IMG/VR virus record: IMGVR_UViG_3300020421_001669
Coordinates: 1 to 64,000 of that record
Reading direction: 5' to 3' (one strand)
DNA from: a virus
Length of the DNA stretch: 64,000 nucleotides
This document shows positions 1 to 64,000 of the stretch, in pieces (within the stretch, counting starts at the first letter, position 1; every line of letters begins with the position of its first letter). A model generated the notes under the pieces. That model saw only the letters and a program-made list of their open reading frames with translations, did not search any database and was not told where the DNA came from. Both the position numbers and the translations under genes were made by a program.

Positions 1-87
1 AGTATGGGCAAGTATCGTAGAAGGAGTGATTATACTCCAGACAAGTTTAATTATGACATTAATGTAAGGGAGATGTTTTATGAGTGA
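1..87 (+). CDS. 3' end of an upstream gene (partial)
   Basis: Frame 1 is open from the first base to a TGA at 85-87 and reads as a short, basic and aromatic C-terminus ending MFYE. The stop overlaps the ATG of the next gene at 80 in the same tight style used throughout this cassette, which supports a real reading frame. An ATG at base 4 means it could also be a 27-residue peptide rather than the end of a longer protein. No family is recognisable. Confidence 0.4.
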   Translation, partial: SMGKYRRRSDYTPDKFNYDINVREMFYE

Positions 88-1306
88 AACATTTTGTCCT
101 TTACCTTGGAATCATTTAGCAACTCATCCACATGGGATATGTACTTTATGTTGTGAGTCAAATCAAGAAGAGGGTCAGTCTCAAGCATTTAATGAAACAA
201 ACAATAAATCATTTAGAAAGTTTTTGACATTACAGGATGTAAGTGATTTTTCTGAAATTACTAATTCTGACAGTTTTAGTAAAGTTAGATTACAAATGTT
301 AAATGGTGAAAAACCTGTTGAATGTAGTAAGTGCTGGGAAGCAGAAAGTGTAGGTAATAAAAGTAAACGATATTATGAAAGTCGCCGTTTGCCTATGACT
401 TTGAAAGAGGCAAAAGAAATAACGAATGATGATGGAACTTTAAAGGAGGTCAATTATGAATTTGTGGAATTGCGTCTTGGCAACCATTGTAATGTTCAGT
501 GCCGGACTTGCAATCCTTACTCGTCTTCTAGGTGGTTAAAGGATTGGGATAACATATATCCAGAAAGAAGAGCGCTTCCAGAATTCACGCGAAAAAGTAG
601 TTTTAACTGGCCATTGGAAGAAGAGTTCTGGGAAAAACTTATTGATAGGTGTAACGAACTACGATTGTTGTATATCAATGGTGGTGAACCCTTTCTTATA
701 GACAAACATTTTAATTTTCTACAAACTCTAGTTGATAAAGGAATATCAAAGAATGTAGAAATAGTTTATTCTACTAACTGTACCATTATTAATCACACAT
801 ATGAAGATATATGGAAGGAGTTTAAAAAGGTACAGTTTATGTTGTCTATTGATTGTGTCGGTGAAAGGAACGAGTATATTAGAACTTATACCGCGTGGTC
901 TAAAGTATTAGAGTTTGTTGATTGGATGAAAGATATTACAAGTAAGAATGATAACCTAGATTATAACATACTTCAAACTGTATCTACATATAATATATTT
1001 TATATACCAGAGTTCTATAAGTATTTTGATGGCGAACATATAAGTCATAACTTTGTAAAAGACCCCTCTCAGTATGACCCACTAATTTTACCACAAGTCA
1101 TACAACAAAAGATTTTAGATAAGTTGTCTGGTTGTGGGGGATATGATGTTGTCAAAAACTATTTTAACATAGAAGGTATATCATATACTGACTTGGATTT
1201 AATGAAATCGTTTTTTCAAAAAACAGGTGCCATGGATGTTACAAAGAAAACATCTTTTAAGAAAACCTTTCCAGAATTTTATGAGTTAATTAAAGATTAT
1301 GAGTGA
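80..1306 (+). CDS. Radical SAM protein with N-terminal SPASM-like (twitch) motif, copy 1
   Basis: A 408-residue radical SAM enzyme. The SAM-binding 4Fe-4S motif CxxxCxxC is at C137, C141 and C144, and a GGEPF motif (the GGE SAM-binding element) follows. Before the core, residues 1-26 carry a SPASM-type signature (FCPLPW then a CC pair at 24-25) and a second CxxCW near residues 82-86, which would bind an auxiliary cluster. The ATG has a GGGAG ribosome site 5-9 bases upstream and overlaps the previous stop. It is the first of three paralogues (also 1299 and 4209) in one overlapping operon. Family members of this type modify peptides or proteins, but the substrate here is unknown; functional assignment beyond radical SAM is inference. 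Confidence 0.85.
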   Translation: MSETFCPLPWNHLATHPHGICTLCCESNQEEGQSQAFNETNNKSFRKFLTLQDVSDFSEITNSDSFSKVRLQMLNGEKPVECSKCWEAESVGNKSKRYYESRRLPMTLKEAKEITNDDGTLKEVNYEFVELRLGNHCNVQCRTCNPYSSSRWLKDWDNIYPERRALPEFTRKSSFNWPLEEEFWEKLIDRCNELRLLYINGGEPFLIDKHFNFLQTLVDKGISKNVEIVYSTNCTIINHTYEDIWKEFKKVQFMLSIDCVGERNEYIRTYTAWSKVLEFVDWMKDITSKNDNLDYNILQTVSTYNIFYIPEFYKYFDGEHISHNFVKDPSQYDPLILPQVIQQKILDKLSGCGGYDVVKNYFNIEGISYTDLDLMKSFFQKTGAMDVTKKTSFKKTFPEFYELIKDYE

Positions 1307-2558
1307 TAAGAAAAATCTATGTATGTTGCCGTGGGTTCATCTACACACATGGCCTAATGGAACAGTATATCCTTGTTGTGTTACTCCCATGAATTACAAA
1401 GCAGGAAACTTAAACGATAATACTTTAGAAGAGGTATATAACAGTGACTTGATGAAAGACATTCGTGTCAAGATGATAAACGAAGAAAGACACGATGCAT
1501 GTTCTAGGTGTTGGTTACAGGAAGACCAAGGCGGTATGTCAATGAGACATAGAGCAAATAAAAGTTGGACGGAATACGAACACATGATTGATGATACTAA
1601 AGAAGATGGTACAGTGGAAGAAATGAAACTGCCATACTGGGACTTTAGGTTTTCTAATATCTGTAATTTTAAATGTCGTAGTTGTGGGCCTCAATTGAGT
1701 ACTGGTTGGTACACAGATGTAAAAAAGATTTCTGTTATAGAAACTGGTAAACCAACATTACCAAACGATATACCAAAGGGAAATAAATTTGATTTGTGGG
1801 AACAGATAGAACCACACTTTGAATCTGTAGAGGAAATATATTTTGCTGGTGGTGAACCCCTTATAATGGAAGAACACTATCGCATATTAAAAAAACTAGA
1901 CGCGATGGGAAAACACGATGTCTTGTTAAGATATAATACAAACTTCAGTGAAATGAGATATAAAGATTTGCATGTACTAGAATTCTGGCCAAAATTTAAA
2001 AATGTAGAGGTTGGTGCTAGTATAGATGGGATGCAAGAACAAGGTGAATTTATTCGTAGTGGATTTAACTGGGAACAGTTCAAAGAAAACAGAAACAGGA
2101 TGAAAGAAACATGTTCTCATGTAAACTTTTATGTTAGTTCTACTATTAGTATTCAAAATGCATATCATGTAGTACCATTCCATCACGCGCTTGTAGACGG
2201 TGGGTATATTGACAGTTACAACTCTTTTAATGTTAATATCGTAACAGAACCGCCTTGGCTTGATACTAGAATATTACCAGACCATCACAAACAAAAACTT
2301 GTTGAAGTATATAATACTCATATTGATTTTCTTTCAGATAAAAATGCGTGGGCAACAAAACAGGGGTTTGAGGGGTTACGAAATCATGTTTCATCTGAAT
2401 TAGACCCAAATACATCTTCATCTGGAAATCATTATCCAAGAAAACCAGAAGGATTGAGACAACTATTTAAATATAAAATGGAACAACTAGACGAAATAAG
2501 AAAAGAAAGTTTCTCAGAAACATTTCCAGAACTTGAGGATTTATACGATGCCGTTTAA
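1299..2558 (+). CDS. Radical SAM protein with N-terminal SPASM-like motif, copy 2
   Basis: A 419-residue paralogue of the preceding gene, starting at an ATG that overlaps its stop by 8 bases. It shows the same order of motifs: LCMLPWVH and a PCC pair in the first 30 residues, CSRCW near residue 70, radical SAM CxxxCxxC at C122, C126 and C129, and AGGEPL further on. The C-terminal end (SFSETFPEL) matches the ends of copies 1 and 3 (KTFPEF, SEIFSEF), so all three share one full-length architecture. Overlapping translation with its neighbours suggests the enzymes are made together. Confidence 0.85.
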   Translation: MSDKKNLCMLPWVHLHTWPNGTVYPCCVTPMNYKAGNLNDNTLEEVYNSDLMKDIRVKMINEERHDACSRCWLQEDQGGMSMRHRANKSWTEYEHMIDDTKEDGTVEEMKLPYWDFRFSNICNFKCRSCGPQLSTGWYTDVKKISVIETGKPTLPNDIPKGNKFDLWEQIEPHFESVEEIYFAGGEPLIMEEHYRILKKLDAMGKHDVLLRYNTNFSEMRYKDLHVLEFWPKFKNVEVGASIDGMQEQGEFIRSGFNWEQFKENRNRMKETCSHVNFYVSSTISIQNAYHVVPFHHALVDGGYIDSYNSFNVNIVTEPPWLDTRILPDHHKQKLVEVYNTHIDFLSDKNAWATKQGFEGLRNHVSSELDPNTSSSGNHYPRKPEGLRQLFKYKMEQLDEIRKESFSETFPELEDLYDAV

Positions 2559-3675
2559 AGAAAATGATAGACCTCGAAAAGAAGATAGGGTTTTTAAGAC
2601 AGGTGTGGGTCATTGTAAGGATGCGGTGATTACATTAAGATTGAGAAATAGTAGAAATAATGATGTGTCACCATTGAACATAAAAATTAAATTAGATGAT
2701 AATGATGCCGTTCAGTTATGGTATCAAAGATTTAAACACGAACTAAAAAGTAATGCCTTTTTAAGAAAAGAACATGTATTCATGGGAGAAAGTACTTTGG
2801 ATACAGAGGAGATGATTGAAAAAGTAAACTCCACCTTAGACCACATATCAAAGTTTGACTTTGTTGCTGAACAATGGTCTCGGTGGCAAGACTTTGTAAA
2901 AGCAGACCAGACAAATGTAATTAATCAACCCCTAACAAAAAACCCAGAAATATCTGAAAGATTATCAATAGAAGATTTTGCAGACGGCAACGATAATGAA
3001 AGAATGAATGTTGTTCATAATTATTTTCCATTGTTGTCAGGCCCAGCAGATAAAACTACTGCTCATTTATATGTTGCACCACCAGATGTTCAGGCTAGTA
3101 TTTGTAGATTAAATTTAGAAGTTCACGAACTCCATACTACACTACAGAATGATGAACAGGCAGACTTTAATATGCATGTTAATGTTTCTTGGCAAAGAGC
3201 GCCAAAGAAATTACCTGTATTACCAGAATCTTTTGACGATTTGTTTACCAAGTATACTAAGTTTGGGGATGTACTACTTGGATATCCTCAGATTGGAAAG
3301 ACTCATATAGAAGCATACGCGGAAGAGGACGAAGAGCTAGAAGATGAACATGTAGAACCTATCAAATATCTTTCTGGTGATATGTTGATAAAATTTTCTA
3401 CAGACCAACACGAAAACTGGGTAGAGGGATTTGATAACTGGTTAATAGAACAGGGATTAGACCCAGAAGATAAAACAGGTAGATATGGATATGCTAAGTT
3501 GGGAACAGTCGTAGATGTTGACTTAGATTTTGTACAAGAAGAAATATCTGGTAAGTATGATGATATTGATAGAATAATTGTGGTAGATAAAGAAGAACAC
3601 CTTGACCATGAGTTTCCTTATAGCAGACACGATGATGACTATGAAACTAAATTCTTGAGGTATTTACATGACTAG
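2548..3675 (+). CDS. Unknown acidic protein of the radical SAM cassette
   Basis: A protein of 375 residues that I do not recognise. I place the start at ATG 2548 (MPFKEND), overlapping the previous stop by 11 bases; an upstream TTG at 2533 in frame is a weaker choice. The sequence is strongly acidic in its C-terminal half (a run of E and D around residues 255-270) and has no transmembrane segment, cysteine cluster or obvious catalytic motif. Position between the second radical SAM gene and a methyltransferase, with an 8-base overlap to the latter, suggests it belongs to the same pathway, possibly as a partner or substrate carrier. That role is inference. Confidence 0.7.
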   Translation: MPFKENDRPRKEDRVFKTGVGHCKDAVITLRLRNSRNNDVSPLNIKIKLDDNDAVQLWYQRFKHELKSNAFLRKEHVFMGESTLDTEEMIEKVNSTLDHISKFDFVAEQWSRWQDFVKADQTNVINQPLTKNPEISERLSIEDFADGNDNERMNVVHNYFPLLSGPADKTTAHLYVAPPDVQASICRLNLEVHELHTTLQNDEQADFNMHVNVSWQRAPKKLPVLPESFDDLFTKYTKFGDVLLGYPQIGKTHIEAYAEEDEELEDEHVEPIKYLSGDMLIKFSTDQHENWVEGFDNWLIEQGLDPEDKTGRYGYAKLGTVVDVDLDFVQEEISGKYDDIDRIIVVDKEEHLDHEFPYSRHDDDYETKFLRYLHD

Positions 3676-4216
3676 AATAAGCAGTGCGGATATAAGGGGT
3701 TTAGGAAATTGGAACTTTGACGAATATGTAGGGATGTTACCAGAAGAAGGAAATTTATTAGAAATAGGTTCGTTGTTTGGTAAGTCTGCTGTTTGTTGGG
3801 CTGAAACATTTGAGAGATATAATAAAAATTGGAACATACACGCGGTAGACTTGTTTGCTGGTTTTGCTGCTGGTGGAGGCATTTGGTCTAGTGCCAAACA
3901 AAGGATTAATCCAGACCCAGAATTTCATTGTACAGCTAAAGAACATTTAGAAGAGTTCAAACGCAACACATCTTCATGGGATAACATTACATGGCAAAGA
4001 ACCAATCATATCGGATATATTCCAAAACAAAAACCAGATGCACTATTTTATGATGGTGACCATTCTTACATAGGTATGAAAGATACTATGAAAAACCTGT
4101 GGGATATAGAGTTTATATTTGTGGATGATTGTCATATGCCAGAGACAGTTAAAGTATTGGAAGAACTTGGAAGACCCTTTGAAATAAAACATGGAATGGC
4201 GGTCATCAATGGATAA
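3668..4216 (+). CDS. Class I SAM-dependent methyltransferase-like protein
   Basis: A 182-residue protein with the Rossmann motif I of class I methyltransferases (LLEIGSLFGKS near residues 29-39), an acidic residue after the second strand (HAVDLFAG) and a YDGDHSY motif near residue 120 typical of the Methyltransf_24 family, followed by FVDDCH. It is shorter than many free-standing methyltransferases but keeps the SAM-binding half. It sits between radical SAM copies 2 and 3 and overlaps both neighbours, so it probably acts on the same product. The acceptor is unknown. Confidence 0.75.
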   Translation: MTRISSADIRGLGNWNFDEYVGMLPEEGNLLEIGSLFGKSAVCWAETFERYNKNWNIHAVDLFAGFAAGGGIWSSAKQRINPDPEFHCTAKEHLEEFKRNTSSWDNITWQRTNHIGYIPKQKPDALFYDGDHSYIGMKDTMKNLWDIEFIFVDDCHMPETVKVLEELGRPFEIKHGMAVING

Positions 4217-5390
4217 ACTTTGCGTATTGCCTTGGGTTCATACAGAGTTCACTACAGATGGAACTGCTAATCCATGTTGTTTGTATAAAGGAGACCCAAT
4301 GGGCAACTTGAAAGAAGAAAACTTTCTTGATGTTTGGAATGGGGACTCTTACACAAACCTAAGAAAAGAATTCCTTGATGGAAAGAAACCAGAAGGTTGT
4401 GCTATGTGTTGGGAAGGTGAAGATGCTGGATACCAATCTAAAAGACTTCAAGACAATAAACGATTTGAGAGACAACTAAAAGAAATAAAAGAACAACAAA
4501 ACTTTATTGCAACTGATACTCCGAAATATCTTGATTTAAAGTTTGGTACTCTATGTAATTTAAAATGCAGAACATGTGGTAGTATAAACAGTTCAAAATG
4601 GCAAACAGATGAGAAAAAACTATACGGTAGAATATTAAACAAAAAAGACCCTCTGTGGATTATTAAAAACCCAAATGTGTGGGACGAACTTTTTGAGATT
4701 ATGCATACGGTAGAACAAATGGACTTCACTGGTGGTGAACCATTTATGATAGAAGAACATTTTGAGTTGTTGCGTAGAACAGTCGAGGCAGGACACGCGG
4801 AACACATATCTTTACATTATAACACAAACGGAACTATTCGTCCACCACAAAAAATATTTGACTTGTGGAAAGAGTTCAAGTCTTGTGAAGTGATGTTTAG
4901 TATTGATGGAATATTCAAGAAATTTGAATATATCAGACACCCAGCAAAATGGGATGAAGCGTGGGATAACTATAACTACTTTAAATCACTTGATTGGATG
5001 TATGTTCAAGTATGTCATACAGTCAGTCTTTATAATGTATATTACCTAGATGAGTTTATAGACTTGTTTGGTAGAGAAAACATATACCTTAATCTTTTAC
5101 ACTTTCCTAGACAGTATTGTATTAGAAATATGCCAGATGTGTGTAAAGAAAAGGTTGCAGATAAACTTATAAATATTCCAGACATAAATGATATTATATT
5201 GTTTATGAATCAAGAAGCTCAATATGACAAACTTGATATGGGATTTTTGCATGTTACAGAAAAATTGGACAACATAAGAAATGAAAGTTACAGTGAAATT
5301 TTTTCAGAATTTTATAGGATATTGATAGATGGCGGAATCGGAAGAGAACCTTGGACAGTTAAACAATACTTTAGACCGATTGGTGAATGA
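4209..5390 (+). CDS. Radical SAM protein with N-terminal SPASM-like motif, copy 3
   Basis: A 393-residue third paralogue. I choose ATG 4209 because the product then begins MDKLCVLPWVH, aligned with copies 1 and 2; an in-frame ATG at 4191 would add six residues. Motifs: LCVLPW and NPCC in the first 30 residues, CAMCW near residue 66, radical SAM CxxxCxxC at C116, C120 and C123, and TGGEPF. The start overlaps the methyltransferase stop by 8 bases. Its C-terminal 62 bases are also the beginning of the next gene, an unusually long overlap. Confidence 0.85.
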   Translation: MDKLCVLPWVHTEFTTDGTANPCCLYKGDPMGNLKEENFLDVWNGDSYTNLRKEFLDGKKPEGCAMCWEGEDAGYQSKRLQDNKRFERQLKEIKEQQNFIATDTPKYLDLKFGTLCNLKCRTCGSINSSKWQTDEKKLYGRILNKKDPLWIIKNPNVWDELFEIMHTVEQMDFTGGEPFMIEEHFELLRRTVEAGHAEHISLHYNTNGTIRPPQKIFDLWKEFKSCEVMFSIDGIFKKFEYIRHPAKWDEAWDNYNYFKSLDWMYVQVCHTVSLYNVYYLDEFIDLFGRENIYLNLLHFPRQYCIRNMPDVCKEKVADKLINIPDINDIILFMNQEAQYDKLDMGFLHVTEKLDNIRNESYSEIFSEFYRILIDGGIGREPWTVKQYFRPIGE

Positions 5391-7062
5391 AGTAGCTGGT
5401 CTTAGAACAGAATTATCAGACCTCAAAAAAATCAATACCAGTATACTTAAAAAACAACTGGTGAGAAAGGGTGCCGACAAAGAACGACATTTTTTGTGGT
5501 TCGATAAAAAAAGCACCCAGACAAACCACGAAGATATTTTTACTTGGCCTCAGGCAAACTGTTCTTCTAAACCCAACCATGTTTTTGCTAATATGACTAA
5601 AATACTGTCACATTACCAAACTGTAGATTGGCCTTACCAAGTTGGTGATATTGAAAACTTTGACCCAAACGGTGTTCACAAAAATACTAACAATCTTTAT
5701 TTCTTAGAACCACAATATGTGTTTTCAAATCACTGGGAACATTGCATCGACTTTATTCCAGAAACAGTTCAATGTTGGTTGCGAGAAAGAAAAATGGCTT
5801 TGGTCTTGTGGTTTCCCCACGAAGGATTTAATTTTGAACAGGGATTTAACCAAACAGGATGGTTGCAACATTTTCACAACCAAATGCGAAAACATCAATT
5901 GGAAAACATTATAAGTTACTTTGTGTTTGGTGATTTACAAGCATCTCCAAACTATGATACCTTTTTAAGAACGCGACAAGGTAATGAAAGAACTCAATTT
6001 GAATTCACAAAAGTTATTTCTTATGATTTTTTTCACCAAGATTACTGGAGAGATTATTCAGAAAGAACTGGTATCTATATAAGCAGAACCCAAAATCCAA
6101 AATACATGCATCAAAACACATATGGTCATTCTGAGTTAACAGGAGGATTTACTGACCATGTTATAGTTCCATATGAAGACTTTGATAGTGGTCTTTTACA
6201 AAGAGAAGCAGACCAAATAGTACAAGACTCATATGAAAGATGTAAACCAGATGAAGTATTAGTAGGGATTCCAAATGGGATTGAGAAAACCGCAGACCTT
6301 GTTTGTTTGAATGCTAGACCAAGGTCTCATAGACCAGTGCTGGTTGCTGAATTACATAGAATAGGATATAACAATGACAATTCATACATAAGTTTTCTTG
6401 GTAGAGAAGATATGATAAACCAACATGGAGACCTTATTAGTGGTCAACCTATTTGGAAAGAACATATGTTTAGGAATTTGGACATCACAGCATTTACTGC
6501 TAGAAAAGATAATCCTTTTATTGCTTTTCTTTCTCATGATATTCAGATAGAACACACTTATAGATTTTGGAAAGAAAGAACTATGGTTCTCGCGGATAAA
6601 CCAGTGTTGGAAGTACATGATGATGACAGACTAGTAACATCACAGATGTATAAAGATTCATTTTTTAGTTTAGTATCAGAGACATTGTTTGGAGAAGATA
6701 AAGAATCACTTTTTATAACAGAAAAAACATTTAAACCAATAGCATATCGACATCCATTCATGATTGTTGGTAGCATGGGTACTTTAAGACATCTAAGATA
6801 TCTTGGATATGAAACATTCCCAGAAATGTTTGATGAAAGTTATGACCAAGAATATGACCCGAAAAAAAGGTTTTCTATTATATTAAGAAACTTGGAAAAC
6901 TGGTATCAATTGACAAGAGATGAAAAAATTCACAAATATAACGCTGTAAGAGAAAAATTAAAACACAACTTTGAACTATTTAAAAACTCAAGAGGTCAAT
7001 TTGAGAAAGACACAGCTTATGTACTAAGTCAATTGTCATCTCACAGTGTAGAGTTAATCTAA
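5329..7062 (+). CDS. Large glycosyltransferase-like protein with N-terminal coiled coil
   Basis: A 577-residue protein. Residues 1-45 form a likely coiled coil rich in L, E and N. The rest is globular, and near residues 460-510 it carries the segment FITEKTFKPIAYRHPF followed by LGYETFPEMFDE. The next gene carries the same motif (LSEKTFKPLIGLRPF, then DTFEDLF), so the two are distant paralogues. The EK-F-P pattern resembles the nucleotide-sugar-binding part of GT-B glycosyltransferases such as fucosyltransferases, which is a weak family-level inference. The gene starts 62 bases inside the radical SAM copy 3 gene and abuts the next gene (stop and ATG share a base). Confidence 0.6.
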   Translation: MAESEENLGQLNNTLDRLVNEVAGLRTELSDLKKINTSILKKQLVRKGADKERHFLWFDKKSTQTNHEDIFTWPQANCSSKPNHVFANMTKILSHYQTVDWPYQVGDIENFDPNGVHKNTNNLYFLEPQYVFSNHWEHCIDFIPETVQCWLRERKMALVLWFPHEGFNFEQGFNQTGWLQHFHNQMRKHQLENIISYFVFGDLQASPNYDTFLRTRQGNERTQFEFTKVISYDFFHQDYWRDYSERTGIYISRTQNPKYMHQNTYGHSELTGGFTDHVIVPYEDFDSGLLQREADQIVQDSYERCKPDEVLVGIPNGIEKTADLVCLNARPRSHRPVLVAELHRIGYNNDNSYISFLGREDMINQHGDLISGQPIWKEHMFRNLDITAFTARKDNPFIAFLSHDIQIEHTYRFWKERTMVLADKPVLEVHDDDRLVTSQMYKDSFFSLVSETLFGEDKESLFITEKTFKPIAYRHPFMIVGSMGTLRHLRYLGYETFPEMFDESYDQEYDPKKRFSIILRNLENWYQLTRDEKIHKYNAVREKLKHNFELFKNSRGQFEKDTAYVLSQLSSHSVELI

Positions 7063-8117
7063 TGTACTGGTCAAAAGGTGCCGACATAGAAAGTGGTAGT
7101 CAGCATATAACCGAATTTGAAAGAATTTTTGTTAAAGAACTAATTGCTCAAAAACCAGATGACTGTGTTCTGGTAAATTCTACATGGTTTTCAAAACCAG
7201 AAAATGTTGATGATTTAAAAAAATGGTTTGAAGATAAAGGAACCCCCAGAGTTTTATTGTACTCTGGTATGGATTGGGAAAACTCCACATGCACAGAATC
7301 TACGCAAGAAGCACATAGGTTCCTTAATAAGAATTATGAAGTCATCAATATAGGGAATACTGGCACTGGGCATTACTTTAGTTTTTGGTTGTCCTTTATA
7401 CACAAACACCTTGACACCTTCTTTGATTCGTGTTATACTGAGACACCTAACATAAAAAAATACTTTATGTGTTTGAATCATCAACCGCATAAACACAGAA
7501 TAGAGTTTTTAAATCTTTTAAATGAAGTTGGTATATTTCACCACGGTACTATTTCTGCTATAGTTCCTCATGAAGAATATAAGTTTGATAATCCTATCAT
7601 TCTAAAAGAAAATAGACCACCTCATATTATGGAAAAATCTCATGAATGGGAAAGAGTAAATGACAACCACTTAGCAAACGATATCATTTCTCTGGGAGAC
7701 CCTAATTATTGGAACTCTCATTTTTGCACCGTTGTAACTGAAAGTGTAATGCATAGTGATGTGTTTTTAAGTGAGAAAACATTTAAACCATTAATAGGAC
7801 TTAGACCTTTTATTATTTTGGGTGATGGTTTGTTATATGATAAACTAAAGGAACTCAAGTTTGATACATTTGAAGACTTGTTTCCAAGAATACATCGTAA
7901 AGGACAGGATGAATATTGGCGGGGAGGCGTACCTCGTGGTGAACGCATAAATAACGCCGTACAAGACCTTAAAAATCTTCAAGAGAAATATGGAGATGCG
8001 GATAGTCTAATTACCTTATATAATAGTTTGGAAGATAGATTGATGTATAATAGACAGAGGGTTTTAGAGGTGATTAATGAGAATTACAACAAGATAATGG
8101 AGATTAGTAAGTTATGA
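7062..8117 (+). CDS. Glycosyltransferase-like protein, relative of the preceding gene
   Basis: A 351-residue protein sharing with its upstream neighbour the C-terminal LSEKTFKPLIGLRPF and FDTFEDLF segment (about residues 228-268). There is no transmembrane stretch or signal peptide, so it is probably cytoplasmic. Its stop overlaps the start of the dehydrogenase-like gene (ATGA). Placed between a possible GT-B relative and a sugar-nucleotide dehydrogenase, a role in building or transferring a sugar is plausible but not proven by any catalytic residue that I can identify. Confidence 0.55.
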   Translation: MYWSKGADIESGSQHITEFERIFVKELIAQKPDDCVLVNSTWFSKPENVDDLKKWFEDKGTPRVLLYSGMDWENSTCTESTQEAHRFLNKNYEVINIGNTGTGHYFSFWLSFIHKHLDTFFDSCYTETPNIKKYFMCLNHQPHKHRIEFLNLLNEVGIFHHGTISAIVPHEEYKFDNPIILKENRPPHIMEKSHEWERVNDNHLANDIISLGDPNYWNSHFCTVVTESVMHSDVFLSEKTFKPLIGLRPFIILGDGLLYDKLKELKFDTFEDLFPRIHRKGQDEYWRGGVPRGERINNAVQDLKNLQEKYGDADSLITLYNSLEDRLMYNRQRVLEVINENYNKIMEISKL

Positions 8118-9355
8118 CCAACATTGCATTTATTGGATTTGGTAAATTAGGTAAACCTTGTGCTGAGGTGATTGCACAAAAAGGACACGATGTAAGCGTT
8201 TATGATACACGCGAAGTAGAAAGTGAATATTGTAATGTTAAAGATACAATAGAAGAGGTTGTCAAAGATAGGTTATTTGTATTTGTCGCAGTGCCAACAC
8301 CACATGACCCATTGTACGATGGTTCAGAACCTACTTACCACTTACCACCAAAAGATTTTAATTACGATACTGTTAAAGAAGTAATCGCAGAAGCAAATAA
8401 ACATATGAATGAGAAGCAGACATTGGTTCTTATTAGTACTGTATTGCCTGGCACTGTAAGAAGAGAGTTTGTTCCTTTGATTACAAATACTAAGTTTGTT
8501 TACAATCCTTACTTGATTGCCATGGGTACAGTCGCGTGGGATATGGTAAACCCAGAGATGGTAATGATAGGTACAGAAAACGGAGAAGAATCATTAGAGG
8601 CACATAGTCTCATACACTTCTATAATGAGATAATGGAAAACGAACCGCGTTATGAAGTTGGTACTTGGGATGAGTGCGAATGTATTAAGGTGTTTTATAA
8701 TACCTTTATTAGTGCAAAGATTGGTCTTGTAAACATGATACAAGATGTCGCAGAGAGACAGGGTAATATTAATGTAGATGTAGTGACAAATGCATTAAAA
8801 AAGAGTTCTCAGAGAATCATGGGCCCCAGTTATATGAAATCTGGTATGGGTGATGGTGGCGCGTGTCATCCAAGAGATAATATTGCACTTAGATACATGG
8901 CACAAGAATTAAATCTGGGGTATGACTTGTTTGCTGAAATAATGAAGGCACGAGACATACAAGCAGAAAACATGGCAGTTGCCATTTTAAAACACGGAAA
9001 TAAAATTGGATTTACATCTGACTCATATAAACCAGATGTTCCATATACAAATGGTAGTTACAGTTTATTAGTTCAACACTATGTAAAAGAACACGGTGGA
9101 TTCATTACACCTCTTTCTTCACACCCACATGTGATTGTAAAGGTACATGAGTCTGATTTAATAGAAACCGATTTTGAGGGGGTCGTATTTGACCCTTGGA
9201 GAAGTCATGTGGGAATAAATGTTGTACACTACGGAGATACGAGAAATGAAAATTTTAAAGAAAAACAAGCAACTGCACAAATTCATGAAAGCTGGGAGAC
9301 TAACCAAAGTGATCAAGAAGGCGTTGTCGGAGGTCTCGGAGAAGACCGACTCTAA
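8114..9355 (+). CDS. UDP-glucose/GDP-mannose dehydrogenase family protein
   Basis: A 413-residue NAD-dependent sugar-nucleotide dehydrogenase. The N-terminal Rossmann motif is IGFGKLGKP (residues 7-15), followed by FVAVPTP, which is typical of the family. The catalytic cysteine lies in GDGGACHPRD near residue 258, equivalent to GGSCFPKD in UDP-glucose dehydrogenases. The C-terminal domain shows the SYKPDVPYTNGS element expected in UDPG_MGDP_dh_C. Such enzymes oxidise a UDP- or GDP-hexose to the uronic acid. The product could feed the epimerase at 15353 or the glycosyltransferase-like neighbours; that link is inference. Confidence 0.8.
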   Translation: MTNIAFIGFGKLGKPCAEVIAQKGHDVSVYDTREVESEYCNVKDTIEEVVKDRLFVFVAVPTPHDPLYDGSEPTYHLPPKDFNYDTVKEVIAEANKHMNEKQTLVLISTVLPGTVRREFVPLITNTKFVYNPYLIAMGTVAWDMVNPEMVMIGTENGEESLEAHSLIHFYNEIMENEPRYEVGTWDECECIKVFYNTFISAKIGLVNMIQDVAERQGNINVDVVTNALKKSSQRIMGPSYMKSGMGDGGACHPRDNIALRYMAQELNLGYDLFAEIMKARDIQAENMAVAILKHGNKIGFTSDSYKPDVPYTNGSYSLLVQHYVKEHGGFITPLSSHPHVIVKVHESDLIETDFEGVVFDPWRSHVGINVVHYGDTRNENFKEKQATAQIHESWETNQSDQEGVVGGLGEDRL

Positions 9356-9458
9356 ACTTGATGAGATAGAACAGAAAGAAAAAGAAAAAAGAAAAGAAGA
9401 AGAACTCCAACGCAAGTTAGAAAAAATGCGAGAGAGAGACCCCTTTATCTATGACTAG
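9246..9458 (+). CDS. Small highly charged coiled-coil protein
   Basis: A 70-residue lysine- and glutamate-rich protein, with residues 28-62 almost entirely E, K and R in a probable coiled coil. I choose ATG 9246 because GGAGA lies 8 bases before it; an in-frame ATG at 9219 lacks such a site. It overlaps the last 110 bases of the dehydrogenase gene in another frame and its stop overlaps the next start. Function is unknown. The charged run is encoded by a purine-only stretch, so composition alone could generate part of this frame; the good ribosome site argues it is translated. Confidence 0.55.
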   Translation: MKILKKNKQLHKFMKAGRLTKVIKKALSEVSEKTDSKLDEIEQKEKEKRKEEELQRKLEKMRERDPFIYD

Positions 9459-10260
9459 ACTTGTATCATATGGATGTTCCCACACATCTGGTGCAGAATT
9501 AGCTGACCATATAATGTTGGGGACAGACATAGAAACTGTTGATAAATTAAAATCTAAGTATATCTCTGGTGGTGATACACTACCGCAAGCTTGGAAAAAG
9601 ATTTGGAACGAATATGGATTTTCGTTTGACCCATATTCTAAATTTGATGACATCTTTCGTAGTGTTTCTTTAAAAGAAATACCGCATTTAGAAAGTGGCG
9701 AAGATATATGTAGGTCTTTAACATGGGTAAGGTATCTAACAGAACTACGCGGTCACACACATTACATAAATCGTGGTTTCGGTGGTGGTTCATTAGAACT
9801 TTGTGTATATTTATTGGAAGGGGATATCATTGACGGTATTATTGATACTAAGAAAGATGAAGTTATTGTTCAAGTTCCTCACCCCTATAGATGGATGGAA
9901 TTAGATTTTGATGGGATGCACAAAACCATTACTCCATATGAACAGGGAAACTACTGGAATATGACTTGGAGTTATTATCAATTATTAAGACACATAAAAC
10001 TGTTGGGTGTTAAATATTTTTTTATAGAAAAACCAACATGGAGACTAAGAAATGAAATTAGGGAAGACAATTTTGACTCTTGGTCAAATCCAATCAATAA
10101 CAATAAAGAACTTTTTGCGAAATATTGGAACTGGATTGGAGAAAATGCGATACCAACAAACGATGAGTTTTACTCTAATCCTAAACACGCTGGTGAACAT
10201 TACTACACAGAAACACATAAATTGATGGCGGAAAATTTAAATGATAAGTTGGGGAATTAG
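9451..10260 (+). CDS. SGNH/GDSL-type hydrolase-like protein 1
   Basis: A 269-residue protein with the SGNH block I motif YGCSHTSG (likely nucleophile S10), a block II-like NRGFGGGS near residue 108, a block III-like QVPHPYRW near residue 140 and a C-terminal block V-like region with histidines (HAGEHYYTETH). SGNH enzymes cleave or transfer acyl or acetyl esters on sugars and lipids. It overlaps the preceding small gene and the following carbamoyltransferase. A second SGNH-like gene lies on the other side of the carbamoyltransferase (11644), suggesting that acyl groups and carbamoyl groups are handled on the same molecule. Confidence 0.7.
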   Translation: MTRLVSYGCSHTSGAELADHIMLGTDIETVDKLKSKYISGGDTLPQAWKKIWNEYGFSFDPYSKFDDIFRSVSLKEIPHLESGEDICRSLTWVRYLTELRGHTHYINRGFGGGSLELCVYLLEGDIIDGIIDTKKDEVIVQVPHPYRWMELDFDGMHKTITPYEQGNYWNMTWSYYQLLRHIKLLGVKYFFIEKPTWRLRNEIREDNFDSWSNPINNNKELFAKYWNWIGENAIPTNDEFYSNPKHAGEHYYTETHKLMAENLNDKLGN

Positions 10261-11656
10261 TGCTTGTACACATGACGCTTCTTTAGCGGTTGTTAAAGAT
10301 GATGAGATATTGTTTGCCTCTCATAGTGAGAGATTTAGCGGTATAAAAAATGATGCATTTCTTAATCCAGAAATTATCACGGAAGCAAAAAAGTATGGTG
10401 AACCAGATTATGTTTATTGGTATGAAAATCCTTGGTTAAAATGGACAAGAAAAAAATACGCGGGCCAACAAAGACCGTGGGTAAGTCCTAAAAAATATTT
10501 AAAACACTTTGGAATAAAATCACCCTATTACACTACTCATCACAAAGCACATGCAGCTGCTGGGTATTACACTTCACCTTTTAATAGTTCAGCAGTATTG
10601 GTTATTGATGCTATTGGTGAATGGACTACTACATCCATATGGAAAAATATGGAGAAAAAGTGGGCTGTAAGTTATCCAATATCATTGGGATTGTTTTATT
10701 CCGCGATGACAGATAGAATTGGATTGAAGGCAAATGAAGATGAGTATATTCTTATGGGTATGTCTGCTTATGGTGACCCAGATAGATTTTATGATGATAT
10801 TAAAGAATTACTAAAAGAGAATCTACATAGAGGTTGTAAGTGGTGGAATCCACTATTAGAGGAAAAAGATTATTTCGATGTTGCAGCTGCCACGCAAAAA
10901 ATATACGAAGAACATTTTGTGTCATTGTTAGAAAGAACTAAAGATATGACAGGTGAGGACAATCTAGTTTTCATGGGTGGTTGTGCTTTAAACTGTTTGG
11001 CAAATAGACTTATTCCAGAGCATTTTGATAATCATTGGATAATGCCGAATCCTGGCGATGCTGGTTCTTCTATTGGTGCGATTGCATCTAAAGAATGTAT
11101 AAAACTAAAATGGAAAACTCCGTATCTTGGATATAATATAGAAGGTAAATATCCAACCAACAATCTATTCAAAGAATTGGTAGATAATAAGATAGTTGGT
11201 GTTGCAAATGGGAGAGCTGAATTTGGCCCAAGAGCATTGGGTAATAGAAGTTTACTTGCAGACCCGAAAGGTTCTAAAATGAAAGACCTTGTAAACAAAA
11301 TAAAAAAGAGACAAGAGTTTAGACCATTTGCACCTGTAGTATTAGAATCAGAAGTACACAAGTACTTTGATGTACCAAGGGGATTCCAATCACCATATAT
11401 GCAACATGTGGTTAAATGTAAACAACCAGAAGACTTTCCTGCCATCGTACATAAAGATGGAACTAGTAGGGTACAAACAGTAAACTCAGAACAACACAGT
11501 GGATTATCTCAGTTATTAAGAAAGTGGAAAAAACACAGTGGACACCCGATACTACTAAATACCAGCTTAAATATTAAAGGTGAACCAATCGTCAACGATG
11601 AAAAAGACGCGATTAGGTTTGAAAAAAAGTATGGAGTTAAAGTGTGCGTGAGATAA
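10241..11656 (+). CDS. NodU/CmcH-family carbamoyltransferase
   Basis: A 471-residue carbamoyltransferase. The Kae1-like N-terminal domain begins with GISACTHDASLAVV and has the metal-binding HHKAHAAAGYY motif near residues 101-111, then VIDAIGEW and the MGGCALNC element. The C-terminal domain includes GRAEFGPRALGNRSLLADP, the hallmark of the family. These enzymes move a carbamoyl group from carbamoyl phosphate, through carbamoyl-AMP, to a hydroxyl on a sugar or antibiotic. To my knowledge phage relatives acting on hydroxymethylated DNA bases have also been described, so a DNA target cannot be excluded; no hydroxymethylase gene is seen in this window. Starts 20 bases inside the previous gene. 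Confidence 0.9.
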   Translation: MISWGISACTHDASLAVVKDDEILFASHSERFSGIKNDAFLNPEIITEAKKYGEPDYVYWYENPWLKWTRKKYAGQQRPWVSPKKYLKHFGIKSPYYTTHHKAHAAAGYYTSPFNSSAVLVIDAIGEWTTTSIWKNMEKKWAVSYPISLGLFYSAMTDRIGLKANEDEYILMGMSAYGDPDRFYDDIKELLKENLHRGCKWWNPLLEEKDYFDVAAATQKIYEEHFVSLLERTKDMTGEDNLVFMGGCALNCLANRLIPEHFDNHWIMPNPGDAGSSIGAIASKECIKLKWKTPYLGYNIEGKYPTNNLFKELVDNKIVGVANGRAEFGPRALGNRSLLADPKGSKMKDLVNKIKKRQEFRPFAPVVLESEVHKYFDVPRGFQSPYMQHVVKCKQPEDFPAIVHKDGTSRVQTVNSEQHSGLSQLLRKWKKHSGHPILLNTSLNIKGEPIVNDEKDAIRFEKKYGVKVCVR

Positions 11657-12510
11657 AGTATCATAATGGTGAAACTATAAAGGTAGACGGACTACATTTC
11701 TATGGGTGTTCTTATATTGCTGGACAGGAATTACTTGACCATGAAATACCAGACCCAATGGCTATTGACCCCAAAAAGATGATGCAACAAAAAGGAGAAA
11801 GAGTCGAAGATTATTATAGACGAAAACTTGCTAGAGAACTTCTTTTTAAGAAAAAACTAAAACTAGAAAAACAATTATCTTGGTGTCAACACACAACCAA
11901 CCAACTAAAACTTAGATGTTATAATCATGGTATACATGGATGTTCTACTACTCAAGTAAAAGGTTTGATTGTACAACATATGGTACAGGGGTTATACGAA
12001 AAACAAAAAGAAGCTATAGTAGTTGGTATGACAGGATTTGCCAGAGAAATGGTTTTTGCAGAAGATGAATCTATGCTTTTAAATGTTGGAACACTTGGTT
12101 CCGCGAGAAGTTTAGTTGTAGCCACTCATGCAGAAAGAAGAGGTGATGTTCAGTTTGCAAAAAAATATATGATGCTCAAGGGTGTCTACACTTTGTTTTG
12201 GAATTATCTCCATGAAATCTACAATATAATCAATATTTGTGAACTAAATGATATCAAGTTATATCTTATCCCCATGTTAGACCCATTTGACCCCAAATGG
12301 TATAAAAAACAATATGACATTGGTTTTAAAGAGGGTGAATTCAATGAACAAATTCAATTTATAGAATCAAAAATAGATAAGTATATAATAGAAGATATGA
12401 AGTTAGACCCTTTGGGGGCTAACATTATAAAACGATTACCAAGGGGCCATCCGTGTGCCGAAAGTCACGAAAAGTACGGTACTAAGGTTGGTGAGAAGTT
12501 AACAATATGA
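11644..12510 (+). CDS. SGNH-type hydrolase-like protein 2
   Basis: A 288-residue protein starting with GTG at 11644, inside the end of the carbamoyltransferase gene. The GTG is needed because the next in-frame ATG would remove the block I motif FYGCSYIAGQE (likely nucleophile S23). A block II-like NHGIHGCST lies near residue 98, a GMTGFARE segment follows, and a histidine-containing HPCAESHEKYG occurs near the end. It resembles the SGNH-like protein at 9451 in motif order but little else. The expected role is esterase or acyltransferase chemistry; the substrate is unknown. Confidence 0.6.
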   Translation: MREIKYHNGETIKVDGLHFYGCSYIAGQELLDHEIPDPMAIDPKKMMQQKGERVEDYYRRKLARELLFKKKLKLEKQLSWCQHTTNQLKLRCYNHGIHGCSTTQVKGLIVQHMVQGLYEKQKEAIVVGMTGFAREMVFAEDESMLLNVGTLGSARSLVVATHAERRGDVQFAKKYMMLKGVYTLFWNYLHEIYNIINICELNDIKLYLIPMLDPFDPKWYKKQYDIGFKEGEFNEQIQFIESKIDKYIIEDMKLDPLGANIIKRLPRGHPCAESHEKYGTKVGEKLTI

Positions 12511-12803
12511 ACAACATATTAAGGTTCCCCACCAAAAAGAAATGGGAACCTACTGGATACAGAATTAATCTATACACAGAAGAGGATATCTATATAGTTC
12601 TCTTATGCCTCAACATCTCCGATGATTTAGATGAACCGCAAAAATGGGTCAGAAAAGACCTACGCACCTTAGAGCCAGAATTTGTTATAGACAAGATGTC
12701 TACATGTCTTGACAATCAAGTTTTGTCCGATGCTTGTAAAAAAAGTATTAGGAAAATAATCAATTCAATAGAGGTCATACCTCTGTCAGCACTACACAAT
12801 TAA
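12507..12803 (+). CDS. Small protein of unknown function upstream of phoH
   Basis: A 98-residue soluble protein with an ATGA overlap to the previous gene. I see no family motif; it has three cysteines and a mixed alpha/beta composition. Immediately after its stop codon lies a strong AAGGAG ribosome site followed by ATG TAA, a start-stop pair described separately. Position suggests co-transcription with the upstream cassette and phoH. Confidence 0.65.
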   Translation: MNNILRFPTKKKWEPTGYRINLYTEEDIYIVLLCLNISDDLDEPQKWVRKDLRTLEPEFVIDKMSTCLDNQVLSDACKKSIRKIINSIEVIPLSALHN

Positions 12804-12874
12804 GGAGAGACCATGTAATAGAAATCTTTATGATGGATATCAATTTTTTAACCAACCATCTGGAGAGATACCAA
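12804..12874 (+). promoter_or_regulatory. phoH leader with start-stop codon pair and two ribosome sites
   Basis: The interval holds AAGGAGAG (12803-12810) followed at 12813 by ATG and immediately by TAA, then an ATG at 12830 in the phoH frame without a good ribosome site, and finally GGAGAG at 12862-12867 seven bases before ATG 12875. The second site is the best candidate for phoH initiation. The ATG-TAA pair could stall or recycle ribosomes, but this is only a pattern in the sequence. Confidence 0.35.
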
Positions 12875-13636
12875 ATGCCAAGACGCAAAACGAACCTTCA
12901 AGTAATCGAAAATTTAAATTCCGATGTGAAAAGGGTGAAAGAGAAATCTACCTTAAAAATGCGTATAGAGGATTTAATTACAGTCGATGCAATCACAGAA
13001 ACCCAAGGACAATTTTTTGCAGAGTATAAAAAAGATTGTAAAGCAATGTTACTACATGGGTGTGCTGGTACAGGAAAAACATACATTGCCCTGTATCGAG
13101 CATTAGAGGAGGTTTTACAAAGAGGAAACCCATACAAGAAAGTAGTCGTTATTCGGTCAGCAGTCCCATCAAGAGAGATAGGTCACTTGCCGGGCGATGA
13201 AACAGAAAAGACACAAGTATACATGCAACCATATATTGACATGTGTTCCGATTTATTCCCAAAGAAAACACAAGCATTCCAAAGACTAATTGAACAAAAA
13301 TATGTAGAGTGGATGATTACATCTTTTGTAAGGGGAATCACACTGGACAATTCAATTATAATAGTCGATGAATGTCAAAATATGAACGACATGGAGATAA
13401 ATTCAATCATAACTCGCGTAGGACACAATAGTAAGATACTATTCTGTGGAGATTTCCGTCAAACAGACCTATATAAAAGAGGTGATTTGAGTGGATTGCA
13501 GAAATTCATGGTAATTGCTGAAAATATGCCTTCATTTAGGACTTTAGAGTTTGATACAGACGATATTGTTAGGTCTGACCTAGTAAAAGAGTACTTAGTG
13601 GCGAGAATGTCATACGAAGAACAATATGGTACTTGA
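12875..13636 (+). CDS. phoH: PhoH-like ATPase
   Basis: A 253-residue P-loop ATPase of the PhoH family, very common in T4-like marine phages. The Walker A motif is HGCAGTGKT, the Walker B motif IIIVDECQNM, and GDFRQTD is the sensor-type segment typical of PhoH and superfamily 1 helicases. I choose ATG 12875 because of a GGAGAG site seven bases upstream; ATG 12830 in the same frame would add 15 residues. Its exact role in phages is unsettled; host PhoH belongs to the phosphate-starvation regulon and has been linked to RNA metabolism. The last codons overlap the -35 box of a promoter for the next gene. Confidence 0.9.
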   Translation: MPRRKTNLQVIENLNSDVKRVKEKSTLKMRIEDLITVDAITETQGQFFAEYKKDCKAMLLHGCAGTGKTYIALYRALEEVLQRGNPYKKVVVIRSAVPSREIGHLPGDETEKTQVYMQPYIDMCSDLFPKKTQAFQRLIEQKYVEWMITSFVRGITLDNSIIIVDECQNMNDMEINSIITRVGHNSKILFCGDFRQTDLYKRGDLSGLQKFMVIAENMPSFRTLEFDTDDIVRSDLVKEYLVARMSYEEQYGT

Positions 13637-13661
13637 CTTTTGCTAAAAGGCCGTGTATAAT
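13633..13661 (+). promoter_or_regulatory. Sigma-70-type promoter upstream of the nuclease gene
   Basis: TTGACT at 13633-13638 and TATAAT at 13656-13661 are separated by 17 bases, close to the consensus of bacterial housekeeping promoters. The -35 box overlaps the phoH stop codon. The downstream gene begins at 13689. The -10 context GTGTATAAT recurs at the promoters before gp32 and before 48764, which supports it as an early or middle phage promoter read by host polymerase. Confidence 0.8.
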
Positions 13662-13688
13662 GGTCACATAATATAGGATTTTTACATA

Positions 13689-14348
13689 ATGTTTACACAT
13701 ATTGACAAAAAGCACGATTTCCCCCAGTTAATGAGGGAGAATTTTGAAGGAAAACGGACATATGTAACGGAAAATGGTGATAGATACCCTTCTATCACCA
13801 CCGTTCTTGGATATAAGATAAAACCAGCCATAAAAGCATGGAGAAAGAAGGTAGGAGAACAGGCAGCGAACAAAATATCGCGTCAATCGTCTGTTCGAGG
13901 AACCAAAATTCATGGTATTTGTGAGGATTATCTTAATAACAAGGAACTTGATACTAAAATGTTGTCCTTTGTAGAGGAAGACATGTTCGATAACATGCGC
14001 CTTTACCTTGATAAGATAGATAACATACACGCGATTGAACAATTTTTGTACAGCGACCATCTAAGACTTGCTGGTCAGGCTGATTGCATCGCTGAATTTG
14101 AGGGAAAATTGTCAATCATCGACTTTAAGACATCCGCAAAACTCAAAAAGAAGTCATATATCAAGAATTATTTCGCTCAATGTGCTGGTTATGCCATCAT
14201 GTTTGAGGAAAGAACTGGTATTCCAATAGACCAAAGTGTAATTATTATAGGTGTACAAGACGAAGAACCACAACTTTTTGTAGAACATCGTGACAATTAC
14301 ACAGATTACCTACTAGAATGTAGAGATTTGTATGAAAATAACGCTTGA
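13689..14348 (+). CDS. PD-(D/E)XK nuclease (RecB/Cas4-like)
   Basis: A 219-residue nuclease of the PD-(D/E)XK superfamily. The core is LAGQADCIAEFEG followed by IIDFKTSAK, which supplies the metal-binding Asp residues and the catalytic Lys, and a downstream QCAGYA helix is typical of RecB-like exonucleases. The N-terminal part (YPSITTVLG) resembles phage exonucleases of T4-like marine viruses. It is likely to work in DNA replication, recombination or host DNA breakdown. It has its own promoter and its stop overlaps the -35 box of the tmRNA promoter. Confidence 0.8.
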   Translation: MFTHIDKKHDFPQLMRENFEGKRTYVTENGDRYPSITTVLGYKIKPAIKAWRKKVGEQAANKISRQSSVRGTKIHGICEDYLNNKELDTKMLSFVEEDMFDNMRLYLDKIDNIHAIEQFLYSDHLRLAGQADCIAEFEGKLSIIDFKTSAKLKKKSYIKNYFAQCAGYAIMFEERTGIPIDQSVIIIGVQDEEPQLFVEHRDNYTDYLLECRDLYENNA

Positions 14349-14378
14349 CATTTGGTTGGTAAGCTGGTATTATAAATA
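14345..14378 (+). promoter_or_regulatory. tmRNA promoter, sigma-70-like overlapping a late-type motif
   Basis: TTGACA (14345-14350) and TATTAT (14368-14373) are 17 bases apart. The -10 box runs into TATAAATA (14371-14378), which matches the T4-type late promoter motif. If both are used, the tmRNA would be made early from the host-type promoter and late from the phage-type one. The first is well supported by spacing and match; the second may be a coincidence. Confidence 0.7.
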
Positions 14379-14379
14379 A

Positions 14380-14645
14380 ATTAACTCGTTGAAACAAGTC
14401 AAACGGTTAACAGGACGAGGGTGCAAATCCCTCCGCCTCCACCAATTAATCCTTATAGACTCGACTAAGGGGGCGAATAGGATCGACTGGGACTTATTAG
14501 AGGAGTGGAGAGTTCGGAAATGGAGCTGCCGTAAGTGCGACAAAACTATAAACGCAGAAGAAGATACTGCTTATGAGGATTACGCTTTAGCGGCGTAAAA
14601 TCGCTCGGGGTTCGGGGACGCCTATCAACAGAAGTCCCCATTTTT
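14380..14645 (+). ncRNA. ssrA: Circularly permuted (two-piece) tmRNA
   Basis: Gene order is acceptor piece, spacer, coding piece. The acceptor piece has a T-arm (GAGGG/CCCTC at 14417-14433, loop TGCAAAT) followed by CGCCTCC and an encoded ACCA at 14441-14444. After a 24-base spacer (14445-14468) the coding piece starts GGGGGCG (14469-14475), which pairs with CGCCTCC over 7 bp including G3-U70, the alanine identity pair. GACTT (14491) can pair with AAGTC (14396) to start helix P2. The resume codon GCA at 14554 follows TATAAAC and encodes AEEDTAYEDYALAA, then TAA at 14596-14598. A GGGGAC/GTCCCC hairpin and T run close the gene. tmRNA rescues stalled ribosomes and tags the product for proteolysis. 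The T-loop has G where TTC is usual. Exact ends are estimates. Confidence 0.93.
14614..14645 (+). terminator. Hairpin and T run at the end of the tmRNA gene
   Basis: GGGGAC (14614-14619) and GTCCCC (14634-14639) form a 6-bp G/C-rich stem with a 14-base loop, followed by A and five T. It fits a rho-independent terminator, though the same stem could be a structural element of the coding piece of the tmRNA. Confidence 0.6.
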
Positions 14646-14670
14646 ATCTCATTAAGAGAAGGAGGAAGAT

Positions 14671-14781
14671 ATGTGGTTAATTACAGGACTCATTATCGGA
14701 GTCGTAGTTGGAGCATGGATTAAAGACCGAAAATCTTGGTTAGATTTTCTTGACTCACCATTTGATAAGCTGCCGTTTTAA
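14671..14781 (+). CDS. 36-residue single-pass membrane protein
   Basis: A short gene with a strong ribosome site (GGAGGAAGAT directly before ATG 14671). The product has one hydrophobic segment at residues 2-17 (LITGLIIGVVVGAW) followed by a charged, tryptophan-containing tail. It lies between the tmRNA and an exported cell-wall hydrolase gene, so a lysis role (holin-like or spanin-like) is possible, but it is smaller than usual holins. I do not recognise a family; the case for a real gene rests on the ribosome site and the clean membrane segment. Confidence 0.6.
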   Translation: MWLITGLIIGVVVGAWIKDRKSWLDFLDSPFDKLPF

Positions 14782-14798
14782 CAAACTAACACTTTCAA

Positions 14799-15353
14799 AT
14801 GTACAGTTGGTTTTTGACCGCCGTATGTGCTGTATCACTTTGTTTGATACCAGTACAAAATGCGAATGACTACTTCATCGAAGAAGACAGGGTTTTAGTT
14901 GTTGACGAAGCAATAATCTTTATCGATAAAGAAATATCTTGTCTTGCAGTTAACATTTATCATGAAGCAAGGGGCGAAAGCAAAGAAGGTAAACTTGCAG
15001 TTGCTTTCGTAACCTTGAATCGTGTTAAAAGTAATGCATATCCAGACACAGTTTGTGGCGTTGTTTATCAAGGATACCACAAACCGTCTTGGAGAGATGA
15101 AACAAAAATGGTTCCAATCAGGCATCGTTGTCAGTTTAGTTGGTACTGTGATGGTAAACCCGACATAGTACGCGATTTCAACATATACGAAGAAATCATT
15201 AAACTGTCAATAGATGTTTGGGAAGATAGGTATGAAGATAATACAAATGGAAGTTTGTTTTATCATGCCGATTATGTGGAACCGACATGGGCGCAACACA
15301 TGGCGAAAACAGTAAAGATAGATAGACATATATTCTATACCGCGAGTTATTAA
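14799..15353 (+). CDS. SleB-family cell-wall hydrolase with signal sequence (endolysin candidate)
   Basis: A 184-residue protein. Residues 1-23 form a signal peptide or signal anchor (WFLTAVCAVSLCLIPV). The rest is a Hydrolase_2/SleB domain: CLAVNIYHEARGE, with the conserved catalytic Glu region, then VTLNRV, CQFSWYCDG and FYHADYVEPTWA. SleB enzymes are lytic transglycosylases that cut peptidoglycan. A secretory signal on a phage lysin fits export by the host Sec pathway before lysis. Ribosome site before the ATG is weak. Its stop shares bases with the next start (TAATG). Confidence 0.8.
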   Translation: MYSWFLTAVCAVSLCLIPVQNANDYFIEEDRVLVVDEAIIFIDKEISCLAVNIYHEARGESKEGKLAVAFVTLNRVKSNAYPDTVCGVVYQGYHKPSWRDETKMVPIRHRCQFSWYCDGKPDIVRDFNIYEEIIKLSIDVWEDRYEDNTNGSLFYHADYVEPTWAQHMAKTVKIDRHIFYTASY

Positions 15354-16273
15354 TGACAAACAAGACTCATAATTTTATCGTGACAGGTGGATGTGGATTT
15401 ATTGGTTCACATTTAGTAGAAGCATTACTCCTACATGGACAGAATGTTCTTGTCATAGATGATATGAGAACTGGGAAGACTAAACTCGATAGTAAGAATG
15501 TAGAGTACTTACATCAAGATGTTGCATCAGCAATTCCAGTTGGAAAGTTTGACGCAATATTTCACCTAGCCGCCACGCCCAGAATTAGGTTATCTCAGAA
15601 AGACCCATTCGGGACAATCACAAATAACTTTAATTCAACAATGGTTGTTGCTGAGTATGCAAGAAGAGAACGAATTCCTTTGTTTTTCGCTGCTTCTTCT
15701 AGTACTCAGTTTCTTCATCATCAAGATAATCCTTATACTTTTTCTAAATGTGTAAATGAAGAAGTCTTACAACTCTATAATAAAATATACGATTTAGAAT
15801 ATCACATGTTGTATTTCTATAATGTATATGGCCCGCGAGAAGCAGACTACGGTGAATATAGTACTGTAGTTAGAGCATTTAAAAAATGCGTAGAAGAGGG
15901 AACCCCTCTCAGAGTTTTTGGTAGTGGTAGAAAACAGAGAGACTTTACTCACATACACGATGCCATAGATGGTATACTAAAATTGCTAACAACAAAAAGT
16001 AAACCAAGAAATGTTCATTTAGGTTCTGGTAATCCAGTAAGTATATTGGATGTCGCAAAGGCATTTGACCATGATTTCATTCATGAATTCGATAAGCCTG
16101 GCGAGGCAGAAATAACAGAATGTGAAAAACCATATATTGAACCTTCATATGATGTTATAGCATATATCAAAAAATGGAAACAAGATTTTGAAGAAGAACA
16201 AATATTACATAATGTAAACAAAGATTTAAGAAAAGTGGAAGAAAAATATGCCAAAATTGATAGTGGACAATGA
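15353..16273 (+). CDS. NAD-dependent sugar-nucleotide epimerase/dehydratase
   Basis: A 306-residue extended short-chain dehydrogenase. The N-terminal VTGGCGFIGSH binds NAD, HLAATPRI follows, an SSS segment provides the catalytic Ser, and YTFSK supplies the YxxxK pair near residue 126; YNVYGPRE is typical of the family. Substrates are normally UDP- or GDP-sugars. Together with the dehydrogenase at 8114 it would allow interconversion of sugar nucleotides for the glycosyltransferase-like genes, although the two genes are 6 kb apart. It overlaps the gp33-like gene by 26 bases. Confidence 0.85.
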   Translation: MTNKTHNFIVTGGCGFIGSHLVEALLLHGQNVLVIDDMRTGKTKLDSKNVEYLHQDVASAIPVGKFDAIFHLAATPRIRLSQKDPFGTITNNFNSTMVVAEYARRERIPLFFAASSSTQFLHHQDNPYTFSKCVNEEVLQLYNKIYDLEYHMLYFYNVYGPREADYGEYSTVVRAFKKCVEEGTPLRVFGSGRKQRDFTHIHDAIDGILKLLTTKSKPRNVHLGSGNPVSILDVAKAFDHDFIHEFDKPGEAEITECEKPYIEPSYDVIAYIKKWKQDFEEEQILHNVNKDLRKVEEKYAKIDSGQ

Positions 16274-16535
16274 CAAAGAAGAAGAAAAGGTTAGTGATGT
16301 ATTCATGGTCACTAAAGAGTTTCATACATCAGCCGAGTTCTCACAACACATAGAAAAGAAAGCTGTTCAGGCGGGAAATTATATTGATGTTCTTGTTGAA
16401 TATTGTGGCAGAAATGAAATCGAAATAGAGAGTGTTAAGAAATTACTTACAGCATCTCTAAAGGAAAAAATCAAAGCAGAAGCAATTGGACTTAACTTAG
16501 TTAAGGGACAGAAGTCTTGTAAGTTACCTATATGA
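16248..16535 (+). CDS. 33: Late-transcription coactivator, gp33-like
   Basis: A 95-residue protein whose C-terminal half (SLKEKIKAEAIGLNLVKG near residue 70) resembles T4-like gp33, the coactivator that links the sliding clamp to RNA polymerase carrying the late sigma factor gp55. The T4 gene order 33-59-32 is kept here, which is strong support. The N-terminus is acidic. It overlaps the epimerase gene and has an ATGA junction with gp59. It would drive the NATAAATA-type late promoters seen before virion genes. Confidence 0.7.
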   Translation: MPKLIVDNDKEEEKVSDVFMVTKEFHTSAEFSQHIEKKAVQAGNYIDVLVEYCGRNEIEIESVKKLLTASLKEKIKAEAIGLNLVKGQKSCKLPI

Positions 16536-17113
16536 TTGAACCTTATGAAGTTTATAAACTATACCTAGCGATTAAACTTCATTTCACTACTAAGTCATAT
16601 GATGTAGTGAAGTATAAGGGTAAGGTTAGAGTAAAACCAGAGACTTTTCGTAAAAGAAAAGATATGGTATCTATAAAGAAACTTGCCAGAGACTATAAAC
16701 GCGAGGAAATAATAGATTTTTTAGTTGCTAATTTTGTATCTGGAGAACGATGGGGTGGATTGTTTGATATACAGGCATCCAAGAGATACGAGGATTGGAA
16801 GATAAAAAAGAATCAGAGAGAATATCTCTTCAAAAGAGATGTCTCAAAGATACTACTAGAGATGGAAAAACAAAAAGTTGACGCTTTTTTTGAAAAAAAT
16901 GGAAAACAGGGCTTGACTTTTCGTCTGTACTTTGGTAGAATGATCGAAATTGAAACTCTTGTTATATTAGATAAGATTTTCGATTTTGTAGAAGAAACGG
17001 ATGATATTTTACTAGAAGATGTTGTACTGCTAGTTAAAAAATATCGACCTTTCATAAGGGTGACCGACTCAATGAAGGAAGTCGCCAAAACACTTACTCA
17101 AAAACCTGTATAA
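16532..17113 (+). CDS. 59: gp59-like helicase loader
   Basis: A 193-residue basic protein related to T4 gp59 (217 residues). The opening YEVYKLYLAIKLHFTT and the KYKGKVRV segment match the N-terminal DNA-binding domain of the family, and the C-terminal half is helical. gp59 binds fork DNA and gp32 and loads the replicative helicase gp41. Neighbours are gp33 upstream and gp32 downstream, as in T4. Start ATG 16532 overlaps the previous stop. Confidence 0.8.
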   Translation: MIEPYEVYKLYLAIKLHFTTKSYDVVKYKGKVRVKPETFRKRKDMVSIKKLARDYKREEIIDFLVANFVSGERWGGLFDIQASKRYEDWKIKKNQREYLFKRDVSKILLEMEKQKVDAFFEKNGKQGLTFRLYFGRMIEIETLVILDKIFDFVEETDDILLEDVVLLVKKYRPFIRVTDSMKEVAKTLTQKPV

Positions 17114-17128
17114 ATAGGAGTATACATT

Positions 17129-17311
17129 ATGAGTAGGAAACTACGACCTCAGAATGATGAGAAGCGTATACGGAGAGTACCTAGTGAAGATAAGACTAGG
17201 CTTGACAAATACAAACATCTCGTGTATAATGAGGAAATCTATGAGTCTGAAGAGTTTTTGGACGCTTTAGATAAAAAAAGTAAAATACAACGCAAACATA
17301 AACCAATATAA
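17129..17311 (+). CDS. Small charged protein between gp59 and gp32
   Basis: A 60-residue, strongly charged protein (many R, K, E and D) with a good GGAG ribosome site before ATG 17129. I do not recognise a family. A near-perfect promoter for gp32 lies inside its reading frame, so this frame does double duty. It may be a small regulator or simply a conserved spacer gene; the tight spacing on both sides supports it being translated. Confidence 0.6.
   Translation: MSRKLRPQNDEKRIRRVPSEDKTRLDKYKHLVYNEEIYESEEFLDALDKKSKIQRKHKPI
17202..17230 (+). promoter_or_regulatory. Sigma-70-type promoter for gp32
   Basis: TTGACA (17202-17207), 17 bases, TATAAT (17225-17230): a full match to the bacterial consensus. 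It lies within the small gene 17129-17311 and about 100 bases before the gp32 start, giving the single-stranded-DNA-binding protein its own transcript that ends at the terminator at 18254. Confidence 0.85.
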
Positions 17312-17328
17312 CGCACAAGGAGAAATAT

Positions 17329-18234
17329 ATGTCGTTTAATACTATAGAAGAGCTACGCAAGTCGCGTGGCAACATGGACACTCTCATGTCACAAGTTGAG
17401 AAGATGTCTACAACCACCACCGAGTCTAATGACGATGGTAGGGAATGGAAACCAACTGTTGACCAAGCTGGCAATGGGTATGCAGTCATCCGATTTTTGC
17501 CCCCAGCAAAAGGTGAAGACCAATATTGGGCACGACTCTGGACTCATGGTTTTCAAGGGCCTACTGGAAAGTGGTACATCGAAAACTCTCTCACAACTCT
17601 AGGACAACAAGACCCTGTTTCAGAATTGAACAGTGAATTGTGGAATAGTGGTGTTGAGTCTAACAAAGACATTGCTCGTAAACAAAAGCGTAGACAGTCT
17701 TTTTACTCCAACATTCTTGTTGTGAAAGACCCATCGAATCCAGAAAATGAAGGTAATGTATACCTTTATCGTTATGGCAAAAAAATCTTCGACAAAATTC
17801 AAGACTTGTTAAAGCCAGAATTTGAAGATGAAACTCCAGTAAATCCTTTTGATTTCTGGGACGGCAGAAACTTCAAACTGAAGATTCGTCAAGTTGAGGG
17901 ATTCCGAAACTATGACAAGTCGGAGTTTGAGTCTGCTCCATCACCAGTAGCTGCTGATGATGAAATTGAGGCAATTTGGGCGAAACAATACTCTCTTGCA
18001 GAGATTGTAGACCCATCTAACTTCAAGTCTTATGAAGACCTTAAATCCAAATTGGATATGGTTCTTCAAGGTGCAAGCAAGGTTCCTACTGCTTCAACTG
18101 TTGCAGCCCAGACAGGCGACATTGAAGATGACTTGTTTGTTAACCAACAATCTGAAACTACGGTAGTCTCCAATGGTTCAGATAGTGATGACGATGCAAT
18201 GTCGTACTTTGCAAAACTTGCTGACGATTCCTAA
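17329..18234 (+). CDS. 32: Single-stranded DNA-binding protein gp32
   Basis: A 301-residue gp32, the same length as in T4. Residues 1-20 are the cooperative-binding basic segment (EELRKSRG), the core holds WKPTVDQAGNGYAVIRFLP and KWYIENSLTTLGQ, then RKQKRRQSFYSNI and YRYGKKIFDKI, and the C-terminal 40 residues are acidic (DSDDDAMS) for contacts with replication proteins. There are no cysteines at all, so the structural zinc site of T4 gp32 is missing; ENSLTTLGQQDP stands where T4 has zinc ligands. A ribosome site (AAGGAG) precedes ATG 17329. Own promoter and strong terminator give a monocistronic unit. Confidence 0.93.
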   Translation: MSFNTIEELRKSRGNMDTLMSQVEKMSTTTTESNDDGREWKPTVDQAGNGYAVIRFLPPAKGEDQYWARLWTHGFQGPTGKWYIENSLTTLGQQDPVSELNSELWNSGVESNKDIARKQKRRQSFYSNILVVKDPSNPENEGNVYLYRYGKKIFDKIQDLLKPEFEDETPVNPFDFWDGRNFKLKIRQVEGFRNYDKSEFESAPSPVAADDEIEAIWAKQYSLAEIVDPSNFKSYEDLKSKLDMVLQGASKVPTASTVAAQTGDIEDDLFVNQQSETTVVSNGSDSDDDAMSYFAKLADDS

Positions 18235-18253
18235 TATCGTTTAAGCGTTTGCG

Positions 18254-18286
18254 AGGGGCGACATAAATAGTGTCGCCCCTTTTTTT
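18254..18286 (+). terminator. Strong rho-independent terminator after gp32
   Basis: AGGGGCGACA (18254-18263) and TGTCGCCCCT (18271-18280) form a perfect 10-bp stem with a 7-base loop, followed by a run of T to 18286. It ends the gp32 transcript. The T run touches the ATG of the next gene at 18287. Confidence 0.92.
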
Positions 18287-19816
18287 ATGGCAGAAATTAT
18301 GGATGGAATTATATTTGGCGGACAATTAGAAGACTTTGCTGGTTCAATACACAAAGAAGATTCTAAAAACATTTCAATGAGAAGGTCTTCTGGTGGTCAC
18401 AAGATTGCCACCTTTTTGAGGCAGAATGGTTATGAAATTGATGTAGTAGATTATGTCCATCGCTGGAAAATAGAACAACTCAAACAATATCTAAAACCAA
18501 TCGCAAAGGATTGTAAGTTCTTTGGATTTGGTTCTACATTCTTTTTAGACAGTCCAGTTGTCAAAGAACTGGTTGCGTGGTTAAAAGAAGAGTATCCTAA
18601 TGTACCGCGTGTCGCTGGTAGTCAAAATGATAGCATGCGTAGTTTGGACATGGATTGGTATGTCTATGGTTATGGTGAAAATGCCATGTTAGAACTACTC
18701 AAACATTTTGATGGTGGGCCAGAACCCATACACTACAATAAAGTAATTAACTGTTATGTAAATTACAAATCATTTCCAAAAGAAGATTTAACAGTATCCT
18801 ATCAAGAAAGAGATTTTGTCAATCCACGCGAAATCATGATGATAGAGTTTGCCCGTGGGTGTAAGTTTAAATGTAAGTTTTGTAGTTTCCCGATACTAGG
18901 TGTTAAGGGGGATTACTCTCGTACAGCACAAAGCGTATATGATGAGATGTCAGAAAACTATGACAAGTGGGGTATAGAACACTATCTTGTTATTGACGAA
19001 ACATTTAATGATAGTTCAGAGAAAATAGAAAAGTTTGCTAATGCAATAGAGAAACTTCCTTTCCAACCAAAGATGACCGCATTTATTCGTGGTGACTTAC
19101 TTGCTTCGCGTCCTAGAGATTGGGACAATCTAATTAAGATGGGAATTACATCTCATTTCTATGGTATTGAAAGTATGAACCACAAGGCAGCTAAATCGGT
19201 TGGTAAGGGGATGAATACTGGTAGGATACAAGATGGTCTATTAGAAGTAAAAGAATACTTTCAGACAAATGCTGGATACTACAAGGGTCTAATATCCTTG
19301 ATTGCTGGTTTGCCTTATGAGACTATTGATAGTTTACGCGAGACAGTTAGATGGTGTTCTGAATACTGGTCTGACCAGAGTTATCATATGAACATATTGA
19401 TGATTAAGTTATTAGGTAAACCATCTCTCAATCATAACTCAGAATTTGATTTGAATTGGAAAGATTACGGTTACAGGGAGTCCCAGTTCCCCAAAGATGA
19501 TATAAAGTGGGATATGAGTATCAATCCGTTCTATAAGTTCCTCTATGAGTATGTGGCGACCTCTGGCGAGTACATTATGTGGGAAAATGACCATACTAAC
19601 ATGTATGATTGTTTTAAATTCTGCGTAGAAGAGTTTAGTCAAGCTAAGTTGAAGAACGCATTAGACCCATTTATGTATGATAAGTTCTTTATTGACCCAA
19701 CTGTAAAGTGGAGTGATTTTGCTACTGAGACACATATGGAAAGGAGAGAATCCCATATCTTAGAACATGTGGATGGATATATTCAGTCTAAACTTAATCT
19801 TGCATCAAGAGTTTAG
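18287..19816 (+). CDS. Radical SAM protein with N-terminal cobalamin-binding-like fold
   Basis: A 509-residue radical SAM protein of the B12-type layout: a Rossmann-like N-terminal region (about residues 1-150) followed by FARGCKFKCKFC, the CxxxCxxC cluster at C192, C196 and C199, then VIDETFND and YGIESMNHKAA, which are typical of this group. The DxHxxG cobalamin signature is not obvious, so the vitamin may not be bound. The substrate is unknown. ATG 18287 directly follows the terminator T run and ATG 18299 is an alternative; neither has a ribosome site outside the hairpin. The 3' end overlaps the convergent tape-measure gene by 23 bases. Confidence 0.85.
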   Translation: MAEIMDGIIFGGQLEDFAGSIHKEDSKNISMRRSSGGHKIATFLRQNGYEIDVVDYVHRWKIEQLKQYLKPIAKDCKFFGFGSTFFLDSPVVKELVAWLKEEYPNVPRVAGSQNDSMRSLDMDWYVYGYGENAMLELLKHFDGGPEPIHYNKVINCYVNYKSFPKEDLTVSYQERDFVNPREIMMIEFARGCKFKCKFCSFPILGVKGDYSRTAQSVYDEMSENYDKWGIEHYLVIDETFNDSSEKIEKFANAIEKLPFQPKMTAFIRGDLLASRPRDWDNLIKMGITSHFYGIESMNHKAAKSVGKGMNTGRIQDGLLEVKEYFQTNAGYYKGLISLIAGLPYETIDSLRETVRWCSEYWSDQSYHMNILMIKLLGKPSLNHNSEFDLNWKDYGYRESQFPKDDIKWDMSINPFYKFLYEYVATSGEYIMWENDHTNMYDCFKFCVEEFSQAKLKNALDPFMYDKFFIDPTVKWSDFATETHMERRESHILEHVDGYIQSKLNLASRV

Positions 19817-21596
19817 TTTCTGGGTCAACCATTTGACTACTGGTATCTCTGTAGACACCAATTTTCTCTACCTTAGTTGCACCGACACCACTTCCTGTAC
19901 TTGGCATGGTTGCAGTTCTTATTTCACTTGCTAATTGATTTTGTGAGGCAGCAGCTGCGTCTGCGCTTCTTCCAAACTCTGCGGCTGAAGCTTCTGAGGT
20001 AGCCATATTAATTGTTGTTGGCCCAGTGGGTGATGTTCCAGCTTGAGTTGATTCAATTGGTGCCATATCAGCAGCTGAAGTTTCAGTGATATTCATTTTT
20101 AAAGTACCATCTGGGTTATGCGTGGCACCATATTGCTCATCCCATGATGCTTGTTTCTTTTCCATTGCCTTAACATTACCACCAGTTAAGCCTGGGTTAT
20201 CCATACTTGGTCTTGGTGGAGCAGTTCCATCACCTTCCATTAATTTCGCCAATTTCTCCTGTACAAAGTCCATTATCATCCCATAGTTTTCTTTATACGC
20301 TGGGAAGTCTCCAACAGCAGCAAGAGATGCGTGGGCATCGTGTGGTCTTGGATCTTCTTCAGTACCAAATGCATCGTTGTATATGTCTCTTGCCAATAAA
20401 CCAGCATCAATAGTAAGTGACCCAGCTACACTTGGAACAAACATACCAGCTGCCTCTGCACCAGCACCAGCAAAGTCTCCTTCAAATAATCGTGAAATTG
20501 CAAATCCTAACCCAGCACCAGCGCCGATAATTGGAATTGCTTTTAATCCAAATTTACCAACATGTTTTGTAAATGATTTTGCCATCATTTTGGGGTCTGG
20601 TTTTGGTAGTTTTGGTTTTTTCATTTTTACATCAACATTATCGTTAGCTGACGCAACTGGAGTTGAATTGATTGTTGAACGGGCATCAATGGTATCTATA
20701 GGTGGAGTATTAACTCTTGGAGCATCTATAGGTTGTTTTGTATTAATGTCGATAACATTACTAGTAGGTGATTTTGGTTGACCAGCAGCATTTAGTGATG
20801 ATGCAACGGATTTACTAGGTGGTTTTGGTAGTTTGCTAGCCAGTGTAGTTACACCTTTGCCAACAGCTTGAAGCGCGGGTTTCAACATATTGTCTAATGT
20901 TTCTGTTAAAATGGGAACACCAGACATTATCTTACCAAGGTTTTTTGTTATTCTTTGACTGAGGTCACCGAACACACCACCCAGTTCTTCTAACGATTCA
21001 TCAACTCTATTTCTTAACGCTTCTGATGCTTCTTCAGCTTTTTCTCCACCACCTAAATTATCAAAAAGACCCATCGCTTGAGCAGCTGCCAATCCTCCGA
21101 GTCCAGCAGCCATTCCACTACTCATGCCGCTTCCTTTTCCTCCGCCCATACCAAGTCTTGCCCTAATAGAATTTTCTGACTCAACTGCTGGCCCAGAAGC
21201 AGCACTCAAACCAGAAGCCATAACTGCGGTGTCTCCTTTTATATCAACTAATACTTTTTCGATATCTTGTAATTGATTTACTACTGGGTCTCTACTAGAA
21301 ACATCTGACAATGTAGATGTGGCTTGTGATGCTGATACTCCTGTTCCTGCTGATGATATTCCACCACCCATTCCAGCACCAGCAAATTTTCTTTGTCCGC
21401 CACCACCGATTCCACCAGCCTCTCCAGGCGCGTTTATTGGTTCTGGAGCACCAAATACAGCATCTCCTATTCCATATCCTAAAGCAGTACCACCGACTTG
21501 TCTTCCAAAACCTCCAGATGCTCTAACGCCAGATTGGGCTACTCCTTTGCCGCCTCCCAAGAGTTTTTGACCAAATCTAGTAAAAAATCCTATCAA
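19794..21596 (-). CDS. Tape-measure-like tail protein
   Basis: A 600-residue protein, close in length to T4 gp29 (590). Residues 1-80 are glycine- and alanine-rich, residues 95-125 have a helical segment, and a hydrophobic glycine-rich stretch (PIIGAGAGLGFAI) lies near residues 355-367, as in many tape measures. The start is TTG at 21596, eight bases after GGAGA; no ATG is available in frame. It is placed immediately downstream of two gp26-type genes and a frameshift extension, the position of the tape measure in G/GT-type tail modules. Tape-measure identity rests on context, length and composition rather than a recognised domain. Confidence 0.6.
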   Translation of the reverse strand: MIGFFTRFGQKLLGGGKGVAQSGVRASGGFGRQVGGTALGYGIGDAVFGAPEPINAPGEAGGIGGGGQRKFAGAGMGGGISSAGTGVSASQATSTLSDVSSRDPVVNQLQDIEKVLVDIKGDTAVMASGLSAASGPAVESENSIRARLGMGGGKGSGMSSGMAAGLGGLAAAQAMGLFDNLGGGEKAEEASEALRNRVDESLEELGGVFGDLSQRITKNLGKIMSGVPILTETLDNMLKPALQAVGKGVTTLASKLPKPPSKSVASSLNAAGQPKSPTSNVIDINTKQPIDAPRVNTPPIDTIDARSTINSTPVASANDNVDVKMKKPKLPKPDPKMMAKSFTKHVGKFGLKAIPIIGAGAGLGFAISRLFEGDFAGAGAEAAGMFVPSVAGSLTIDAGLLARDIYNDAFGTEEDPRPHDAHASLAAVGDFPAYKENYGMIMDFVQEKLAKLMEGDGTAPPRPSMDNPGLTGGNVKAMEKKQASWDEQYGATHNPDGTLKMNITETSAADMAPIESTQAGTSPTGPTTINMATSEASAAEFGRSADAAAASQNQLASEIRTATMPSTGSGVGATKVEKIGVYRDTSSQMVDPETKLLMQD

Positions 21597-21597
21597 C

Positions 21598-21795
21598 TTA
21601 ATTTCTCCATTTATTAGACTTCATATCGTCTGCTTTTTTCTTTAAATGTTGGACTAACATTGATATATACACTTGCCTTTCCCACGGAACCCAACTCTCT
21701 ATTTCTGTTAAACTATATTTATGTTCTTGCATAAGTAGAAAGTTCGTTTTAAAGTAATTTTCTAAATTCTCATGAAAAAGGCTTATCCGAAAAAA
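21598..21795 (-). CDS. -1 frameshift extension of the gp26-type protein (GT-like)
   Basis: In the -1 frame after the slippery heptamer, 63 codons are open from 21789 to a TAA at 21600-21598, two bases before the tape-measure start. The peptide contains MQEHKYSLTEIESWVPWERQ and continues with a helical, lysine-rich end, a style typical of the T part of GT tail chaperones. There is no well-placed independent start: the only in-frame ATG upstream of the conserved part is internal (LLMQEHKY). The natural reading is a 295-residue fusion made by frameshifting. If made separately from that internal ATG it would be about 44 residues. Confidence 0.7.
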   Translation of the reverse strand, partial: FFRISLFHENLENYFKTNFLLMQEHKYSLTEIESWVPWERQVYISMLVQHLKKKADDMKSNKWRN

Positions 21796-22484
21796 TCGTA
21801 ATACCCATTCAAAAAGGTTTTGTTATTCTTTTCGCATTTCGGACAACTATATTCAATCTCGCTTTCTATCACGGGCATTGACTCAAAAAACTTTTTAAAT
21901 GCCTTGAATTGTTCTGAAGTAAGGTTATCAATAAATTCTTCCTTATCTTCTGGACTCAAATCTTCAGATTCAATGATACTGTCTCCAGCAAATATTTTGT
22001 CAATACATAGTTCCGCGACCTTAAATACATCCCCTTCTGTTTCTGACTTACCTAACATCATCATTTCTTTTACATTTGGATATCTCATTTCAACTAATAC
22101 ATCCTCAGAAAGTCTTACTTCTTTTTCATGACCTTCTGTTTCATGTAATTTAAAATTACCCAAATCAATAGTGATGTCGATAGCATTTTCACAATGACCG
22201 CAGGCTAGTCTCGCCTCTACTGTTTCTGATATTGAAACCTTCCTTAGATTTAAAAAGATATTTTGCATATCAAACACTGGAAGTTCATCTCCAGAAATTT
22301 CACCAAATGAACAGTTCGTGATAATTTGTTGAGTAGCCTTTATCATCTCATCTATATCTTTGGTTTCGTTTGCTAATATAAGCAGTTTCTCCTCTTTAAC
22401 TAGGAAAGGTCTGAATTTTACACTCTTATTAAGAGAGTGTACGCGAACATCTATCAGAGGATGTTCTGTCTGTGGTAGTGCCAT
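21783..22484 (-). CDS. 26: gp26-type baseplate/tail-chaperone protein, copy B
   Basis: A 233-residue protein of the T4 base plate protein family (gp26, PF12322 type). I choose ATG 22484 (MALPQTEHPL) because it aligns with copy A and follows GGAGG. Two CxxC pairs (ACGHCEN near residue 95 and SCPKCEK near residue 219) suggest a zinc-ribbon-like element. The last codons TTT TTC GGA TAA contain the slippery heptamer that leads to the extension at 21598. It lies between its paralogue and the tape measure, so a role as tail-assembly chaperone is likely. Confidence 0.75.
   Translation of the reverse strand: MALPQTEHPLIDVRVHSLNKSVKFRPFLVKEEKLLILANETKDIDEMIKATQQIITNCSFGEISGDELPVFDMQNIFLNLRKVSISETVEARLACGHCENAIDITIDLGNFKLHETEGHEKEVRLSEDVLVEMRYPNVKEMMMLGKSETEGDVFKVAELCIDKIFAGDSIIESEDLSPEDKEEFIDNLTSEQFKAFKKFFESMPVIESEIEYSCPKCEKNNKTFLNGYYDFFG
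21789..21795 (-). promoter_or_regulatory. Slippery heptamer T TTT TTC for -1 frameshift
   Basis: Read on the minus strand, bases 21795 to 21789 are T TTT TTC in the zero frame of the gp26-type gene, the X XXY YYZ form. Slipping back one base keeps two Phe codons and enters the open frame beginning CGG ATA AGC. The zero-frame stop follows one codon later. No strong hairpin or upstream Shine-Dalgarno stimulator is obvious nearby. Confidence 0.7.
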
Positions 22485-22498
22485 ATTATCCTCCAAAC

Positions 22499-23182
22499 CT
22501 ATTCCGAAAACGACATATATCCATTCATTATATTGACATTTGTCGCTTCGCACTTTTCACAATTAAAAAATACTTCATTTTCAATAACTGGGATTGTCGC
22601 AAAAAATAAATTAATTTTTGCAAACTCATCTTTTGTTAAATTGTCAATGAACTCTTCTTTTTCTTCTAAGGTGGCATCTGATATTATTTCGCCACCATAC
22701 TCTACTTTATCGATACACAAAGCAGCTATATCGAAAAAATCTATTTGATTGTTTTTTTGTTCTGTTAGTACCATTGATGCGGTGGGATACTTCATTGATA
22801 TTCTCAATTCATCGCGTATAGTTATGATATTTGTATGTTCTTTAACAACCTTCATTTTAAAGTTGTCCATATCAACAGCTATTTGATTCTCTTCACCGCA
22901 CTCGTTACAGAAAATTAGATATTCTGGTGCATCTACATTTGATATTTTTTGCAATTGAATCCAGATATTTTGGGTATCAAAAATAGGTAAAGTAGTCGCA
23001 TCTACTTCACCCAAAGAACAATTTGTTATGCACTGAGATATATTCTTGATAAGTGTTTGTGGGTCATCTATGGACTCAAACAATCTTTCTTCTTTTACCA
23101 AGAATGGTCTAAAAGGTATTTCTTTATCTAAAGCATAAACATAAATGTTTGTCAAAGGATATTCCGCCTTTGGTAAAACCAT
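22499..23182 (-). CDS. 26: gp26-type baseplate/tail-chaperone protein, copy A
   Basis: A 227-residue paralogue of the next gene, alike throughout: MVLPKAEYPL against MALPQTEHPL, FRPFLVKEE in both, KEEFIDNLT in both, NGYMSFSE against NGYYDFFG at the end. Cysteine pairs FCNECGE and NCEKCEA match those of copy B. A GGAGG site precedes ATG 23182. Unlike copy B, its final codons read TCG TTT TCG GAA TAG and contain no slippery heptamer. The pair is most simply a tandem duplication. Confidence 0.75.
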   Translation of the reverse strand: MVLPKAEYPLTNIYVYALDKEIPFRPFLVKEERLFESIDDPQTLIKNISQCITNCSLGEVDATTLPIFDTQNIWIQLQKISNVDAPEYLIFCNECGEENQIAVDMDNFKMKVVKEHTNIITIRDELRISMKYPTASMVLTEQKNNQIDFFDIAALCIDKVEYGGEIISDATLEEKEEFIDNLTKDEFAKINLFFATIPVIENEVFFNCEKCEATNVNIMNGYMSFSE

Positions 23183-23199
23183 TACAAACCTCCAAAATT

Positions 23200-23832
23200 T
23201 TAATCAAGCCAATCGTTAATACTATTTGCTACCTTGTTGTTTATAGCATTTCTAATACTTCCCTTACGGAAGTTAAATATACCAAACAATCTTTCTGCCT
23301 CACCAGCTGAAACTCCCCTAGAAGTCCATCTTCTAAAGGCAAATGTTACATTAACTCTCACAATACCCTCAGCACTTTGACCCATTGGTAGAATGTTCAT
23401 AAGTCTTGGAAATGCATCATATAGTTTCCATCGCGTGACTCTGTTGTCTTCTCTATCTAGGGTGTAAACTTCTACTGAACCAGTGTAATCTTCTGGAAAT
23501 GCCACTTCTTTGGATAGTGGGTCTGCAATGAGAGTCATCCAATTTTCAAAGTAGGTTCTTGCGTCCCAGTTATCGTCACAGAAAAATGTAAACGCTGCTG
23601 TATCACCAAAGTATTCTATACCATGCGCTCTTTGTTCTGTCCAGTGAGATATTTTTGTAGGTGTCCACATAATTTGCAGGCCTGGTATTTGTGCTTCCTC
23701 GCACAATAATGATACTTCTCTATCAGTCAAGAAATTAGCAGGACTGTTAATTAGTACCTCAAATCTATTTGACCTTGCGAGGTCATTCTTTCTGACTTTA
23801 GATATGAAGTCATTTGTTTTAAAATATGCCAT
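23200..23832 (-). CDS. 54: Tail-tube-family protein, probably baseplate tube initiator gp54
   Basis: A 210-residue protein opening with FISKVRKNDLARSNRFEVLI, the pattern of the T4 gp19/gp54 tube family, and with IPGLQIMWTP and YTGSVEVYTLDRE further on, both typical. The main tube gene gp19 normally follows gp18, which lies at the right end of this window, so this copy among baseplate genes is more likely gp54, the protein that starts tube polymerisation on the gp48 cap. It is shorter than T4 gp54 (320 residues), so the assignment within the family is uncertain. Start overlaps the previous stop (TAATG). Confidence 0.7.
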   Translation of the reverse strand: MAYFKTNDFISKVRKNDLARSNRFEVLINSPANFLTDREVSLLCEEAQIPGLQIMWTPTKISHWTEQRAHGIEYFGDTAAFTFFCDDNWDARTYFENWMTLIADPLSKEVAFPEDYTGSVEVYTLDREDNRVTRWKLYDAFPRLMNILPMGQSAEGIVRVNVTFAFRRWTSRGVSAGEAERLFGIFNFRKGSIRNAINNKVANSINDWLD

Positions 23833-24401
23833 TAAATCATGCTCCTAGACTTTTGGAATACGGTATTCTTGTTAACATTAAAATCTTCTACTGGCAAAAA
23901 TATTGCGCCTTTCCAATCTTGTGGATTGATTTCATAAAACCTTGACCTCATCTGTCTGGTTAAGTATCTTTTGACACATGGTTTTACTTCTGGGAATGTT
24001 GCTGAATTAGATAACAGGTTCCAGTTATATCTCATGGTTGTTTTGTCATCTATTCCCCTGTCGTTTACTGTTTCCATGAGTTTGCCTAATAACTGCGCTC
24101 TCATCATATAAGGTAGATAATGCAAATTCAATCCCCAGAATCCATCATTGGTTGGTTCAAAGGGGAGACACAAAGGAAACGCATCAAAGTACGGTAATTT
24201 TTCTTTGTGTTTAGCATCATATCTAAACATGTACATAGAACCAATTTCAAATTGACTTACTATCTTTCCTATGTCAGATGATATAGCGCTGGACGGACTG
24301 TTTACGCCACGCATAATCTGCCTTACTTGGTTCATGTACCAATTAAATGACTTTCTTCCAGAGTCGGAGTTGGGTCTTATTTGTAGAAATGGATTTGCCA
24401 T
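23832..24401 (-). CDS. Virion-associated protein next to gp4, possibly gp2-like
   Basis: A 189-residue protein with aromatic-rich central motifs (MYMFRYDAKHKEKLPYFD and GFWGLNLHYLPY), a pattern I associate with conserved proteins of T4-like marine phages. It lies just downstream of gp4, and in T4 gene 2 (DNA end protector, added to filled heads) is the neighbour of gene 4. That context makes gp2 a reasonable guess, but I cannot confirm it from sequence. Five bases separate it from gp4. Confidence 0.45.
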   Translation of the reverse strand: MANPFLQIRPNSDSGRKSFNWYMNQVRQIMRGVNSPSSAISSDIGKIVSQFEIGSMYMFRYDAKHKEKLPYFDAFPLCLPFEPTNDGFWGLNLHYLPYMMRAQLLGKLMETVNDRGIDDKTTMRYNWNLLSNSATFPEVKPCVKRYLTRQMRSRFYEINPQDWKGAIFLPVEDFNVNKNTVFQKSRSMI

Positions 24402-24406
24402 AGCGA

Positions 24407-24847
24407 CTATTTATAATACATTCCCAATTCTTTTTCAGTAATTATTTTAAATTCCCATCCTCTATTAAGACAAAATTCTTTTGCTGATTTCCACTTTGCT
24501 CCATTGACACCATATTGGGCAATTTCTTGTAAGTACTTTTTTGTTTTCCTTCTTGGTTCTGGAGGTTTGGTGAATCGTTCTGGTTTGATTTCTATCAGAT
24601 ATGTACCACCAACGGTCTTTAGATAGAAGTCTACAAAGTATCTGTGTATTTTCATGTCTATGGGTGACCTATAAGGTATCGCTATAGGTTCAGATGCCCA
24701 CTCTAAAACATCTTGGTTCTTGTCGCACCAATTCATAAATTTTAGTTCATAGGCAGACCTATAAATAACCTGTGAAACATTCCCACGATACTTTTTTGTG
24801 TTTTTTGGAATAAATTTCCCTTGGTGAATATCTTTTCGGTACGGCAT
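24407..24847 (-). CDS. 4: Head completion protein gp4 (TnsA-like nuclease fold)
   Basis: A 146-residue protein, close to T4 gp4 (150). The opening GKFIPKNTKKYRG and YRSAYELKFMNWCDKN, then EWASEPIAIPY, VDFYLKT and YLIEIKPE reproduce the family pattern. The V-D-F-Y and E-I-K residues are the metal-binding and catalytic positions of a TnsA/PD-(D/E)XK-like fold. gp4 finishes the portal vertex after packaging so that the tail can attach. It is the first gene of the minus-strand block, transcribed away from gp48, with a late-type motif AATAAATA 31 bases before its ATG. Confidence 0.88.
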   Translation of the reverse strand: MPYRKDIHQGKFIPKNTKKYRGNVSQVIYRSAYELKFMNWCDKNQDVLEWASEPIAIPYRSPIDMKIHRYFVDFYLKTVGGTYLIEIKPERFTKPPEPRRKTKKYLQEIAQYGVNGAKWKSAKEFCLNRGWEFKIITEKELGMYYK

Positions 24848-24849
24848 GT

Positions 24850-24886
24850 TATAAATAGTCCAATAAAATCATAAATACTATTTATT
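24850..24886. promoter_or_regulatory. Divergent late-promoter region between gp4 and gp48
   Basis: The 51-base gap holds TATAAATA (24850-24857) and CATAAATA (24870-24877) on plus, exactly 20 bases apart, and AATAAATA on minus (24886 to 24879). The plus copy at 24870 is 21 bases before the gp48 ATG with GGAG between. Motifs match the NATAAATA late consensus of T4-like marine phages, so both operons may fire back to back late in infection. Confidence 0.55.
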
Positions 24887-24898
24887 CGGAGTTTTTAC

Positions 24899-26269
24899 AT
24901 GAGCAGTTCCATTTACAATTGGTTAGATGAAAAACTAGGTGGTATACTGCCAGGCGCGGTGCCACTTGGTGGTGGGGAACGAGACCAAGGCAGTGACCCA
25001 GAAGCAGCAGCTAACAAAGTTGCCAATGCGAACTCAACAGCAACTGATAAAAATAATACCTCCAAAGAAAACAAAACTGCTACTAGAAGGAAAGTTACTT
25101 TTCAACAATTATCTTATCCAGACGGACTAGATAACACAGAAGAGTTTCCTCACCAAATCATATTCAATGTTTTAATTAGAGAAAGTTCTTTGGAATCTGG
25201 GGCAAACTCAGACATACCTAAAGCTGGCCGCGGTGAAACCTTTATGGACGATATGTCAAATGAAGGTGCAAAAGAAGTAGTAAAAAGTGTTGCGAAAGGT
25301 TCCGTTGTAGGTGCTACAGTTGCTTACGGTCTAACTCAAAATGCAATAAAGGGTGGTGCTATTGCTGGTCTTGGATTTCTAGGTAAAGATTTTTTTGCAG
25401 ATAAAGTTGGACAACTAACTCAACCAAAGATGGCAAGAAGGAATGTCGCTTCTATTAGATTAGCTATGCCACAATCACCACAAAACAAAATGACTGCGGA
25501 ATGGGATGTAACCGATTTTGGTGCCCTCATGGGTGCTATTGCTTCAAAGGATGGTGATAAAGCATTGAAAGATATGATTCGAGATGCAGACATGCAAACT
25601 GAAGCTGGACAATCTTTGTTAAGAACTGCCGCTGGTACATTGAACATAACAAAACAATTAGGATTAAACTTACCACTGCAATCAAGTATAGAATTGATGA
25701 CTCGTAAAGTGCAGAACCCATTTAAAGAAACACTATTTAAAACTATGGGATTTAGGGACTTTCCTTTTGTATTTAAATTTGCACCCAAGAACAGACATGA
25801 GTTACTACAGGCATTAAAAATTGTAAATGTATTTGAAAGGTTTATGACTCCACAAAAATCTCCTGCTAAGTTATTCCTTGAATACCCAGCTGAGTTTGAG
25901 ATAGTGTATATGTACAAAGGTAAAGAAAATGCTTACTTTACAAACTTTTTTAATGACACTGCTTTGACTAGTTTCCAAGTTGACTATGGTAACAACGGAA
26001 TGTATACCGCGTTCCAAGGAACAGAAGGTGCTCCATCTGAAATTACTATGAGTCTAGGATTCAAAGAACTTACACTTCTTCACAGAGATGCTATTGTTGA
26101 CTTCACAGACCAAAAAGAAGTTATGGGTGGATTCGACCAAGGGTCTATGGGTATAGGAGAGGGTGCTACTATTTCTGGGGAAACACAAATTACACCAGAC
26201 CCCGCTACAGCAAAAATTACTGAGACTAGTAACGCAGAACCCTCATCAAGTAGTGGAGACAGTCAATAA
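24899..26269 (+). CDS. 48: Baseplate tail-tube cap gp48
   Basis: A 456-residue protein (T4 gp48 is 364). The C-terminal part matches the family: ELMTRKVQNPFKETLF, FRDFPFVFKFAPKNRHE and FKELTLLHRD. The first 70 residues are low-complexity (N, T, A and K), and residues 120-165 contain a glycine/alanine hydrophobic stretch, which explains the extra length. gp48 caps the baseplate hub and supports gp54 and the tail tube. Stop and the gp53 start share bases. Confidence 0.85.
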   Translation: MSSSIYNWLDEKLGGILPGAVPLGGGERDQGSDPEAAANKVANANSTATDKNNTSKENKTATRRKVTFQQLSYPDGLDNTEEFPHQIIFNVLIRESSLESGANSDIPKAGRGETFMDDMSNEGAKEVVKSVAKGSVVGATVAYGLTQNAIKGGAIAGLGFLGKDFFADKVGQLTQPKMARRNVASIRLAMPQSPQNKMTAEWDVTDFGALMGAIASKDGDKALKDMIRDADMQTEAGQSLLRTAAGTLNITKQLGLNLPLQSSIELMTRKVQNPFKETLFKTMGFRDFPFVFKFAPKNRHELLQALKIVNVFERFMTPQKSPAKLFLEYPAEFEIVYMYKGKENAYFTNFFNDTALTSFQVDYGNNGMYTAFQGTEGAPSEITMSLGFKELTLLHRDAIVDFTDQKEVMGGFDQGSMGIGEGATISGETQITPDPATAKITETSNAEPSSSSGDSQ

Positions 26270-26781
26270 TGTCATTTTTTAAACAATTTCCTAGAACTCT
26301 TTATCTTGTAGATGGTACTCTGGTAAACATACCAGATTTATTTCGCCGTGTCAAACCGAATGAGTTATTTGACAACATGGCTTATCTAAATGAATATGAA
26401 GTTCAAGATGGACAAAGACCAGAACATATTTCATACGATTTATATGAAACTGTTGATTACTACTGGGTTATATTAGTATGTAACAATATCATTGACCCAT
26501 ATCATGATTGGCCCAAGTCAAACCTAGATTTAGCTGAATTTGCAAAACAAAGATATGGTGAAGAAAACTTAGGTAAGATACACCATTATGTTGATTCAAC
26601 AAATGAAAATATTAGGGTTAATTTTGATGAGACAAAATTTAATTTAAATCAAATTAAAATTGTTACCAATATTCAACACGAAGAAAAAATAAATGAAGAG
26701 AAAAGAAAAATCAAATTACCTAAACCAGAGTTTATAGAAGAAATATCTGGACAATTTAGGTCATTGATAAGAGGAAGATAA
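26269..26781 (+). CDS. 53: Baseplate wedge protein gp53
   Basis: A 170-residue wedge protein (T4 gp53 is 196). The region RPEHISYDLYETVDYYWVI followed by NNIIDPYHDWP is the signature of the gp53 family, close to the T4 sequence pattern. gp53 joins wedges around the hub and has an N-terminal wrap on the gp6/gp25 core. Placed between gp48 and the hub protein. Confidence 0.88.
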   Translation: MSFFKQFPRTLYLVDGTLVNIPDLFRRVKPNELFDNMAYLNEYEVQDGQRPEHISYDLYETVDYYWVILVCNNIIDPYHDWPKSNLDLAEFAKQRYGEENLGKIHHYVDSTNENIRVNFDETKFNLNQIKIVTNIQHEEKINEEKRKIKLPKPEFIEEISGQFRSLIRGR

Positions 26782-26787
26782 TACATT

Positions 26788-28233
26788 ATGGCACAAGTAC
26801 AAATTCAAGCCGCTGGTGGCGTAGATATTGGAAAAATAATGCTCAAAGCTTCTCAAGAAGCTGGTGGTAAAGAAGTAGAAATCACTAACATGGTTGGTGA
26901 TATTGTTATTCAAGAAAGTATTCATACAAATTATATGACTATGGAGTTAACATGTGGTGACTCCGCAAATCTAATAGGTACACTTCCTATAGTTGGTGGT
27001 GAACTAATAACAATTAGGTTACATTCAAATCATTTGGAGTCAGATAAAGATTCACAAATTATCCACCAAACATTTGTTATAGATTCAATTGTAAACAGAA
27101 GATTCAAAGATGACAGGGAAGAGACTTATACTATAAAATGTATTACTCCAGAAGGATATAAAAACAATACTACTGTAATCAGTGAAAGGTTTTCTGGGCC
27201 TCCGCGAGACATATTCCTAGAAATTTATAACAGGTTTATTAGGGATGGAAAAGTAATAACTGACGAAATACAAAAAGAGGGCCCAGATTTAAGTTTTCTT
27301 GACATGTCACAACAAACTTTTAAGAAAGATAATCACTGTTTTATTTCTAATTACTGGACACCTTATAAATGCATGAATTATTTGGCGAGTAAAGTTGCAC
27401 CAGCTCCTGCTGCTGGAAAAGAATTGATGCCGAATGTAAAATATTTTCAGTCTGATAAAGGACATTATGTAACAAGTCTTTCTAAGTTAGCTGCTTTTTA
27501 CAAGGAACAGGGAGTTATATATGATGAGTTTTTCTTACTACCCAATAATGATACTCCATTCATGTTAGATGAACAAAGAACAACAGTTAGTGGTTATAGA
27601 TTTTTAACTCCATTTGTATCAAAACAATTAAACACAATGGGAACTTTGGAAATGCCATTTTACACGCATGACATTAAAGACCAAGTTTCTGGATTTCAAG
27701 GTAATATGACAGTCGGGTTTGACATGACAACAAGATTACCTTATCATATGGAATTTGATTATACACCAAATCAACCAGAAAGAAGAAAACAGAATGTAAG
27801 AACTATGCCACAGGGGTATGAGGATTTTTTCCATCTTGAAGACTTAACAACAATGAGACAGTTGTCAATGTCAGAACCAAGGTCTGCTTTGAATGTACAG
27901 ATAGGTTCCTCTCAGATATGGACTGATAATGACTTTGGTATTGATTGGAGATTTTTCTTGGACACTGCTTACAGAGATACCGCGATAGAAGAGTTAAATA
28001 GATTGGAGATTGCTTTTACTGCTCCAGGCAGAACAGATATAGACTTGGGTATGTTAGTGTATCTGAATATACCTAAAACTGGAGAAAAACCAAAAGGTTC
28101 CACATCTGTGTTTGATAAAAGACTGTCTGGAATTTATATTATAACTGCAATAAGACACGGTGTGGGTACTGCTGATAGTAGTCACAATATGCGAATAACA
28201 TGTGTCCGAGACAGTGTGGGGAGGGATGACTAA
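26788..28233 (+). CDS. 27: Baseplate hub protein gp27-like
   Basis: A 481-residue protein with the order of elements expected in gp27-type hub proteins: an N-terminal beta barrel (EITNMVGDIVIQESIH, then SANLIGTLPIVGGE), a linker with FVIDSIVNRRF, and a second barrel ending with GIYIITAIRH. It forms the trimeric ring that joins the tube to the gp5 spike. The gp5-like gene follows immediately, with overlapping stop and start. Confidence 0.78.
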   Translation: MAQVQIQAAGGVDIGKIMLKASQEAGGKEVEITNMVGDIVIQESIHTNYMTMELTCGDSANLIGTLPIVGGELITIRLHSNHLESDKDSQIIHQTFVIDSIVNRRFKDDREETYTIKCITPEGYKNNTTVISERFSGPPRDIFLEIYNRFIRDGKVITDEIQKEGPDLSFLDMSQQTFKKDNHCFISNYWTPYKCMNYLASKVAPAPAAGKELMPNVKYFQSDKGHYVTSLSKLAAFYKEQGVIYDEFFLLPNNDTPFMLDEQRTTVSGYRFLTPFVSKQLNTMGTLEMPFYTHDIKDQVSGFQGNMTVGFDMTTRLPYHMEFDYTPNQPERRKQNVRTMPQGYEDFFHLEDLTTMRQLSMSEPRSALNVQIGSSQIWTDNDFGIDWRFFLDTAYRDTAIEELNRLEIAFTAPGRTDIDLGMLVYLNIPKTGEKPKGSTSVFDKRLSGIYIITAIRHGVGTADSSHNMRITCVRDSVGRDD

Positions 28234-30587
28234 TGTCAATTAATAAAATGAACACAAGATATCCAACTTTTGCTTGGTGGCAGGGTGTTGTTGAAGATAG
28301 AAATGACCCAGAAAAATTTGGAAGATATAAAGTTCGTATTTTAGGATATCATACACTTGATAAAAGTGTATTACCAACCGAATCTCTGCCTTGGGCTATT
28401 CCTATGCAACCAGTTACCTCTGCTGCTATATCTGGTGTTGGTTCATCACCAACTGGGTTAGTGGAAGGTTCTGCTGTTATTGGGTTTTTTGTTGATGGAG
28501 ATGATGGTCAAATACCTGTTATCATGGGTTCATTTGGTGTTGAGGATAATGTTCCAACCGTCTTGCGTGAAGGAGAGGCCTCTCCAGAAAGTCCAGAATC
28601 TTTGGCACGAAGAGGATTCTATGACCCCAATGGAAAGTTCCCACGCAGAAAACAATTAAAAGTACAAGAAAACATAACAGATAATGTCTTAAAGGATAAA
28701 GTAAAAGGATTTGTTTCAGATGGTCTTGGGGGATTAGTAAACGAAAGCGGAGACAAACTTACAGGAAAAGAAGAGGGTGTTGAAGAAGTAGATGTCGGAA
28801 AAAATGTATTAGAAGAGGCATCTTCATCCAGACTTTCCAGAGGTACAGAATCATCTGAAGCTCACTATTCTTTAAAAGCAAAAAGAGACTCAAGGACAGT
28901 AAAAATACCAAGAGGGTTTGCAAGTAAAATAACTGGATGGAACAATAGAGAAATTCCATTTGAACACGATGAAAGAAAGTCTCTTACAGATGCTATTGAA
29001 GGCATTGGGAATTTTATTACTAACAGTACAGATGAAAAAGACGATGGTAAAATTTTAGTCAAGCCAGGCTTGTACGAACCAACTTATTGGGAAGAACCGC
29101 ACCCACAAGGTTCGGAGAATTCTAAATCTCAGTATCCTTATAACCATGTAAGAGAAACAGAAAGTGGACATGTGTTTGAAGTTGATGATACGCCAGGCGC
29201 AGAAAGAATTCATGAATATCATACCGCTGGTTCATTTAAAGAAATTCAACCAGATGGAACCAAAGTAGAAAAAATAGTTGGTGATGACTATGTTATTGAT
29301 TTAAAAAACCGACTCATGTATGTCAACGGAAACTTTGACTTGATGGTAGAGGGTGATTATAACCTTAATGTTAAAGGTAACAAATACGAACACATATCTG
29401 GCCACTCTTATAATACGGTCAAGGGAAACAGACTGAATAAAATTCAAGGACATGAATTAGTTGATACACAGAGTTCATACTTGTTAATGACTGCTGGTAA
29501 TTTCAATTGCCAAGTAGGACAATCTGACGGAGATAGTAAAAAAATTGGTAATTATAGACTGCGTGTTTTAGGAGAACACAATACAACAGTCCAAGGTAAA
29601 CAAAAAGTTATGAATAGACAGGATTATAAACACACTGTCTCTGGAGACTTTACAGTAAATACAAGTATTAGAACTACTCTTGACCCAACTGCTGCCGTAG
29701 AAGCAGCCTCACAGGGTTCAGTTCCAACCCCAGATGCATTGATTACAGGTGGTTCAATCAAATTACAAGCTGTCAAGAATATTCAAGTAACAGCTAAAGC
29801 AGATGGTACACCAAAAGTGCCAGGCTCTCCTTTTGGTAGTTCAGTTAATATTGTTGGTGATAGAATTAATACTACCGCGAGAATAGATATGGTTGAAAGA
29901 ATTGGTGGATTACCAGGCCCTGTACCTAATCCAGTTGATTTCCCACCGATACTTCAAACAGCAGACTCTTATGGTAAAAAATACGCTTTCCATATTGGTA
30001 CTACTGCTGGTATGTCAAGAGTTGTATTGTCTGCTCCAACTGGGCCAATTTTAGATGGTCTTGTTCCAACTTTCTCAGTACCTACAATCGAAAACAAAGT
30101 TATCGGTGCTGGTACAATTGTTGACATGGTTGATGGTGCTGGACAGATAGACCAATTGATAACTGGTATTGGTAATATCAACCAAGGAGTTGGTGGTGCT
30201 GGAACGATAAACCAGAACATATCTTCTCCAAGCATTCTTGCTATGGTTGGTGGTGCGAATCCATTACCGTCTATCGGGCCTATTGTTGATGGTACAAGTC
30301 ATAGACAGATGTCGCCTGCTTCTATCCTTGATAGAACAATTGGTTTCTACACTAATACTGTAGCGGGAATAACCACATTCGCTTCTACTGGTAATGTCCT
30401 AATAGGTGCGCCGGTGGTTGCTATAACGGCACCTGCTACTACCATGTCTGGTACTCTTACTGTTACTGGAATAGTTACTGGTACTGGTGTCACACTTCAA
30501 GGTCACACTCATGTATACGCGCCTGGTACTGGTGGTGCAAGTTCTCCGCAACCAGCAACAACTAGCACCTCTACTGGAGTAGGATAG
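28233..30587 (+). CDS. 5: gp5-like central spike protein without lysozyme domain
   Basis: A 784-residue spike protein. Residues 10-105 are the OB-fold (FAWWQGVVEDRNDPEKFGRY, then VIGFFVDGDDGQIPVIMG). Residues 300-480 form the beta-helix stem: SGHVFEVDDTPGAERI, then repeats built on G-x-Y-x-x-x-V-x-G. No lysozyme domain is visible between them, unlike T4 gp5. Residues 600-700 are glycine- and proline-rich, with short GAGTI/GIGNI repeats, and the C-terminus has GHTHVYAPGTG, a PAAR-like tip pattern. It pierces the outer membrane during injection. Confidence 0.82.
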   Translation: MSINKMNTRYPTFAWWQGVVEDRNDPEKFGRYKVRILGYHTLDKSVLPTESLPWAIPMQPVTSAAISGVGSSPTGLVEGSAVIGFFVDGDDGQIPVIMGSFGVEDNVPTVLREGEASPESPESLARRGFYDPNGKFPRRKQLKVQENITDNVLKDKVKGFVSDGLGGLVNESGDKLTGKEEGVEEVDVGKNVLEEASSSRLSRGTESSEAHYSLKAKRDSRTVKIPRGFASKITGWNNREIPFEHDERKSLTDAIEGIGNFITNSTDEKDDGKILVKPGLYEPTYWEEPHPQGSENSKSQYPYNHVRETESGHVFEVDDTPGAERIHEYHTAGSFKEIQPDGTKVEKIVGDDYVIDLKNRLMYVNGNFDLMVEGDYNLNVKGNKYEHISGHSYNTVKGNRLNKIQGHELVDTQSSYLLMTAGNFNCQVGQSDGDSKKIGNYRLRVLGEHNTTVQGKQKVMNRQDYKHTVSGDFTVNTSIRTTLDPTAAVEAASQGSVPTPDALITGGSIKLQAVKNIQVTAKADGTPKVPGSPFGSSVNIVGDRINTTARIDMVERIGGLPGPVPNPVDFPPILQTADSYGKKYAFHIGTTAGMSRVVLSAPTGPILDGLVPTFSVPTIENKVIGAGTIVDMVDGAGQIDQLITGIGNINQGVGGAGTINQNISSPSILAMVGGANPLPSIGPIVDGTSHRQMSPASILDRTIGFYTNTVAGITTFASTGNVLIGAPVVAITAPATTMSGTLTVTGIVTGTGVTLQGHTHVYAPGTGGASSPQPATTSTSTGVG

Positions 30588-30591
30588 ATAA

Positions 30592-31215
30592 ATGAGTTGT
30601 AAAGGAATAGGAGAAGCGTTTAGTGAACTTGCTGGAGGAATCGATGAGATTTCGGAAAAGCTAGACACCGCTATTGATGAACTTGTCGATGGTGTTGCGG
30701 ATGGTATAGGACTAACCGCCGCCAAAGTTAAGTTTGACGCGATGCTGATAGAAATAGAAGCAGCTTTCCGAAAAGAATTTCCCGGCTTAGAAGATTTTTT
30801 TGAACAGTTAAAAGAAGGAATACCTTTATCAGAAGAACTTCAAACTGTTATGAATCTTGGCGCACAAACAGTTGCCGCTGTAGAGAAAGTCAAAGAGTTA
30901 AAAGAAAAGTATGGAAGTGACTCAGTAGTAGATGATATTCTAAACGACCCAGCTGGATTTGTTGATAGTTTGGGGGGTGACTTAGAAGCTTTGTGTGAAG
31001 CTATGCCTAATTATGAGAAGGCAAAAGATGGTTCAATTAAAGTCAAGGCAGCTAAATTTAATTTTGATGGTGCAGAACTAGATGTTCAAGAAATAGCAAA
31101 CGAAGGTCTTTCACCAACGATAAGGAGAATCAAGGAATCTTTAAAGAACCTAACAGTAACCTTTGAGTCTGCTTCAACAACTGTTAATAAAGATTTAGCT
31201 AATCCATTTACTTAA
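30592..31215 (+). CDS. Unknown helical protein of the baseplate operon
   Basis: A 207-residue, acidic, mostly helical protein with no recognised domain. The N-terminus (GIGEAFSELAGGIDEISEKL) suggests an amphipathic helix, and the last third contains more beta-like residues (SIKVKAAKFNFDGAE). Lying four bases after gp5 and just before gp25, it is probably a virion component or assembly factor. No closer call is justified. Confidence 0.6.
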   Translation: MSCKGIGEAFSELAGGIDEISEKLDTAIDELVDGVADGIGLTAAKVKFDAMLIEIEAAFRKEFPGLEDFFEQLKEGIPLSEELQTVMNLGAQTVAAVEKVKELKEKYGSDSVVDDILNDPAGFVDSLGGDLEALCEAMPNYEKAKDGSIKVKAAKFNFDGAELDVQEIANEGLSPTIRRIKESLKNLTVTFESASTTVNKDLANPFT

Positions 31216-31224
31216 AGGAAGTAT

Positions 31225-31232
31225 TATAAATA
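31225..31232 (+). promoter_or_regulatory. Late-promoter-like motif before gp25
   Basis: TATAAATA lies in the 22-base gap after 31215 and ends only five bases before the gp25 ATG. If used like T4 late promoters, the transcript would begin at or next to the start codon, so the message would be leaderless or nearly so. Confidence 0.45.
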
Positions 31233-31237
31233 GTCAA

Positions 31238-31633
31238 ATGATTAAGAAACCTACTACAATATACAAAGATTTCGATTTGAGTTTTACAAAAAACCCAAAT
31301 ACAAAGGATATTGCTCGTAGAGTAGATGTTCAGGCGGTCAAGCAAGCATTAAAAAGTTTATTGTTGACTCAGTATTATGAAAAACCATTTCAACCCAACT
31401 TTGGTTCACCAATCAGAGGATTGTTGTTTCAACCAGTTGACTTGGTAACAGGAACTAATCTTGCTACTGAAATAAAAAGATGTATTCAAAACTTTGAGAA
31501 AAGAGTTGTAGTAGAGGATGTAGAAGTATATCCAGAAGTAGACCAGAACGCATTTAGATGTAAAATATTTTTCTACATAAGAGGTATAAAAAATTTACAA
31601 GAACTTGGAATAGTATTAGAGAGGGTAAGATAG
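31238..31633 (+). CDS. 25: Baseplate wedge protein gp25
   Basis: A 131-residue protein, almost the same length as T4 gp25 (132). It shows the EPR-like core of the family in modified form (FQPNFGSPIRGLLF near residues 51-64), preceded by QALKSLLLTQ and followed by FEKRVVVEDVEV. gp25 clamps the gp6-gp7 wedge and starts sheath assembly. No ribosome site is apparent because a late-type motif occupies that position. It overlaps gp6 by three bases. Confidence 0.92.
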   Translation: MIKKPTTIYKDFDLSFTKNPNTKDIARRVDVQAVKQALKSLLLTQYYEKPFQPNFGSPIRGLLFQPVDLVTGTNLATEIKRCIQNFEKRVVVEDVEVYPEVDQNAFRCKIFFYIRGIKNLQELGIVLERVR

Positions 31634-33567
31634 TGGCAGTCAAAAATGTAACAGAATTAGATTTCGATACAATAAAAACAAATCTAAAAACACACTTAAA
31701 AAATCAAACTGAGTTTGAAGACTATGATTTTGAAGCATCTGGTATTTCTCAACTTGTAGATTTATTGGCATATAATACACATTATAATGCTGTTCTTGCT
31801 CACATGGTATCAAACGAATCGTTTATTGATTCTGCGGTAAAAAGAAACTCGGTTGTGTCTATTGCGAAGACAATGGGATACACGCCAAGGTCTGCCCGTT
31901 CAGCAAAAGCAACTCTCGATTTAACTGTTGTTCCTGCTCCGTCTTATACAGCGACCAGTTTAACTATCAGTAAAGAGAAAGTTTTTACTTCCAATGTAAA
32001 CGGAAGAAATTATAATTTTGTACCAGAAAAAGATTACAGTGTAGACAAATCGATTGTCAATGGTGTTTCAGCTTTTAGATTTACTGATATTGTTGTCGTG
32101 GAAGGAACAAGAGTACAAACATCCGAAGTAATTAGTTCTACAAATCGTTCTGGCCCAGTAGTACTACCAAATGATAATGTTGATACCACAACACTTTCTG
32201 TTAAGGTTCAGACCTCTACAACTAATTTAAACGCGACCACATTTGCTAAATCAGAAACAATTACAACCGCTAAATCAACTTCAGCGATATATTATCTTGA
32301 AGAGAGAACGGATGGATACTACCAAGTTGTATTTGGTGATGGTGTTTTAGGTAAACAATTAGATGTTGGAAATATAGTTATATGTGACTACATCATTTCT
32401 AATACCACAGAAGGTAATGGTGCAAGAACATTTAGTCCACCCACGAATATTACAGGAACAGGAGAACAAATAACAGGACAAACGAAAAGTGCCTCCAGTG
32501 GTGGATTTGATTTAGAAACTGTAGACAGTATTCGATTTAACGCACCGCGATTCAACTCTGCGAAAGGTAGGGTTGTTACTGCAACTGACTACGAAACAGC
32601 AATCAAACAGTCCAACCCCAATATTAAATCCGTAACTGTGTGGGGTGGAGAAGACAATGTGCCTCCAGTTTACGGTAGAGTTTACATATCATTACAACCT
32701 CAAAGTGGGTTTGTTATAACAGAATCAGAAAAAGATGATTTAGTTAAAAATGTTATTAATCCAAAACTACCAGTATCTTTGGTTACAGAGTTTGTTGATT
32801 CAGAAAACTTGTTTATCGGATTTAATATCGCGGTTACTTATGACCCGAAATTAACCACACAGAGTTCAGATGCAATCAAGACAGATATTTTAAATAAAAT
32901 TTCACAACACTTTGAAACAAATGTTAATGAGTTGAAGAAAAACTTCTTCTTCTCAAAACTAAGTAGAGAACTTGATTTAGTAAATGATTCTATTATTGGT
33001 AACAATATAGAAATGAGATTAATGAAAAAAATAGCACCTACTATTGGTGAAGATACTAGGTATGAATTAAAATACAATAATAAATTATTAGCTAGTTCTG
33101 TAAGAACAAATTATTTTACTGCTAATATTAACGGTTCCCAAGATGAGGTCTATATAACTGATAGACCAGATGAAACCTTTACTGCGTCACAACAATACAA
33201 CGGACAAAGATTTAATCTCGCAAAAGGTGACCTTATCTTAAAATTAAAAACAACCAACGCTGTTGTCGGTGGAACTGTGGGTACTATTGATTATGATACT
33301 GGGTCATTAGATATAAAATCTTTGAGAGTAGACGCGGTTAGTGGAGCATCAAACAATAATATCAGAGTTTATATAACTCCGCATGAAAGCGCGAAAAATA
33401 TTTCTACAGATGATTTGGTTCGTGCAACCGAAGAACAATCATATGCTGTTACTGCTTTACCAGCAAGAAATATAATACTGTCCCTTGATGACTCTCAGAT
33501 AGACACCACAAACAATGTTAAACAGGGTGTTGCTGTTACAATGATATCAAGGGTACAGGATGACTAA
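31633..33567 (+). CDS. 6: Baseplate wedge protein gp6
   Basis: A 644-residue protein (T4 gp6 is 660) with the baseplate J-like pattern: DYDFEASGISQLVDLLAYNTHYN near the N-terminus, then SRSAKATLDLTV, an AKGRVVTATDYE segment and FNIAVTYDP. It forms the ring that holds the wedges together and switches conformation on contraction. The start is GTG at 31633, overlapping the gp25 stop (TAGTG). It overlaps the next gene by eight bases. Confidence 0.92.
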   Translation: MAVKNVTELDFDTIKTNLKTHLKNQTEFEDYDFEASGISQLVDLLAYNTHYNAVLAHMVSNESFIDSAVKRNSVVSIAKTMGYTPRSARSAKATLDLTVVPAPSYTATSLTISKEKVFTSNVNGRNYNFVPEKDYSVDKSIVNGVSAFRFTDIVVVEGTRVQTSEVISSTNRSGPVVLPNDNVDTTTLSVKVQTSTTNLNATTFAKSETITTAKSTSAIYYLEERTDGYYQVVFGDGVLGKQLDVGNIVICDYIISNTTEGNGARTFSPPTNITGTGEQITGQTKSASSGGFDLETVDSIRFNAPRFNSAKGRVVTATDYETAIKQSNPNIKSVTVWGGEDNVPPVYGRVYISLQPQSGFVITESEKDDLVKNVINPKLPVSLVTEFVDSENLFIGFNIAVTYDPKLTTQSSDAIKTDILNKISQHFETNVNELKKNFFFSKLSRELDLVNDSIIGNNIEMRLMKKIAPTIGEDTRYELKYNNKLLASSVRTNYFTANINGSQDEVYITDRPDETFTASQQYNGQRFNLAKGDLILKLKTTNAVVGGTVGTIDYDTGSLDIKSLRVDAVSGASNNNIRVYITPHESAKNISTDDLVRATEEQSYAVTALPARNIILSLDDSQIDTTNNVKQGVAVTMISRVQDD

Positions 33568-36500
33568 TAGAATACCATCATATCTTGAGTATGTAAAAAA
33601 TATCACTGTAACAAGCGGTGGTACTGGATATAATAGCTCAAGCTTAACAGTAAAGATTAGTGCTCCCACTGGTGATAACCCAATTCAAGCAACCGCAACT
33701 GCTACTATTGATTTTGCTGGTGCTGGTGACATCACCGCGATTAATGTTACTAATGCTGGTGATGGATATGAAGGAACTCCTAATGCTATAGTTCAAGGTG
33801 GTGCTACTAGTGTAGGCATAACATCTGGTAATTTAAATACTGGACTTGATGCTGGAACATATACTGGAGTTGCCCCTACTTCTACAAGTCAAGATGGTGT
33901 CCTTGCTACATTCAATATTGTTATTGATGCAAATGGTGATGTAACATCTATATCAACCAATGCAAAGGGTAATGGATTTGCACAGGGAGATACTATATCA
34001 TTTCTTCCTACAGCACTCGGTGGTACAGGTTCAGAAAAAACAATTGTTGCCACTGTAACTCATATTGAAGGTGGCCAGAACGCTGTACTTGCAGTAGAGA
34101 TTGATAAGATTGCAAAATCTGACATATATTCTCAACCAAAAATTTCTAAGATGATTGGGAATCAATTACCAGAATTTATTAGAGATGACCATCAACTTTT
34201 TGTAACTTTCATTGAAAAGTATTTTGATTTTTTAGAATCTACAAATACAACAGATTCAACCAAACACGGCCCATTAAAAGTACTACAGGATTTTCTATCT
34301 AAATTAGATGTAGACTTTAACGATGACGGAAGTATAAACACAGATGATAACTTCCTTAAAGAATTTTATAAAGACTATGCAAAAGATTTACCTTTAGGTC
34401 AGACTGCTAAATTAAGTCTTGTACTAAAAAGAATCAACGACTTCTATACCGCAAAAGGTAGTAAAGAAGCAATAAAACTTTTATTTAGAATACTTTACGA
34501 TGAGGATGTAGAGTTATTTAATGCACAAGAATTCGTACTTAGACCATCTTCAAGTAAATGGCAACAAGATTATGTTGTTAAGGTATACGAAAGGTCAACA
34601 TATATCAATGCAACCACACCCGATTATGACCCACAGGATTTTTCTGGTCAACAAGTAGACCTTCATTATTATCAGTCAACTGGTTCGGTTACAAATTCTT
34701 TTACTAAAAGAGCAAGTGTTCAATCTGTTAAGAAGATTGCTTACACTAACCCACAAGCATATGAACTCGTTTTAACTGGGATTGATAATACATTCTCATT
34801 GCCCGGCGGTGGTGCTGCCAGTGTTTCATATGATGAAATATTACAACCAGAAATAGCTGGTGACATAGGAACAATTGTAGGAACAGGAAGTGGTGGTGTT
34901 TATGAAAACCCAGATGTTTCAGTAGTTGATGGCACATATAGTATTGGTGCTTCAGATTACAGTTCTTACATTGACATACCTTATTCAAATAATCTTGTTG
35001 TATCAAAAGGCACTTATGTAAAGACAGCTGGAAACAAAATATACCTTGCTGTTAATAGTGGAACAACAAGTAATAGTGGAAGTGGCCCAACTCACGAATC
35101 GGGTGAAAATACAGATGGTAGTGTTAAATTTAGATTTATTCAACTAACAACTGCTACAGGTCATTATAGTACAGGAAGTTCTGGTGCTACATTTACTGTC
35201 GTTATTGCTGGTAACGCGGTATCTAGTGTCACAGTTACAGATGATGGTACAGATTACTATCCGAATGAAGTTATAGAAATTCCTGCTACTAAGTTTGGTG
35301 GAACAGGAACAGGTGTTAAAATAAAAGTTGCCACTATCACCAATGGTAAAATTAAAAAGGCAATTATTATAGATGGTGGTTCTGGTTTTGCTGCTAATCC
35401 AGATGTTCTCATAACTCCAAATAGTTCAGATACAATTGCTACTACTGCTCTTTTAGAAACAAGAACTACGGATGGTGCAATAACAGATATAGTATTTACT
35501 AACAATACAAGTGGTGTTGGATATAATAATTTACCAGCTTTAAGAATATCTGTAGGTCTGACACTCACCTTTGTTAGTTTAGCAGGAGAGACTTTCCCAT
35601 CTGGCGGAACAGATGTTTTCAGTGCCATGAAAGGTATTGTAACAAGAGTGTTAAACTCTGCAAAATTTAATTCTATAAAGACAGGTTCAAGTGCAACTGC
35701 TGGTGGATTTAAAATTGGTGATTCATATGTTATCAATGAAACTGGTGGTATTCTGGGAGTGTATGCTACTGATTACTTCCTTGAAGATTATACAATAACT
35801 GGTATATCGAATAATGCATATATTAGAATTACCTCTCTTGATGCAAATGGATACCCTGCTACATTTGAAGTACTCGCGGTAGGACAGGGATTCAATAGAG
35901 AAGATTTTACAATAGAACTAACTTCCCCAACAGGAAATATTGCTCTTGTAGATTTTGAAACAGGATATAATGCAGTACTCGGTGGAGTTGCTGGAGATGC
36001 TGGTGGATTCTTATCAGACGCGAACAAGTTATTTGATAATTTAGTTTATCAACCATTTGCTTATCAAATACAATCAGAGTTACAAGCAAAAGAATGGAAA
36101 GAATATGTTAAGAGGTCTGCTCACCCAGCTGGATTTGCTGTATTTGGTGACTTGCAGATTAAACAAGATATCGATTTCTCTAGTGGATTCACAGTTGAAA
36201 CAGATGTTTACATGTTCTTCAAGTATCCAGATGTAGAAGAATTACTAGTCGCTGAAACAGTTGTCAAAGATATTAGTATTACAGAAGCAGGGCCTGACGA
36301 AATATTCCCAGGCGATGCAATCAATAATTTTGATATAGGAATTGCTTCTGCTGATTCAGTTGGTGTTTCAGACGAAGATGGCCCGTATACATTTACTGGT
36401 ACATCCGTAAGAATTTACTACGCGACTTCAGATGGAACTGAAACTGGTGACCCATACTTTGTACAACATGGAACAGCATCGGATGACTATGTAGAAAGAT

Positions 36501-37363
36501 TTGGTGTTGGTGACTACTTCTTAAATGATGGTGGTGCATATGTAGAACTCGGTAATCCACAAAAACTAGTAGAAATCAACTTTAACTCTACTGATACTGG
36601 AGAGTACGCGACAGATTACTTCTTAAATGATGCTGGTAGATATACAGTTCTCATCGCAGACGATGCTGAAAGAAGTACAGAATTCTACTTTGCTGGAGAT
36701 GTATTAACATCACTCGAAGTTCAGACTGTCGCAACCGATAGTGTAGACATGGGTGAGACTGTATTGATATCATTCGTATTCTTCAGAGAACCTACTGATA
36801 CATTCGATACTGCTGATAGTGTTGTTGTAGAAGCTCAACCAAGACCTACTGACACATTTGACATCGCTGACGCGGTGAACAAGTTTGATATCGGAGTCAA
36901 CCCAACAGATACACCAAATGCTGATGAGTCAACAGTATTTGATGTAACTGCTGCTAGAGCTGATACATTTACAAGTGATGATACTATATCAATAGAACCA
37001 CAATTGATTGGTACTGACACTACCGCGATGCAAGACTCACCATCTTTAGAACACGGTGGTGTATATGCAGATACATTTAACATCGCTGATGCGGTGACCA
37101 AGTTTGATATTGGTGTAAATCCATCTGATACAGGCGCTACTGCTGACAGTATAAATAACTTTGATATCACAACTGCGCCGACAGATACTTCAAATACTGC
37201 TGATTCGCTTACCACTTTAAACATAGAAATCGACTTAACAGGTTCTTCTGTAGACGAAGATGTTGCTATGGGAGATAGTGGTAGTCTTATATCACAGTCA
37301 TATACAGTCGATTTAACTTATTTTGCCGAAGATTATGTCGCTGATACTGTAGTGAATTTTTAA
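33560..37363 (+). CDS. 7: gp7-like baseplate wedge protein with repeat insertions
   Basis: A 1267-residue structural protein in the T4 gene 7 position, after gp6 and before gp8. The conserved core is near residues 190-420 (MIGNQLPEFIRDDHQLFVTFIE, then GQTAKLSLVLKRINDFYTAKG). Around it are inserted modules: GxGY repeats at residues 15-80, 548-617 and 637-667, and a GTxYxxxGxKIY-type module at 480-535. The C-terminal 250 residues are acidic and contain FDIGVNPTDT, FDIGVNPSDT and similar units at least four times. Such repeats are likely to be surface decoration. The gp7 call rests on position and core similarity to marine T4-like wedge proteins. Confidence 0.68.
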   Translation: MTNRIPSYLEYVKNITVTSGGTGYNSSSLTVKISAPTGDNPIQATATATIDFAGAGDITAINVTNAGDGYEGTPNAIVQGGATSVGITSGNLNTGLDAGTYTGVAPTSTSQDGVLATFNIVIDANGDVTSISTNAKGNGFAQGDTISFLPTALGGTGSEKTIVATVTHIEGGQNAVLAVEIDKIAKSDIYSQPKISKMIGNQLPEFIRDDHQLFVTFIEKYFDFLESTNTTDSTKHGPLKVLQDFLSKLDVDFNDDGSINTDDNFLKEFYKDYAKDLPLGQTAKLSLVLKRINDFYTAKGSKEAIKLLFRILYDEDVELFNAQEFVLRPSSSKWQQDYVVKVYERSTYINATTPDYDPQDFSGQQVDLHYYQSTGSVTNSFTKRASVQSVKKIAYTNPQAYELVLTGIDNTFSLPGGGAASVSYDEILQPEIAGDIGTIVGTGSGGVYENPDVSVVDGTYSIGASDYSSYIDIPYSNNLVVSKGTYVKTAGNKIYLAVNSGTTSNSGSGPTHESGENTDGSVKFRFIQLTTATGHYSTGSSGATFTVVIAGNAVSSVTVTDDGTDYYPNEVIEIPATKFGGTGTGVKIKVATITNGKIKKAIIIDGGSGFAANPDVLITPNSSDTIATTALLETRTTDGAITDIVFTNNTSGVGYNNLPALRISVGLTLTFVSLAGETFPSGGTDVFSAMKGIVTRVLNSAKFNSIKTGSSATAGGFKIGDSYVINETGGILGVYATDYFLEDYTITGISNNAYIRITSLDANGYPATFEVLAVGQGFNREDFTIELTSPTGNIALVDFETGYNAVLGGVAGDAGGFLSDANKLFDNLVYQPFAYQIQSELQAKEWKEYVKRSAHPAGFAVFGDLQIKQDIDFSSGFTVETDVYMFFKYPDVEELLVAETVVKDISITEAGPDEIFPGDAINNFDIGIASADSVGVSDEDGPYTFTGTSVRIYYATSDGTETGDPYFVQHGTASDDYVERFGVGDYFLNDGGAYVELGNPQKLVEINFNSTDTGEYATDYFLNDAGRYTVLIADDAERSTEFYFAGDVLTSLEVQTVATDSVDMGETVLISFVFFREPTDTFDTADSVVVEAQPRPTDTFDIADAVNKFDIGVNPTDTPNADESTVFDVTAARADTFTSDDTISIEPQLIGTDTTAMQDSPSLEHGGVYADTFNIADAVTKFDIGVNPSDTGATADSINNFDITTAPTDTSNTADSLTTLNIEIDLTGSSVDEDVAMGDSGSLISQSYTVDLTYFAEDYVADTVVNF

Positions 37364-37380
37364 AAACTAATTTTAATTCT

Positions 37381-37388
37381 TATAAATA
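37381..37388 (+). promoter_or_regulatory. Late-promoter-like motif TATAAATA
   Basis: In the 65-base gap before 37429, TATAAATA lies 40 bases upstream of the ATG, with GAGGAG as the ribosome site between. Position and match fit a late promoter for the following structural genes. Confidence 0.6.
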
Positions 37389-37428
37389 AGGAATAACAAG
37401 GCAATAACTAATATTAGAGGAGATAAAC

Positions 37429-37878
37429 ATGTTGCAAAATAATGCCTTAAGCGCCAAGGGTCGATTGACCGTTGAGCTCTTTGACAAAAGGGGTACTCTT
37501 CTTGAGACCCAAGAAGTAAAGAATGTTGTTGTAAACAACGGTCTTAATTATATCGCATCTCGTATGAAAGATGCCACTGCCACTGCGATGTCACATATGG
37601 CAATCGGTTCAGATAATACTGCTGCCGCTGCTGGTAACACCGCACTAGGTACAGAACTTGGTAGGGTCGCTTTGACTTCTACTACTGTAACTTCAAACTC
37701 AGTCGCTTATGTTGGGGACTTCCCCGCTGGTACTGGTACTGGAGCAGTAGTTGAGGCAGCTATCTTAAATGCCAGTTCGGGTGGAACACTACTATGTAGA
37801 ACCGTATTCAGTGTGGTGAATAAAGCCGCTGCTGATACGCTAAAAATCACTTGGACGGTTACTGTATCTGACTCCTAA
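37429..37878 (+). CDS. Small beta-rich virion protein
   Basis: A 149-residue protein with the opening AKGRLTVELFDKRGTLLETQE followed by VVNNGLNYIASRM, a pattern often seen in small phage structural proteins of the fibre or baseplate region. The rest alternates A, T, S and V and is probably beta-sandwich. It lies between the gp7-like and gp8 genes. Ribosome site GAGGAG is strong. A role as fibre-attachment or decoration protein is inference. Confidence 0.65.
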   Translation: MLQNNALSAKGRLTVELFDKRGTLLETQEVKNVVVNNGLNYIASRMKDATATAMSHMAIGSDNTAAAAGNTALGTELGRVALTSTTVTSNSVAYVGDFPAGTGTGAVVEAAILNASSGGTLLCRTVFSVVNKAAADTLKITWTVTVSDS

Positions 37879-37901
37879 GAGTTAAACTAAGGAGTTAGTA
37901 C

Positions 37902-39500
37902 ATGGCCATTCTGTTACTAGAACAGGCAAGGTTTCATCAGGCGAGGTCTTTCTATAGAGATATCTATAACGGCAATGATAAATTTTATCTTGCGGCCTCG
38001 CGTACTGAAACATGGACGGATGATACTGCGCCTGATACATCGGTAGATAATCGTATTGATGTACAGAATTTCAGAGATAAGATACTTTTTGTAAAGAAAG
38101 TACAATCTGCTGACACGGCTATGTTAGCTCGAAGGATTGATTGGGTAACTGGGACAGTATATGATAGGTATGATGATAACTATTCATCTACGAATGCCTC
38201 TTATTCTGGTGCGACTTCATTACAGACTGCTAATTTTTACATTTTAACAGACAATTTTAATGTCTATAAATGTATTGACAATAACAATAGTGGACAAAGT
38301 ACTGTAAAACCAAATAGTACTGGTACTGAAATATTTACAACCTCAGATGGTTATAAATGGAAGTTTCTATTTCAAATAGGTGCTTCTGATAGAACTAAGT
38401 TTTTATCTACAGCATTTATGCCAGTCAGAAAAGTATCTGGTGCTGGTCAACCATCGTTTGATGTAAACGGTGAGATTGATAGTATTACAGTTAGTGCTGG
38501 AGGAAGTGGATATACTTCTGTTCCTACCATTACTATAAACGGTGATGGAACTGGTGCTACTGCTGTTGCTACTCTTTCTGGTGGTGCTGTATCGTCAATA
38601 ACCGTTACCACTGCTGGTACTGGATACACATTTGCAGATATAGTAATAACTGGTGGTGGAGGTGCTAACGCAAAAGCAGATGCTGTTTTAGGTAGTACTG
38701 ATACTGCAACACTACAAACGAATGTAGAAGGTACTGCGGTAAAAGGTACTATTGATAATATACTTGTAACCAATCAAGGAACAGATTATACTGCCGGAGA
38801 TGTAACACTCAAAATTACTGGCGATGGAGCTGGGGCAACCTGTGCTGCTGTAGTAAATACAAACGGAAATATTACAGGTGTTACTATTACAAATCCAGGC
38901 TCTGGATATACAAACGCAACAATAACATTAACACAAAGTTCTGGTTCTGGTATTAATGCTAGTTTTAGAGTTATTATATCACCGATTGACGGACATGGTG
39001 CTCACCCACAAAAAGAATTGTTTTGTAAAAGAGTGGGAGTAACAGTATCATTTGATAATGACTCAAGAGATTTAATTACTGGTAATGATTATAGACAAGT
39101 AGGATTGGTAAAAAACATTACTAAATATGGGTTAAGTAGTCTATTCGATGATGCAACTGGTTCTCCTCATTTTATTATCGGAGTCACAGACCCAAATAAT
39201 TATGGCGCGGATGATATTGTAGAATCAACAACTGGAGGTAACTTTACAGTAGCTCAGTTGAGGGATACGACAGGAAACGGAACAGACGATAGTGTATATC
39301 TGCAAGAAAATACTGCTGGTATTGGTTCTTCAGACACTATTAATAATTTAACAAAAGGACTCTCTAATTTGACTATAAATAGTCTTACAAATCCAGAAAT
39401 AGACCACAATTCTGGAGATGTTATTTACTTTGACAATAGAAAACCTATTACAAGGGAAGAGGGTCAAGTAGAGACAGTAAAAATAATATTTACTTTCTAA
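37902..39500 (+). CDS. 8: Baseplate wedge protein gp8 with GxGY insertions
   Basis: A 532-residue protein. The N-terminal 185 residues match gp8 ([46 protein letters not shown]). T4 gp8 is 334 residues; the extra length comes from an insert at about residues 190-353 made of repeated [26 protein letters not shown] units. The gp8 C-terminal part then resumes ([10 protein letters not shown] and so on). gp8 links the wedge to gp7 and gp10. Confidence 0.85.
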
Positions 39501-39512
39501 AAGGGATAAAAG

Positions 39513-42500
39513 ATGGCGATTGATTTAAATGTAACACCATATTATAATGACTTTTCAGCGGCTAAGAAATTTAATCGCGTGGTCTTTAAGCCTGGTGTTG
39601 CTGTACAAGCAAGGGAACTAACACAACTCCAAGATTACATGCTGAACACTTTTAAGGAGTTTGGTGATTTTGTATTTAAAGATGGTGCTACTGTAAGAGG
39701 TGGTTTTGGATATCCTGTTCTTATCCCATTTATAAAAATCAATGACCTAGATGCTGATTCTACAGCCATATCAAATGATACTCTTGCAAATTATGTTGGC
39801 GATACTATAGTAGGTGGTACAACAGGAATAGAAGCAGTAATTAAATCTGTAAGAACTGGTACTGATACAGAAGCGGTTGAAAAGAAAACTCTTTATTTAA
39901 ACTATACCAAAGGTAACGAAAAAAGTGCTGGAACTATTGCTTCTAATGTCAGATTTGATGCTGGTGAAACTTTAACAGTTACCAGTACTAATGTTGAGAG
40001 AAATGGTGATACATTTGTTGTAGATAACAATACAGATATAAACAGTTTTACAAAAAATTTCTATGGATATGCTATTGATTTTGTATTAGAAGAAGGTATA
40101 ATTTATGCACAGGGTAAATTTGTCTCTCATGATACTCAAATAATTAGACTTGATAACTATAATCCAAATGTTAATTATTTTGTTGGTGTCAAAGTTAACG
40201 AAACAATTGTTTCATCGGATGATGATACAAGTCTTTTAGACCCAGCTACAGGCGCTTACAATTTCAATGCGCCTGGCGCCGACAGAACAAAAGTAGACAC
40301 AGTAATTACTAAAGTACCTTTTGGTAAAAATCACGAACTCAATAAAACATATGAACTGGGTGAGTTTATATCAAATGGTGATAACATTTATGAAGTAACT
40401 ACTGCTGGTACGACTTCCTCTTCTGGTACTGGGCCAAATCATACGACAGGAAATGCTACAGATGGTAGTGTTGTATTTAAGTATTTTGAATTCCCCGAAG
40501 GATTCACTGCCCTGTATAAAATTAACAAAGGTCAAATTGAAAAAAGATATGACGGTGATTTAACCGAACTCGCGGAACTGGGTAAACAGTTGGCTGCTGA
40601 ACAAAGAGAAAGTGATGGTGATTATGTTGTAGAACCTTTCACCATTAAAATTAGAGAACATTTAAAAACCGTAAAGGGTGTTACATTTGACACATCTACA
40701 AATACAAATTACGGTCAAGGACAATTTGTAAATCACTTAGGAAAACTTTACGAAGTGGTTTTAGCTGGTACTTCCGATTCATCTACTCCGCCAACCCACT
40801 CCAGTGGTGATGTTTTAAGTGGTACTGTTAAGTTTGGTGCTAGAGGTGCTTCATACAGGTTTGATAACGATGGAACAAACTTTACAACAGATAGTGACCC
40901 TGGCGATGCTGATAGACTATCGGTGACCGTATCGCCTGGCGTAGCATATGTAAATGGTTTCCGCAGACAATTTTATAAAAATACTGCTCTTAAAGTCAGA
41001 AAAGGAACATCTACGGAAATAAAGGAAGCGAGAGATGTTACATTGGGATATGGTAACTTTTTCGATGTCAAAGAAGTTTGTGGTACATTCGATATAGAGA
41101 ATGGTGCTTTATGTAACATTGGTTATTATGGTACTATAGGTTCACAGACAGGTGCAGCCGCAGTTTCAGATGGAACTTTTGGTACTCATGCTTCTTTAGG
41201 AACAGTTATTGGTACATGTAGAGTTCGCGCTATGAAAAGAGCATCTGGAAATCCAGGCGCTGCTACTACTCAATACAGACTTTTTGTATACGATGTAAGA
41301 ATAAAAGATGGTAAACTATCTGACGCGAGAACAATTCAATTTCCAAACTCTACCGACAGTGGATTCGCTGATATTTTATTAGAAGACCTTAATGGAAATG
41401 GAACAAAAGATTCTGCTGTACTTAGTGGTACAATGTATAACAAGATGGTGTATCATACACCTTGGAACTTTACTAAAACACTTGCAGCTGCTGGTGGTGG
41501 TTCATATGATACTCAATATTATTATACTGAAGAATTCAATGTAAGTGTTGCCGCTAATGGTACATTTAGTATTAGTACTTCCTCGCTTGGGTCTGAAGTT
41601 ATATTCCCATATTCTGTCTCTGGACTTACACAAACCATATTAGATAATAGATTTTACATGGTTTGTAAAACGCCAGGCATCACAGATTTTGGTGATGGAA
41701 CTACCATATCTGGTTCCGAGGGTAGAGTTATCCGACTCACACCTAGTCAAGTAACTGCAGCTGCTAATGGACAAAGTATGTCGTTTGACATGGGAGCTCC
41801 TAGTGCTGGATACGATGCTTACATACAAATGGAAGTAAAAGTAGTAGACGCTGTACCAGTACCAAAATCTTATAATACTGGTAGATATGTGACCATCGAC
41901 ACCAATGATAACGCTGGAGGCAGTGACGGGCCTTGGAATCTTGGTATCACGGATGTTAAATCAATTGAAGCAATATACATTCAACCATCATCAACAAATG
42001 TATACTTGGATGATGCAGATGGCAAAACAAATTACAAAGACGATTTTATTTTAGATAATGGACAAAGAGATAATTTTTATGGTCACGCGAAACTCATTAA
42101 GAAACTTGGAAGTCCAGTAAGCACCACTGCAGCTTATATAACTGTTAAGTTAAGTCACTTTACCGCTAACTATGGTGGTTCCAACGGAACATATTTTGCA
42201 AAAGATTCCTATCCAGTAGACGATACTGGTGCCACTGGTATTTACACTTTTGAAATTCCAAATTATATATCAAACCAATCGGGACAGTTTATTTTAAGAG
42301 ATTCCATTGATTTTAGACCTATGGTTAAAAATACAGCTGTTTCTGCTACAACATTGGCGACAGCAACTAACAATCCATATAGAACAGAGGAATTTGATTT
42401 ACCTTCTAATGGTATTCAATTCCCAACTCCAAATACTAGTTTTACTACAGATGTAGAATATTACTTACCTAGAGTTGACAACATTATTATTGATAGGTCT

Positions 42501-45500
42501 GGGTCATTCCGAGTTATAGAAGGTATTTCAAAAATACCAGCTAAACCCCCAATTGAAGATGCAGACTCTATGCAAGTAGCAGAAGTTTTTGTTGCGCCTT
42601 TCCCATCGGTTGCGCCAAGTGTTGCAACTAAATTTGATGCCCCAGAATCACAGGTCAGACATCAATTGAAGGGACAGAACAGACGATATACAATGGAAGA
42701 TATTGGTCAAATTGAACAAAGAATTAATCGACTAGAATATTATCTTGCTTTATCTCTTTTAGAAATGCAAGCAAAAGACCAACAAATACTAGATGCAAAC
42801 GGAAATGACAGATTTAAAAACGGTATCTATGTAAATTCTTTTGATAGTGACTCACTAAGTGATTTGGATGACCCAAATTATTCTGCTTCCTATAATTCAT
42901 CTAAGAAAAGATTAGGCCCAGCTTTTAATGATTATCAAGCAGATTTAATATTAAACGAAACACATGGTACTTCTGGTTGGACAAGACAGGGTTCTGTCAT
43001 AACCAGACCATTTATCTTAGAGTCTGGTACTGAAAACCGATACGCTACTAAAGTAAGAAATTGCGTAGGTGAGTTACAATTTAATTACGAAGGAGAAATG
43101 GAAATTTTCCCTCGTTCAGATAACCAACCAAGTTCAACACAAGATGACCCAAATCCACAGTTTATTGGTATATCAAATGCACAAGCGACTCAGAATGCTG
43201 CCTCTGCGATTAATGCCTCAAGAAATGTAGTTGGATTTGAGACTTCATTTGAAAGAGGTCTTTATGACGCAGCTACTGACACAGTAGACCCAACTGGGTA
43301 CTTTGACCATAACACAAGAGAAGTTACAATTGAAACTGGTTCTGAAGCTGGAGCGTTTACTGGAGATGTTACGGGCACGGTTGGAACAAACACCCAATTT
43401 AATGAGGTTTTTGGCACATTGTTTGAACAAACTGGTGCTGGTGCTGTTAGTGGACAGATAACTGGAAATGTTTCGGGTTCTGTCTCATTGACTCCAACTA
43501 TGAAAGTTCAACATATTGTTGAAACATCTGTTCCAATTATACAAACTGCTTCATCTCAACTTCAACATACTCAAAAATTTAAAATAGACGATGTAGTTAG
43601 GGATGTTTCACTGTTACCTAATATGCGACAAAATAGAATCGCTGTTAGGGTTCGTAGAATGAAACCAAATACTAGATTGTATTTTTACTTTGATGACCAA
43701 CCACAGAGTAATAGATGTTGTCCTTGTGATGTCGAAAGATTTGATGCACATATTCCAGTATGGCAGGCTTCTGGTGCAAGAACAGGTCACTCATTCCTTC
43801 AGACTAGACTAATAAACACTCCATTGGGTGTGGCAGAAGACCCAGACTTAAATTACCTTTACACTGGTTCAGCTCCTGCTGATATGGGAGACCCAGTTGT
43901 TACTGACCAAAATGGTGACGCTGCTTTTGTTTATTTCTTGCCTGCTGGTAATGGTGCTGCTGAAGGTTCTGGATTTGATAACATTACTTTCCCTGTGGGT
44001 ACTCGTAGAATGAGAGTTACAGATGACCTAACAGATAGGTATAATTTTGTAACCACACAAGCTGAAACAGATTACTCTGCTTTCGCATTACATCAATATA
44101 GAAAAAGTGTAGATTTAACCGTTGAACATCATGTCATGAGTACATCTACTACAAAAGATTTTTCGGGTGCCACAAAAAATGTTACGGGCGAACATATTCT
44201 TGATGTTGGTATTCAGCCTGGCGAAATGGAAATATCCATTAATGACTTGAAAGCTGACCTAGATGTTACACAACCAAGTTTCATAGTTCATCCACCGAGA
44301 TTTGTCGGTGACCCAATTGGACAAACTTTTGGAATAGGAGATGCTCCAAATGGAGCCTTTGTTAAAAAAGTAAGAGTTTTCTTCAGAGACAGGCCAGGCC
44401 AAAGTGCTAATGTTGCAAATCCGGCTACTGATACTGGACAAGGTATCACTATGCAAATAAGAAAAGTTGTCAATGGATATCCAGGCCAAATGATAATGGC
44501 TTCAACTTTCAAGCAAGCTAGTGAAGTAAAAACTACAGAATCTTTATCAATTACTGGTGGCGTAGATTTAGGAACAAATTATAATTTTGCTGCCTCGCAA
44601 GCTACAGATTTTGAATTTGATGAACCAGTATATGTTGCACCAAACGAAGAGTATGCATTTGTTCTTCTACCAGAAAGAAATGACCCTAATTATAATATAT
44701 GGATTTCTAAGTTGGGTGAAAATAAACTTGGAACTACACAAAGAGTTACTGCTGAAGAAACAAATATTGCTGGAATGTTATTTACATCTTCAAACAGTAG
44801 GGCTTGGAGTGCTCATCAAACAGAAGATATAAAATTTAGTATATTCTATTGTCAGTTTACTCTCGGAGAAGGAACTGTAGAGTTTGTTAACGAAGACGCG
44901 GAATATATTACTGGTTCAGATTATACTGCTGGTAGACCACAAGAGGGACAAAATGTTCATGGGTTTGATGTAACTATTTCTGGTGGCGGTTCTGGATACA
45001 GTGTCAATGATGTTATTCAACTGAACCAAATCAATACTACCTCTAATAATAACACTATTGCTGGTAGTGGAGTAAAATTAAAAGTTACTAGTGTAAGTTC
45101 TGGTGCTGTAACTGGTGTAGAGGTTCTTGATACTGGAACAGGTTTCCAACCAATTAGAGGTTTGACCCCAGCATTGGTACATCCCGGCAGCGTAGGACAA
45201 TTAGCTGTTGTTCCTACTGGTGGTTCTGGTGCTAACTTTACATTAAAAATAAAACATGGTATAGTAGAACAAGTTGACCCTCGCACAGAAAAAATTGAAA
45301 TAACTTACGATAAGGTTGTTGCTGACCAAGCCATAACCGATAGTTCATTGTACTTTAAAGTCGGTGAAGTTATAGGAACTGGTGCTACTGAATTGGAGGG
45401 TGGTTTAAGAAAAACAGAATTTAAAGTTGCTAGTATTTCTAACAAAGTATTCAACAACTTTAGAACAAACACTACCATAAAAGATTTCCCACGGGCTAAA

Positions 45501-46616
45501 CTGACTTACAGTGCTGCTGTAACAAATTCTACTGGTGCAACTGCGCCTGGCGGAACTTATGTAGATGTCCAACCAGTAGATAGAAGATTTACTACAGAAG
45601 AGGCTGCTATATATTCTGCTTCCAATGAGTTCGCACTTACTGGTAGTGGTAGATATGGTAAGAAAACTTTTAGACAAAGATATACCATGTCAACGGATAC
45701 CGAAGACTTATCACCTATAATACCTCTTTATAGAAACGCGGTTATTACTAGGGCATTTGAAATTAATAATGATTCTACAGGTGAGGAAGCAAACGGTGGT
45801 GCTGCTAAATCTAAATTTATTTCCAGAAAGGTTAGACTTGATGATGGACAGGAAGCAGAAGATGTCAGACTTTCTGTTGCTTTGAAACAACCCGCTGGTT
45901 CTGAGTTCAAGGTATACTTTAAAGGTCAATCCCCAGAGGATGACGGTGATTTTTATGAAGATTTGCCTTGGACAGAAATGGAATTAGTAACTGGACAAAA
46001 TCAAGGTAATTCTGCATCGCGGAATCAGTTTATTGACTTTGACTTCCAGTTACCAAGTACTGTTCTTGACGGAAATGGTGTATTTAACTATACTACTAAG
46101 CGTGTAAACGCACTTACAATAGGAACTGCTGGTTCTGGTTATGCCAATACTAGTTCAGTGGACTTTATTGTAACTGGTGGTGGTACACCTACAAGACCTG
46201 CCGCTATTAAGGCAACTGCCTTAGCTGGTGGTGGTTTGGGAACTATTGAAATTGTAGACCCAGGCCGAGGATATAGTAGTGCTCCTACAATAACTGTGGC
46301 AAAAAACCACGCGGTAAGTACATTTATTGCAGGCGGAACATTTGTAGGTAACGGTTCAAACTTATATGAAGCTACTGTGGGTGGTACAACTGGTGCTGCT
46401 TCAGCTTCATCCGCACCAGTACATACAAGTGGTACTGCTACAGACGGTGATGTTACTTGGACTTATAGAGGAGTAAGACCTGTAGTAACTTGCACAGTTG
46501 CGGATACTACATTTGAGAGGTTTAAAACCTTCTCCACTAAATTAGTTATGCTTACATCCAATACTTCTTCTATACCAGAAGCTAAACAATTGAGGATTAT
46601 CGCCTTACAGGCGTAA
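39513..46616 (+). CDS. Very large DUF4815-type structural protein
   Basis: A 2367-residue virion protein, the largest here. The N-terminus (VTPYYNDFSAAKKFNRVVFKPG, then VQARELTQLQDYM) is the DUF4815 pattern found in baseplate or fibre proteins of marine T4-like phages. Modules shared with other structural proteins are inserted: GTxxSxGxxP-H type at residues 272-326, 392-446 and 2266-2324, and GxGY repeats at 1816-1912 and 2197-2272. It occupies the gp9/gp10 region of the T4 map and probably forms the peripheral baseplate or a fibre connector. Confidence 0.75.
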   Translation: MAIDLNVTPYYNDFSAAKKFNRVVFKPGVAVQARELTQLQDYMLNTFKEFGDFVFKDGATVRGGFGYPVLIPFIKINDLDADSTAISNDTLANYVGDTIVGGTTGIEAVIKSVRTGTDTEAVEKKTLYLNYTKGNEKSAGTIASNVRFDAGETLTVTSTNVERNGDTFVVDNNTDINSFTKNFYGYAIDFVLEEGIIYAQGKFVSHDTQIIRLDNYNPNVNYFVGVKVNETIVSSDDDTSLLDPATGAYNFNAPGADRTKVDTVITKVPFGKNHELNKTYELGEFISNGDNIYEVTTAGTTSSSGTGPNHTTGNATDGSVVFKYFEFPEGFTALYKINKGQIEKRYDGDLTELAELGKQLAAEQRESDGDYVVEPFTIKIREHLKTVKGVTFDTSTNTNYGQGQFVNHLGKLYEVVLAGTSDSSTPPTHSSGDVLSGTVKFGARGASYRFDNDGTNFTTDSDPGDADRLSVTVSPGVAYVNGFRRQFYKNTALKVRKGTSTEIKEARDVTLGYGNFFDVKEVCGTFDIENGALCNIGYYGTIGSQTGAAAVSDGTFGTHASLGTVIGTCRVRAMKRASGNPGAATTQYRLFVYDVRIKDGKLSDARTIQFPNSTDSGFADILLEDLNGNGTKDSAVLSGTMYNKMVYHTPWNFTKTLAAAGGGSYDTQYYYTEEFNVSVAANGTFSISTSSLGSEVIFPYSVSGLTQTILDNRFYMVCKTPGITDFGDGTTISGSEGRVIRLTPSQVTAAANGQSMSFDMGAPSAGYDAYIQMEVKVVDAVPVPKSYNTGRYVTIDTNDNAGGSDGPWNLGITDVKSIEAIYIQPSSTNVYLDDADGKTNYKDDFILDNGQRDNFYGHAKLIKKLGSPVSTTAAYITVKLSHFTANYGGSNGTYFAKDSYPVDDTGATGIYTFEIPNYISNQSGQFILRDSIDFRPMVKNTAVSATTLATATNNPYRTEEFDLPSNGIQFPTPNTSFTTDVEYYLPRVDNIIIDRSGSFRVIEGISKIPAKPPIEDADSMQVAEVFVAPFPSVAPSVATKFDAPESQVRHQLKGQNRRYTMEDIGQIEQRINRLEYYLALSLLEMQAKDQQILDANGNDRFKNGIYVNSFDSDSLSDLDDPNYSASYNSSKKRLGPAFNDYQADLILNETHGTSGWTRQGSVITRPFILESGTENRYATKVRNCVGELQFNYEGEMEIFPRSDNQPSSTQDDPNPQFIGISNAQATQNAASAINASRNVVGFETSFERGLYDAATDTVDPTGYFDHNTREVTIETGSEAGAFTGDVTGTVGTNTQFNEVFGTLFEQTGAGAVSGQITGNVSGSVSLTPTMKVQHIVETSVPIIQTASSQLQHTQKFKIDDVVRDVSLLPNMRQNRIAVRVRRMKPNTRLYFYFDDQPQSNRCCPCDVERFDAHIPVWQASGARTGHSFLQTRLINTPLGVAEDPDLNYLYTGSAPADMGDPVVTDQNGDAAFVYFLPAGNGAAEGSGFDNITFPVGTRRMRVTDDLTDRYNFVTTQAETDYSAFALHQYRKSVDLTVEHHVMSTSTTKDFSGATKNVTGEHILDVGIQPGEMEISINDLKADLDVTQPSFIVHPPRFVGDPIGQTFGIGDAPNGAFVKKVRVFFRDRPGQSANVANPATDTGQGITMQIRKVVNGYPGQMIMASTFKQASEVKTTESLSITGGVDLGTNYNFAASQATDFEFDEPVYVAPNEEYAFVLLPERNDPNYNIWISKLGENKLGTTQRVTAEETNIAGMLFTSSNSRAWSAHQTEDIKFSIFYCQFTLGEGTVEFVNEDAEYITGSDYTAGRPQEGQNVHGFDVTISGGGSGYSVNDVIQLNQINTTSNNNTIAGSGVKLKVTSVSSGAVTGVEVLDTGTGFQPIRGLTPALVHPGSVGQLAVVPTGGSGANFTLKIKHGIVEQVDPRTEKIEITYDKVVADQAITDSSLYFKVGEVIGTGATELEGGLRKTEFKVASISNKVFNNFRTNTTIKDFPRAKLTYSAAVTNSTGATAPGGTYVDVQPVDRRFTTEEAAIYSASNEFALTGSGRYGKKTFRQRYTMSTDTEDLSPIIPLYRNAVITRAFEINNDSTGEEANGGAAKSKFISRKVRLDDGQEAEDVRLSVALKQPAGSEFKVYFKGQSPEDDGDFYEDLPWTEMELVTGQNQGNSASRNQFIDFDFQLPSTVLDGNGVFNYTTKRVNALTIGTAGSGYANTSSVDFIVTGGGTPTRPAAIKATALAGGGLGTIEIVDPGRGYSSAPTITVAKNHAVSTFIAGGTFVGNGSNLYEATVGGTTGAASASSAPVHTSGTATDGDVTWTYRGVRPVVTCTVADTTFERFKTFSTKLVMLTSNTSSIPEAKQLRIIALQA

Positions 46617-46626
46617 TAAATAGAGT

Positions 46627-46851
46627 ATGGAAAACAAGGTTTCAAGTTTAGAGTATAGAAGAGATGATGAATCTGGTGCATTATTAAATGTTGACCATAA
46701 TTCATTGGCTGCATACAAAAGGAGGAAACATCTTGCTAACCAAAAAACAGTTCAGATTAATGAAATGTCAAATGATATAAATAGTCTAAAGCAAGATTTC
46801 CAAGAAATCAAAAGCATTTTAATGCAACTTGTTAATAACATTGATAAATAA
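46627..46851 (+). CDS. Small coiled-coil protein
   Basis: A 74-residue protein with an N-terminal polar part (SLEYRRDDESGALLNVDHNSLAAYKRRK) split here as two short motifs, SLEYRRDDESGALLNVD and AAYKRRK, and a C-terminal coiled coil (INEMSNDINSLKQDF). The pattern is common in short proteins next to fibre genes in marine T4-like phages; function unknown. An AATAAATA motif lies just before its ATG. Confidence 0.65.
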   Translation: MENKVSSLEYRRDDESGALLNVDHNSLAAYKRRKHLANQKTVQINEMSNDINSLKQDFQEIKSILMQLVNNIDK

Positions 46852-46867
46852 AAGATAGGGAAGAGAC

Positions 46868-47713
46868 ATGTCAACTATAACACTAAGAGCATCTAAGGGT
46901 TCACCCCTCACTAATACTGAGGTGGATACTAACTTTAGTAACCTCAACAACGACAAGTATGAGTCGGGTAATAATGTGTCAGTTGGTACTCTTACTGCTA
47001 GTGGCAATGTTACTTTCGGCATCGCTGCCACTGTATCTGCTGCTGGAAGTACACAGGGTACTGCTACTGCATTAACCAAAACATACAACATTGTATCTAC
47101 TGCATCTGCGAACCAAGGTATTATTTTACCTTCTGCAGCTGCTGGTCTGGTAATCAACATATATAACATTAGTGGCAATACTATTAAAGTATATCCCGCT
47201 TCTACAGAAACCATCGATGGTGGTTCTGCAAACGCACCAGTTGAAGTAGTAACTGCAAACGGTGCTGAGTTAGTTGGTGTTAGTACTGGTGGTTGGAGAC
47301 AAGTTGGTTCTGGCGGTAGTAATTTAGCTTCAATAACAGTAAACGATTCCGCAGAACTATTGGGAGACTTGAAGTATGGAATTAATGCTTCACTTTCAAC
47401 TTCTGGTTCTGGACAAGGTGATGCAACTGCAATAACTGAAACAATCAATGTGGTTGGTACAGTTGGTGGTAGTTCAGAGGGTGTGGTTTTACCAACCGCA
47501 GCTGCTGGATTACATGTAGTTGTTGCTAATATCACTACGACTGATTGCAAATTGTATCCCGCTACATCGGATACTATTGAAAGTGGTTCCGCAAACGCAG
47601 CTGTAACACTGCCCGCGAAAACTACATTTACTTTAACATGTCAAGACGCGACCAATTGGGTGAAACATAGAGGACTTGCAGTCTACAATTCATCTGGTTC
47701 GTTGCTAAACTAA
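46868..47713 (+). CDS. Fibre-like structural protein 1
   Basis: A 281-residue protein. The N-terminal segment SKGSPLTNTEVDTNFSNLNNDK (given here as GSPLTNTEVDTNFSNLNN) is the common attachment motif of phage tail fibre proteins. Two similar halves follow, each with a PSAAAGLVI/PTAAAGLHVV unit, a Y-P-A-(S/T)-x-x-T-I-(D/E) unit and an SAN(A)(P/A)V unit, so the protein contains a tandem duplicated domain of about 130 residues. It probably trimerises and contacts host surface or the next fibre segment. Confidence 0.72.
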   Translation: MSTITLRASKGSPLTNTEVDTNFSNLNNDKYESGNNVSVGTLTASGNVTFGIAATVSAAGSTQGTATALTKTYNIVSTASANQGIILPSAAAGLVINIYNISGNTIKVYPASTETIDGGSANAPVEVVTANGAELVGVSTGGWRQVGSGGSNLASITVNDSAELLGDLKYGINASLSTSGSGQGDATAITETINVVGTVGGSSEGVVLPTAAAGLHVVVANITTTDCKLYPATSDTIESGSANAAVTLPAKTTFTLTCQDATNWVKHRGLAVYNSSGSLLN

Positions 47714-47724
47714 GGAGAAATTGA

Positions 47725-48699
47725 ATGGCAGGGCCAGTTACACTTAAAGCAGGGTCATATCCGGCGCCCGTTGGGGGATTACAAGGTCTCAGAGAATTAT
47801 CAGCCACTGAGATTAAAGACCAAGTAGCCGGCGTGCTTACTTTGAAATTTGCCGCTGACACGGATGGTTCTGGGACAGGAGAACTAAATGTTGTTACTGG
47901 TGGTTCTGCTGGTAGTGATGAAATCGGAACATTTACAAACAGAGAGAGAACTGAATCTGTAGGTGACCACCCTGCTGGTGGTGGAACTACGGATACTATC
48001 TACCGATTTAATCAACCAGTTGCTGCTGTAAGTGAGTCTGGACAAATTAATCCTATGCGATGGACAGGAACAGCTTTAGAACAATCAACAGATACAGAAT
48101 TAGACACTGAAGTATTAGATTTAGTTTTAACTGCAATGGCTGCTGAAGACGCAAATACAGTCGGACAATATAAAATTGGAACATCTTCACCTTCTGGTGG
48201 AACATGGACTTCAAGATATACTATTACAGAGACACAAGTTGACGGAACAGATGTAAACTACTACCTCTATCAAAAAACTGCACCAACTACAGATGCTGGA
48301 ACAGACCAAAATTTACTTTTAAAACTTGGTGACGAAGGTCAACCAAACGAAATGTCAACTGCAAACTTACAAACATTAGTGCCTGCAATGAGAAACAGAA
48401 TTGTTTCTAGTGGAGTAGGAACTTATCTACTTCAAACAGGTTCACCATCTGCTACTGGAACATGGGTACAGATGGGGTCAACGATGACTGACCAATTAAA
48501 AGACATCTCATCACAGAACTATGCTGGAGACTACACAGGGTCATACACTGGGTACTATGACCGATTCTTTGCTGGATTCTTAAATGGTGCATACGCTGGT
48601 TCATATTCTGGTACATATACTGGATATTATGCTGGTAACACTGTACAATCAACAAGTTCCACGCAAGAAACAAAACAGCTGTTTATTAGAACCGCTTAA
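47725..48699 (+). CDS. Fibre-like structural protein 2 with Tyr/Gly repeats
   Basis: A 324-residue protein of the same transcription unit, 11 bases after fibre protein 1, with GGAG before its ATG. The body is T-, S- and G-rich beta. Residues 270-310 are a run of short G-x-Y-x-G units (GDYTGSYTGYY, GAYAGSYSGTYTGYYAG) that may form an aromatic-rich tip. The C-terminus is short and hydrophilic. The likely role is host recognition, based on position and composition. Confidence 0.65.
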   Translation: MAGPVTLKAGSYPAPVGGLQGLRELSATEIKDQVAGVLTLKFAADTDGSGTGELNVVTGGSAGSDEIGTFTNRERTESVGDHPAGGGTTDTIYRFNQPVAAVSESGQINPMRWTGTALEQSTDTELDTEVLDLVLTAMAAEDANTVGQYKIGTSSPSGGTWTSRYTITETQVDGTDVNYYLYQKTAPTTDAGTDQNLLLKLGDEGQPNEMSTANLQTLVPAMRNRIVSSGVGTYLLQTGSPSATGTWVQMGSTMTDQLKDISSQNYAGDYTGSYTGYYDRFFAGFLNGAYAGSYSGTYTGYYAGNTVQSTSSTQETKQLFIRTA

Positions 48700-48702
48700 G
48701 AC

Positions 48703-48742
48703 TTGACATATATAGTGGGGTAGGTGTATAATAAACCTACCC
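48703..48742 (+). promoter_or_regulatory. Promoter with -10 box inside an inverted repeat
   Basis: TTGACA (48703-48708) and TATAAT (48727-48732) are 18 bases apart. GGGTAGGT (48718-48725) and ACCTACCC (48735-48742) form a perfect 8-bp inverted repeat whose 9-base loop contains the -10 box. It may be an operator or, after transcription from upstream, a hairpin ending the fibre transcript. The next gene begins at 48764 with AGGA before it. Confidence 0.75.
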
Positions 48743-48763
48743 ATTTAATCATGAGGAAATATT

Positions 48764-49276
48764 ATGACCGAAGAAAAGGCGAAATATCGCAACCCCCGAT
48801 GGATAGATAAAGAAAACCGATCGCTATTCTGCGAGATTTTGGTTGGGCAAAATTATCGTCCAGCACAAATTAATGTTGGTAATATCAAAGAAGGTCTTGT
48901 TAACGAAGACTTTAATGCCGTCATGGAAATCTTCACCGAAGAAGACATCGATGCAAACACAGAAGCACATAAGAATGTTGTCATTGAACAGGAAGAGAAA
49001 GACGCAGAACAACGCGAGGTTCATAGAAATAGAGTAATGCAAGAAGCATTGTTCAATATGAAACTAGAAGCTTTTGAAATTCCTGCCATCAAAAACTCAG
49101 ATGATAAACGAATCAAAAAACTAATTCGTAAAGCAAAAACTCAATTAGAAGTACAGGCATGGGTAACTACATTACTTCAAATGGAAGCATTGTATCAAGT
49201 TCCCAACATGTTTAAGCCAGATGGTACACATCCAGAGTTTGCTCCAGATATACCAGAACCCCCAACGGAACCGTAA
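48764..49276 (+). CDS. Unknown hydrophilic protein, possible fibre-assembly factor
   Basis: A 170-residue, charged and mostly helical protein with a proline-rich end. It has no recognised domain. It is led by its own promoter and overlaps the downstream glycosyltransferase gene (TAATG). Position between fibre genes and glycosyltransferases suggests a chaperone or modification-linked role, but this is only context. Confidence 0.6.
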   Translation: MTEEKAKYRNPRWIDKENRSLFCEILVGQNYRPAQINVGNIKEGLVNEDFNAVMEIFTEEDIDANTEAHKNVVIEQEEKDAEQREVHRNRVMQEALFNMKLEAFEIPAIKNSDDKRIKKLIRKAKTQLEVQAWVTTLLQMEALYQVPNMFKPDGTHPEFAPDIPEPPTEP

Positions 49277-49980
49277 TGAACGGATATCTTTATGTCGCAT
49301 CTCGTGATGAAAGATATCTAAAAGCTGCTGTCCAATCTGCTGAATCATTATTAGATTTTCATCCCAATGCAAAGATAACACTCTTCACAGAAGAAAGGTG
49401 GGATGGAACATACGACAGAAAACTTTTTGATAATATCATTTATTGTGATGACCATGTGAGAGCAAAACTATGGGCGTTATCCAGAACTCCATATGATAAA
49501 ACAATGTATATAGATTGTGACACCTATATTCAACACGAAGATATAAAAAAGGTCTTTACTTTACTAGGAAAAGATGATATAATATTCACGCGGAATAGAC
49601 CCTACAATGCAAAAATAACTAAACTAAGCGATACTGAAGAGATGATATATCATTGTGGTATCTTTGCATATAAGAAGAAACCTATTGTGATGGATTTAAT
49701 GATGGATTGGTTTCAGCAATACTGTGACCAGATTAGACCAGAATATGACCCCTCACCATATCCAAGGGAAGTATGTAAGTGGGATACATTTAGTATGTGG
49801 TATCTCTTAGAGAAAAAATACAAGGATAAAATTAAAGTTGGAGACTTCCCATGGCCAGATGCTAGATGGAACTTCTGCATGGGACAACGACCAGAAGAGT
49901 TGGCGGGGATGCCGATTATTATAACACATTATACTTTGAATAGAGTATACAAAGAACAGGAATCATTTCAGTTAAGATGA
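49276..49980 (+). CDS. GT-A glycosyltransferase-like protein
   Basis: A 234-residue protein with the features of a GT-A enzyme of the GT8-like kind: an N-terminal YVASRDERYLKAAVQSAESL, then KLWALSRTPYDKTMYIDCDTYI, in which DCD is the metal-binding DxD motif near residue 75. The donor sugar and acceptor are unknown. It belongs to a cassette that also carries four related minus-strand proteins. Confidence 0.75.
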   Translation: MNGYLYVASRDERYLKAAVQSAESLLDFHPNAKITLFTEERWDGTYDRKLFDNIIYCDDHVRAKLWALSRTPYDKTMYIDCDTYIQHEDIKKVFTLLGKDDIIFTRNRPYNAKITKLSDTEEMIYHCGIFAYKKKPIVMDLMMDWFQQYCDQIRPEYDPSPYPREVCKWDTFSMWYLLEKKYKDKIKVGDFPWPDARWNFCMGQRPEELAGMPIIITHYTLNRVYKEQESFQLR

Positions 49981-50603
49981 AAACTATAGAATTGAAAAAT
50001 CCAGATGTTTTAGACATCCTTGACAGGTGGATGGATTTTTATAATAACAATGTAAAAGAACCTTTACCAATGGATGAAAGAAGGTTTGGTAACAGGGATA
50101 TGGATTACTATTGTTCAGAAGAGTATCTTAGAGAAGTTCAAGCAAAAGGTGAAGACCACAAAGGCCCACCAGAGTATGCGAAGGTATGTGATTTCCACTT
50201 GACACACGGAGTTGATAAAGAACTTAGAAGAGAGTCCTTGAAGACTTGTGCTGAATTATCCGCGTGGTTGTGTGCTAAATTTAATGCGGTACATGTTTAC
50301 TATCCAGCTGGTGGTTTCATGTCGTGGCATAATAACTGGGATTGTCCCGGCTACAATATTTTATTATCACATAGTGATGGTTGTGGATTCTTTAAACACT
50401 TAGATGAAGATGGAAATGTTGTGACTATCCATGACCCAATTGGTTGGAACTGTAAGATAGGATATTATGGTGGTAAAGATGAACAACCATATTGGCATAC
50501 CGCTGGGAGTCGAGGCCCAAGACAAACATTTGGTTTCGTTGTTCCAGATAAAGATTTGTGGCAAGATATGGTTGAAGATATCTCTACTATAGATGTAGTC
50601 TAA
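49977..50603 (+). CDS. Oxygenase-like double-stranded beta-helix protein
   Basis: A 208-residue protein whose central part (YYPAGGFMSWHNNWDCPGY, then GYNILLSHS) and later YWHTAGSRGPRQTFGF have the spacing of a jelly-roll iron oxygenase: a first histidine near W-H-N-N and a distal histidine followed by arginine that could bind 2-oxoglutarate. The usual HxD is not intact (H-N-N), so catalysis is uncertain. ATGA overlap with the glycosyltransferase gene. Converges with the next minus-strand gene; the stop codons overlap. Confidence 0.5.
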   Translation: MKTIELKNPDVLDILDRWMDFYNNNVKEPLPMDERRFGNRDMDYYCSEEYLREVQAKGEDHKGPPEYAKVCDFHLTHGVDKELRRESLKTCAELSAWLCAKFNAVHVYYPAGGFMSWHNNWDCPGYNILLSHSDGCGFFKHLDEDGNVVTIHDPIGWNCKIGYYGGKDEQPYWHTAGSRGPRQTFGFVVPDKDLWQDMVEDISTIDVV

Positions 50604-51283
50604 AAGAATCCTTCCCTTTGTCCTATGACCATGAATCGGTCAAACTCTTTCTTACCATCCCAAGAATAATATATTTGTTGTTTGGTTCCCTCATATCCAC
50701 ACTCTTCTATTCCTATTTGTTCTTTTAGTGCCTCTATTGAGTTCACACAATTGATACCATACATCTCTTCAACTACATTTGAGTTTTGCATCGCGTAGAC
50801 GGCATTAGGATTCTTACCCACTAGTTCTGTTAGAGGATACATTTGTTCGGTGTGAATACAGATTACTACATCAACATCAATCTTGTTTAGATTCTCAAAC
50901 TCAAATGGTATGTCCAGATTCCAATGACGAATGTTTACAAATTTTTCTTGGGCGTAATACTTGTGAAATGATTTAGAAAGATTGATACTCTCTTCATCCA
51001 TGTCCACCAAATGAATCTGAGAGACATCTAGGTTCTCACATAAAAGTGGAACCATAGGAAGACCTAACCAAGAATTAAGAATTAATATTCTAAGGTTACC
51101 TTGTTTGGTATAATATTCTTCCAAGTATTCTTTTAGTTCTTCAACCAACCAGATTGAAGCATCCATATTATTTTCCTGTAGAGATTGCCTAAAATCTACA
51201 AGTTTGTGAGGCATTTTGTTTTCTATAACATGTAGCGCCTCACCCCAGTATTTAAAGTTATTTAAAAAATTAAAATTTAACAT
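50600..51283 (-). CDS. Methyltransferase-like protein
   Basis: A 227-residue protein. I choose ATG 51283 (MLNFNFLNNF), which overlaps the upstream gene's stop and has an AAGGTGAAG site; an in-frame start at 51319 is possible. RILILNSWLGLPMVPLL followed by IHLVDMDEE near residues 75-105 is a Rossmann motif with the acidic residue that binds SAM ribose, although the glycine-rich loop is unusual (N-S-W-L-G). VVICIHTEQMYP resembles motif IV. Substrate unknown. Confidence 0.55.
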   Translation of the reverse strand: MLNFNFLNNFKYWGEALHVIENKMPHKLVDFRQSLQENNMDASIWLVEELKEYLEEYYTKQGNLRILILNSWLGLPMVPLLCENLDVSQIHLVDMDEESINLSKSFHKYYAQEKFVNIRHWNLDIPFEFENLNKIDVDVVICIHTEQMYPLTELVGKNPNAVYAMQNSNVVEEMYGINCVNSIEALKEQIGIEECGYEGTKQQIYYSWDGKKEFDRFMVIGQREGFF

Positions 51284-51944
51284 CTTCACCTTTTCCCATT
51301 GAGTCAAAAATACAAACATAAGGTAGTTCGCGGTATGTATGTTTATCTATATCGTGTGGGAAGATATAGCCTTGGTTAAAACTATATACCCAACCTATAG
51401 GAAACAATTTGATTTTGGTTATTCTTCTGTTATAAAAGAAGTTATCAAGACCACGATAGTACCATAGTATTTGTTTCTGATATTTATTAAAATATTCTGT
51501 AATCTCTTCTGTGTTTAAGTTATCATTCCACCTCAGAACCGAAGAGTTTAGATCTGTATATTTATGTGGAATGTGTCTAGTGTTTTTAAATTGAGTTTCT
51601 AAATCGTGCCAGTATGTCTTTACAAAACAAAGACAGTCTTCTGGGTCATAGTCTGCGATGGAACTTATATCTTTCTGAATGATAGTATCAATATCAAAGA
51701 ACATCTTTTCACCCTTCTGTGTAACAATAGTTTCATCGAAGAGATACATTTTATTCCACCACTTTACTAACTTGTTTCCGCCCGGCAATGCGAGTGGCGT
51801 AATGTTCTCATCTAGTCCCTTTGGATTTTCTGTTAAGCAATAGAAACTAAAATCTTGTGGGAGATATTGTAGACAAGCCTCATAGATATTATTTACATGT
51901 TGGTGGTTGTATTTGTCACCCCACTTTACTGTGTAGATATTCAA
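51270..51944 (-). CDS. Glycosyltransferase-like protein of the KWG-KY family, copy 1
   Basis: A 224-residue protein with the opening VKWGDKYNHQHVNNIYEA, then FYCLTENPKGL and FFDIDTIIQKD, where DID is the DxD-type metal site. The same pattern appears in 52740, 53542 and 56024, and GWVYSFNQG near the end matches the others (AYSYNRG, VYSYNRG, IYSFLAG). GT-A fold is inferred from these. Overlaps both neighbours. Confidence 0.72.
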   Translation of the reverse strand: MNIYTVKWGDKYNHQHVNNIYEACLQYLPQDFSFYCLTENPKGLDENITPLALPGGNKLVKWWNKMYLFDETIVTQKGEKMFFDIDTIIQKDISSIADYDPEDCLCFVKTYWHDLETQFKNTRHIPHKYTDLNSSVLRWNDNLNTEEITEYFNKYQKQILWYYRGLDNFFYNRRITKIKLFPIGWVYSFNQGYIFPHDIDKHTYRELPYVCIFDSMGKGEDVKF

Positions 51945-52573
51945 AATGGTTCCCTCACATAAACTACATTACCAGACGCGGTAATTCTTTCTTCATCTGA
52001 AGTGTAAAAAGGATAAACCATATGTGGTAGTTTCGCATCAAACAAAATCATCTTTCCTTCAAATCCTTTATCAACTGGTATCGCTACTTCTTCTGGGACA
52101 CCCATTGGAGAGTTCATCACAAAACAAAGTCTTGATGTTTTAGGGTCTTTCTTTTCTGGAAAGAATTTGTCTTCCTCCTCTAAATCATATGGTACATTTA
52201 TAAAGATAACAAATGAAAACAATCCGCCATGATTATGCATGGGATTGAATTCATGTTTCTTCTGATAGTTTATCCACACACTTTCTAATCCTATTGGAAG
52301 TAGAGGGTGACTAGTATCTTTTTGCACTTTCATATAGTGTTCTATTTCTGGTCTGTAGAAGTTATTCATGATATCTACTTTTACAGATGAAGGCATGTCT
52401 TCTATTCTTATTTGCCTTTCCAGATGCCCTGCTAAATTATAATTGTTTGAAGTATTACCAACAAAGTTTCTATAATACTCCAAGGTTTCGGGACTCACCT
52501 CACCTGTCCATATGCAGTTATGTTTTGATATTAGTTCTTCTGCTATGAACCAGTTGGGACTCATCATTGCCAT
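51941..52573 (-). CDS. 2OG-Fe(II) oxygenase-like protein
   Basis: A 210-residue protein. The central WINYQKKHEFNPMHNHGG has the H-N-H pair typical of the 2OG-Fe(II) oxygenase group common in marine T4-like phages (in place of HxD), then FSFVIFINVPYD. The distal ligand is in FDAKLPHMVYPF, followed by DEERITASGN where arginine would bind 2-oxoglutarate. The substrate is unknown but may be the glycan or protein modified by this cassette. ATG 52573 is preferred over an upstream TTG at 52585. Confidence 0.75.
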   Translation of the reverse strand: MAMMSPNWFIAEELISKHNCIWTGEVSPETLEYYRNFVGNTSNNYNLAGHLERQIRIEDMPSSVKVDIMNNFYRPEIEHYMKVQKDTSHPLLPIGLESVWINYQKKHEFNPMHNHGGLFSFVIFINVPYDLEEEDKFFPEKKDPKTSRLCFVMNSPMGVPEEVAIPVDKGFEGKMILFDAKLPHMVYPFYTSDEERITASGNVVYVREPF

Positions 52574-52578
52574 GTATC

Positions 52579-52737
52579 CTACCAATGTCTTAATACTCCC
52601 GATATAATAAAGAAACAGGTGAAGAAGTTTACCAAGACAACTACGGTTCTCATTATTGCAACCATATCAGCCTCGTGTGAATCATCCGATGCCTTTTCCC
52701 CTAAAGACATGCACCATAGTTTCCAAAGTTTTTTCAT
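52579..52737 (-). CDS. 52-residue membrane protein
   Basis: A short gene with GGAGG nine bases before ATG 52737. The product has a charged N-terminal half (WKLWCMSLGEKASDD, then HEADMVAIMRT) and one hydrophobic segment (VVVLVNFFTCFFIISGVL). The arrangement KLWxxWCxxLGEKASDDSxEAD is one I associate with short proteins in marine T4-like phages, without a known function. The stop lies just before the oxygenase start at 52573. Confidence 0.7.
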   Translation of the reverse strand: MKKLWKLWCMSLGEKASDDSHEADMVAIMRTVVVLVNFFTCFFIISGVLRHW

Positions 52738-52739
52738 TC

Positions 52740-53552
52740 CTACCTCCAATGTTCTAATAGTTTGGGGTCTGCAAGTTCGTCTTGTTTAGTATGTCCTCTA
52801 CTTTCATCCTCAAACGGTAATAAATCTACATTAAATACACACAAAATACAATTGGGTCTGTATATACCCACATTCAAATCATCTTCATCCCATGACCTAC
52901 CTCTATTATATGAATATGCCATATGTGATGGAAAGTAATCCCATAGTTTAGCACCATACTCACCCCATCTCCATGAGTGATAGTTATCTGTTCCGTCTGT
53001 ATATGTGAACCATATCTTTTCTTGATTCTCTAATACATCTTCCCATATAGGTTCACATTGGTCATCACTCCATACTTGACAACTTCCATTCGTGTACGCG
53101 CCATGTGCTAGTTTAAATTGTCTAGTCTGCATGGGTTTCGGGTCTTGCCACCAAGACCGCATTTTAGTTGGTTGTTCTGTGTTGTAAGTTAGAAGTGGTG
53201 TAATATCATTCTGGATAATTACATCCAAATCAAAGAAGATGAAGCGTCCTGTCGGCTTATCTGGGCCGAAATTGTGAGTATTAAAAACGAAAGTTTTAGG
53301 CCTGTCCCAACAGCGAGCCATGCCGTACTTAAACTCGTCAGCGCCGAACCAGTATTTAGGATGGATGGTAGGGATATCGGGAAATGGTATAACCTTAATA
53401 TCTGGTAATAGTCCCTTATCATTGTCGGTATAACAGTAGAAATGAAAATCCATTGTCGAAGGTGTATTGCGCTTAGACATGTTATAAAGACGGTTAACAA
53501 AGTGCGGGCCATATTTTTCTCCCCATTTACTACAAACTACATTAACTCGCAT
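52740..53552 (-). CDS. Glycosyltransferase-like protein of the KWG-KY family, copy 2
   Basis: A 270-residue protein. ATG 53552 is chosen because MRVNVVCSKWGEKYG then aligns with the other copies and GGAG precedes it; a GTG at 53564 is possible. Motifs are FYCYTDNDKGL, KYWFGADEFKY, FFDLDVIIQND (DLD as metal site), MAYSYNRGRSWDED and a C-terminal LLEHWR. The N-terminal domain of the 838-residue protein at 53542 is its closest relative (HPRHWFGQENF, YLDLDVIIQNN, YSYNRGR). Confidence 0.75.
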   Translation of the reverse strand: MRVNVVCSKWGEKYGPHFVNRLYNMSKRNTPSTMDFHFYCYTDNDKGLLPDIKVIPFPDIPTIHPKYWFGADEFKYGMARCWDRPKTFVFNTHNFGPDKPTGRFIFFDLDVIIQNDITPLLTYNTEQPTKMRSWWQDPKPMQTRQFKLAHGAYTNGSCQVWSDDQCEPIWEDVLENQEKIWFTYTDGTDNYHSWRWGEYGAKLWDYFPSHMAYSYNRGRSWDEDDLNVGIYRPNCILCVFNVDLLPFEDESRGHTKQDELADPKLLEHWR

Positions 53553-56058
53553 GGCAATCTCCACAATTTCTGGTACAAACGCTGAGGGGTTTCCTCTTCA
53601 AGTGTTGACTTATATTCTCAAAGTCATGGTTATAAATTATCTCACCGATATTAAATTTCGTCCCATCATTATACTTGAAATTGTATGTATAGTCAATAGG
53701 ATGATAAGGAAATAATTTGTGTTCCATTACATCTCTAGCAATGTACGCACACGGAAAAAGGTTGCCTTGCGAATTCACATAAAAATATTCACTTTTCCTC
53801 GCGTCACACCATACTGGTTCCTTCTCTTTCATCTTAGGTTTCTTGGTTCGTACTTCCTCATCCTTCTTAAACCGTTTCAATGTTTCCAGACTCACTGGAA
53901 TATCACTAGCAATACTATCATTTACCTTTATTTCGTTTTCGGTTGGTTGTGTAGGAAGTACATGTTCAACCCTATCAACAAAAGGTAGGTCTTTTATATA
54001 TGCCTTGAATGTTTGAACGGTGACTGTACAACCTAATTTTTCTTTAAAATACCGACAAATGGACTCAATTTGGTCACAATTGGTTGGGTCAGTAATTTCA
54101 CACATAAATGTAACCCATTGTAACTTAAAGTTTTCAACTACAGTCTTGAGAGAATCTAGTGTATGTTCCTTTCCATTAACAAAAATATCATTAAATTCAT
54201 TCCCAGTATCATTTTGTTTGGTAGATAGTTGTATTAATGCACCTTCTGGATTGCCATCATCATATAATCCTGTGTATAAGTCACTATATTGTTCTCCATG
54301 CATTTGGAAATACTTGACAAGAGTGTCATTATCTTTTACACTATCTTGATTTATAATGGATATGAGTTCTTGTTTGGGCATGATGTTGTATAGTCGCTCA
54401 AATACTTTCTCATAATCTTCTTTATAAAATAATTCTTTTAGGTTTTGCAGATAGTATTTTTTGTACAGGGATTGAACATCCTCAATTGATGCATCCCAGA
54501 ACACTCTTTGCATCCCATGTTCTTTAATGTTATCCATAACATCTTTTTTGATTTGTGGTAGTGTGTTCTTATCCCATAGTCTTTTGTACAACGCAAAACA
54601 TTGTAGAAAACTTATGTTCCAGAAATATCTAACAGGCCCCAGTTCTTTCGCTTCATCAAACGCGGTTAGGTGAGACTTGTATATGTACCTTTGTTTGTAT
54701 AAGTCATATATCTCATTTGCATCTTTATTCCAATACAAAGACTCATCACCCTGTAATAGTACAGGGTCATCTGGATAGTCAGCGAGAAACTTTTTATGCA
54801 TTGAAATCATATCACCAGAGTCATATAGTTCTTTGATAATATCCTTGTGGTGCGGTTCTATTTGTCGTATAAAGATAAGGTCAGATATCTCTCTTTCTAA
54901 TTCTGGTACATGTACCTTCACTTCAGAAATTGTACCTTTAAAATATTCCTCCAACTCTGGGAAGTCATTAATCATTTTCTCTGAGAGGGATTGCAAATCA
55001 TTTGTTTCAATAAGTTCTTTAATGTCTGATATTGTATTCTTATCCATATAGTTTTCTTGTAGCATACTATCTGTTAGAGATTCAAATCCAATCCACTCGC
55101 GTAGTGTTTCAAACTCTTTTGAATATTGTTCCCAATCTTGTTTTAGTTGTGGTAAGTCTTTGAGGAATTTTTCTTCTAGTGTGTCGTAGTCCTTGGTACG
55201 CAACAATTGAGATATCTTGTTGGTATGTTTATTTTTATCAAAGAAGTTATCTGGGAACTTGGGTAACCACAATCTTTCAAATTCTGTTTTGCCGTGCCAA
55301 TGCGTGAGTAGATTGTAATCTCTCAACTCGTGTGGTTTAAGATTGTTTTTGTTTCTACCACCAACGGATGCTTCAAAGATACAGAACTTTGCATCTTCTC
55401 TATACAGGTGTTGCGTGACATCATTTGGATGTTGTCTCCCTCTATTGTAGGAGTATACCCAATCACTAGGTAAGAACGACCAATAGTTATCGCCTACTGC
55501 TTGATGTTCTCTGTATGGGTAGTAGTTATCGGTTCCTTTCCAAAAGGTTTTAAACACCGTGTCCTTGTGTTTCATTACATCATTGTAAATCTTTTCCCCT
55601 TGGTCAGTACACCATAACATGACACTAGAGTTATATAATGTGCCACGCATATCTGTAAATCTTCTGTCATTGAGAACTTTTGGATTTTCCCAATTGGAAT
55701 AAATCATGTGCGGAGTTTTCGATAGTTCAAATATGTCATCGATGTTATTTTGAATGATAACATCTAAATCCAAATAACAAAAAGGCCCTTTGGTTTTTAA
55801 CCAGTGGTGAGAATTTAGTACGAGAAATTTTGACCTATCCCAACAGAAGTTTTCTTGACCAAACCAATGCCGTGGATGGAGAGGGTCTACATTGGGTATA
55901 GACCGAATCTTAATATCCTTGTGTATATCTTCTGGTTCGTCTGTGTAGCATATGAACTTAAACCTTTTGGTGTAGTTCTGCTGAACCATTCTGTATAAAT
56001 TGTTTACATATTCTGGAGAGTACTTATTGCCCCATTTCATGCAAAGAAAGTGCATCAT
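53542..56058 (-). CDS. Glycosyltransferase-like protein fused to helical region and SPASM-like domain
   Basis: An 838-residue protein. Residues 1-270 are a KWG-KY family glycosyltransferase-like domain (MKWGNKYSPEYVNNLY, YLDLDVIIQNN, VYSYNRGR, LLTHWHGK). Residues 290-620 are helical with no recognised family. Residues 640-838 resemble the last part of a radical SAM enzyme: a C-rich FMCEITDPTNCDQIESIC region, then VWCDARKSEYFYVNSQGN, LFPCAYIA and VCTRNCGDC, which has the SPASM pattern. The CxxxCxxC of a radical SAM core is absent, so the cluster domain may act alone or with another protein. It overlaps both neighbouring genes. Confidence 0.72.
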   Translation of the reverse strand: MMHFLCMKWGNKYSPEYVNNLYRMVQQNYTKRFKFICYTDEPEDIHKDIKIRSIPNVDPLHPRHWFGQENFCWDRSKFLVLNSHHWLKTKGPFCYLDLDVIIQNNIDDIFELSKTPHMIYSNWENPKVLNDRRFTDMRGTLYNSSVMLWCTDQGEKIYNDVMKHKDTVFKTFWKGTDNYYPYREHQAVGDNYWSFLPSDWVYSYNRGRQHPNDVTQHLYREDAKFCIFEASVGGRNKNNLKPHELRDYNLLTHWHGKTEFERLWLPKFPDNFFDKNKHTNKISQLLRTKDYDTLEEKFLKDLPQLKQDWEQYSKEFETLREWIGFESLTDSMLQENYMDKNTISDIKELIETNDLQSLSEKMINDFPELEEYFKGTISEVKVHVPELEREISDLIFIRQIEPHHKDIIKELYDSGDMISMHKKFLADYPDDPVLLQGDESLYWNKDANEIYDLYKQRYIYKSHLTAFDEAKELGPVRYFWNISFLQCFALYKRLWDKNTLPQIKKDVMDNIKEHGMQRVFWDASIEDVQSLYKKYYLQNLKELFYKEDYEKVFERLYNIMPKQELISIINQDSVKDNDTLVKYFQMHGEQYSDLYTGLYDDGNPEGALIQLSTKQNDTGNEFNDIFVNGKEHTLDSLKTVVENFKLQWVTFMCEITDPTNCDQIESICRYFKEKLGCTVTVQTFKAYIKDLPFVDRVEHVLPTQPTENEIKVNDSIASDIPVSLETLKRFKKDEEVRTKKPKMKEKEPVWCDARKSEYFYVNSQGNLFPCAYIARDVMEHKLFPYHPIDYTYNFKYNDGTKFNIGEIIYNHDFENISQHLKRKPLSVCTRNCGDCHAS

Positions 56059-56677
56059 AATATTTTTGTCTCAAATTGTAATTGACTTCATTTTGTCCGT
56101 TTAGTAGAACAATTGGATAATCTTTTTTTATTTGATGAGCTCTTGGTGAAGTATCTGTTTCCATATCTACCCCAGCAAGAAAAGAATATATCAATCCTTT
56201 TGGGAATGTTCTTTTGAAAAACCTTCCATCATATAAAAAATTATCATCCTTACCATCGTATTTATGCAAGTTAAAATCAAAGTTTTTGAAAAACGACTCT
56301 GTTATATAGGCGGCATTATCACAGTGCCACGCCATGACACTAGAGTTCCACGCACCGCCAAAGTCTTTCCAGTAAGTTTCACATATAGTGGGTTCATCAC
56401 AATACCCAAACAGTGGCTCAAGGTCTCCCTGTACGATTAAATCTAAGTCTAAATATAAAGTTGGGCCACCAAAATCTTTACCAAGAAGTAAAATTTTTTC
56501 CCAGTTGCCCAGACCAGTAGACTTCTGTGTAAGTATTCCTTGTTGTAATCCTTCTGGGTCATCGGTGCGACACCAAAAGTTACCACCCTGTAGATAAGGT
56601 TTACACATATTATAAATAGTGTTTACATCATTGGAAGAGTATTTGTTTCCGTATTTTAGCGTAACAATTGTTCTCAT
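56024..56677 (-). CDS. Glycosyltransferase-like protein of the KWG-KY family, copy 4
   Basis: A 217-residue protein with LKYGNKYSSNDVNTIYNM, FWCRTDDPEGL and YLDLDLIVQGD (DLD metal site), the same frame of motifs as copies 1-3; KGLIYSFLAG stands for the YSYNRG segment. First gene of the minus-strand run that ends at 50600. Only 18 bases separate its start from the divergent gene at 56696, so any promoter must lie inside that neighbour. Confidence 0.75.
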   Translation of the reverse strand: MRTIVTLKYGNKYSSNDVNTIYNMCKPYLQGGNFWCRTDDPEGLQQGILTQKSTGLGNWEKILLLGKDFGGPTLYLDLDLIVQGDLEPLFGYCDEPTICETYWKDFGGAWNSSVMAWHCDNAAYITESFFKNFDFNLHKYDGKDDNFLYDGRFFKRTFPKGLIYSFLAGVDMETDTSPRAHQIKKDYPIVLLNGQNEVNYNLRQKYYDALSLHEMGQ

Positions 56678-56695
56678 AATTTAAAGGTATATTCC

Positions 56696-57031
56696 ATGGC
56701 AAAAAAAGTAATTAAAAATTTAACGATAGACCAAGGTGCAACCTTTAGCGAGACCTTAACTGTAACTACAGATGGGTCAACCGCTAAAAATCTTACTGGC
56801 TATACAACAACATCACAGTTCAGAAAAAGCTATGACAGTACTACTTATACAAGTTTTACAACCGCTCAAGTTGACGCTACTGGAGTTATAACTTTATCTC
56901 TGACTGCTACACAAACTACCGCGTTAAAGTCTGGTAGATATGTATATGATGTTGAAATTGCAAATTCGCCAGAAGTACTTAGAGTACAAGAAGGTATCAT
57001 AACAGTAACACCACAAGTAACTAAATCATAA
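56696..57031 (+). CDS. Small beta-sandwich structural protein
   Basis: A 111-residue protein with the composition of an Ig-like or BppU-like domain: IDQGATFSETLTVTTDGS, LTGYTTTSQFRK and SGRYVYDVEIA. Such proteins occur in baseplate-associated or fibre parts of marine phages. It begins the plus-strand run into the neck genes. Function inferred from composition and position only. Confidence 0.65.
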   Translation: MAKKVIKNLTIDQGATFSETLTVTTDGSTAKNLTGYTTTSQFRKSYDSTTYTSFTTAQVDATGVITLSLTATQTTALKSGRYVYDVEIANSPEVLRVQEGIITVTPQVTKS

Positions 57032-57040
57032 GGAAGAACA

Positions 57041-57184
57041 GTGACAAAAGATTTTCGTAGTGTACAACAGGACTTGACCGAATTAAATGGGGATGGTAAC
57101 CGCGATAGGGGTAGGTATGGTGAAGACGAACCTAAAGAAAACCTAGAGGAAAAACCTAATTCGGAGACCCAAAAGGAAGAATAA
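57041..57184 (+). CDS. 47-residue charged protein with GTG start
   Basis: A short frame starting with GTG 57041, six bases after AAGGA, and ending at TAA 57182-57184, which overlaps the ATG of the next gene (TAATG). It is rich in D, E, R, K and N and has no hydrophobic segment. The ribosome site and exact junctions on both sides support translation. No family is known to me. Confidence 0.55.
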   Translation: MTKDFRSVQQDLTELNGDGNRDRGRYGEDEPKENLEEKPNSETQKEE

Positions 57185-58698
57185 TGGACGAGCTAAAAAA
57201 ACTCTTTGAAGCAGTTGCAAAAGAAAAAACTAGAAACCAGCAATTGCAAAAAGAAGAAATTCTCAAAGAAGTAGAGAAGTCTCAAAAGAAGAAAACCCAC
57301 AGTAAAAAAGTCCAAGAGGATTTCTGGGGGGTGTTTAAGAGCGAGTTAAATAAACTTTCAGAAGTTGAAGAACAAAACAAAAATAAGTTACAAAAGTTAG
57401 AAGAAATCAGAGATGAATTTAAAGATGTAACTCCAATCATATATGAAGAAGAGGTTGAAGAGGTACAGGAACAAGTTGTTCCAGATTTCTTTGCAGACAT
57501 TGACCCACAAAAAATGGCATCAGAGTTTGATATTCGACCAGTGAGTCAGATATCAGAAAATGATATGTCTCAATCTGAACCATATGAATTAAAAGACCAT
57601 CCTACTACACTTGTAGAAATGCCAGATAAAACAGTAGACCCAGACATTTCTATATTAGAAGCAAAAGTTAATAAGTTAGAATTGAAATATGCTGGTTTAG
57701 TGGATGAAGAACCAGAAGAGATAACAGAAGAATCACAACCAGAGTCATTCAATGTAAGTAAGGATGCCTATAGTGCGGTCATGGATGTCCTTAATCTCAA
57801 ACCTGTAGAGAAGAAAGACAAGGACGAAAGACAATTACAAGAACTCGCGGTACAATATCTTGCTGATAAGAAACAGTCTGTACAGGAACAAGTTGATGAG
57901 ACTGCAAGTGTACAGAAACAAATAAACGAAATCAATACAAACATCCGACAATTGATATTGGGTATGCAAGGTATCGGTGGCGGTGGTGAAGTTAGATTAG
58001 AATTCCTAGATGATGTTGACCGTTCATCCGCTACAACAGATGGTAGGTTCTTACGCTATAGTTCTTCCACTAAGAAGTGGGAAGGCATTGCAATTGATAC
58101 AGGTGACCAAGCTGCAATACTGGATAATTCTGGAACACCATCACTTGCATCTGGTGTAACAGCAGCTGAAATTAGAACATTAATTGATGCCCAACCAACT
58201 GGTTCTTATGTAACTCTTAGTTCATTATCTGTGGGTAGTGAAGCATCTGCATCTGGTGACGGAGGAATTGCATATAATAATTCTACTGGTGTATTCACAT
58301 ACACACCACCAGATTTAAGTTCATTTGCGACACTCGCTAGTCCAGCACTTACTGGTAATCCTACTGCGCCAACACAATCCGCGAGTGATAATAGTACAAA
58401 GATTGCTACTACTGCTTATGTTGAAACAGCTACTGCAAATCTTGTTGACTCTGCTCCCTCAACTTTAAACACTTTAAATGAACTTGCGGCTGCTTTGGGA
58501 GATGATGAAAACTTTTCTACTACAGTAACAAATAATATTGCTACTAAAGCACCACTTGCTAGTCCATCATTAACAGGAACACCAACTGCTCCAACCGCGT
58601 CTACTGGTACAGATACAACACAAATCGCCACTACAGCATTTGTAAAACAGGAAATTGATGCGCTCAAGGCCTTGTTATACGCTTACGACCAATCCTAA
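57184..58698 (+). CDS. Fibre- or whisker-like protein with N-terminal coiled coil
   Basis: A 504-residue protein. Residues 1-90 and 160-265 are charged coiled coil. Residue 265 onward is a G-rich hinge (GMQGIGGGGEVRLEFLDDV), then beta parts and two tail-fibre repeats of the type SPALTGNPTAPT...ATTAYV and SPSLTGTPTAPT...ATTAFV. It occupies the place of wac (fibritin whisker) in T4, just before gp13, and long coiled coils also fit. Alternatively it is a fibre protein. Confidence 0.65.
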   Translation: MDELKKLFEAVAKEKTRNQQLQKEEILKEVEKSQKKKTHSKKVQEDFWGVFKSELNKLSEVEEQNKNKLQKLEEIRDEFKDVTPIIYEEEVEEVQEQVVPDFFADIDPQKMASEFDIRPVSQISENDMSQSEPYELKDHPTTLVEMPDKTVDPDISILEAKVNKLELKYAGLVDEEPEEITEESQPESFNVSKDAYSAVMDVLNLKPVEKKDKDERQLQELAVQYLADKKQSVQEQVDETASVQKQINEINTNIRQLILGMQGIGGGGEVRLEFLDDVDRSSATTDGRFLRYSSSTKKWEGIAIDTGDQAAILDNSGTPSLASGVTAAEIRTLIDAQPTGSYVTLSSLSVGSEASASGDGGIAYNNSTGVFTYTPPDLSSFATLASPALTGNPTAPTQSASDNSTKIATTAYVETATANLVDSAPSTLNTLNELAAALGDDENFSTTVTNNIATKAPLASPSLTGTPTAPTASTGTDTTQIATTAFVKQEIDALKALLYAYDQS

Positions 58699-58702
58699 GT
58701 CT

Positions 58703-58710
58703 TATAAATA
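58703..58710 (+). promoter_or_regulatory. Late-promoter-like motif before gp13
   Basis: TATAAATA at 58703-58710, 35 bases before ATG 58746, with GGGG as a weak ribosome site between. Placement between the fibre-like gene and the neck operon fits a late promoter. Confidence 0.6.
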
Positions 58711-58745
58711 GTCAAAGTATTAAAACTATTTAAATAGGGGTTCAC

Positions 58746-59702
58746 ATGGCTTTATCCACAAGACAAGGACTCATTGACTATTGTTTACGAAGGTTGGGAC
58801 ACCCTGTAATAGAAATCAATGTCGATGAAGACCAAATATCAGATAGAATCGATGACGCCTTTCAACATTGGAATGAGTACCATTTCGATGGTGTCGAAAG
58901 GGCATACATCAAACATAAACTAACTGGTTCAACATTAACCTTAACTGGTAGCGCTACTTTTGAAACTGGAGAAACCATTACTGGTGGAACATCTGGTGCA
59001 AAATCAACGGTACACGAATCAAGTTCTGGTACTTCAGTAGTATATGAAAAATCAAGTACAGCAGCTGCATTTGAGGCGAATGAGGTTATTACTGGTTCAA
59101 ATTCTGGTACAACTGCTACGATACAAAGTATATCAAAGGGAGATATAGAAAACGGATACATCCCAATAGGTAACGAAGTATTAAATATAGTTAGAGTATT
59201 TAAGTTTGGTGCATTAGTTGGTAGTAAATCAGATGGACTATTTGATGTAGATTATCAATTTGCATTGAATGACTTATATAATCTACTTTCTGCTGATATT
59301 ACATACTACTCAATGGTCAAGACACACATGAATTTATTGGAAAACATTTTCAGAAATGAAAGACCCATTAGGTTCAATAGAAAAACAAACAGACTATATC
59401 TTGATACAGATATGGATGGAACATTTGACATTGATAATTACATTGTCGCGGAGGCATATTCAATTATAGACCCCGCTACATTTACAGAAGTCTACGATGA
59501 TATGTTCTTAAAAAGATATGCGACTGCTCTTATCAAGAGGCAGTGGGGCGAGAATATGAAAAAGTTTGGGGGAATCGCGTTGCCAGGCGGTGTAACACTG
59601 AATGGTGACCAGATATATGGAGAGGCAATTCAAGAAGTTTCTATTATAGAAGATGAAATGCAAATGAAATATGAATTACCCCCAATGATGATGACAGGGT
59701 AG
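58746..59702 (+). CDS. 13: Neck protein gp13
   Basis: A 318-residue protein (T4 gp13 is 309). RQGLIDYCLRRLGHPVIEINVDEDQISDRID is the family opening, here seen as LIDYCLRRLGHPVIEIN; FQHWNEYHFDG follows, and the C-terminal WGENMKKFGGIALPGGV is characteristic. Residues 55-125 hold two TGETITGGTSGA-type repeats that are not in T4. gp13 and gp14 form the collar that closes the head and joins the tail. Confidence 0.93.
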   Translation: MALSTRQGLIDYCLRRLGHPVIEINVDEDQISDRIDDAFQHWNEYHFDGVERAYIKHKLTGSTLTLTGSATFETGETITGGTSGAKSTVHESSSGTSVVYEKSSTAAAFEANEVITGSNSGTTATIQSISKGDIENGYIPIGNEVLNIVRVFKFGALVGSKSDGLFDVDYQFALNDLYNLLSADITYYSMVKTHMNLLENIFRNERPIRFNRKTNRLYLDTDMDGTFDIDNYIVAEAYSIIDPATFTEVYDDMFLKRYATALIKRQWGENMKKFGGIALPGGVTLNGDQIYGEAIQEVSIIEDEMQMKYELPPMMMTG

Positions 59703-59706
59703 ATAA

Positions 59707-60459
59707 ATGGCTACAAATGTTTACTTCCAATCAGGCAATACAAGTGGTACTACTAATGAACAACGATTAGTAGAGGACTTGGTTATTGAAAGTCTAAAGA
59801 TATATGGACACGATGTTCACTATATGCCTAGGACTTTGGTAAACAGGGACACCATCTTTGATGAAGATGAGTTATCTAAGTTCACGCAACAGTATCCACT
59901 CGAAATGTATATGGAAAATGTCGAGGGATATGAGGGTGAAGGAGAACTATTTACTAGGTTTGGAATAGAAATCAGAGACCAAGCAACATTTGTTCTTTCC
60001 AAGAGAAGGTGGGAACAGATGGTTGATAGAGAAGAAGATGCTGGCGGTACATTCCAGTTGACGGCAAGACCCGCTGAGGGAGACTTGTTATACTTTCCTA
60101 AAACCAAATCTCTCTTTGAGATTAAACTAGTAGAGTTTCAAAATCCATTCTATCAACTAGGAAAGATTTACACATTCAGACTTCAATGCGAACTCTTTGA
60201 GTACAGTTCAGAAAGATTGGATACTGGTGATACTGATATTGATGGAATAGAAGACCTACAAAGTCTTGACATTCTACAGTTCCAGTTCCAGTTAGAGAAC
60301 GGAGACTTGTTGAAACAGGAAAATAATGATACTCTAATATTAGAGAGTTTCCAAACTAGTAGAGGAAATGTTGGTGTTGACAACAAAGACTTTGATGACT
60401 GGCAGTCAGCATCGAACATACTTGATTTTACGGAAAGTAATCCATTTGGTGAGATATAA
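59707..60459 (+). CDS. 14: Neck protein gp14
   Basis: A 250-residue protein (T4 gp14 is 256). NEQRLVEDLVIESLKIYGHDVHYMPR and LYFPKTKSLFEIKLVEFQNPFYQLGK are highly typical; shorter motifs that identify it are YGHDVHYMPR and FQNPFYQLGK. The C-terminal part ends in a D/N-rich segment. Works with gp13 as the neck. Overlaps gp15 by one base. Confidence 0.93.
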   Translation: MATNVYFQSGNTSGTTNEQRLVEDLVIESLKIYGHDVHYMPRTLVNRDTIFDEDELSKFTQQYPLEMYMENVEGYEGEGELFTRFGIEIRDQATFVLSKRRWEQMVDREEDAGGTFQLTARPAEGDLLYFPKTKSLFEIKLVEFQNPFYQLGKIYTFRLQCELFEYSSERLDTGDTDIDGIEDLQSLDILQFQFQLENGDLLKQENNDTLILESFQTSRGNVGVDNKDFDDWQSASNILDFTESNPFGEI

Positions 60460-61454
60460 TGTTTAAAAATAAACAATTTTACAATCAACATACACGCAAA
60501 GCCATCATTGCATTTGGTACTATTTTTAATAATATCCAAATAAACAGGGTGAACGCGAGTAGTGTTACTGAACAAGTAGTTAGGGTTCCACTTTCTTATT
60601 CTACAAAACAAAAGTTTTTGACTAGGATTGAGGCAATTCCAGACACGGAATCGCGTGGAGAGGTTGCAATTAGTTTGCCTCGCATGGGGTTTGAGATAGT
60701 TGGGTTTCAATATGACCCATCCAGAAAAGTCTCACCTATACAGAAAAACATAACTACATCTGGTGCAGCCACAAACTCATACAAAACAAGTTTTGTTTCC
60801 ACTCCATATGACATGAACATGTCTTTGTATGTGTTCGCAAAAAATCAAGAGGATGCATTACAAATAGTAGAACAGATTTTCCCATACTTCAACCCAGACT
60901 TTAATGTGACGATAAATGATTTGCCTGAGTTGGGTATTAAAAGAGATATAAAAATAACTTTGGATAGTGTTAGTTATGAAGATACCTTTGAAGGTTCTTT
61001 TGCAGATAGACAAAGTATCAACTGGACACTAAATTTTACAATGAAATTAAATTATTATGGATTTGTAGATAAACAGTCCTTCATTAAGAAAGCAATAGCA
61101 AATGTGTTTGAAAATGAAAACCTAGAAGGGCCTAAAGTACAACTTGGATACTCAGTTGGAACAACACTACCAACCGCAACCGCTACTATAGGTAGTGGTT
61201 CGGTAACAGGATTTACTATAACATATGGTGGGTCTGGATATACTAGTCCACCAAATATTACTCTTACTGGTAATGCCAGAGCTCACGCGGAACTTACAGA
61301 TGGAGTAGTTACCAGTATTGTTATAGATGACGCTGGAAGTGGTTATTCAGAAGCACCTACTGTGACATTTGAGGAACCACCTAATTATAATGCAGACCCC
61401 TATAAGGATGACCCATATAGGTTCGTGGAGGAGTTTGACCAAACTTATGTATAA
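60459..61454 (+). CDS. 15: Tail terminator / sheath stabiliser gp15
   Basis: A 331-residue protein (T4 gp15 is 272). FYNQHTRKAIIAFGTIFNNI, VPLSYSTKQKFLTR and LPRMGFEIVGFQYDPSRK are family motifs. Residues 243-307 carry GxGY repeats (TYGGSGYTSPPNITLTG, DDAGSGYSEAPTVTF) like those in the wedge proteins, accounting for the extra length. gp15 caps the sheath and tube and joins the neck. Confidence 0.92.
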   Translation: MFKNKQFYNQHTRKAIIAFGTIFNNIQINRVNASSVTEQVVRVPLSYSTKQKFLTRIEAIPDTESRGEVAISLPRMGFEIVGFQYDPSRKVSPIQKNITTSGAATNSYKTSFVSTPYDMNMSLYVFAKNQEDALQIVEQIFPYFNPDFNVTINDLPELGIKRDIKITLDSVSYEDTFEGSFADRQSINWTLNFTMKLNYYGFVDKQSFIKKAIANVFENENLEGPKVQLGYSVGTTLPTATATIGSGSVTGFTITYGGSGYTSPPNITLTGNARAHAELTDGVVTSIVIDDAGSGYSEAPTVTFEEPPNYNADPYKDDPYRFVEEFDQTYV

Positions 61455-61456
61455 CT

Positions 61457-61900
61457 ATGCCAAAAAATAAAGTATTTGATGCACTTGATAAAACATTCAA
61501 CACCGTAACTACAGAACTTGCTGAAAAGAAAGGTGGTGCTATCACTGTGCCCGAAAAAGAGGATGAGAAACTAGATAAAGATTTTGAGGAAGCAAGAAAT
61601 CTTTTGAAACGCTCTGCTGAGTATGCGGAAGAAGCTGCTCAAGGTATTTTAAATGTTGCTACCAACAGTGACAACCCTCGTGCCTATGAAGTTGCTGGAC
61701 AAATTATCAAGACTATGGGTGAACAAGCCAAAGACATGATGGAAGTCCAAGAAAAGAAACACCGAATAGAAAAGAATTCGGATACACCAAAGACTATTAG
61801 TAGAACAACTAACAACTTGGTGTTTACAGGAACAACTTCAGAACTTATGAAACAATTGAAGAAAGAAAACGAAAAAATTATAGACCATGAATCAGATTGA
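61457..61900 (+). CDS. 16: Small terminase subunit gp16
   Basis: A 147-residue, acidic, helical protein (T4 gp16 is 164) immediately upstream of and overlapping gp17. The central LLKRSAEYAEEAAQGILNVA and AYEVAGQIIKTM motifs agree with gp16 of T4-like phages. It forms a ring that regulates the large subunit and selects DNA for packaging. Confidence 0.85.
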   Translation: MPKNKVFDALDKTFNTVTTELAEKKGGAITVPEKEDEKLDKDFEEARNLLKRSAEYAEEAAQGILNVATNSDNPRAYEVAGQIIKTMGEQAKDMMEVQEKKHRIEKNSDTPKTISRTTNNLVFTGTTSELMKQLKKENEKIIDHESD

Positions 61901-63515
61901 GGCATCATATCACGGTAATCCCAACCTAAAATCAATTGGATATGAACATGATTTTTCTAAGGAACAATTAGAAGAATTAATTAAATGTGAAAGTGACCCA
62001 GTTTATTTTATAGAGAACTACTGTCAAATTGTAACCTTGGATAAAGGTCTACAACCTTTTAAACTGTACGACTGTCAGAAAAGAAAGGTAGATTTCATTA
62101 TGAATAATCGAAAGACTATTCTTATGGAAGGTAGACAGCAAGGTAAAACAGTAACAGCAGCTGCGTGTATATTACATTATTCTATATTCAATGCAGATAA
62201 AAACATTGCTATCATGGCGAACAAAACTGCTGCTGCTCGTGAAGTATTAAACAGATATCAAACTATGTATGAGAACCTTCCTGTCTGGATGCAACAGGGT
62301 GTCAAGACATGGAACAAGGGGGATGTGGACTTAGAGAATGGTTCTCGCGTGTTTACATCTGCAACCACATCATCTGGTATTCGGGGTAAATCAGTTAACT
62401 GGTTGTACATTGATGAGGCTGCAATCATACCAAATAACATAGCAGAAGAGTTTTTTGCATCTGTATATCCTACTATCTCTGCTGGTGAGACCACGAAGAT
62501 TCTTCTTACATCTACACCACTGGGATACAATCACTTCTGGAAGTTCTGGAATGAATCAGAAAAGGGTACGAATGGATTTCAAAATATGTTCATTCCCCAT
62601 ACTGAAATCCCAGGCCGAGATGATAACTGGGTAGAAGAACAGTTCAAGTTATTAGGTGAAGTGAAGTTTAACCAAGAGGTGTTGTGTGACTTCTTGGGGT
62701 CAACGAATACTTTGATTAGTGGTAAATCTCTTGCTACTATGTCATCAACAGACCCAGTATATAAGAAGGATGGTCTGGATATTTATGAAGAACCTCAAGA
62801 AGATAAATATTATGTGATAGCGGCTGACACTGCGAGAGGAATAGGGGGAGATTTTTCTGCCTTTATTGTTATCGACATAACAGCGATGCCGTTTAAAGTT
62901 GTTGGTAAGTATAGAGATAATAAAGTTTCACCTTTATTGTATCCAGACTTCATAGGAAAAGTTGCAAGAGACTACAACGATGCTTATGTTTTACTTGAGA
63001 CAAATGATATAGGACAACAAGTTGTAGATATACTTCACCAAGAACTAGAGTATGAGAACATTTTTAGTACAGTACAGGAAAAAACTAAACAATATGTTTC
63101 GCCTGGCTTCGGAAAACAAAGTACTCTAGGGGTGCGAACATCAAAAGCAGTAAAAAGACAGGGATGTTTGGCACTAAAAAGTTTGATTGAGGAACAGAAG
63201 TTCTTAATATTTGATGCTGAGTGTATAAGTGAACTGTCAACTTTTGTTGAGAGGAGTGGTACATTTGCTGCTGATGAAGGATACCACGATGACCTTGCCA
63301 TGTGTATGGTACTATTTGCATGGTTATCAACCAATACATTCTTTAAGGATTTGACTAATGTCGATATTCGTGACAATTTATACAATTCACAAATGAGAAT
63401 GATAGAAAATGATTTAACACCATTTGGGCTTGTGGTAGACGGACATGAACCAGAAGCAGAAGTTATGGATGGTGACTACTGGATGTTTGGTGATGAGAAA
63501 GAAAAATTTTTATAA
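61887..63515 (+). CDS. 17: Large terminase subunit gp17
   Basis: A 542-residue packaging motor (T4 gp17 is 610). Walker A is EGRQQGKT (about residues 82-89), Walker B LYIDEAA (about 173-179), and TSTPLGYNHFWKF is the coupling segment. The C-terminal RNase H-like nuclease has AADTARGIGGDFSA (first Asp), VLLETND and YHDDLAM (last Asp). It cuts the concatemer and pumps DNA into the head through the portal. Overlaps gp16 by 14 bases. Confidence 0.96.
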   Translation: MNQIEASYHGNPNLKSIGYEHDFSKEQLEELIKCESDPVYFIENYCQIVTLDKGLQPFKLYDCQKRKVDFIMNNRKTILMEGRQQGKTVTAAACILHYSIFNADKNIAIMANKTAAAREVLNRYQTMYENLPVWMQQGVKTWNKGDVDLENGSRVFTSATTSSGIRGKSVNWLYIDEAAIIPNNIAEEFFASVYPTISAGETTKILLTSTPLGYNHFWKFWNESEKGTNGFQNMFIPHTEIPGRDDNWVEEQFKLLGEVKFNQEVLCDFLGSTNTLISGKSLATMSSTDPVYKKDGLDIYEEPQEDKYYVIAADTARGIGGDFSAFIVIDITAMPFKVVGKYRDNKVSPLLYPDFIGKVARDYNDAYVLLETNDIGQQVVDILHQELEYENIFSTVQEKTKQYVSPGFGKQSTLGVRTSKAVKRQGCLALKSLIEEQKFLIFDAECISELSTFVERSGTFAADEGYHDDLAMCMVLFAWLSTNTFFKDLTNVDIRDNLYNSQMRMIENDLTPFGLVVDGHEPEAEVMDGDYWMFGDEKEKFL

Positions 63516-63518
63516 ATA
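63511..63518 (+). promoter_or_regulatory. Late-promoter-like motif before gp18
   Basis: TATAAATA overlaps the gp17 stop codon and lies 61 bases before the gp18 ATG. Sheath is needed in large amounts, so a dedicated late promoter is plausible. AAGGAG precedes the ATG. Confidence 0.6.
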
Positions 63519-63579
63519 ATTGTCAAGGAATAACTATTTAGTCAAGATAGATTAAAAACGAAATACGAAGGAGAACAAA

Positions 63580-64000
63580 ATGGCTTTCCAATTATCGCCT
63601 GGCGTCTTAACGAAAGAACAAGACCTTACTAATGTTGTCCCCGCTGTAGCCACTACTATTGGTGGAATCGTGGGAGACTTCCAGTGGGGCCCTGCTCATG
63701 AGATTGTTGCTATAACTAGTGAAAATAATCTCGTAGAGAGGTACGGCAAACCCACATCAAGTGTATATTATGACCACATGGTAGCATCAAGTTTCTTGGC
63801 TTACGGTTCACAATTGTTAACTGTCCGAGAAGTAGGAGCTGCTGCTAGAAACGCAGTTGGTACTGGTACTGCTGTAATAATCAAAAACAGAGAAGCATAT
63901 AATGAAAACTATGCTGCTGGAGAAGGTGCTGTTGGCCCTTGGGCTGCAAAATACCCCGGCACTAGAGGTAACGCGCTTAAAGTAGAAATCGCTGATATTA
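63580..64000 (+). CDS. 18: Tail sheath protein gp18 (5' part, cut by window end)
   Basis: The first 140 codons of the sheath gene, open to the window edge. The product begins MAFQLSPGVLTKEQDLTNVV, followed by GGIVGDFQWGPAHE, ERYGKP and SFLAYGSQLLTVRE, all standard for gp18 of T4-like phages (T4 gp18 is 659 residues). AAGGAG lies 8 bases before ATG 63580. The contractile sheath confirms a myovirus. Confidence 0.93.
   Translation, partial: MAFQLSPGVLTKEQDLTNVVPAVATTIGGIVGDFQWGPAHEIVAITSENNLVERYGKPTSSVYYDHMVASSFLAYGSQLLTVREVGAAARNAVGTGTAVIIKNREAYNENYAAGEGAVGPWAAKYPGTRGNALKVEIADI

Follow-up and report, generated by a model that had tools for sequence, protein, structure and literature searches.

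A circularly permuted tmRNA gene with an acidic tag in a lineage of T4-like marine phages

Why would a lytic phage bear the cost of its own tmRNA, and does an altered tag change the fate of the stalled proteins that receive it? Both questions are raised by a locus in IMG/VR record IMGVR_UViG_3300020421_001669, of which we analyzed positions 1 to 64,000 (the window, a stretch of 64,000 nucleotides). The whole record comprises 161,406 bases with a single tmRNA and, because it holds gp32 and tail proteins, is assigned to a T4-like phage. Two-piece ssrA is already known from the phages Melnitz and Mosig, and 53 of 133 distinct phage tmRNA structures are two-piece (PMC9004378). For Melnitz and Mosig it was proposed that the RNA sustains the translation machinery or tags host proteins (PMC9004378), hence the general idea is not new. 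The merged Rfam model, together with 79 tmRNAs of bacteriophages, is likewise published (PMC11915505). In the literature that we searched, no experimental test of a phage-borne two-piece tmRNA was found. New in this analysis are the AE(E/D/N)(D/N) tag start, the most acidic viral tag and, in relatives, spacer genes under coding selection.

A full-length circularly permuted tmRNA gene is located at 14341-14642 (+). The Rfam covariance model RF01849 (alpha_tmRNA) matches this interval over model positions 1-355 with 95.4 bits (E 1e-24), and RF04321 (tmRNA_permuted) matches 14383-14598 (+) over model positions 1-213 with 103.2 bits (E 5e-19). Both matches exceed the gathering scores (50 bits for RF01849 and 47 bits for RF04321), and by model score the gene is a permuted tmRNA of the alphaproteobacterial type. 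A phage-encoded, circularly permuted tmRNA had been proposed here from the bare letters (the sequence-only reading), and the two covariance models, with a significant alpha_tmRNA match, and the T4-like contig bear this out. At 103 bits, the window tmRNA scores below most of the sampled bacterial tmRNAs (about 140-167 bits for those listed). ARAGORN called no tmRNA in the window; it called a permuted tmRNA in 17 near relatives (L127-L143) and, overall, 181 of 257 viral tmRNA loci. Because these 17 close relatives are called, we regard the miss of the window copy as a false negative. As ARAGORN misses some viral permuted tmRNAs, surveys that use ARAGORN only undercount them.

Structure, pairing and conservation of the gene can be observed directly in the window and its relatives. 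The acceptor piece lies upstream, followed by the spacer and then the coding piece (Table 1), and CGCCTCC and GGGGGCG form an acceptor stem of 7 bp including G3-U70. All the parts named in the sequence-only reading (acceptor piece, T-arm, CCA, 24-base spacer, GGGGGCG start, G3-U70 and the ALAA end of the tag) are in place. In all 14 aligned sequences the acceptor and T-stem pairs are unbroken and the G-U is kept, and compensatory changes among these relatives are seen in the T-stem (A-U to G-C), P2d (U-A to G-C) and P2b (G-C to A-U). Helix 2, which joins both pieces, has P2a, P2b and P2d paired, and its middle pairing was not made out in the 14 sequences. The CGG/CCG stem in the pseudoknot 1 region, before the tag, is invariant in the same alignment; a second pairing of pseudoknot 1 was sought in the window copy and none was made out. 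The 3' hairpin is retained with other sequence in different members (GGGGAC/GTCCCC versus GGACAGT/ACTGTCC). The single-strand folding energy of the window tmRNA is unremarkable (z -0.6, with pseudoknots outside the folding model), which is expected because the RNA is pseudoknotted and in two pieces. Like the Caulobacter-type RNA of RF01849, the window RNA has the permuted order, the G3-U70 acceptor, the encoded CCA, the ALAA tag end and the 3' hairpin. It differs in having a shorter 3' tail, one base fewer after GGGGGCG, a diverged middle of helix 2 and AEED in place of ANDN.

Table 1 Features of the tmRNA locus and its neighbors, in window coordinates.
Feature	Position	Strand	Remarks
PD-(D/E)XK exonuclease gene (phrog_298)	13689..14348	+	conserved upstream neighbor of the tmRNA
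Sigma-70-type promoter-like TTGACA-17-TATTAT, TG before -10	14345..14373	+	overlaps the exonuclease stop codon; putative function
TATAAATA, matches T4 late-promoter core	14371..14378	+	overlaps the -10 box; conserved; putative late use
Acceptor piece	14382..14444	+	helix 2 5' strand, T-arm, acceptor 3' strand, discriminator A, CCA; 5' end approximate
T-arm	14417-14433	+	within the acceptor piece
Acceptor 3' strand CGCCTCC	14434-14440	+	pairs with GGGGGCG
Encoded CCA	14442-14444	+	end of the acceptor piece
Spacer, 24 nt	14445..14468	+	expected to be processed out
Coding piece	14469..14642	+	acceptor 5' strand, helix 2, CGG/CCG stem, tag frame, stop stem, 3' hairpin; 3' end per RF01849
Acceptor 5' strand GGGGGCG	14469-14475	+	opens the coding piece
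Tag frame, GCA resume codon, AEEDTAYEDYALAA, stop TAA	14554..14598	+	codons GCA..GCG 14554-14595, TAA 14596-14598
Stem spanning the stop codon	14589-14605	+	in the coding piece
3' hairpin	14614-14639	+	in the coding piece
36-aa ORF, one membrane span, with Shine-Dalgarno sequence	14671..14781	+	directly downstream of the tmRNA
Cell-wall hydrolase/endolysin-like gene (PF07486)	14799..15353	+	conserved downstream neighbor

The position of the gene is conserved as well. In 29 of 29 IMG/VR contigs with a related exonuclease (at least 75% identical, our close-relative set), a permuted tmRNA directly follows the exonuclease, behind a conserved promoter-like TTGACA-17-TATTAT/TATAAATA sequence. PhoH is also among the upstream neighbors, and the 36-aa membrane ORF downstream has no family match in Pfam or PHROGs. 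TTGACA-17-TATTAT agrees with the consensus at 11 of 12 bases and is kept in sequence and spacing in relatives, which supports the earlier suggestion that the tmRNA has its own promoter. The late-promoter-like TATAAATA overlaps the -10 box in the window; in L128 and L132-L134, TATAAT and TATAAATA are separated, and therefore both seem to be kept. Within the window, TATAAATA occurs in 14 copies against 7.4 expected, and 3 of the 13 plus-strand copies lie 15-75 nt upstream of genes, zones that make up 4% of the bases. From these motifs, the tmRNA may be expressed both early and late. No intrinsic terminator was found 3' of the tmRNA. Separately, TATAAATAGT recurs at window positions 24850, 31225, 39374, 46776, 56611 and 58703 and is probably the late promoter core of the phage.

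Comparable loci differ in their details. A sister lineage (L144-L151) occupies the same slot between exonuclease and cell-wall hydrolase, with similar promoter elements; unlike the window, it has 10-residue tags (ANDDVYxLAA) and a different coding-piece lineage, possibly a tmRNA replacement. Melnitz and Mosig also have permuted tmRNAs of the alphaproteobacterial type in T4-like marine phages, and in Mosig, as in the window, the tmRNA is found shortly downstream of a PD-(D/E)XK nuclease gene. However, Mosig has the tag GEDNFALAA, a 44-nt spacer and a late-transcription accessory gene downstream, where the window has the membrane ORF and the hydrolase. A glutamine riboswitch is present in both Melnitz and Mosig, whereas none above the Rfam cut-off is seen in the window.

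The window tag, AEEDTAYEDYALAA, has a charge of -5, the lowest among 125 distinct viral tags. Its 14 residues are the commonest viral length (60 of 125 distinct tags), a length found just once among the 28 host tags sampled, which come from a class-wide covariance search and do not represent the proven host of the phage; the tag is thus longer and acidic, as previously described. A pattern scan of bacterial genomes gave matches mostly in Methylobacterium and Rhizobiales, and an order-level search aimed at SAR11 matched small-genome bacteria instead. An ANDN start is found in 84 of the 125 viral and 25 of the 28 sampled host tags but in 0 of 6 listed variants of the window clade, which begin with AE(E/D/N)(D/N) (AEED, AENN or AEDN) and keep the LAA end. 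Elsewhere among the phage tmRNAs, the resume codon is apparently Gly, not Ala, in L002, L018, L028, L063 and L115 (GEDNFALAA in Mosig, GNSNFALAA, GNENFALAA), and L095, L096, L104 and L109 have very long viral tags, with 24-31 residues (for example, ANDNALSNVTFVDFSAPVTAVNEDFALAA).

Selection acts on the viral tags as a set. Across 75 distinct viral 14-codon tag DNAs, the synonymous fraction is 0.45, compared with 0.17 after column shuffling. It reaches 0.70 in the last five codons (0.19 shuffled) and 0.28 in the first nine (0.16 shuffled), where selection is weaker. Protein-level selection on the 3' half of viral tags argues that the tag end is used as protein; restricted to the window clade, the test does not reach significance (p 0.08).

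The N-terminal half of the tag matters for contact with SspB in the Caulobacter and E. coli systems. A functional RNA whose AEED/AENN/AEDN start loses this contact, or shifts the choice of protease relative to host tagging, would agree with the absent ANDN start and the extreme charge at a retained LAA end. However, given the weaker selection on the first nine codons, the change of the tag start may be drift, and we consider such re-targeting possible but doubtful.

The tag also bears on whether the RNA could act as a decoy, reducing trans-translation in the host by drawing SmpB or AlaRS away from host tmRNA. An inhibitory form consisting of the tRNA domain only has been suggested to do this in mycobacteriophage DS6A (PMC4131195, PMC11915505), and the 161-kb record yielded no SmpB gene. 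The DS6A-type RNA has no tag frame, whereas the window tmRNA does, and viral tmRNAs keep tag frame, stop codon and LAA end under protein-level selection. A tag is needless for a decoy and yet it is kept, which makes this role improbable; the same selection argues for a working tag over either a decoy or a relic.

A tree built from 265 tmRNAs places the window clade inside a 125-member clade without any sampled host sequence; the host sample (used for both tree and tags) is small, partly picked for its model scores and without demonstrated SAR11 members. A blastn search against 385 alphaproteobacterial genomes, run without a positive control, gave no close match to the window tmRNA. With a virus-only clade and no close genome match, a recent host fragment looks unlikely. 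Temperate phages commonly integrate at ssrA (PMC9004378), but a host ssrA relic or an integration-site copy from imprecise excision is very improbable for a complete gene with its own promoter-like sequence and compensatory base changes, in a T4-like genome, in the same place in each of the 29 close relatives and in a virus-only clade far from sampled hosts; no integrase with attachment half-sites at the tmRNA gene ends was seen adjoining the gene.

The window gene is, with high probability, a working two-piece tmRNA of the alphaproteobacterial type that belongs to a virus-borne lineage of T4-like marine phages, has its own promoter and serves ordinary ribosome rescue. For its transcription, processing, charging, SmpB use and benefit to the phage, we infer the following course. 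The tmRNA would be transcribed from its own promoter, and host RNases would excise the spacer; the resulting acceptor and coding RNAs would stay joined through the acceptor stem and helix 2. Charging would fall to host AlaRS, via G3-U70, and host SmpB would bring the RNA to ribosomes stalled on broken mRNA. Such stalled ribosomes are common when host nucleic acids are being degraded by a T4-like phage. Because no SmpB was found in the record, this protein, AlaRS and the RNases must be borrowed from the host. The stalled chain would then receive AEEDTAYEDYALAA, whose LAA end should direct it to ClpXP, and the freed ribosome would return to phage translation.

In sister phages (L138-L143) the spacer between CCA and coding piece is 120 nt long (L138 locus 989-1347) and contains AAAGGAG-ATG followed by a 34-codon ORF with a single membrane span, MVNGAGKWMLRMYILWSIIADITLVSGIIYLVFF or close variants. 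With just 24 nt, the spacer of the window tmRNA is too short for such a nested ORF. Scanning for long spacers gave at least 120 viral stretches, most of which pass a check for acceptor and T-arm. Among the matches listed, 16 of 109 distinct long viral spacers combine a Shine-Dalgarno sequence with an ORF of 20 codons or more, whereas 200 shuffles gave 3.7 on average and 8 at most; because relatives occur among the 16, they are not a count of independent cases. In five spacer-ORF families there is synonymous bias in the ORF frame, with a shuffle p of <0.001 in three, 0.003 in one and 0.02 in the sister family of the window (L138-L143), and no such bias in the other reading frames. Besides this sister family, at least four unrelated families with in-frame synonymous bias occur among the viral contigs L271-L388, for example MDEV.. 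(L277, L309, L326, L352), VTYL.. (L306, L310, L336), MFDRLTEFF.. (L302, L317, L323) and MD.. IYL.. (L282, L334, L345). The sampled host spacers are all at most 48 nt (50 loci). Three alphaproteobacterial long spacers chosen for their length (L411, L412, L413) are hairpin- or palindrome-rich on inspection and not coding-like. The nested ORFs have no credible match in Pfam or PHROGs, and three of them, compared with sequenced phage records, gave no match. Our literature search found no report of protein genes nested in tmRNA spacers, an absence that is not proof. The sequence-only reading mentions neither these genes nor the L144-L151 lineage nor the TATAAATA at the -10 box.

It is tempting to join the two peculiarities of this T4-like marine phage lineage. 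The tag start might have been rewritten so that tagged proteins bypass or alter the host adaptor route of proteolysis, and in sister phages the spacer might house very small protein genes whose products are made from the precursor and released by processing. We regard this combined account as speculative and rather unlikely.

The window gene adds a clear and conserved case to phage-borne ribosome rescue. If confirmed, the nested spacer genes of its relatives would represent an unusual case of a protein gene nested within the gene for a non-coding RNA, in the very part that is excised.

Follow-up and report, generated by a model that had tools for sequence, protein, structure and literature searches.

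A gp26-type tail assembly chaperone gene with a probable programmed -1 frameshift into a gp51-like extension in a marine T4-like virus

Introduction

Frameshifted tail assembly chaperones, among them the gpG/gpGT pair of phage lambda, were reportedly described by Xu, Hendrix and Duda in 2004. Among the proteins of phage T4, gp26 and gp51 appear in the list of hub assembly chaperones, gp51 being essential for assembly and absent from the particle (PMC3004832). The tail assembly chaperone (TAC) genes of T4-like phages were assigned by Vladimirov, Gautam and Davidson (2022, Virology 566:9-15), as cited in PMC10885494 and PMC12846349. From this work, the first of these papers cites that some T4-like phages possess a short gene and a fused long gene in place of frameshifting, and the second that -1 signals in the form of poly-T sites are known from the TAC-N genes of T4-like phages. 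Earlier, gp51 of cyanophages and vibriophages had been reported as short by about 200 N-terminal residues, and gp51 as missing in Aeh1 (Sullivan et al. 2010, PMC3037559). The mechanism is already known in outline for T4-like phages and, since Vladimirov et al. (2022) had assigned their TAC genes, the locus described below is a new member rather than a new principle.

Here, we analysed a window of 64,000 nucleotides, which is part of a 161,406-base IMG/VR virus record (IMGVR_UViG_3300020421_001669). An initial annotation of this window had proposed that a programmed -1 frameshift fuses a gp26-type protein to a 63-residue extension ahead of the tape measure gene, and that in T4-like phages the gp26-type proteins are the tail assembly chaperones. 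The latter statement agrees with Vladimirov et al. (2022), as cited in the two papers above, and with the listing of the T4 proteins (PMC3004832). Beyond what was then proposed, the extension belongs to an annotated family, the C-terminus of gp51, and the frameshift idea is already published for T4-like phages.

Results

Layout of the locus

The gp26-type gene and its extension lie entirely on the minus strand (Table 1), the strand having been absent from the initial annotation. The gp26-type gene ends with the codons GAT (21797-21795) TTT TTC (21791-21789) GGA TAA, while the -1 frame opens with CGG ATA AGC, so that the joined product would count 232 + 63 = 295 residues. The heptamer one codon ahead of the gp26-type stop and the -1 frame open for exactly 63 sense codons were both found as first described. 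The same holds for the lack of a good start: there is none near the head of the extension, since the first ATG, GTG or TTG is an ATG at codon 20 of the -1 frame. The order of the tail tube-like gene, the chaperone and the gene at the tape measure position is the canonical one, with the same position in HTVC008M. As for the tape measure itself, the 600-residue ORF downstream is assigned from its position; it stands in the right place, but a BLASTP comparison with the proteins at the tape measure position of HTVC008M and nt-1 gave nothing significant.

Table 1. Coordinates of the features of the chaperone locus in the window.
Feature	Position	Strand	Details
Tail tube-like protein, upstream	23200..23832	-	PHROG 45, E 2.4e-33
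Tandem gp26-type paralogue, 227 aa	22499..23182	-	PF12322, E 1.3e-37; no heptamer, no extension
gp26-type gene, short form (TAC-N)	21783..22484	-	ATG 22484 to TAA 21785-21783, 233 aa; PF12322 / PHROG 150
Shine-Dalgarno-like stretch GAATGGG (weak), ahead of the heptamer	21804..21810	-	anti-Shine-Dalgarno pairing energy about -3.8 kcal/mol
Slippery heptamer T TTT TTC, frame-0 phase ..T TTT TTC	21789..21795	-	sequence; T TTT TTN in 106/106 relatives
Frame-0 stop TAA	21783..21785	-	one sense codon after the heptamer
-1 frame extension, 63 sense codons	21598..21789	-	CGG 21789 to AAT 21601, TAA 21600-21598; homologue of the gp51 C-terminus
600-aa ORF at the tape measure position	19794..21596	-	TTG start at 21596, one base past the stop of the extension

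Protein families and predicted structures

The gp26-type protein of the window matches PF12322 with an E-value of 1.6e-56 (191.9 bits against a curated cut-off of 24.5) and phrog_150 with an E-value of 2.9e-59; PF12322 was matched by all 55 members of set A3. The extension matches phrog_634 (E 3.8e-25), a family annotated as baseplate hub assembly catalyst (gp51), which identifies it as a known protein segment, the C-terminal part of T4 gp51. Other Pfam and PHROG matches, outside gp26 and gp51, were weak and were set aside.

AlphaFold2 produced confident models for gp26 (pLDDT 89) and for a T4-like gp51 (pLDDT 88). Searched against the PDB with Foldseek, the gp26 model had no match at E <= 0.001, the HK97 chaperone 2ob9 appearing at E 2.8, and the T4-like gp51 model had no significant match among solved structures; a profile search with gp26 likewise found no solved relative. 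A structural tie to known chaperones was thus discarded as support, and membership in the chaperones rests on layout, position and literature rather than on fold. Separately, gp26 of the window carries two Cys-x-x-Cys pairs (residues 95-98 and 217-220), and several relatives give weak zinc-ribbon matches, which suggests a putative metal-binding site.

Conservation of the heptamer and selection on the extension

A slippery heptamer alone is cheap evidence, as the 55 main ORFs of the window contain 107 in-frame heptamers of slippery type. A -1 reading extends more than 100 nt past the end of the ORF at only two sites of the window, the gp26 heptamer and one pair of adjacent heptamers, the latter simply entering a large overlapping ORF that has its own start. 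An A AAA AAT is present at position 31587 on the plus strand, near the end of a 131-residue ORF (31238-31633), and its -1 reading enters the large overlapping ORF downstream; as the latter is equipped with a start, this heptamer is probably a coincidence.

We collected 106 gp26 loci with complete 3' ends (92 after dereplication) by similarity to gp26 or to the extension of the window, so that they are not a blind sample. The sources are IMG/VR contigs and records of phages infecting several groups of hosts (Synechococcus, Pelagibacter, Methylophilales, Vibrio, Aeromonas, Stenotrophomonas, Rhizobium, Agrobacterium and Pseudoalteromonas). An alignment of the Vibrio, Aeromonas and Rhizobium gp26 was too divergent to serve for scanning the collection. 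The initial annotation had suggested aligning relatives to see whether the heptamer and the -1 frame are conserved together, and they are: T TTT TTN occurs in frame near the gp26 stop in every one of the 106 loci (N being C in 82, T in 19, A in 4 and G in 1), and at the junctions inspected the extension lies in the -1 frame.

Across the 92 dereplicated loci, the residue preceding the two phenylalanines can be S, D, N, H, F, R, A or G, whereas every codon for it has T as third base (naive log10 P -20, with codon use elsewhere in these genes as reference), and the first Phe codon is always TTT and never TTC (naive log10 P -13, same reference); these P values ignore shared ancestry, and relatedness makes the true figures less extreme. 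Within the extension, pairs of close relatives gave synonymous to nonsynonymous-type counts of 9:0, 12:3, 17:3 and 12:3 in the -1 frame, with a dN/dS of 0-0.06, a pattern that is absent in the other two frames. The -1 frame, and it alone, is under purifying selection. Chance is out of the question, given a heptamer in 106 of 106 loci, junctions that on inspection had their extension in the -1 frame, and mostly synonymous change.

Natural controls in T4 and in the tandem paralogue

In T4 and its near relatives, gp51 consists of a full gp26-type protein followed by the same extension in frame, fused at the equivalent residue; PHROG 150 covers both parts of gp51 and PHROG 634 covers its end. T4 and RB43 encode the short and long forms separately. 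In close relatives of T4, gp26 still has the EFF residues, but with FF spelled TTC TTT, so that the heptamer has disappeared from a gene that does not need it; in more distant T4-like gp26 proteins, FF is lost as well.

The tandem paralogue of the window provides a second control. It has no extension and no heptamer either, which we count in favour of the frameshift reading; its last codons are TCG TTT TCG GAA TAG in the window, relatives having GGA TTT TTC. This copy is restricted to the clade of the window virus (loci L005-L017 of our collection), and in the tree its members group together with full support, on a long branch within the lineage, which makes it a lineage-specific duplication of single origin.

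Possible stimulators of slippage

In 72 of 92 relatives, a stretch some 7-13 nt ahead of the heptamer pairs strongly with the 3' end of 16S rRNA, against a background of 14%, the mean energy being -6.8 kcal/mol in the 92 relatives and -0.1 in the background. This Shine-Dalgarno-like element is strong and GGAGGG-like in most relatives; in the window it is only the weak GAATGGG, at about -3.8 kcal/mol. In relatives, it coincides with a Leu-Glu-Gly motif, for which the Glu codon is GAG in 46 of 56 cases (26% elsewhere, P 1e-18) and the Leu codon ends in G in 46 of 67 (27% elsewhere, P 1e-12), both P values again taking no account of shared ancestry. Codon choice thus indicates that the element is selected at synonymous sites in the relatives. 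The dnaX gene possesses an internal Shine-Dalgarno stimulator upstream of its slip site, and the element of the relatives resembles it, spacing included. The 60 nt downstream of the window heptamer showed no unusual RNA folding (-5.1 kcal/mol, the gene averaging -8.3) and the mean z across relatives was -0.43, so a downstream stem-loop made an unimpressive candidate in this minimum free energy test, in the window and in relatives alike.

Alternative starts, exceptions and annotation of relatives

An early start in the -1 frame is possible in 25 of 87 relatives, all 25 of which keep the heptamer; the first six codons of the extension contain no ATG, GTG or TTG in the other 62, window included. 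In nt-1, Ps15, P10VF and XG4, the heptamer is present together with an ATG that shares bases with the stop (TAATG or TGATG). These four phages are the reason to consider that some relatives make both a frameshift fusion and a stand-alone extension reinitiated at the overlapping ATG. We judge this unlikely, and it is excluded for the window, which has no overlapping start.

It is more improbable still that the extension is a separate small gene (gp51), translated from a start of its own or through stop-start reinitiation following gp26. Besides the 25 early starts, some of which overlap the stop as in those four phages, this reading has on its side the way in which the region is annotated in most GenBank records. 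None of the 12 annotated records of frameshift type that we examined joins gp26 and the extension: seven (S-PM2, Melnitz, nt-1, HTVC008M, Ps15, P10VF and S-SKS1) give it as a separate CDS, called gene 51 in S-PM2 and in many other records where it is annotated separately, and five (S-H9-1, Atu_ph04, avDM12-TAAL, Aeh1 and S-SSM4) leave it unannotated. In Aeromonas phage Aeh1 (L031, 3704-3882), the unannotated gp51 extension lies in the -1 frame after T TTT TTC. However, the 62 relatives without an early start argue against a separate gene, and initiation at the first ATG of the window would cost the first 19 residues, which are conserved. Moreover, the heptamer is retained even in relatives that have a start, the Shine-Dalgarno-like element is some 20 nt or more from any such start, its spacing fitting that of the dnaX stimulator instead, and in T4 the extension is produced within a fusion protein. 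In the window, where there is no early start, we reject a stand-alone gene.

Two kinds of relatives had been named at the outset as evidence that would count against a frameshift, those with a separate, well-started extension and those that lose the heptamer while keeping both frames. The first exist to the extent of the 25 early starts, yet every one of these has the heptamer. The second were seen as well: 16 Ackermannviridae loci (L028, 3780-3960; L124-L138) have the extension in the -1 frame after an invariant overlap, GAG/GAA ATT TTC ATT TAA (TTTTTGAAATTG), with neither a canonical heptamer nor an ATG near the head of the extension, and Vibrio phage D531, with the overlap CTT TTC AAG TAATGG, keeps both frames without the canonical heptamer. 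Both are exceptions at the edge of the family.

Finally, we give practically no credit to the idea that the heptamer does no more than encode two conserved phenylalanines and that the -1 reading comes from an error in sequencing or from a fusion in decay. In its favour, the protein does conserve FF, and these genes mostly use TTT for Phe (72%), but independent contigs and isolates agree in 106 of 106 cases, the -1 frame has the low dN/dS given above, and a protein-level cause is ruled out by the T-ending codon found whatever the residue, by a first Phe that is never TTC and by the FF that gp26 of T4's close relatives retains as TTC TTT.

Discussion

The programmed -1 frameshift proposed initially is strongly supported by comparative sequence, through the two frames, the heptamer and its conservation, the selection on the -1 frame and the in-frame equivalent in T4 gp51. 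The locus is very probably a tail assembly chaperone gene that gives both TAC-N and TAC-NC. We infer the slippage itself to proceed as follows. Most ribosomes would stop at the TAA and release the 233-residue gp26 (TAC-N), whereas at the heptamer a minority would shift from TTT TTC onto TTT TTT and translate a further 63 codons. The slipped product would be the 295-residue gp26-gp51 fusion (TAC-NC), with the junction FF|R and the predicted junction peptide GYYDFFRISLFHENLENYFK. The short and long forms might then recruit the tape measure protein, or coat it, while the hub and tail tube assemble, as gpG and gpGT do in lambda.

The consequence for annotation is that the 'gp51' of a broad set of T4-like marine phages is most likely the frameshifted tail of gp26 and not a stand-alone gene. 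The roughly 200 N-terminal residues reported as missing from cyanophage and vibriophage gp51 would be accounted for because frameshifting supplies the extension as a tail of gp26, and the gp51 reported missing from Aeh1 is explained by the extension left unannotated in its -1 frame.

The newer details are the tandem paralogue of the clade, the conserved Shine-Dalgarno-like element upstream of the heptamer and the Ackermannviridae overlap lacking a canonical heptamer, the clade-specific duplication of gp26 being the most novel. We advance, as a tentative idea somewhat short of even chances, that the chaperone system of this clade is split in a third way, the frameshifting gene making both forms and the fast-diverged tandem copy supplying a second, dedicated short form. 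If so, the paralogue would be a lineage-specific duplication distinct from that of T4, with the frameshift still in place, and its short form could fix the proportion of short to long form or give rise to a mixed chaperone ring. The frameshift state, the two-gene state of T4 and the duplicated state together offer a series in which to ask how the ratio of short to long chaperone is set in phages.

Compared with known systems, the locus would share with lambda gpG/gpGT a short form and a -1 frameshifted long form, encoded here between a tail tube-like gene and the gene at the tape measure position; the heptamer differs, and the N-terminal domain of gp26 is larger and carries the CxxC pairs. Nor did the gp26 model give a detectable structural match to a solved chaperone, that of HK97 included. 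The TAC locus of phage Adele (Vandenendeviridae/Andersonviridae, PMC12846349) likewise has a TAC-N gene that ends in a conserved poly-T site for -1 frameshifting, and its extension is commonly annotated, wrongly, as intergenic or as a gene of its own; its motif is GTTTTT, and the comparison is one of layout, not of a protein relationship between that TAC and gp26. With gp26 and gp51 of T4 (Straboviridae), the window has in common the PF12322/PHROG 150 domain and the PHROG 634 extension, joined at the equivalent residue, but T4 uses two genes without frameshift or heptamer whereas a single gene would encode both forms in the window. The same layout, heptamer, -1 frame and position are found in the cyanophages S-PM2, S-H9-1 and S-SSM4 and in the pelagiphage HTVC008M, from which the window virus is distinguished by its additional tandem gp26 paralogue and by its weaker Shine-Dalgarno-like element.
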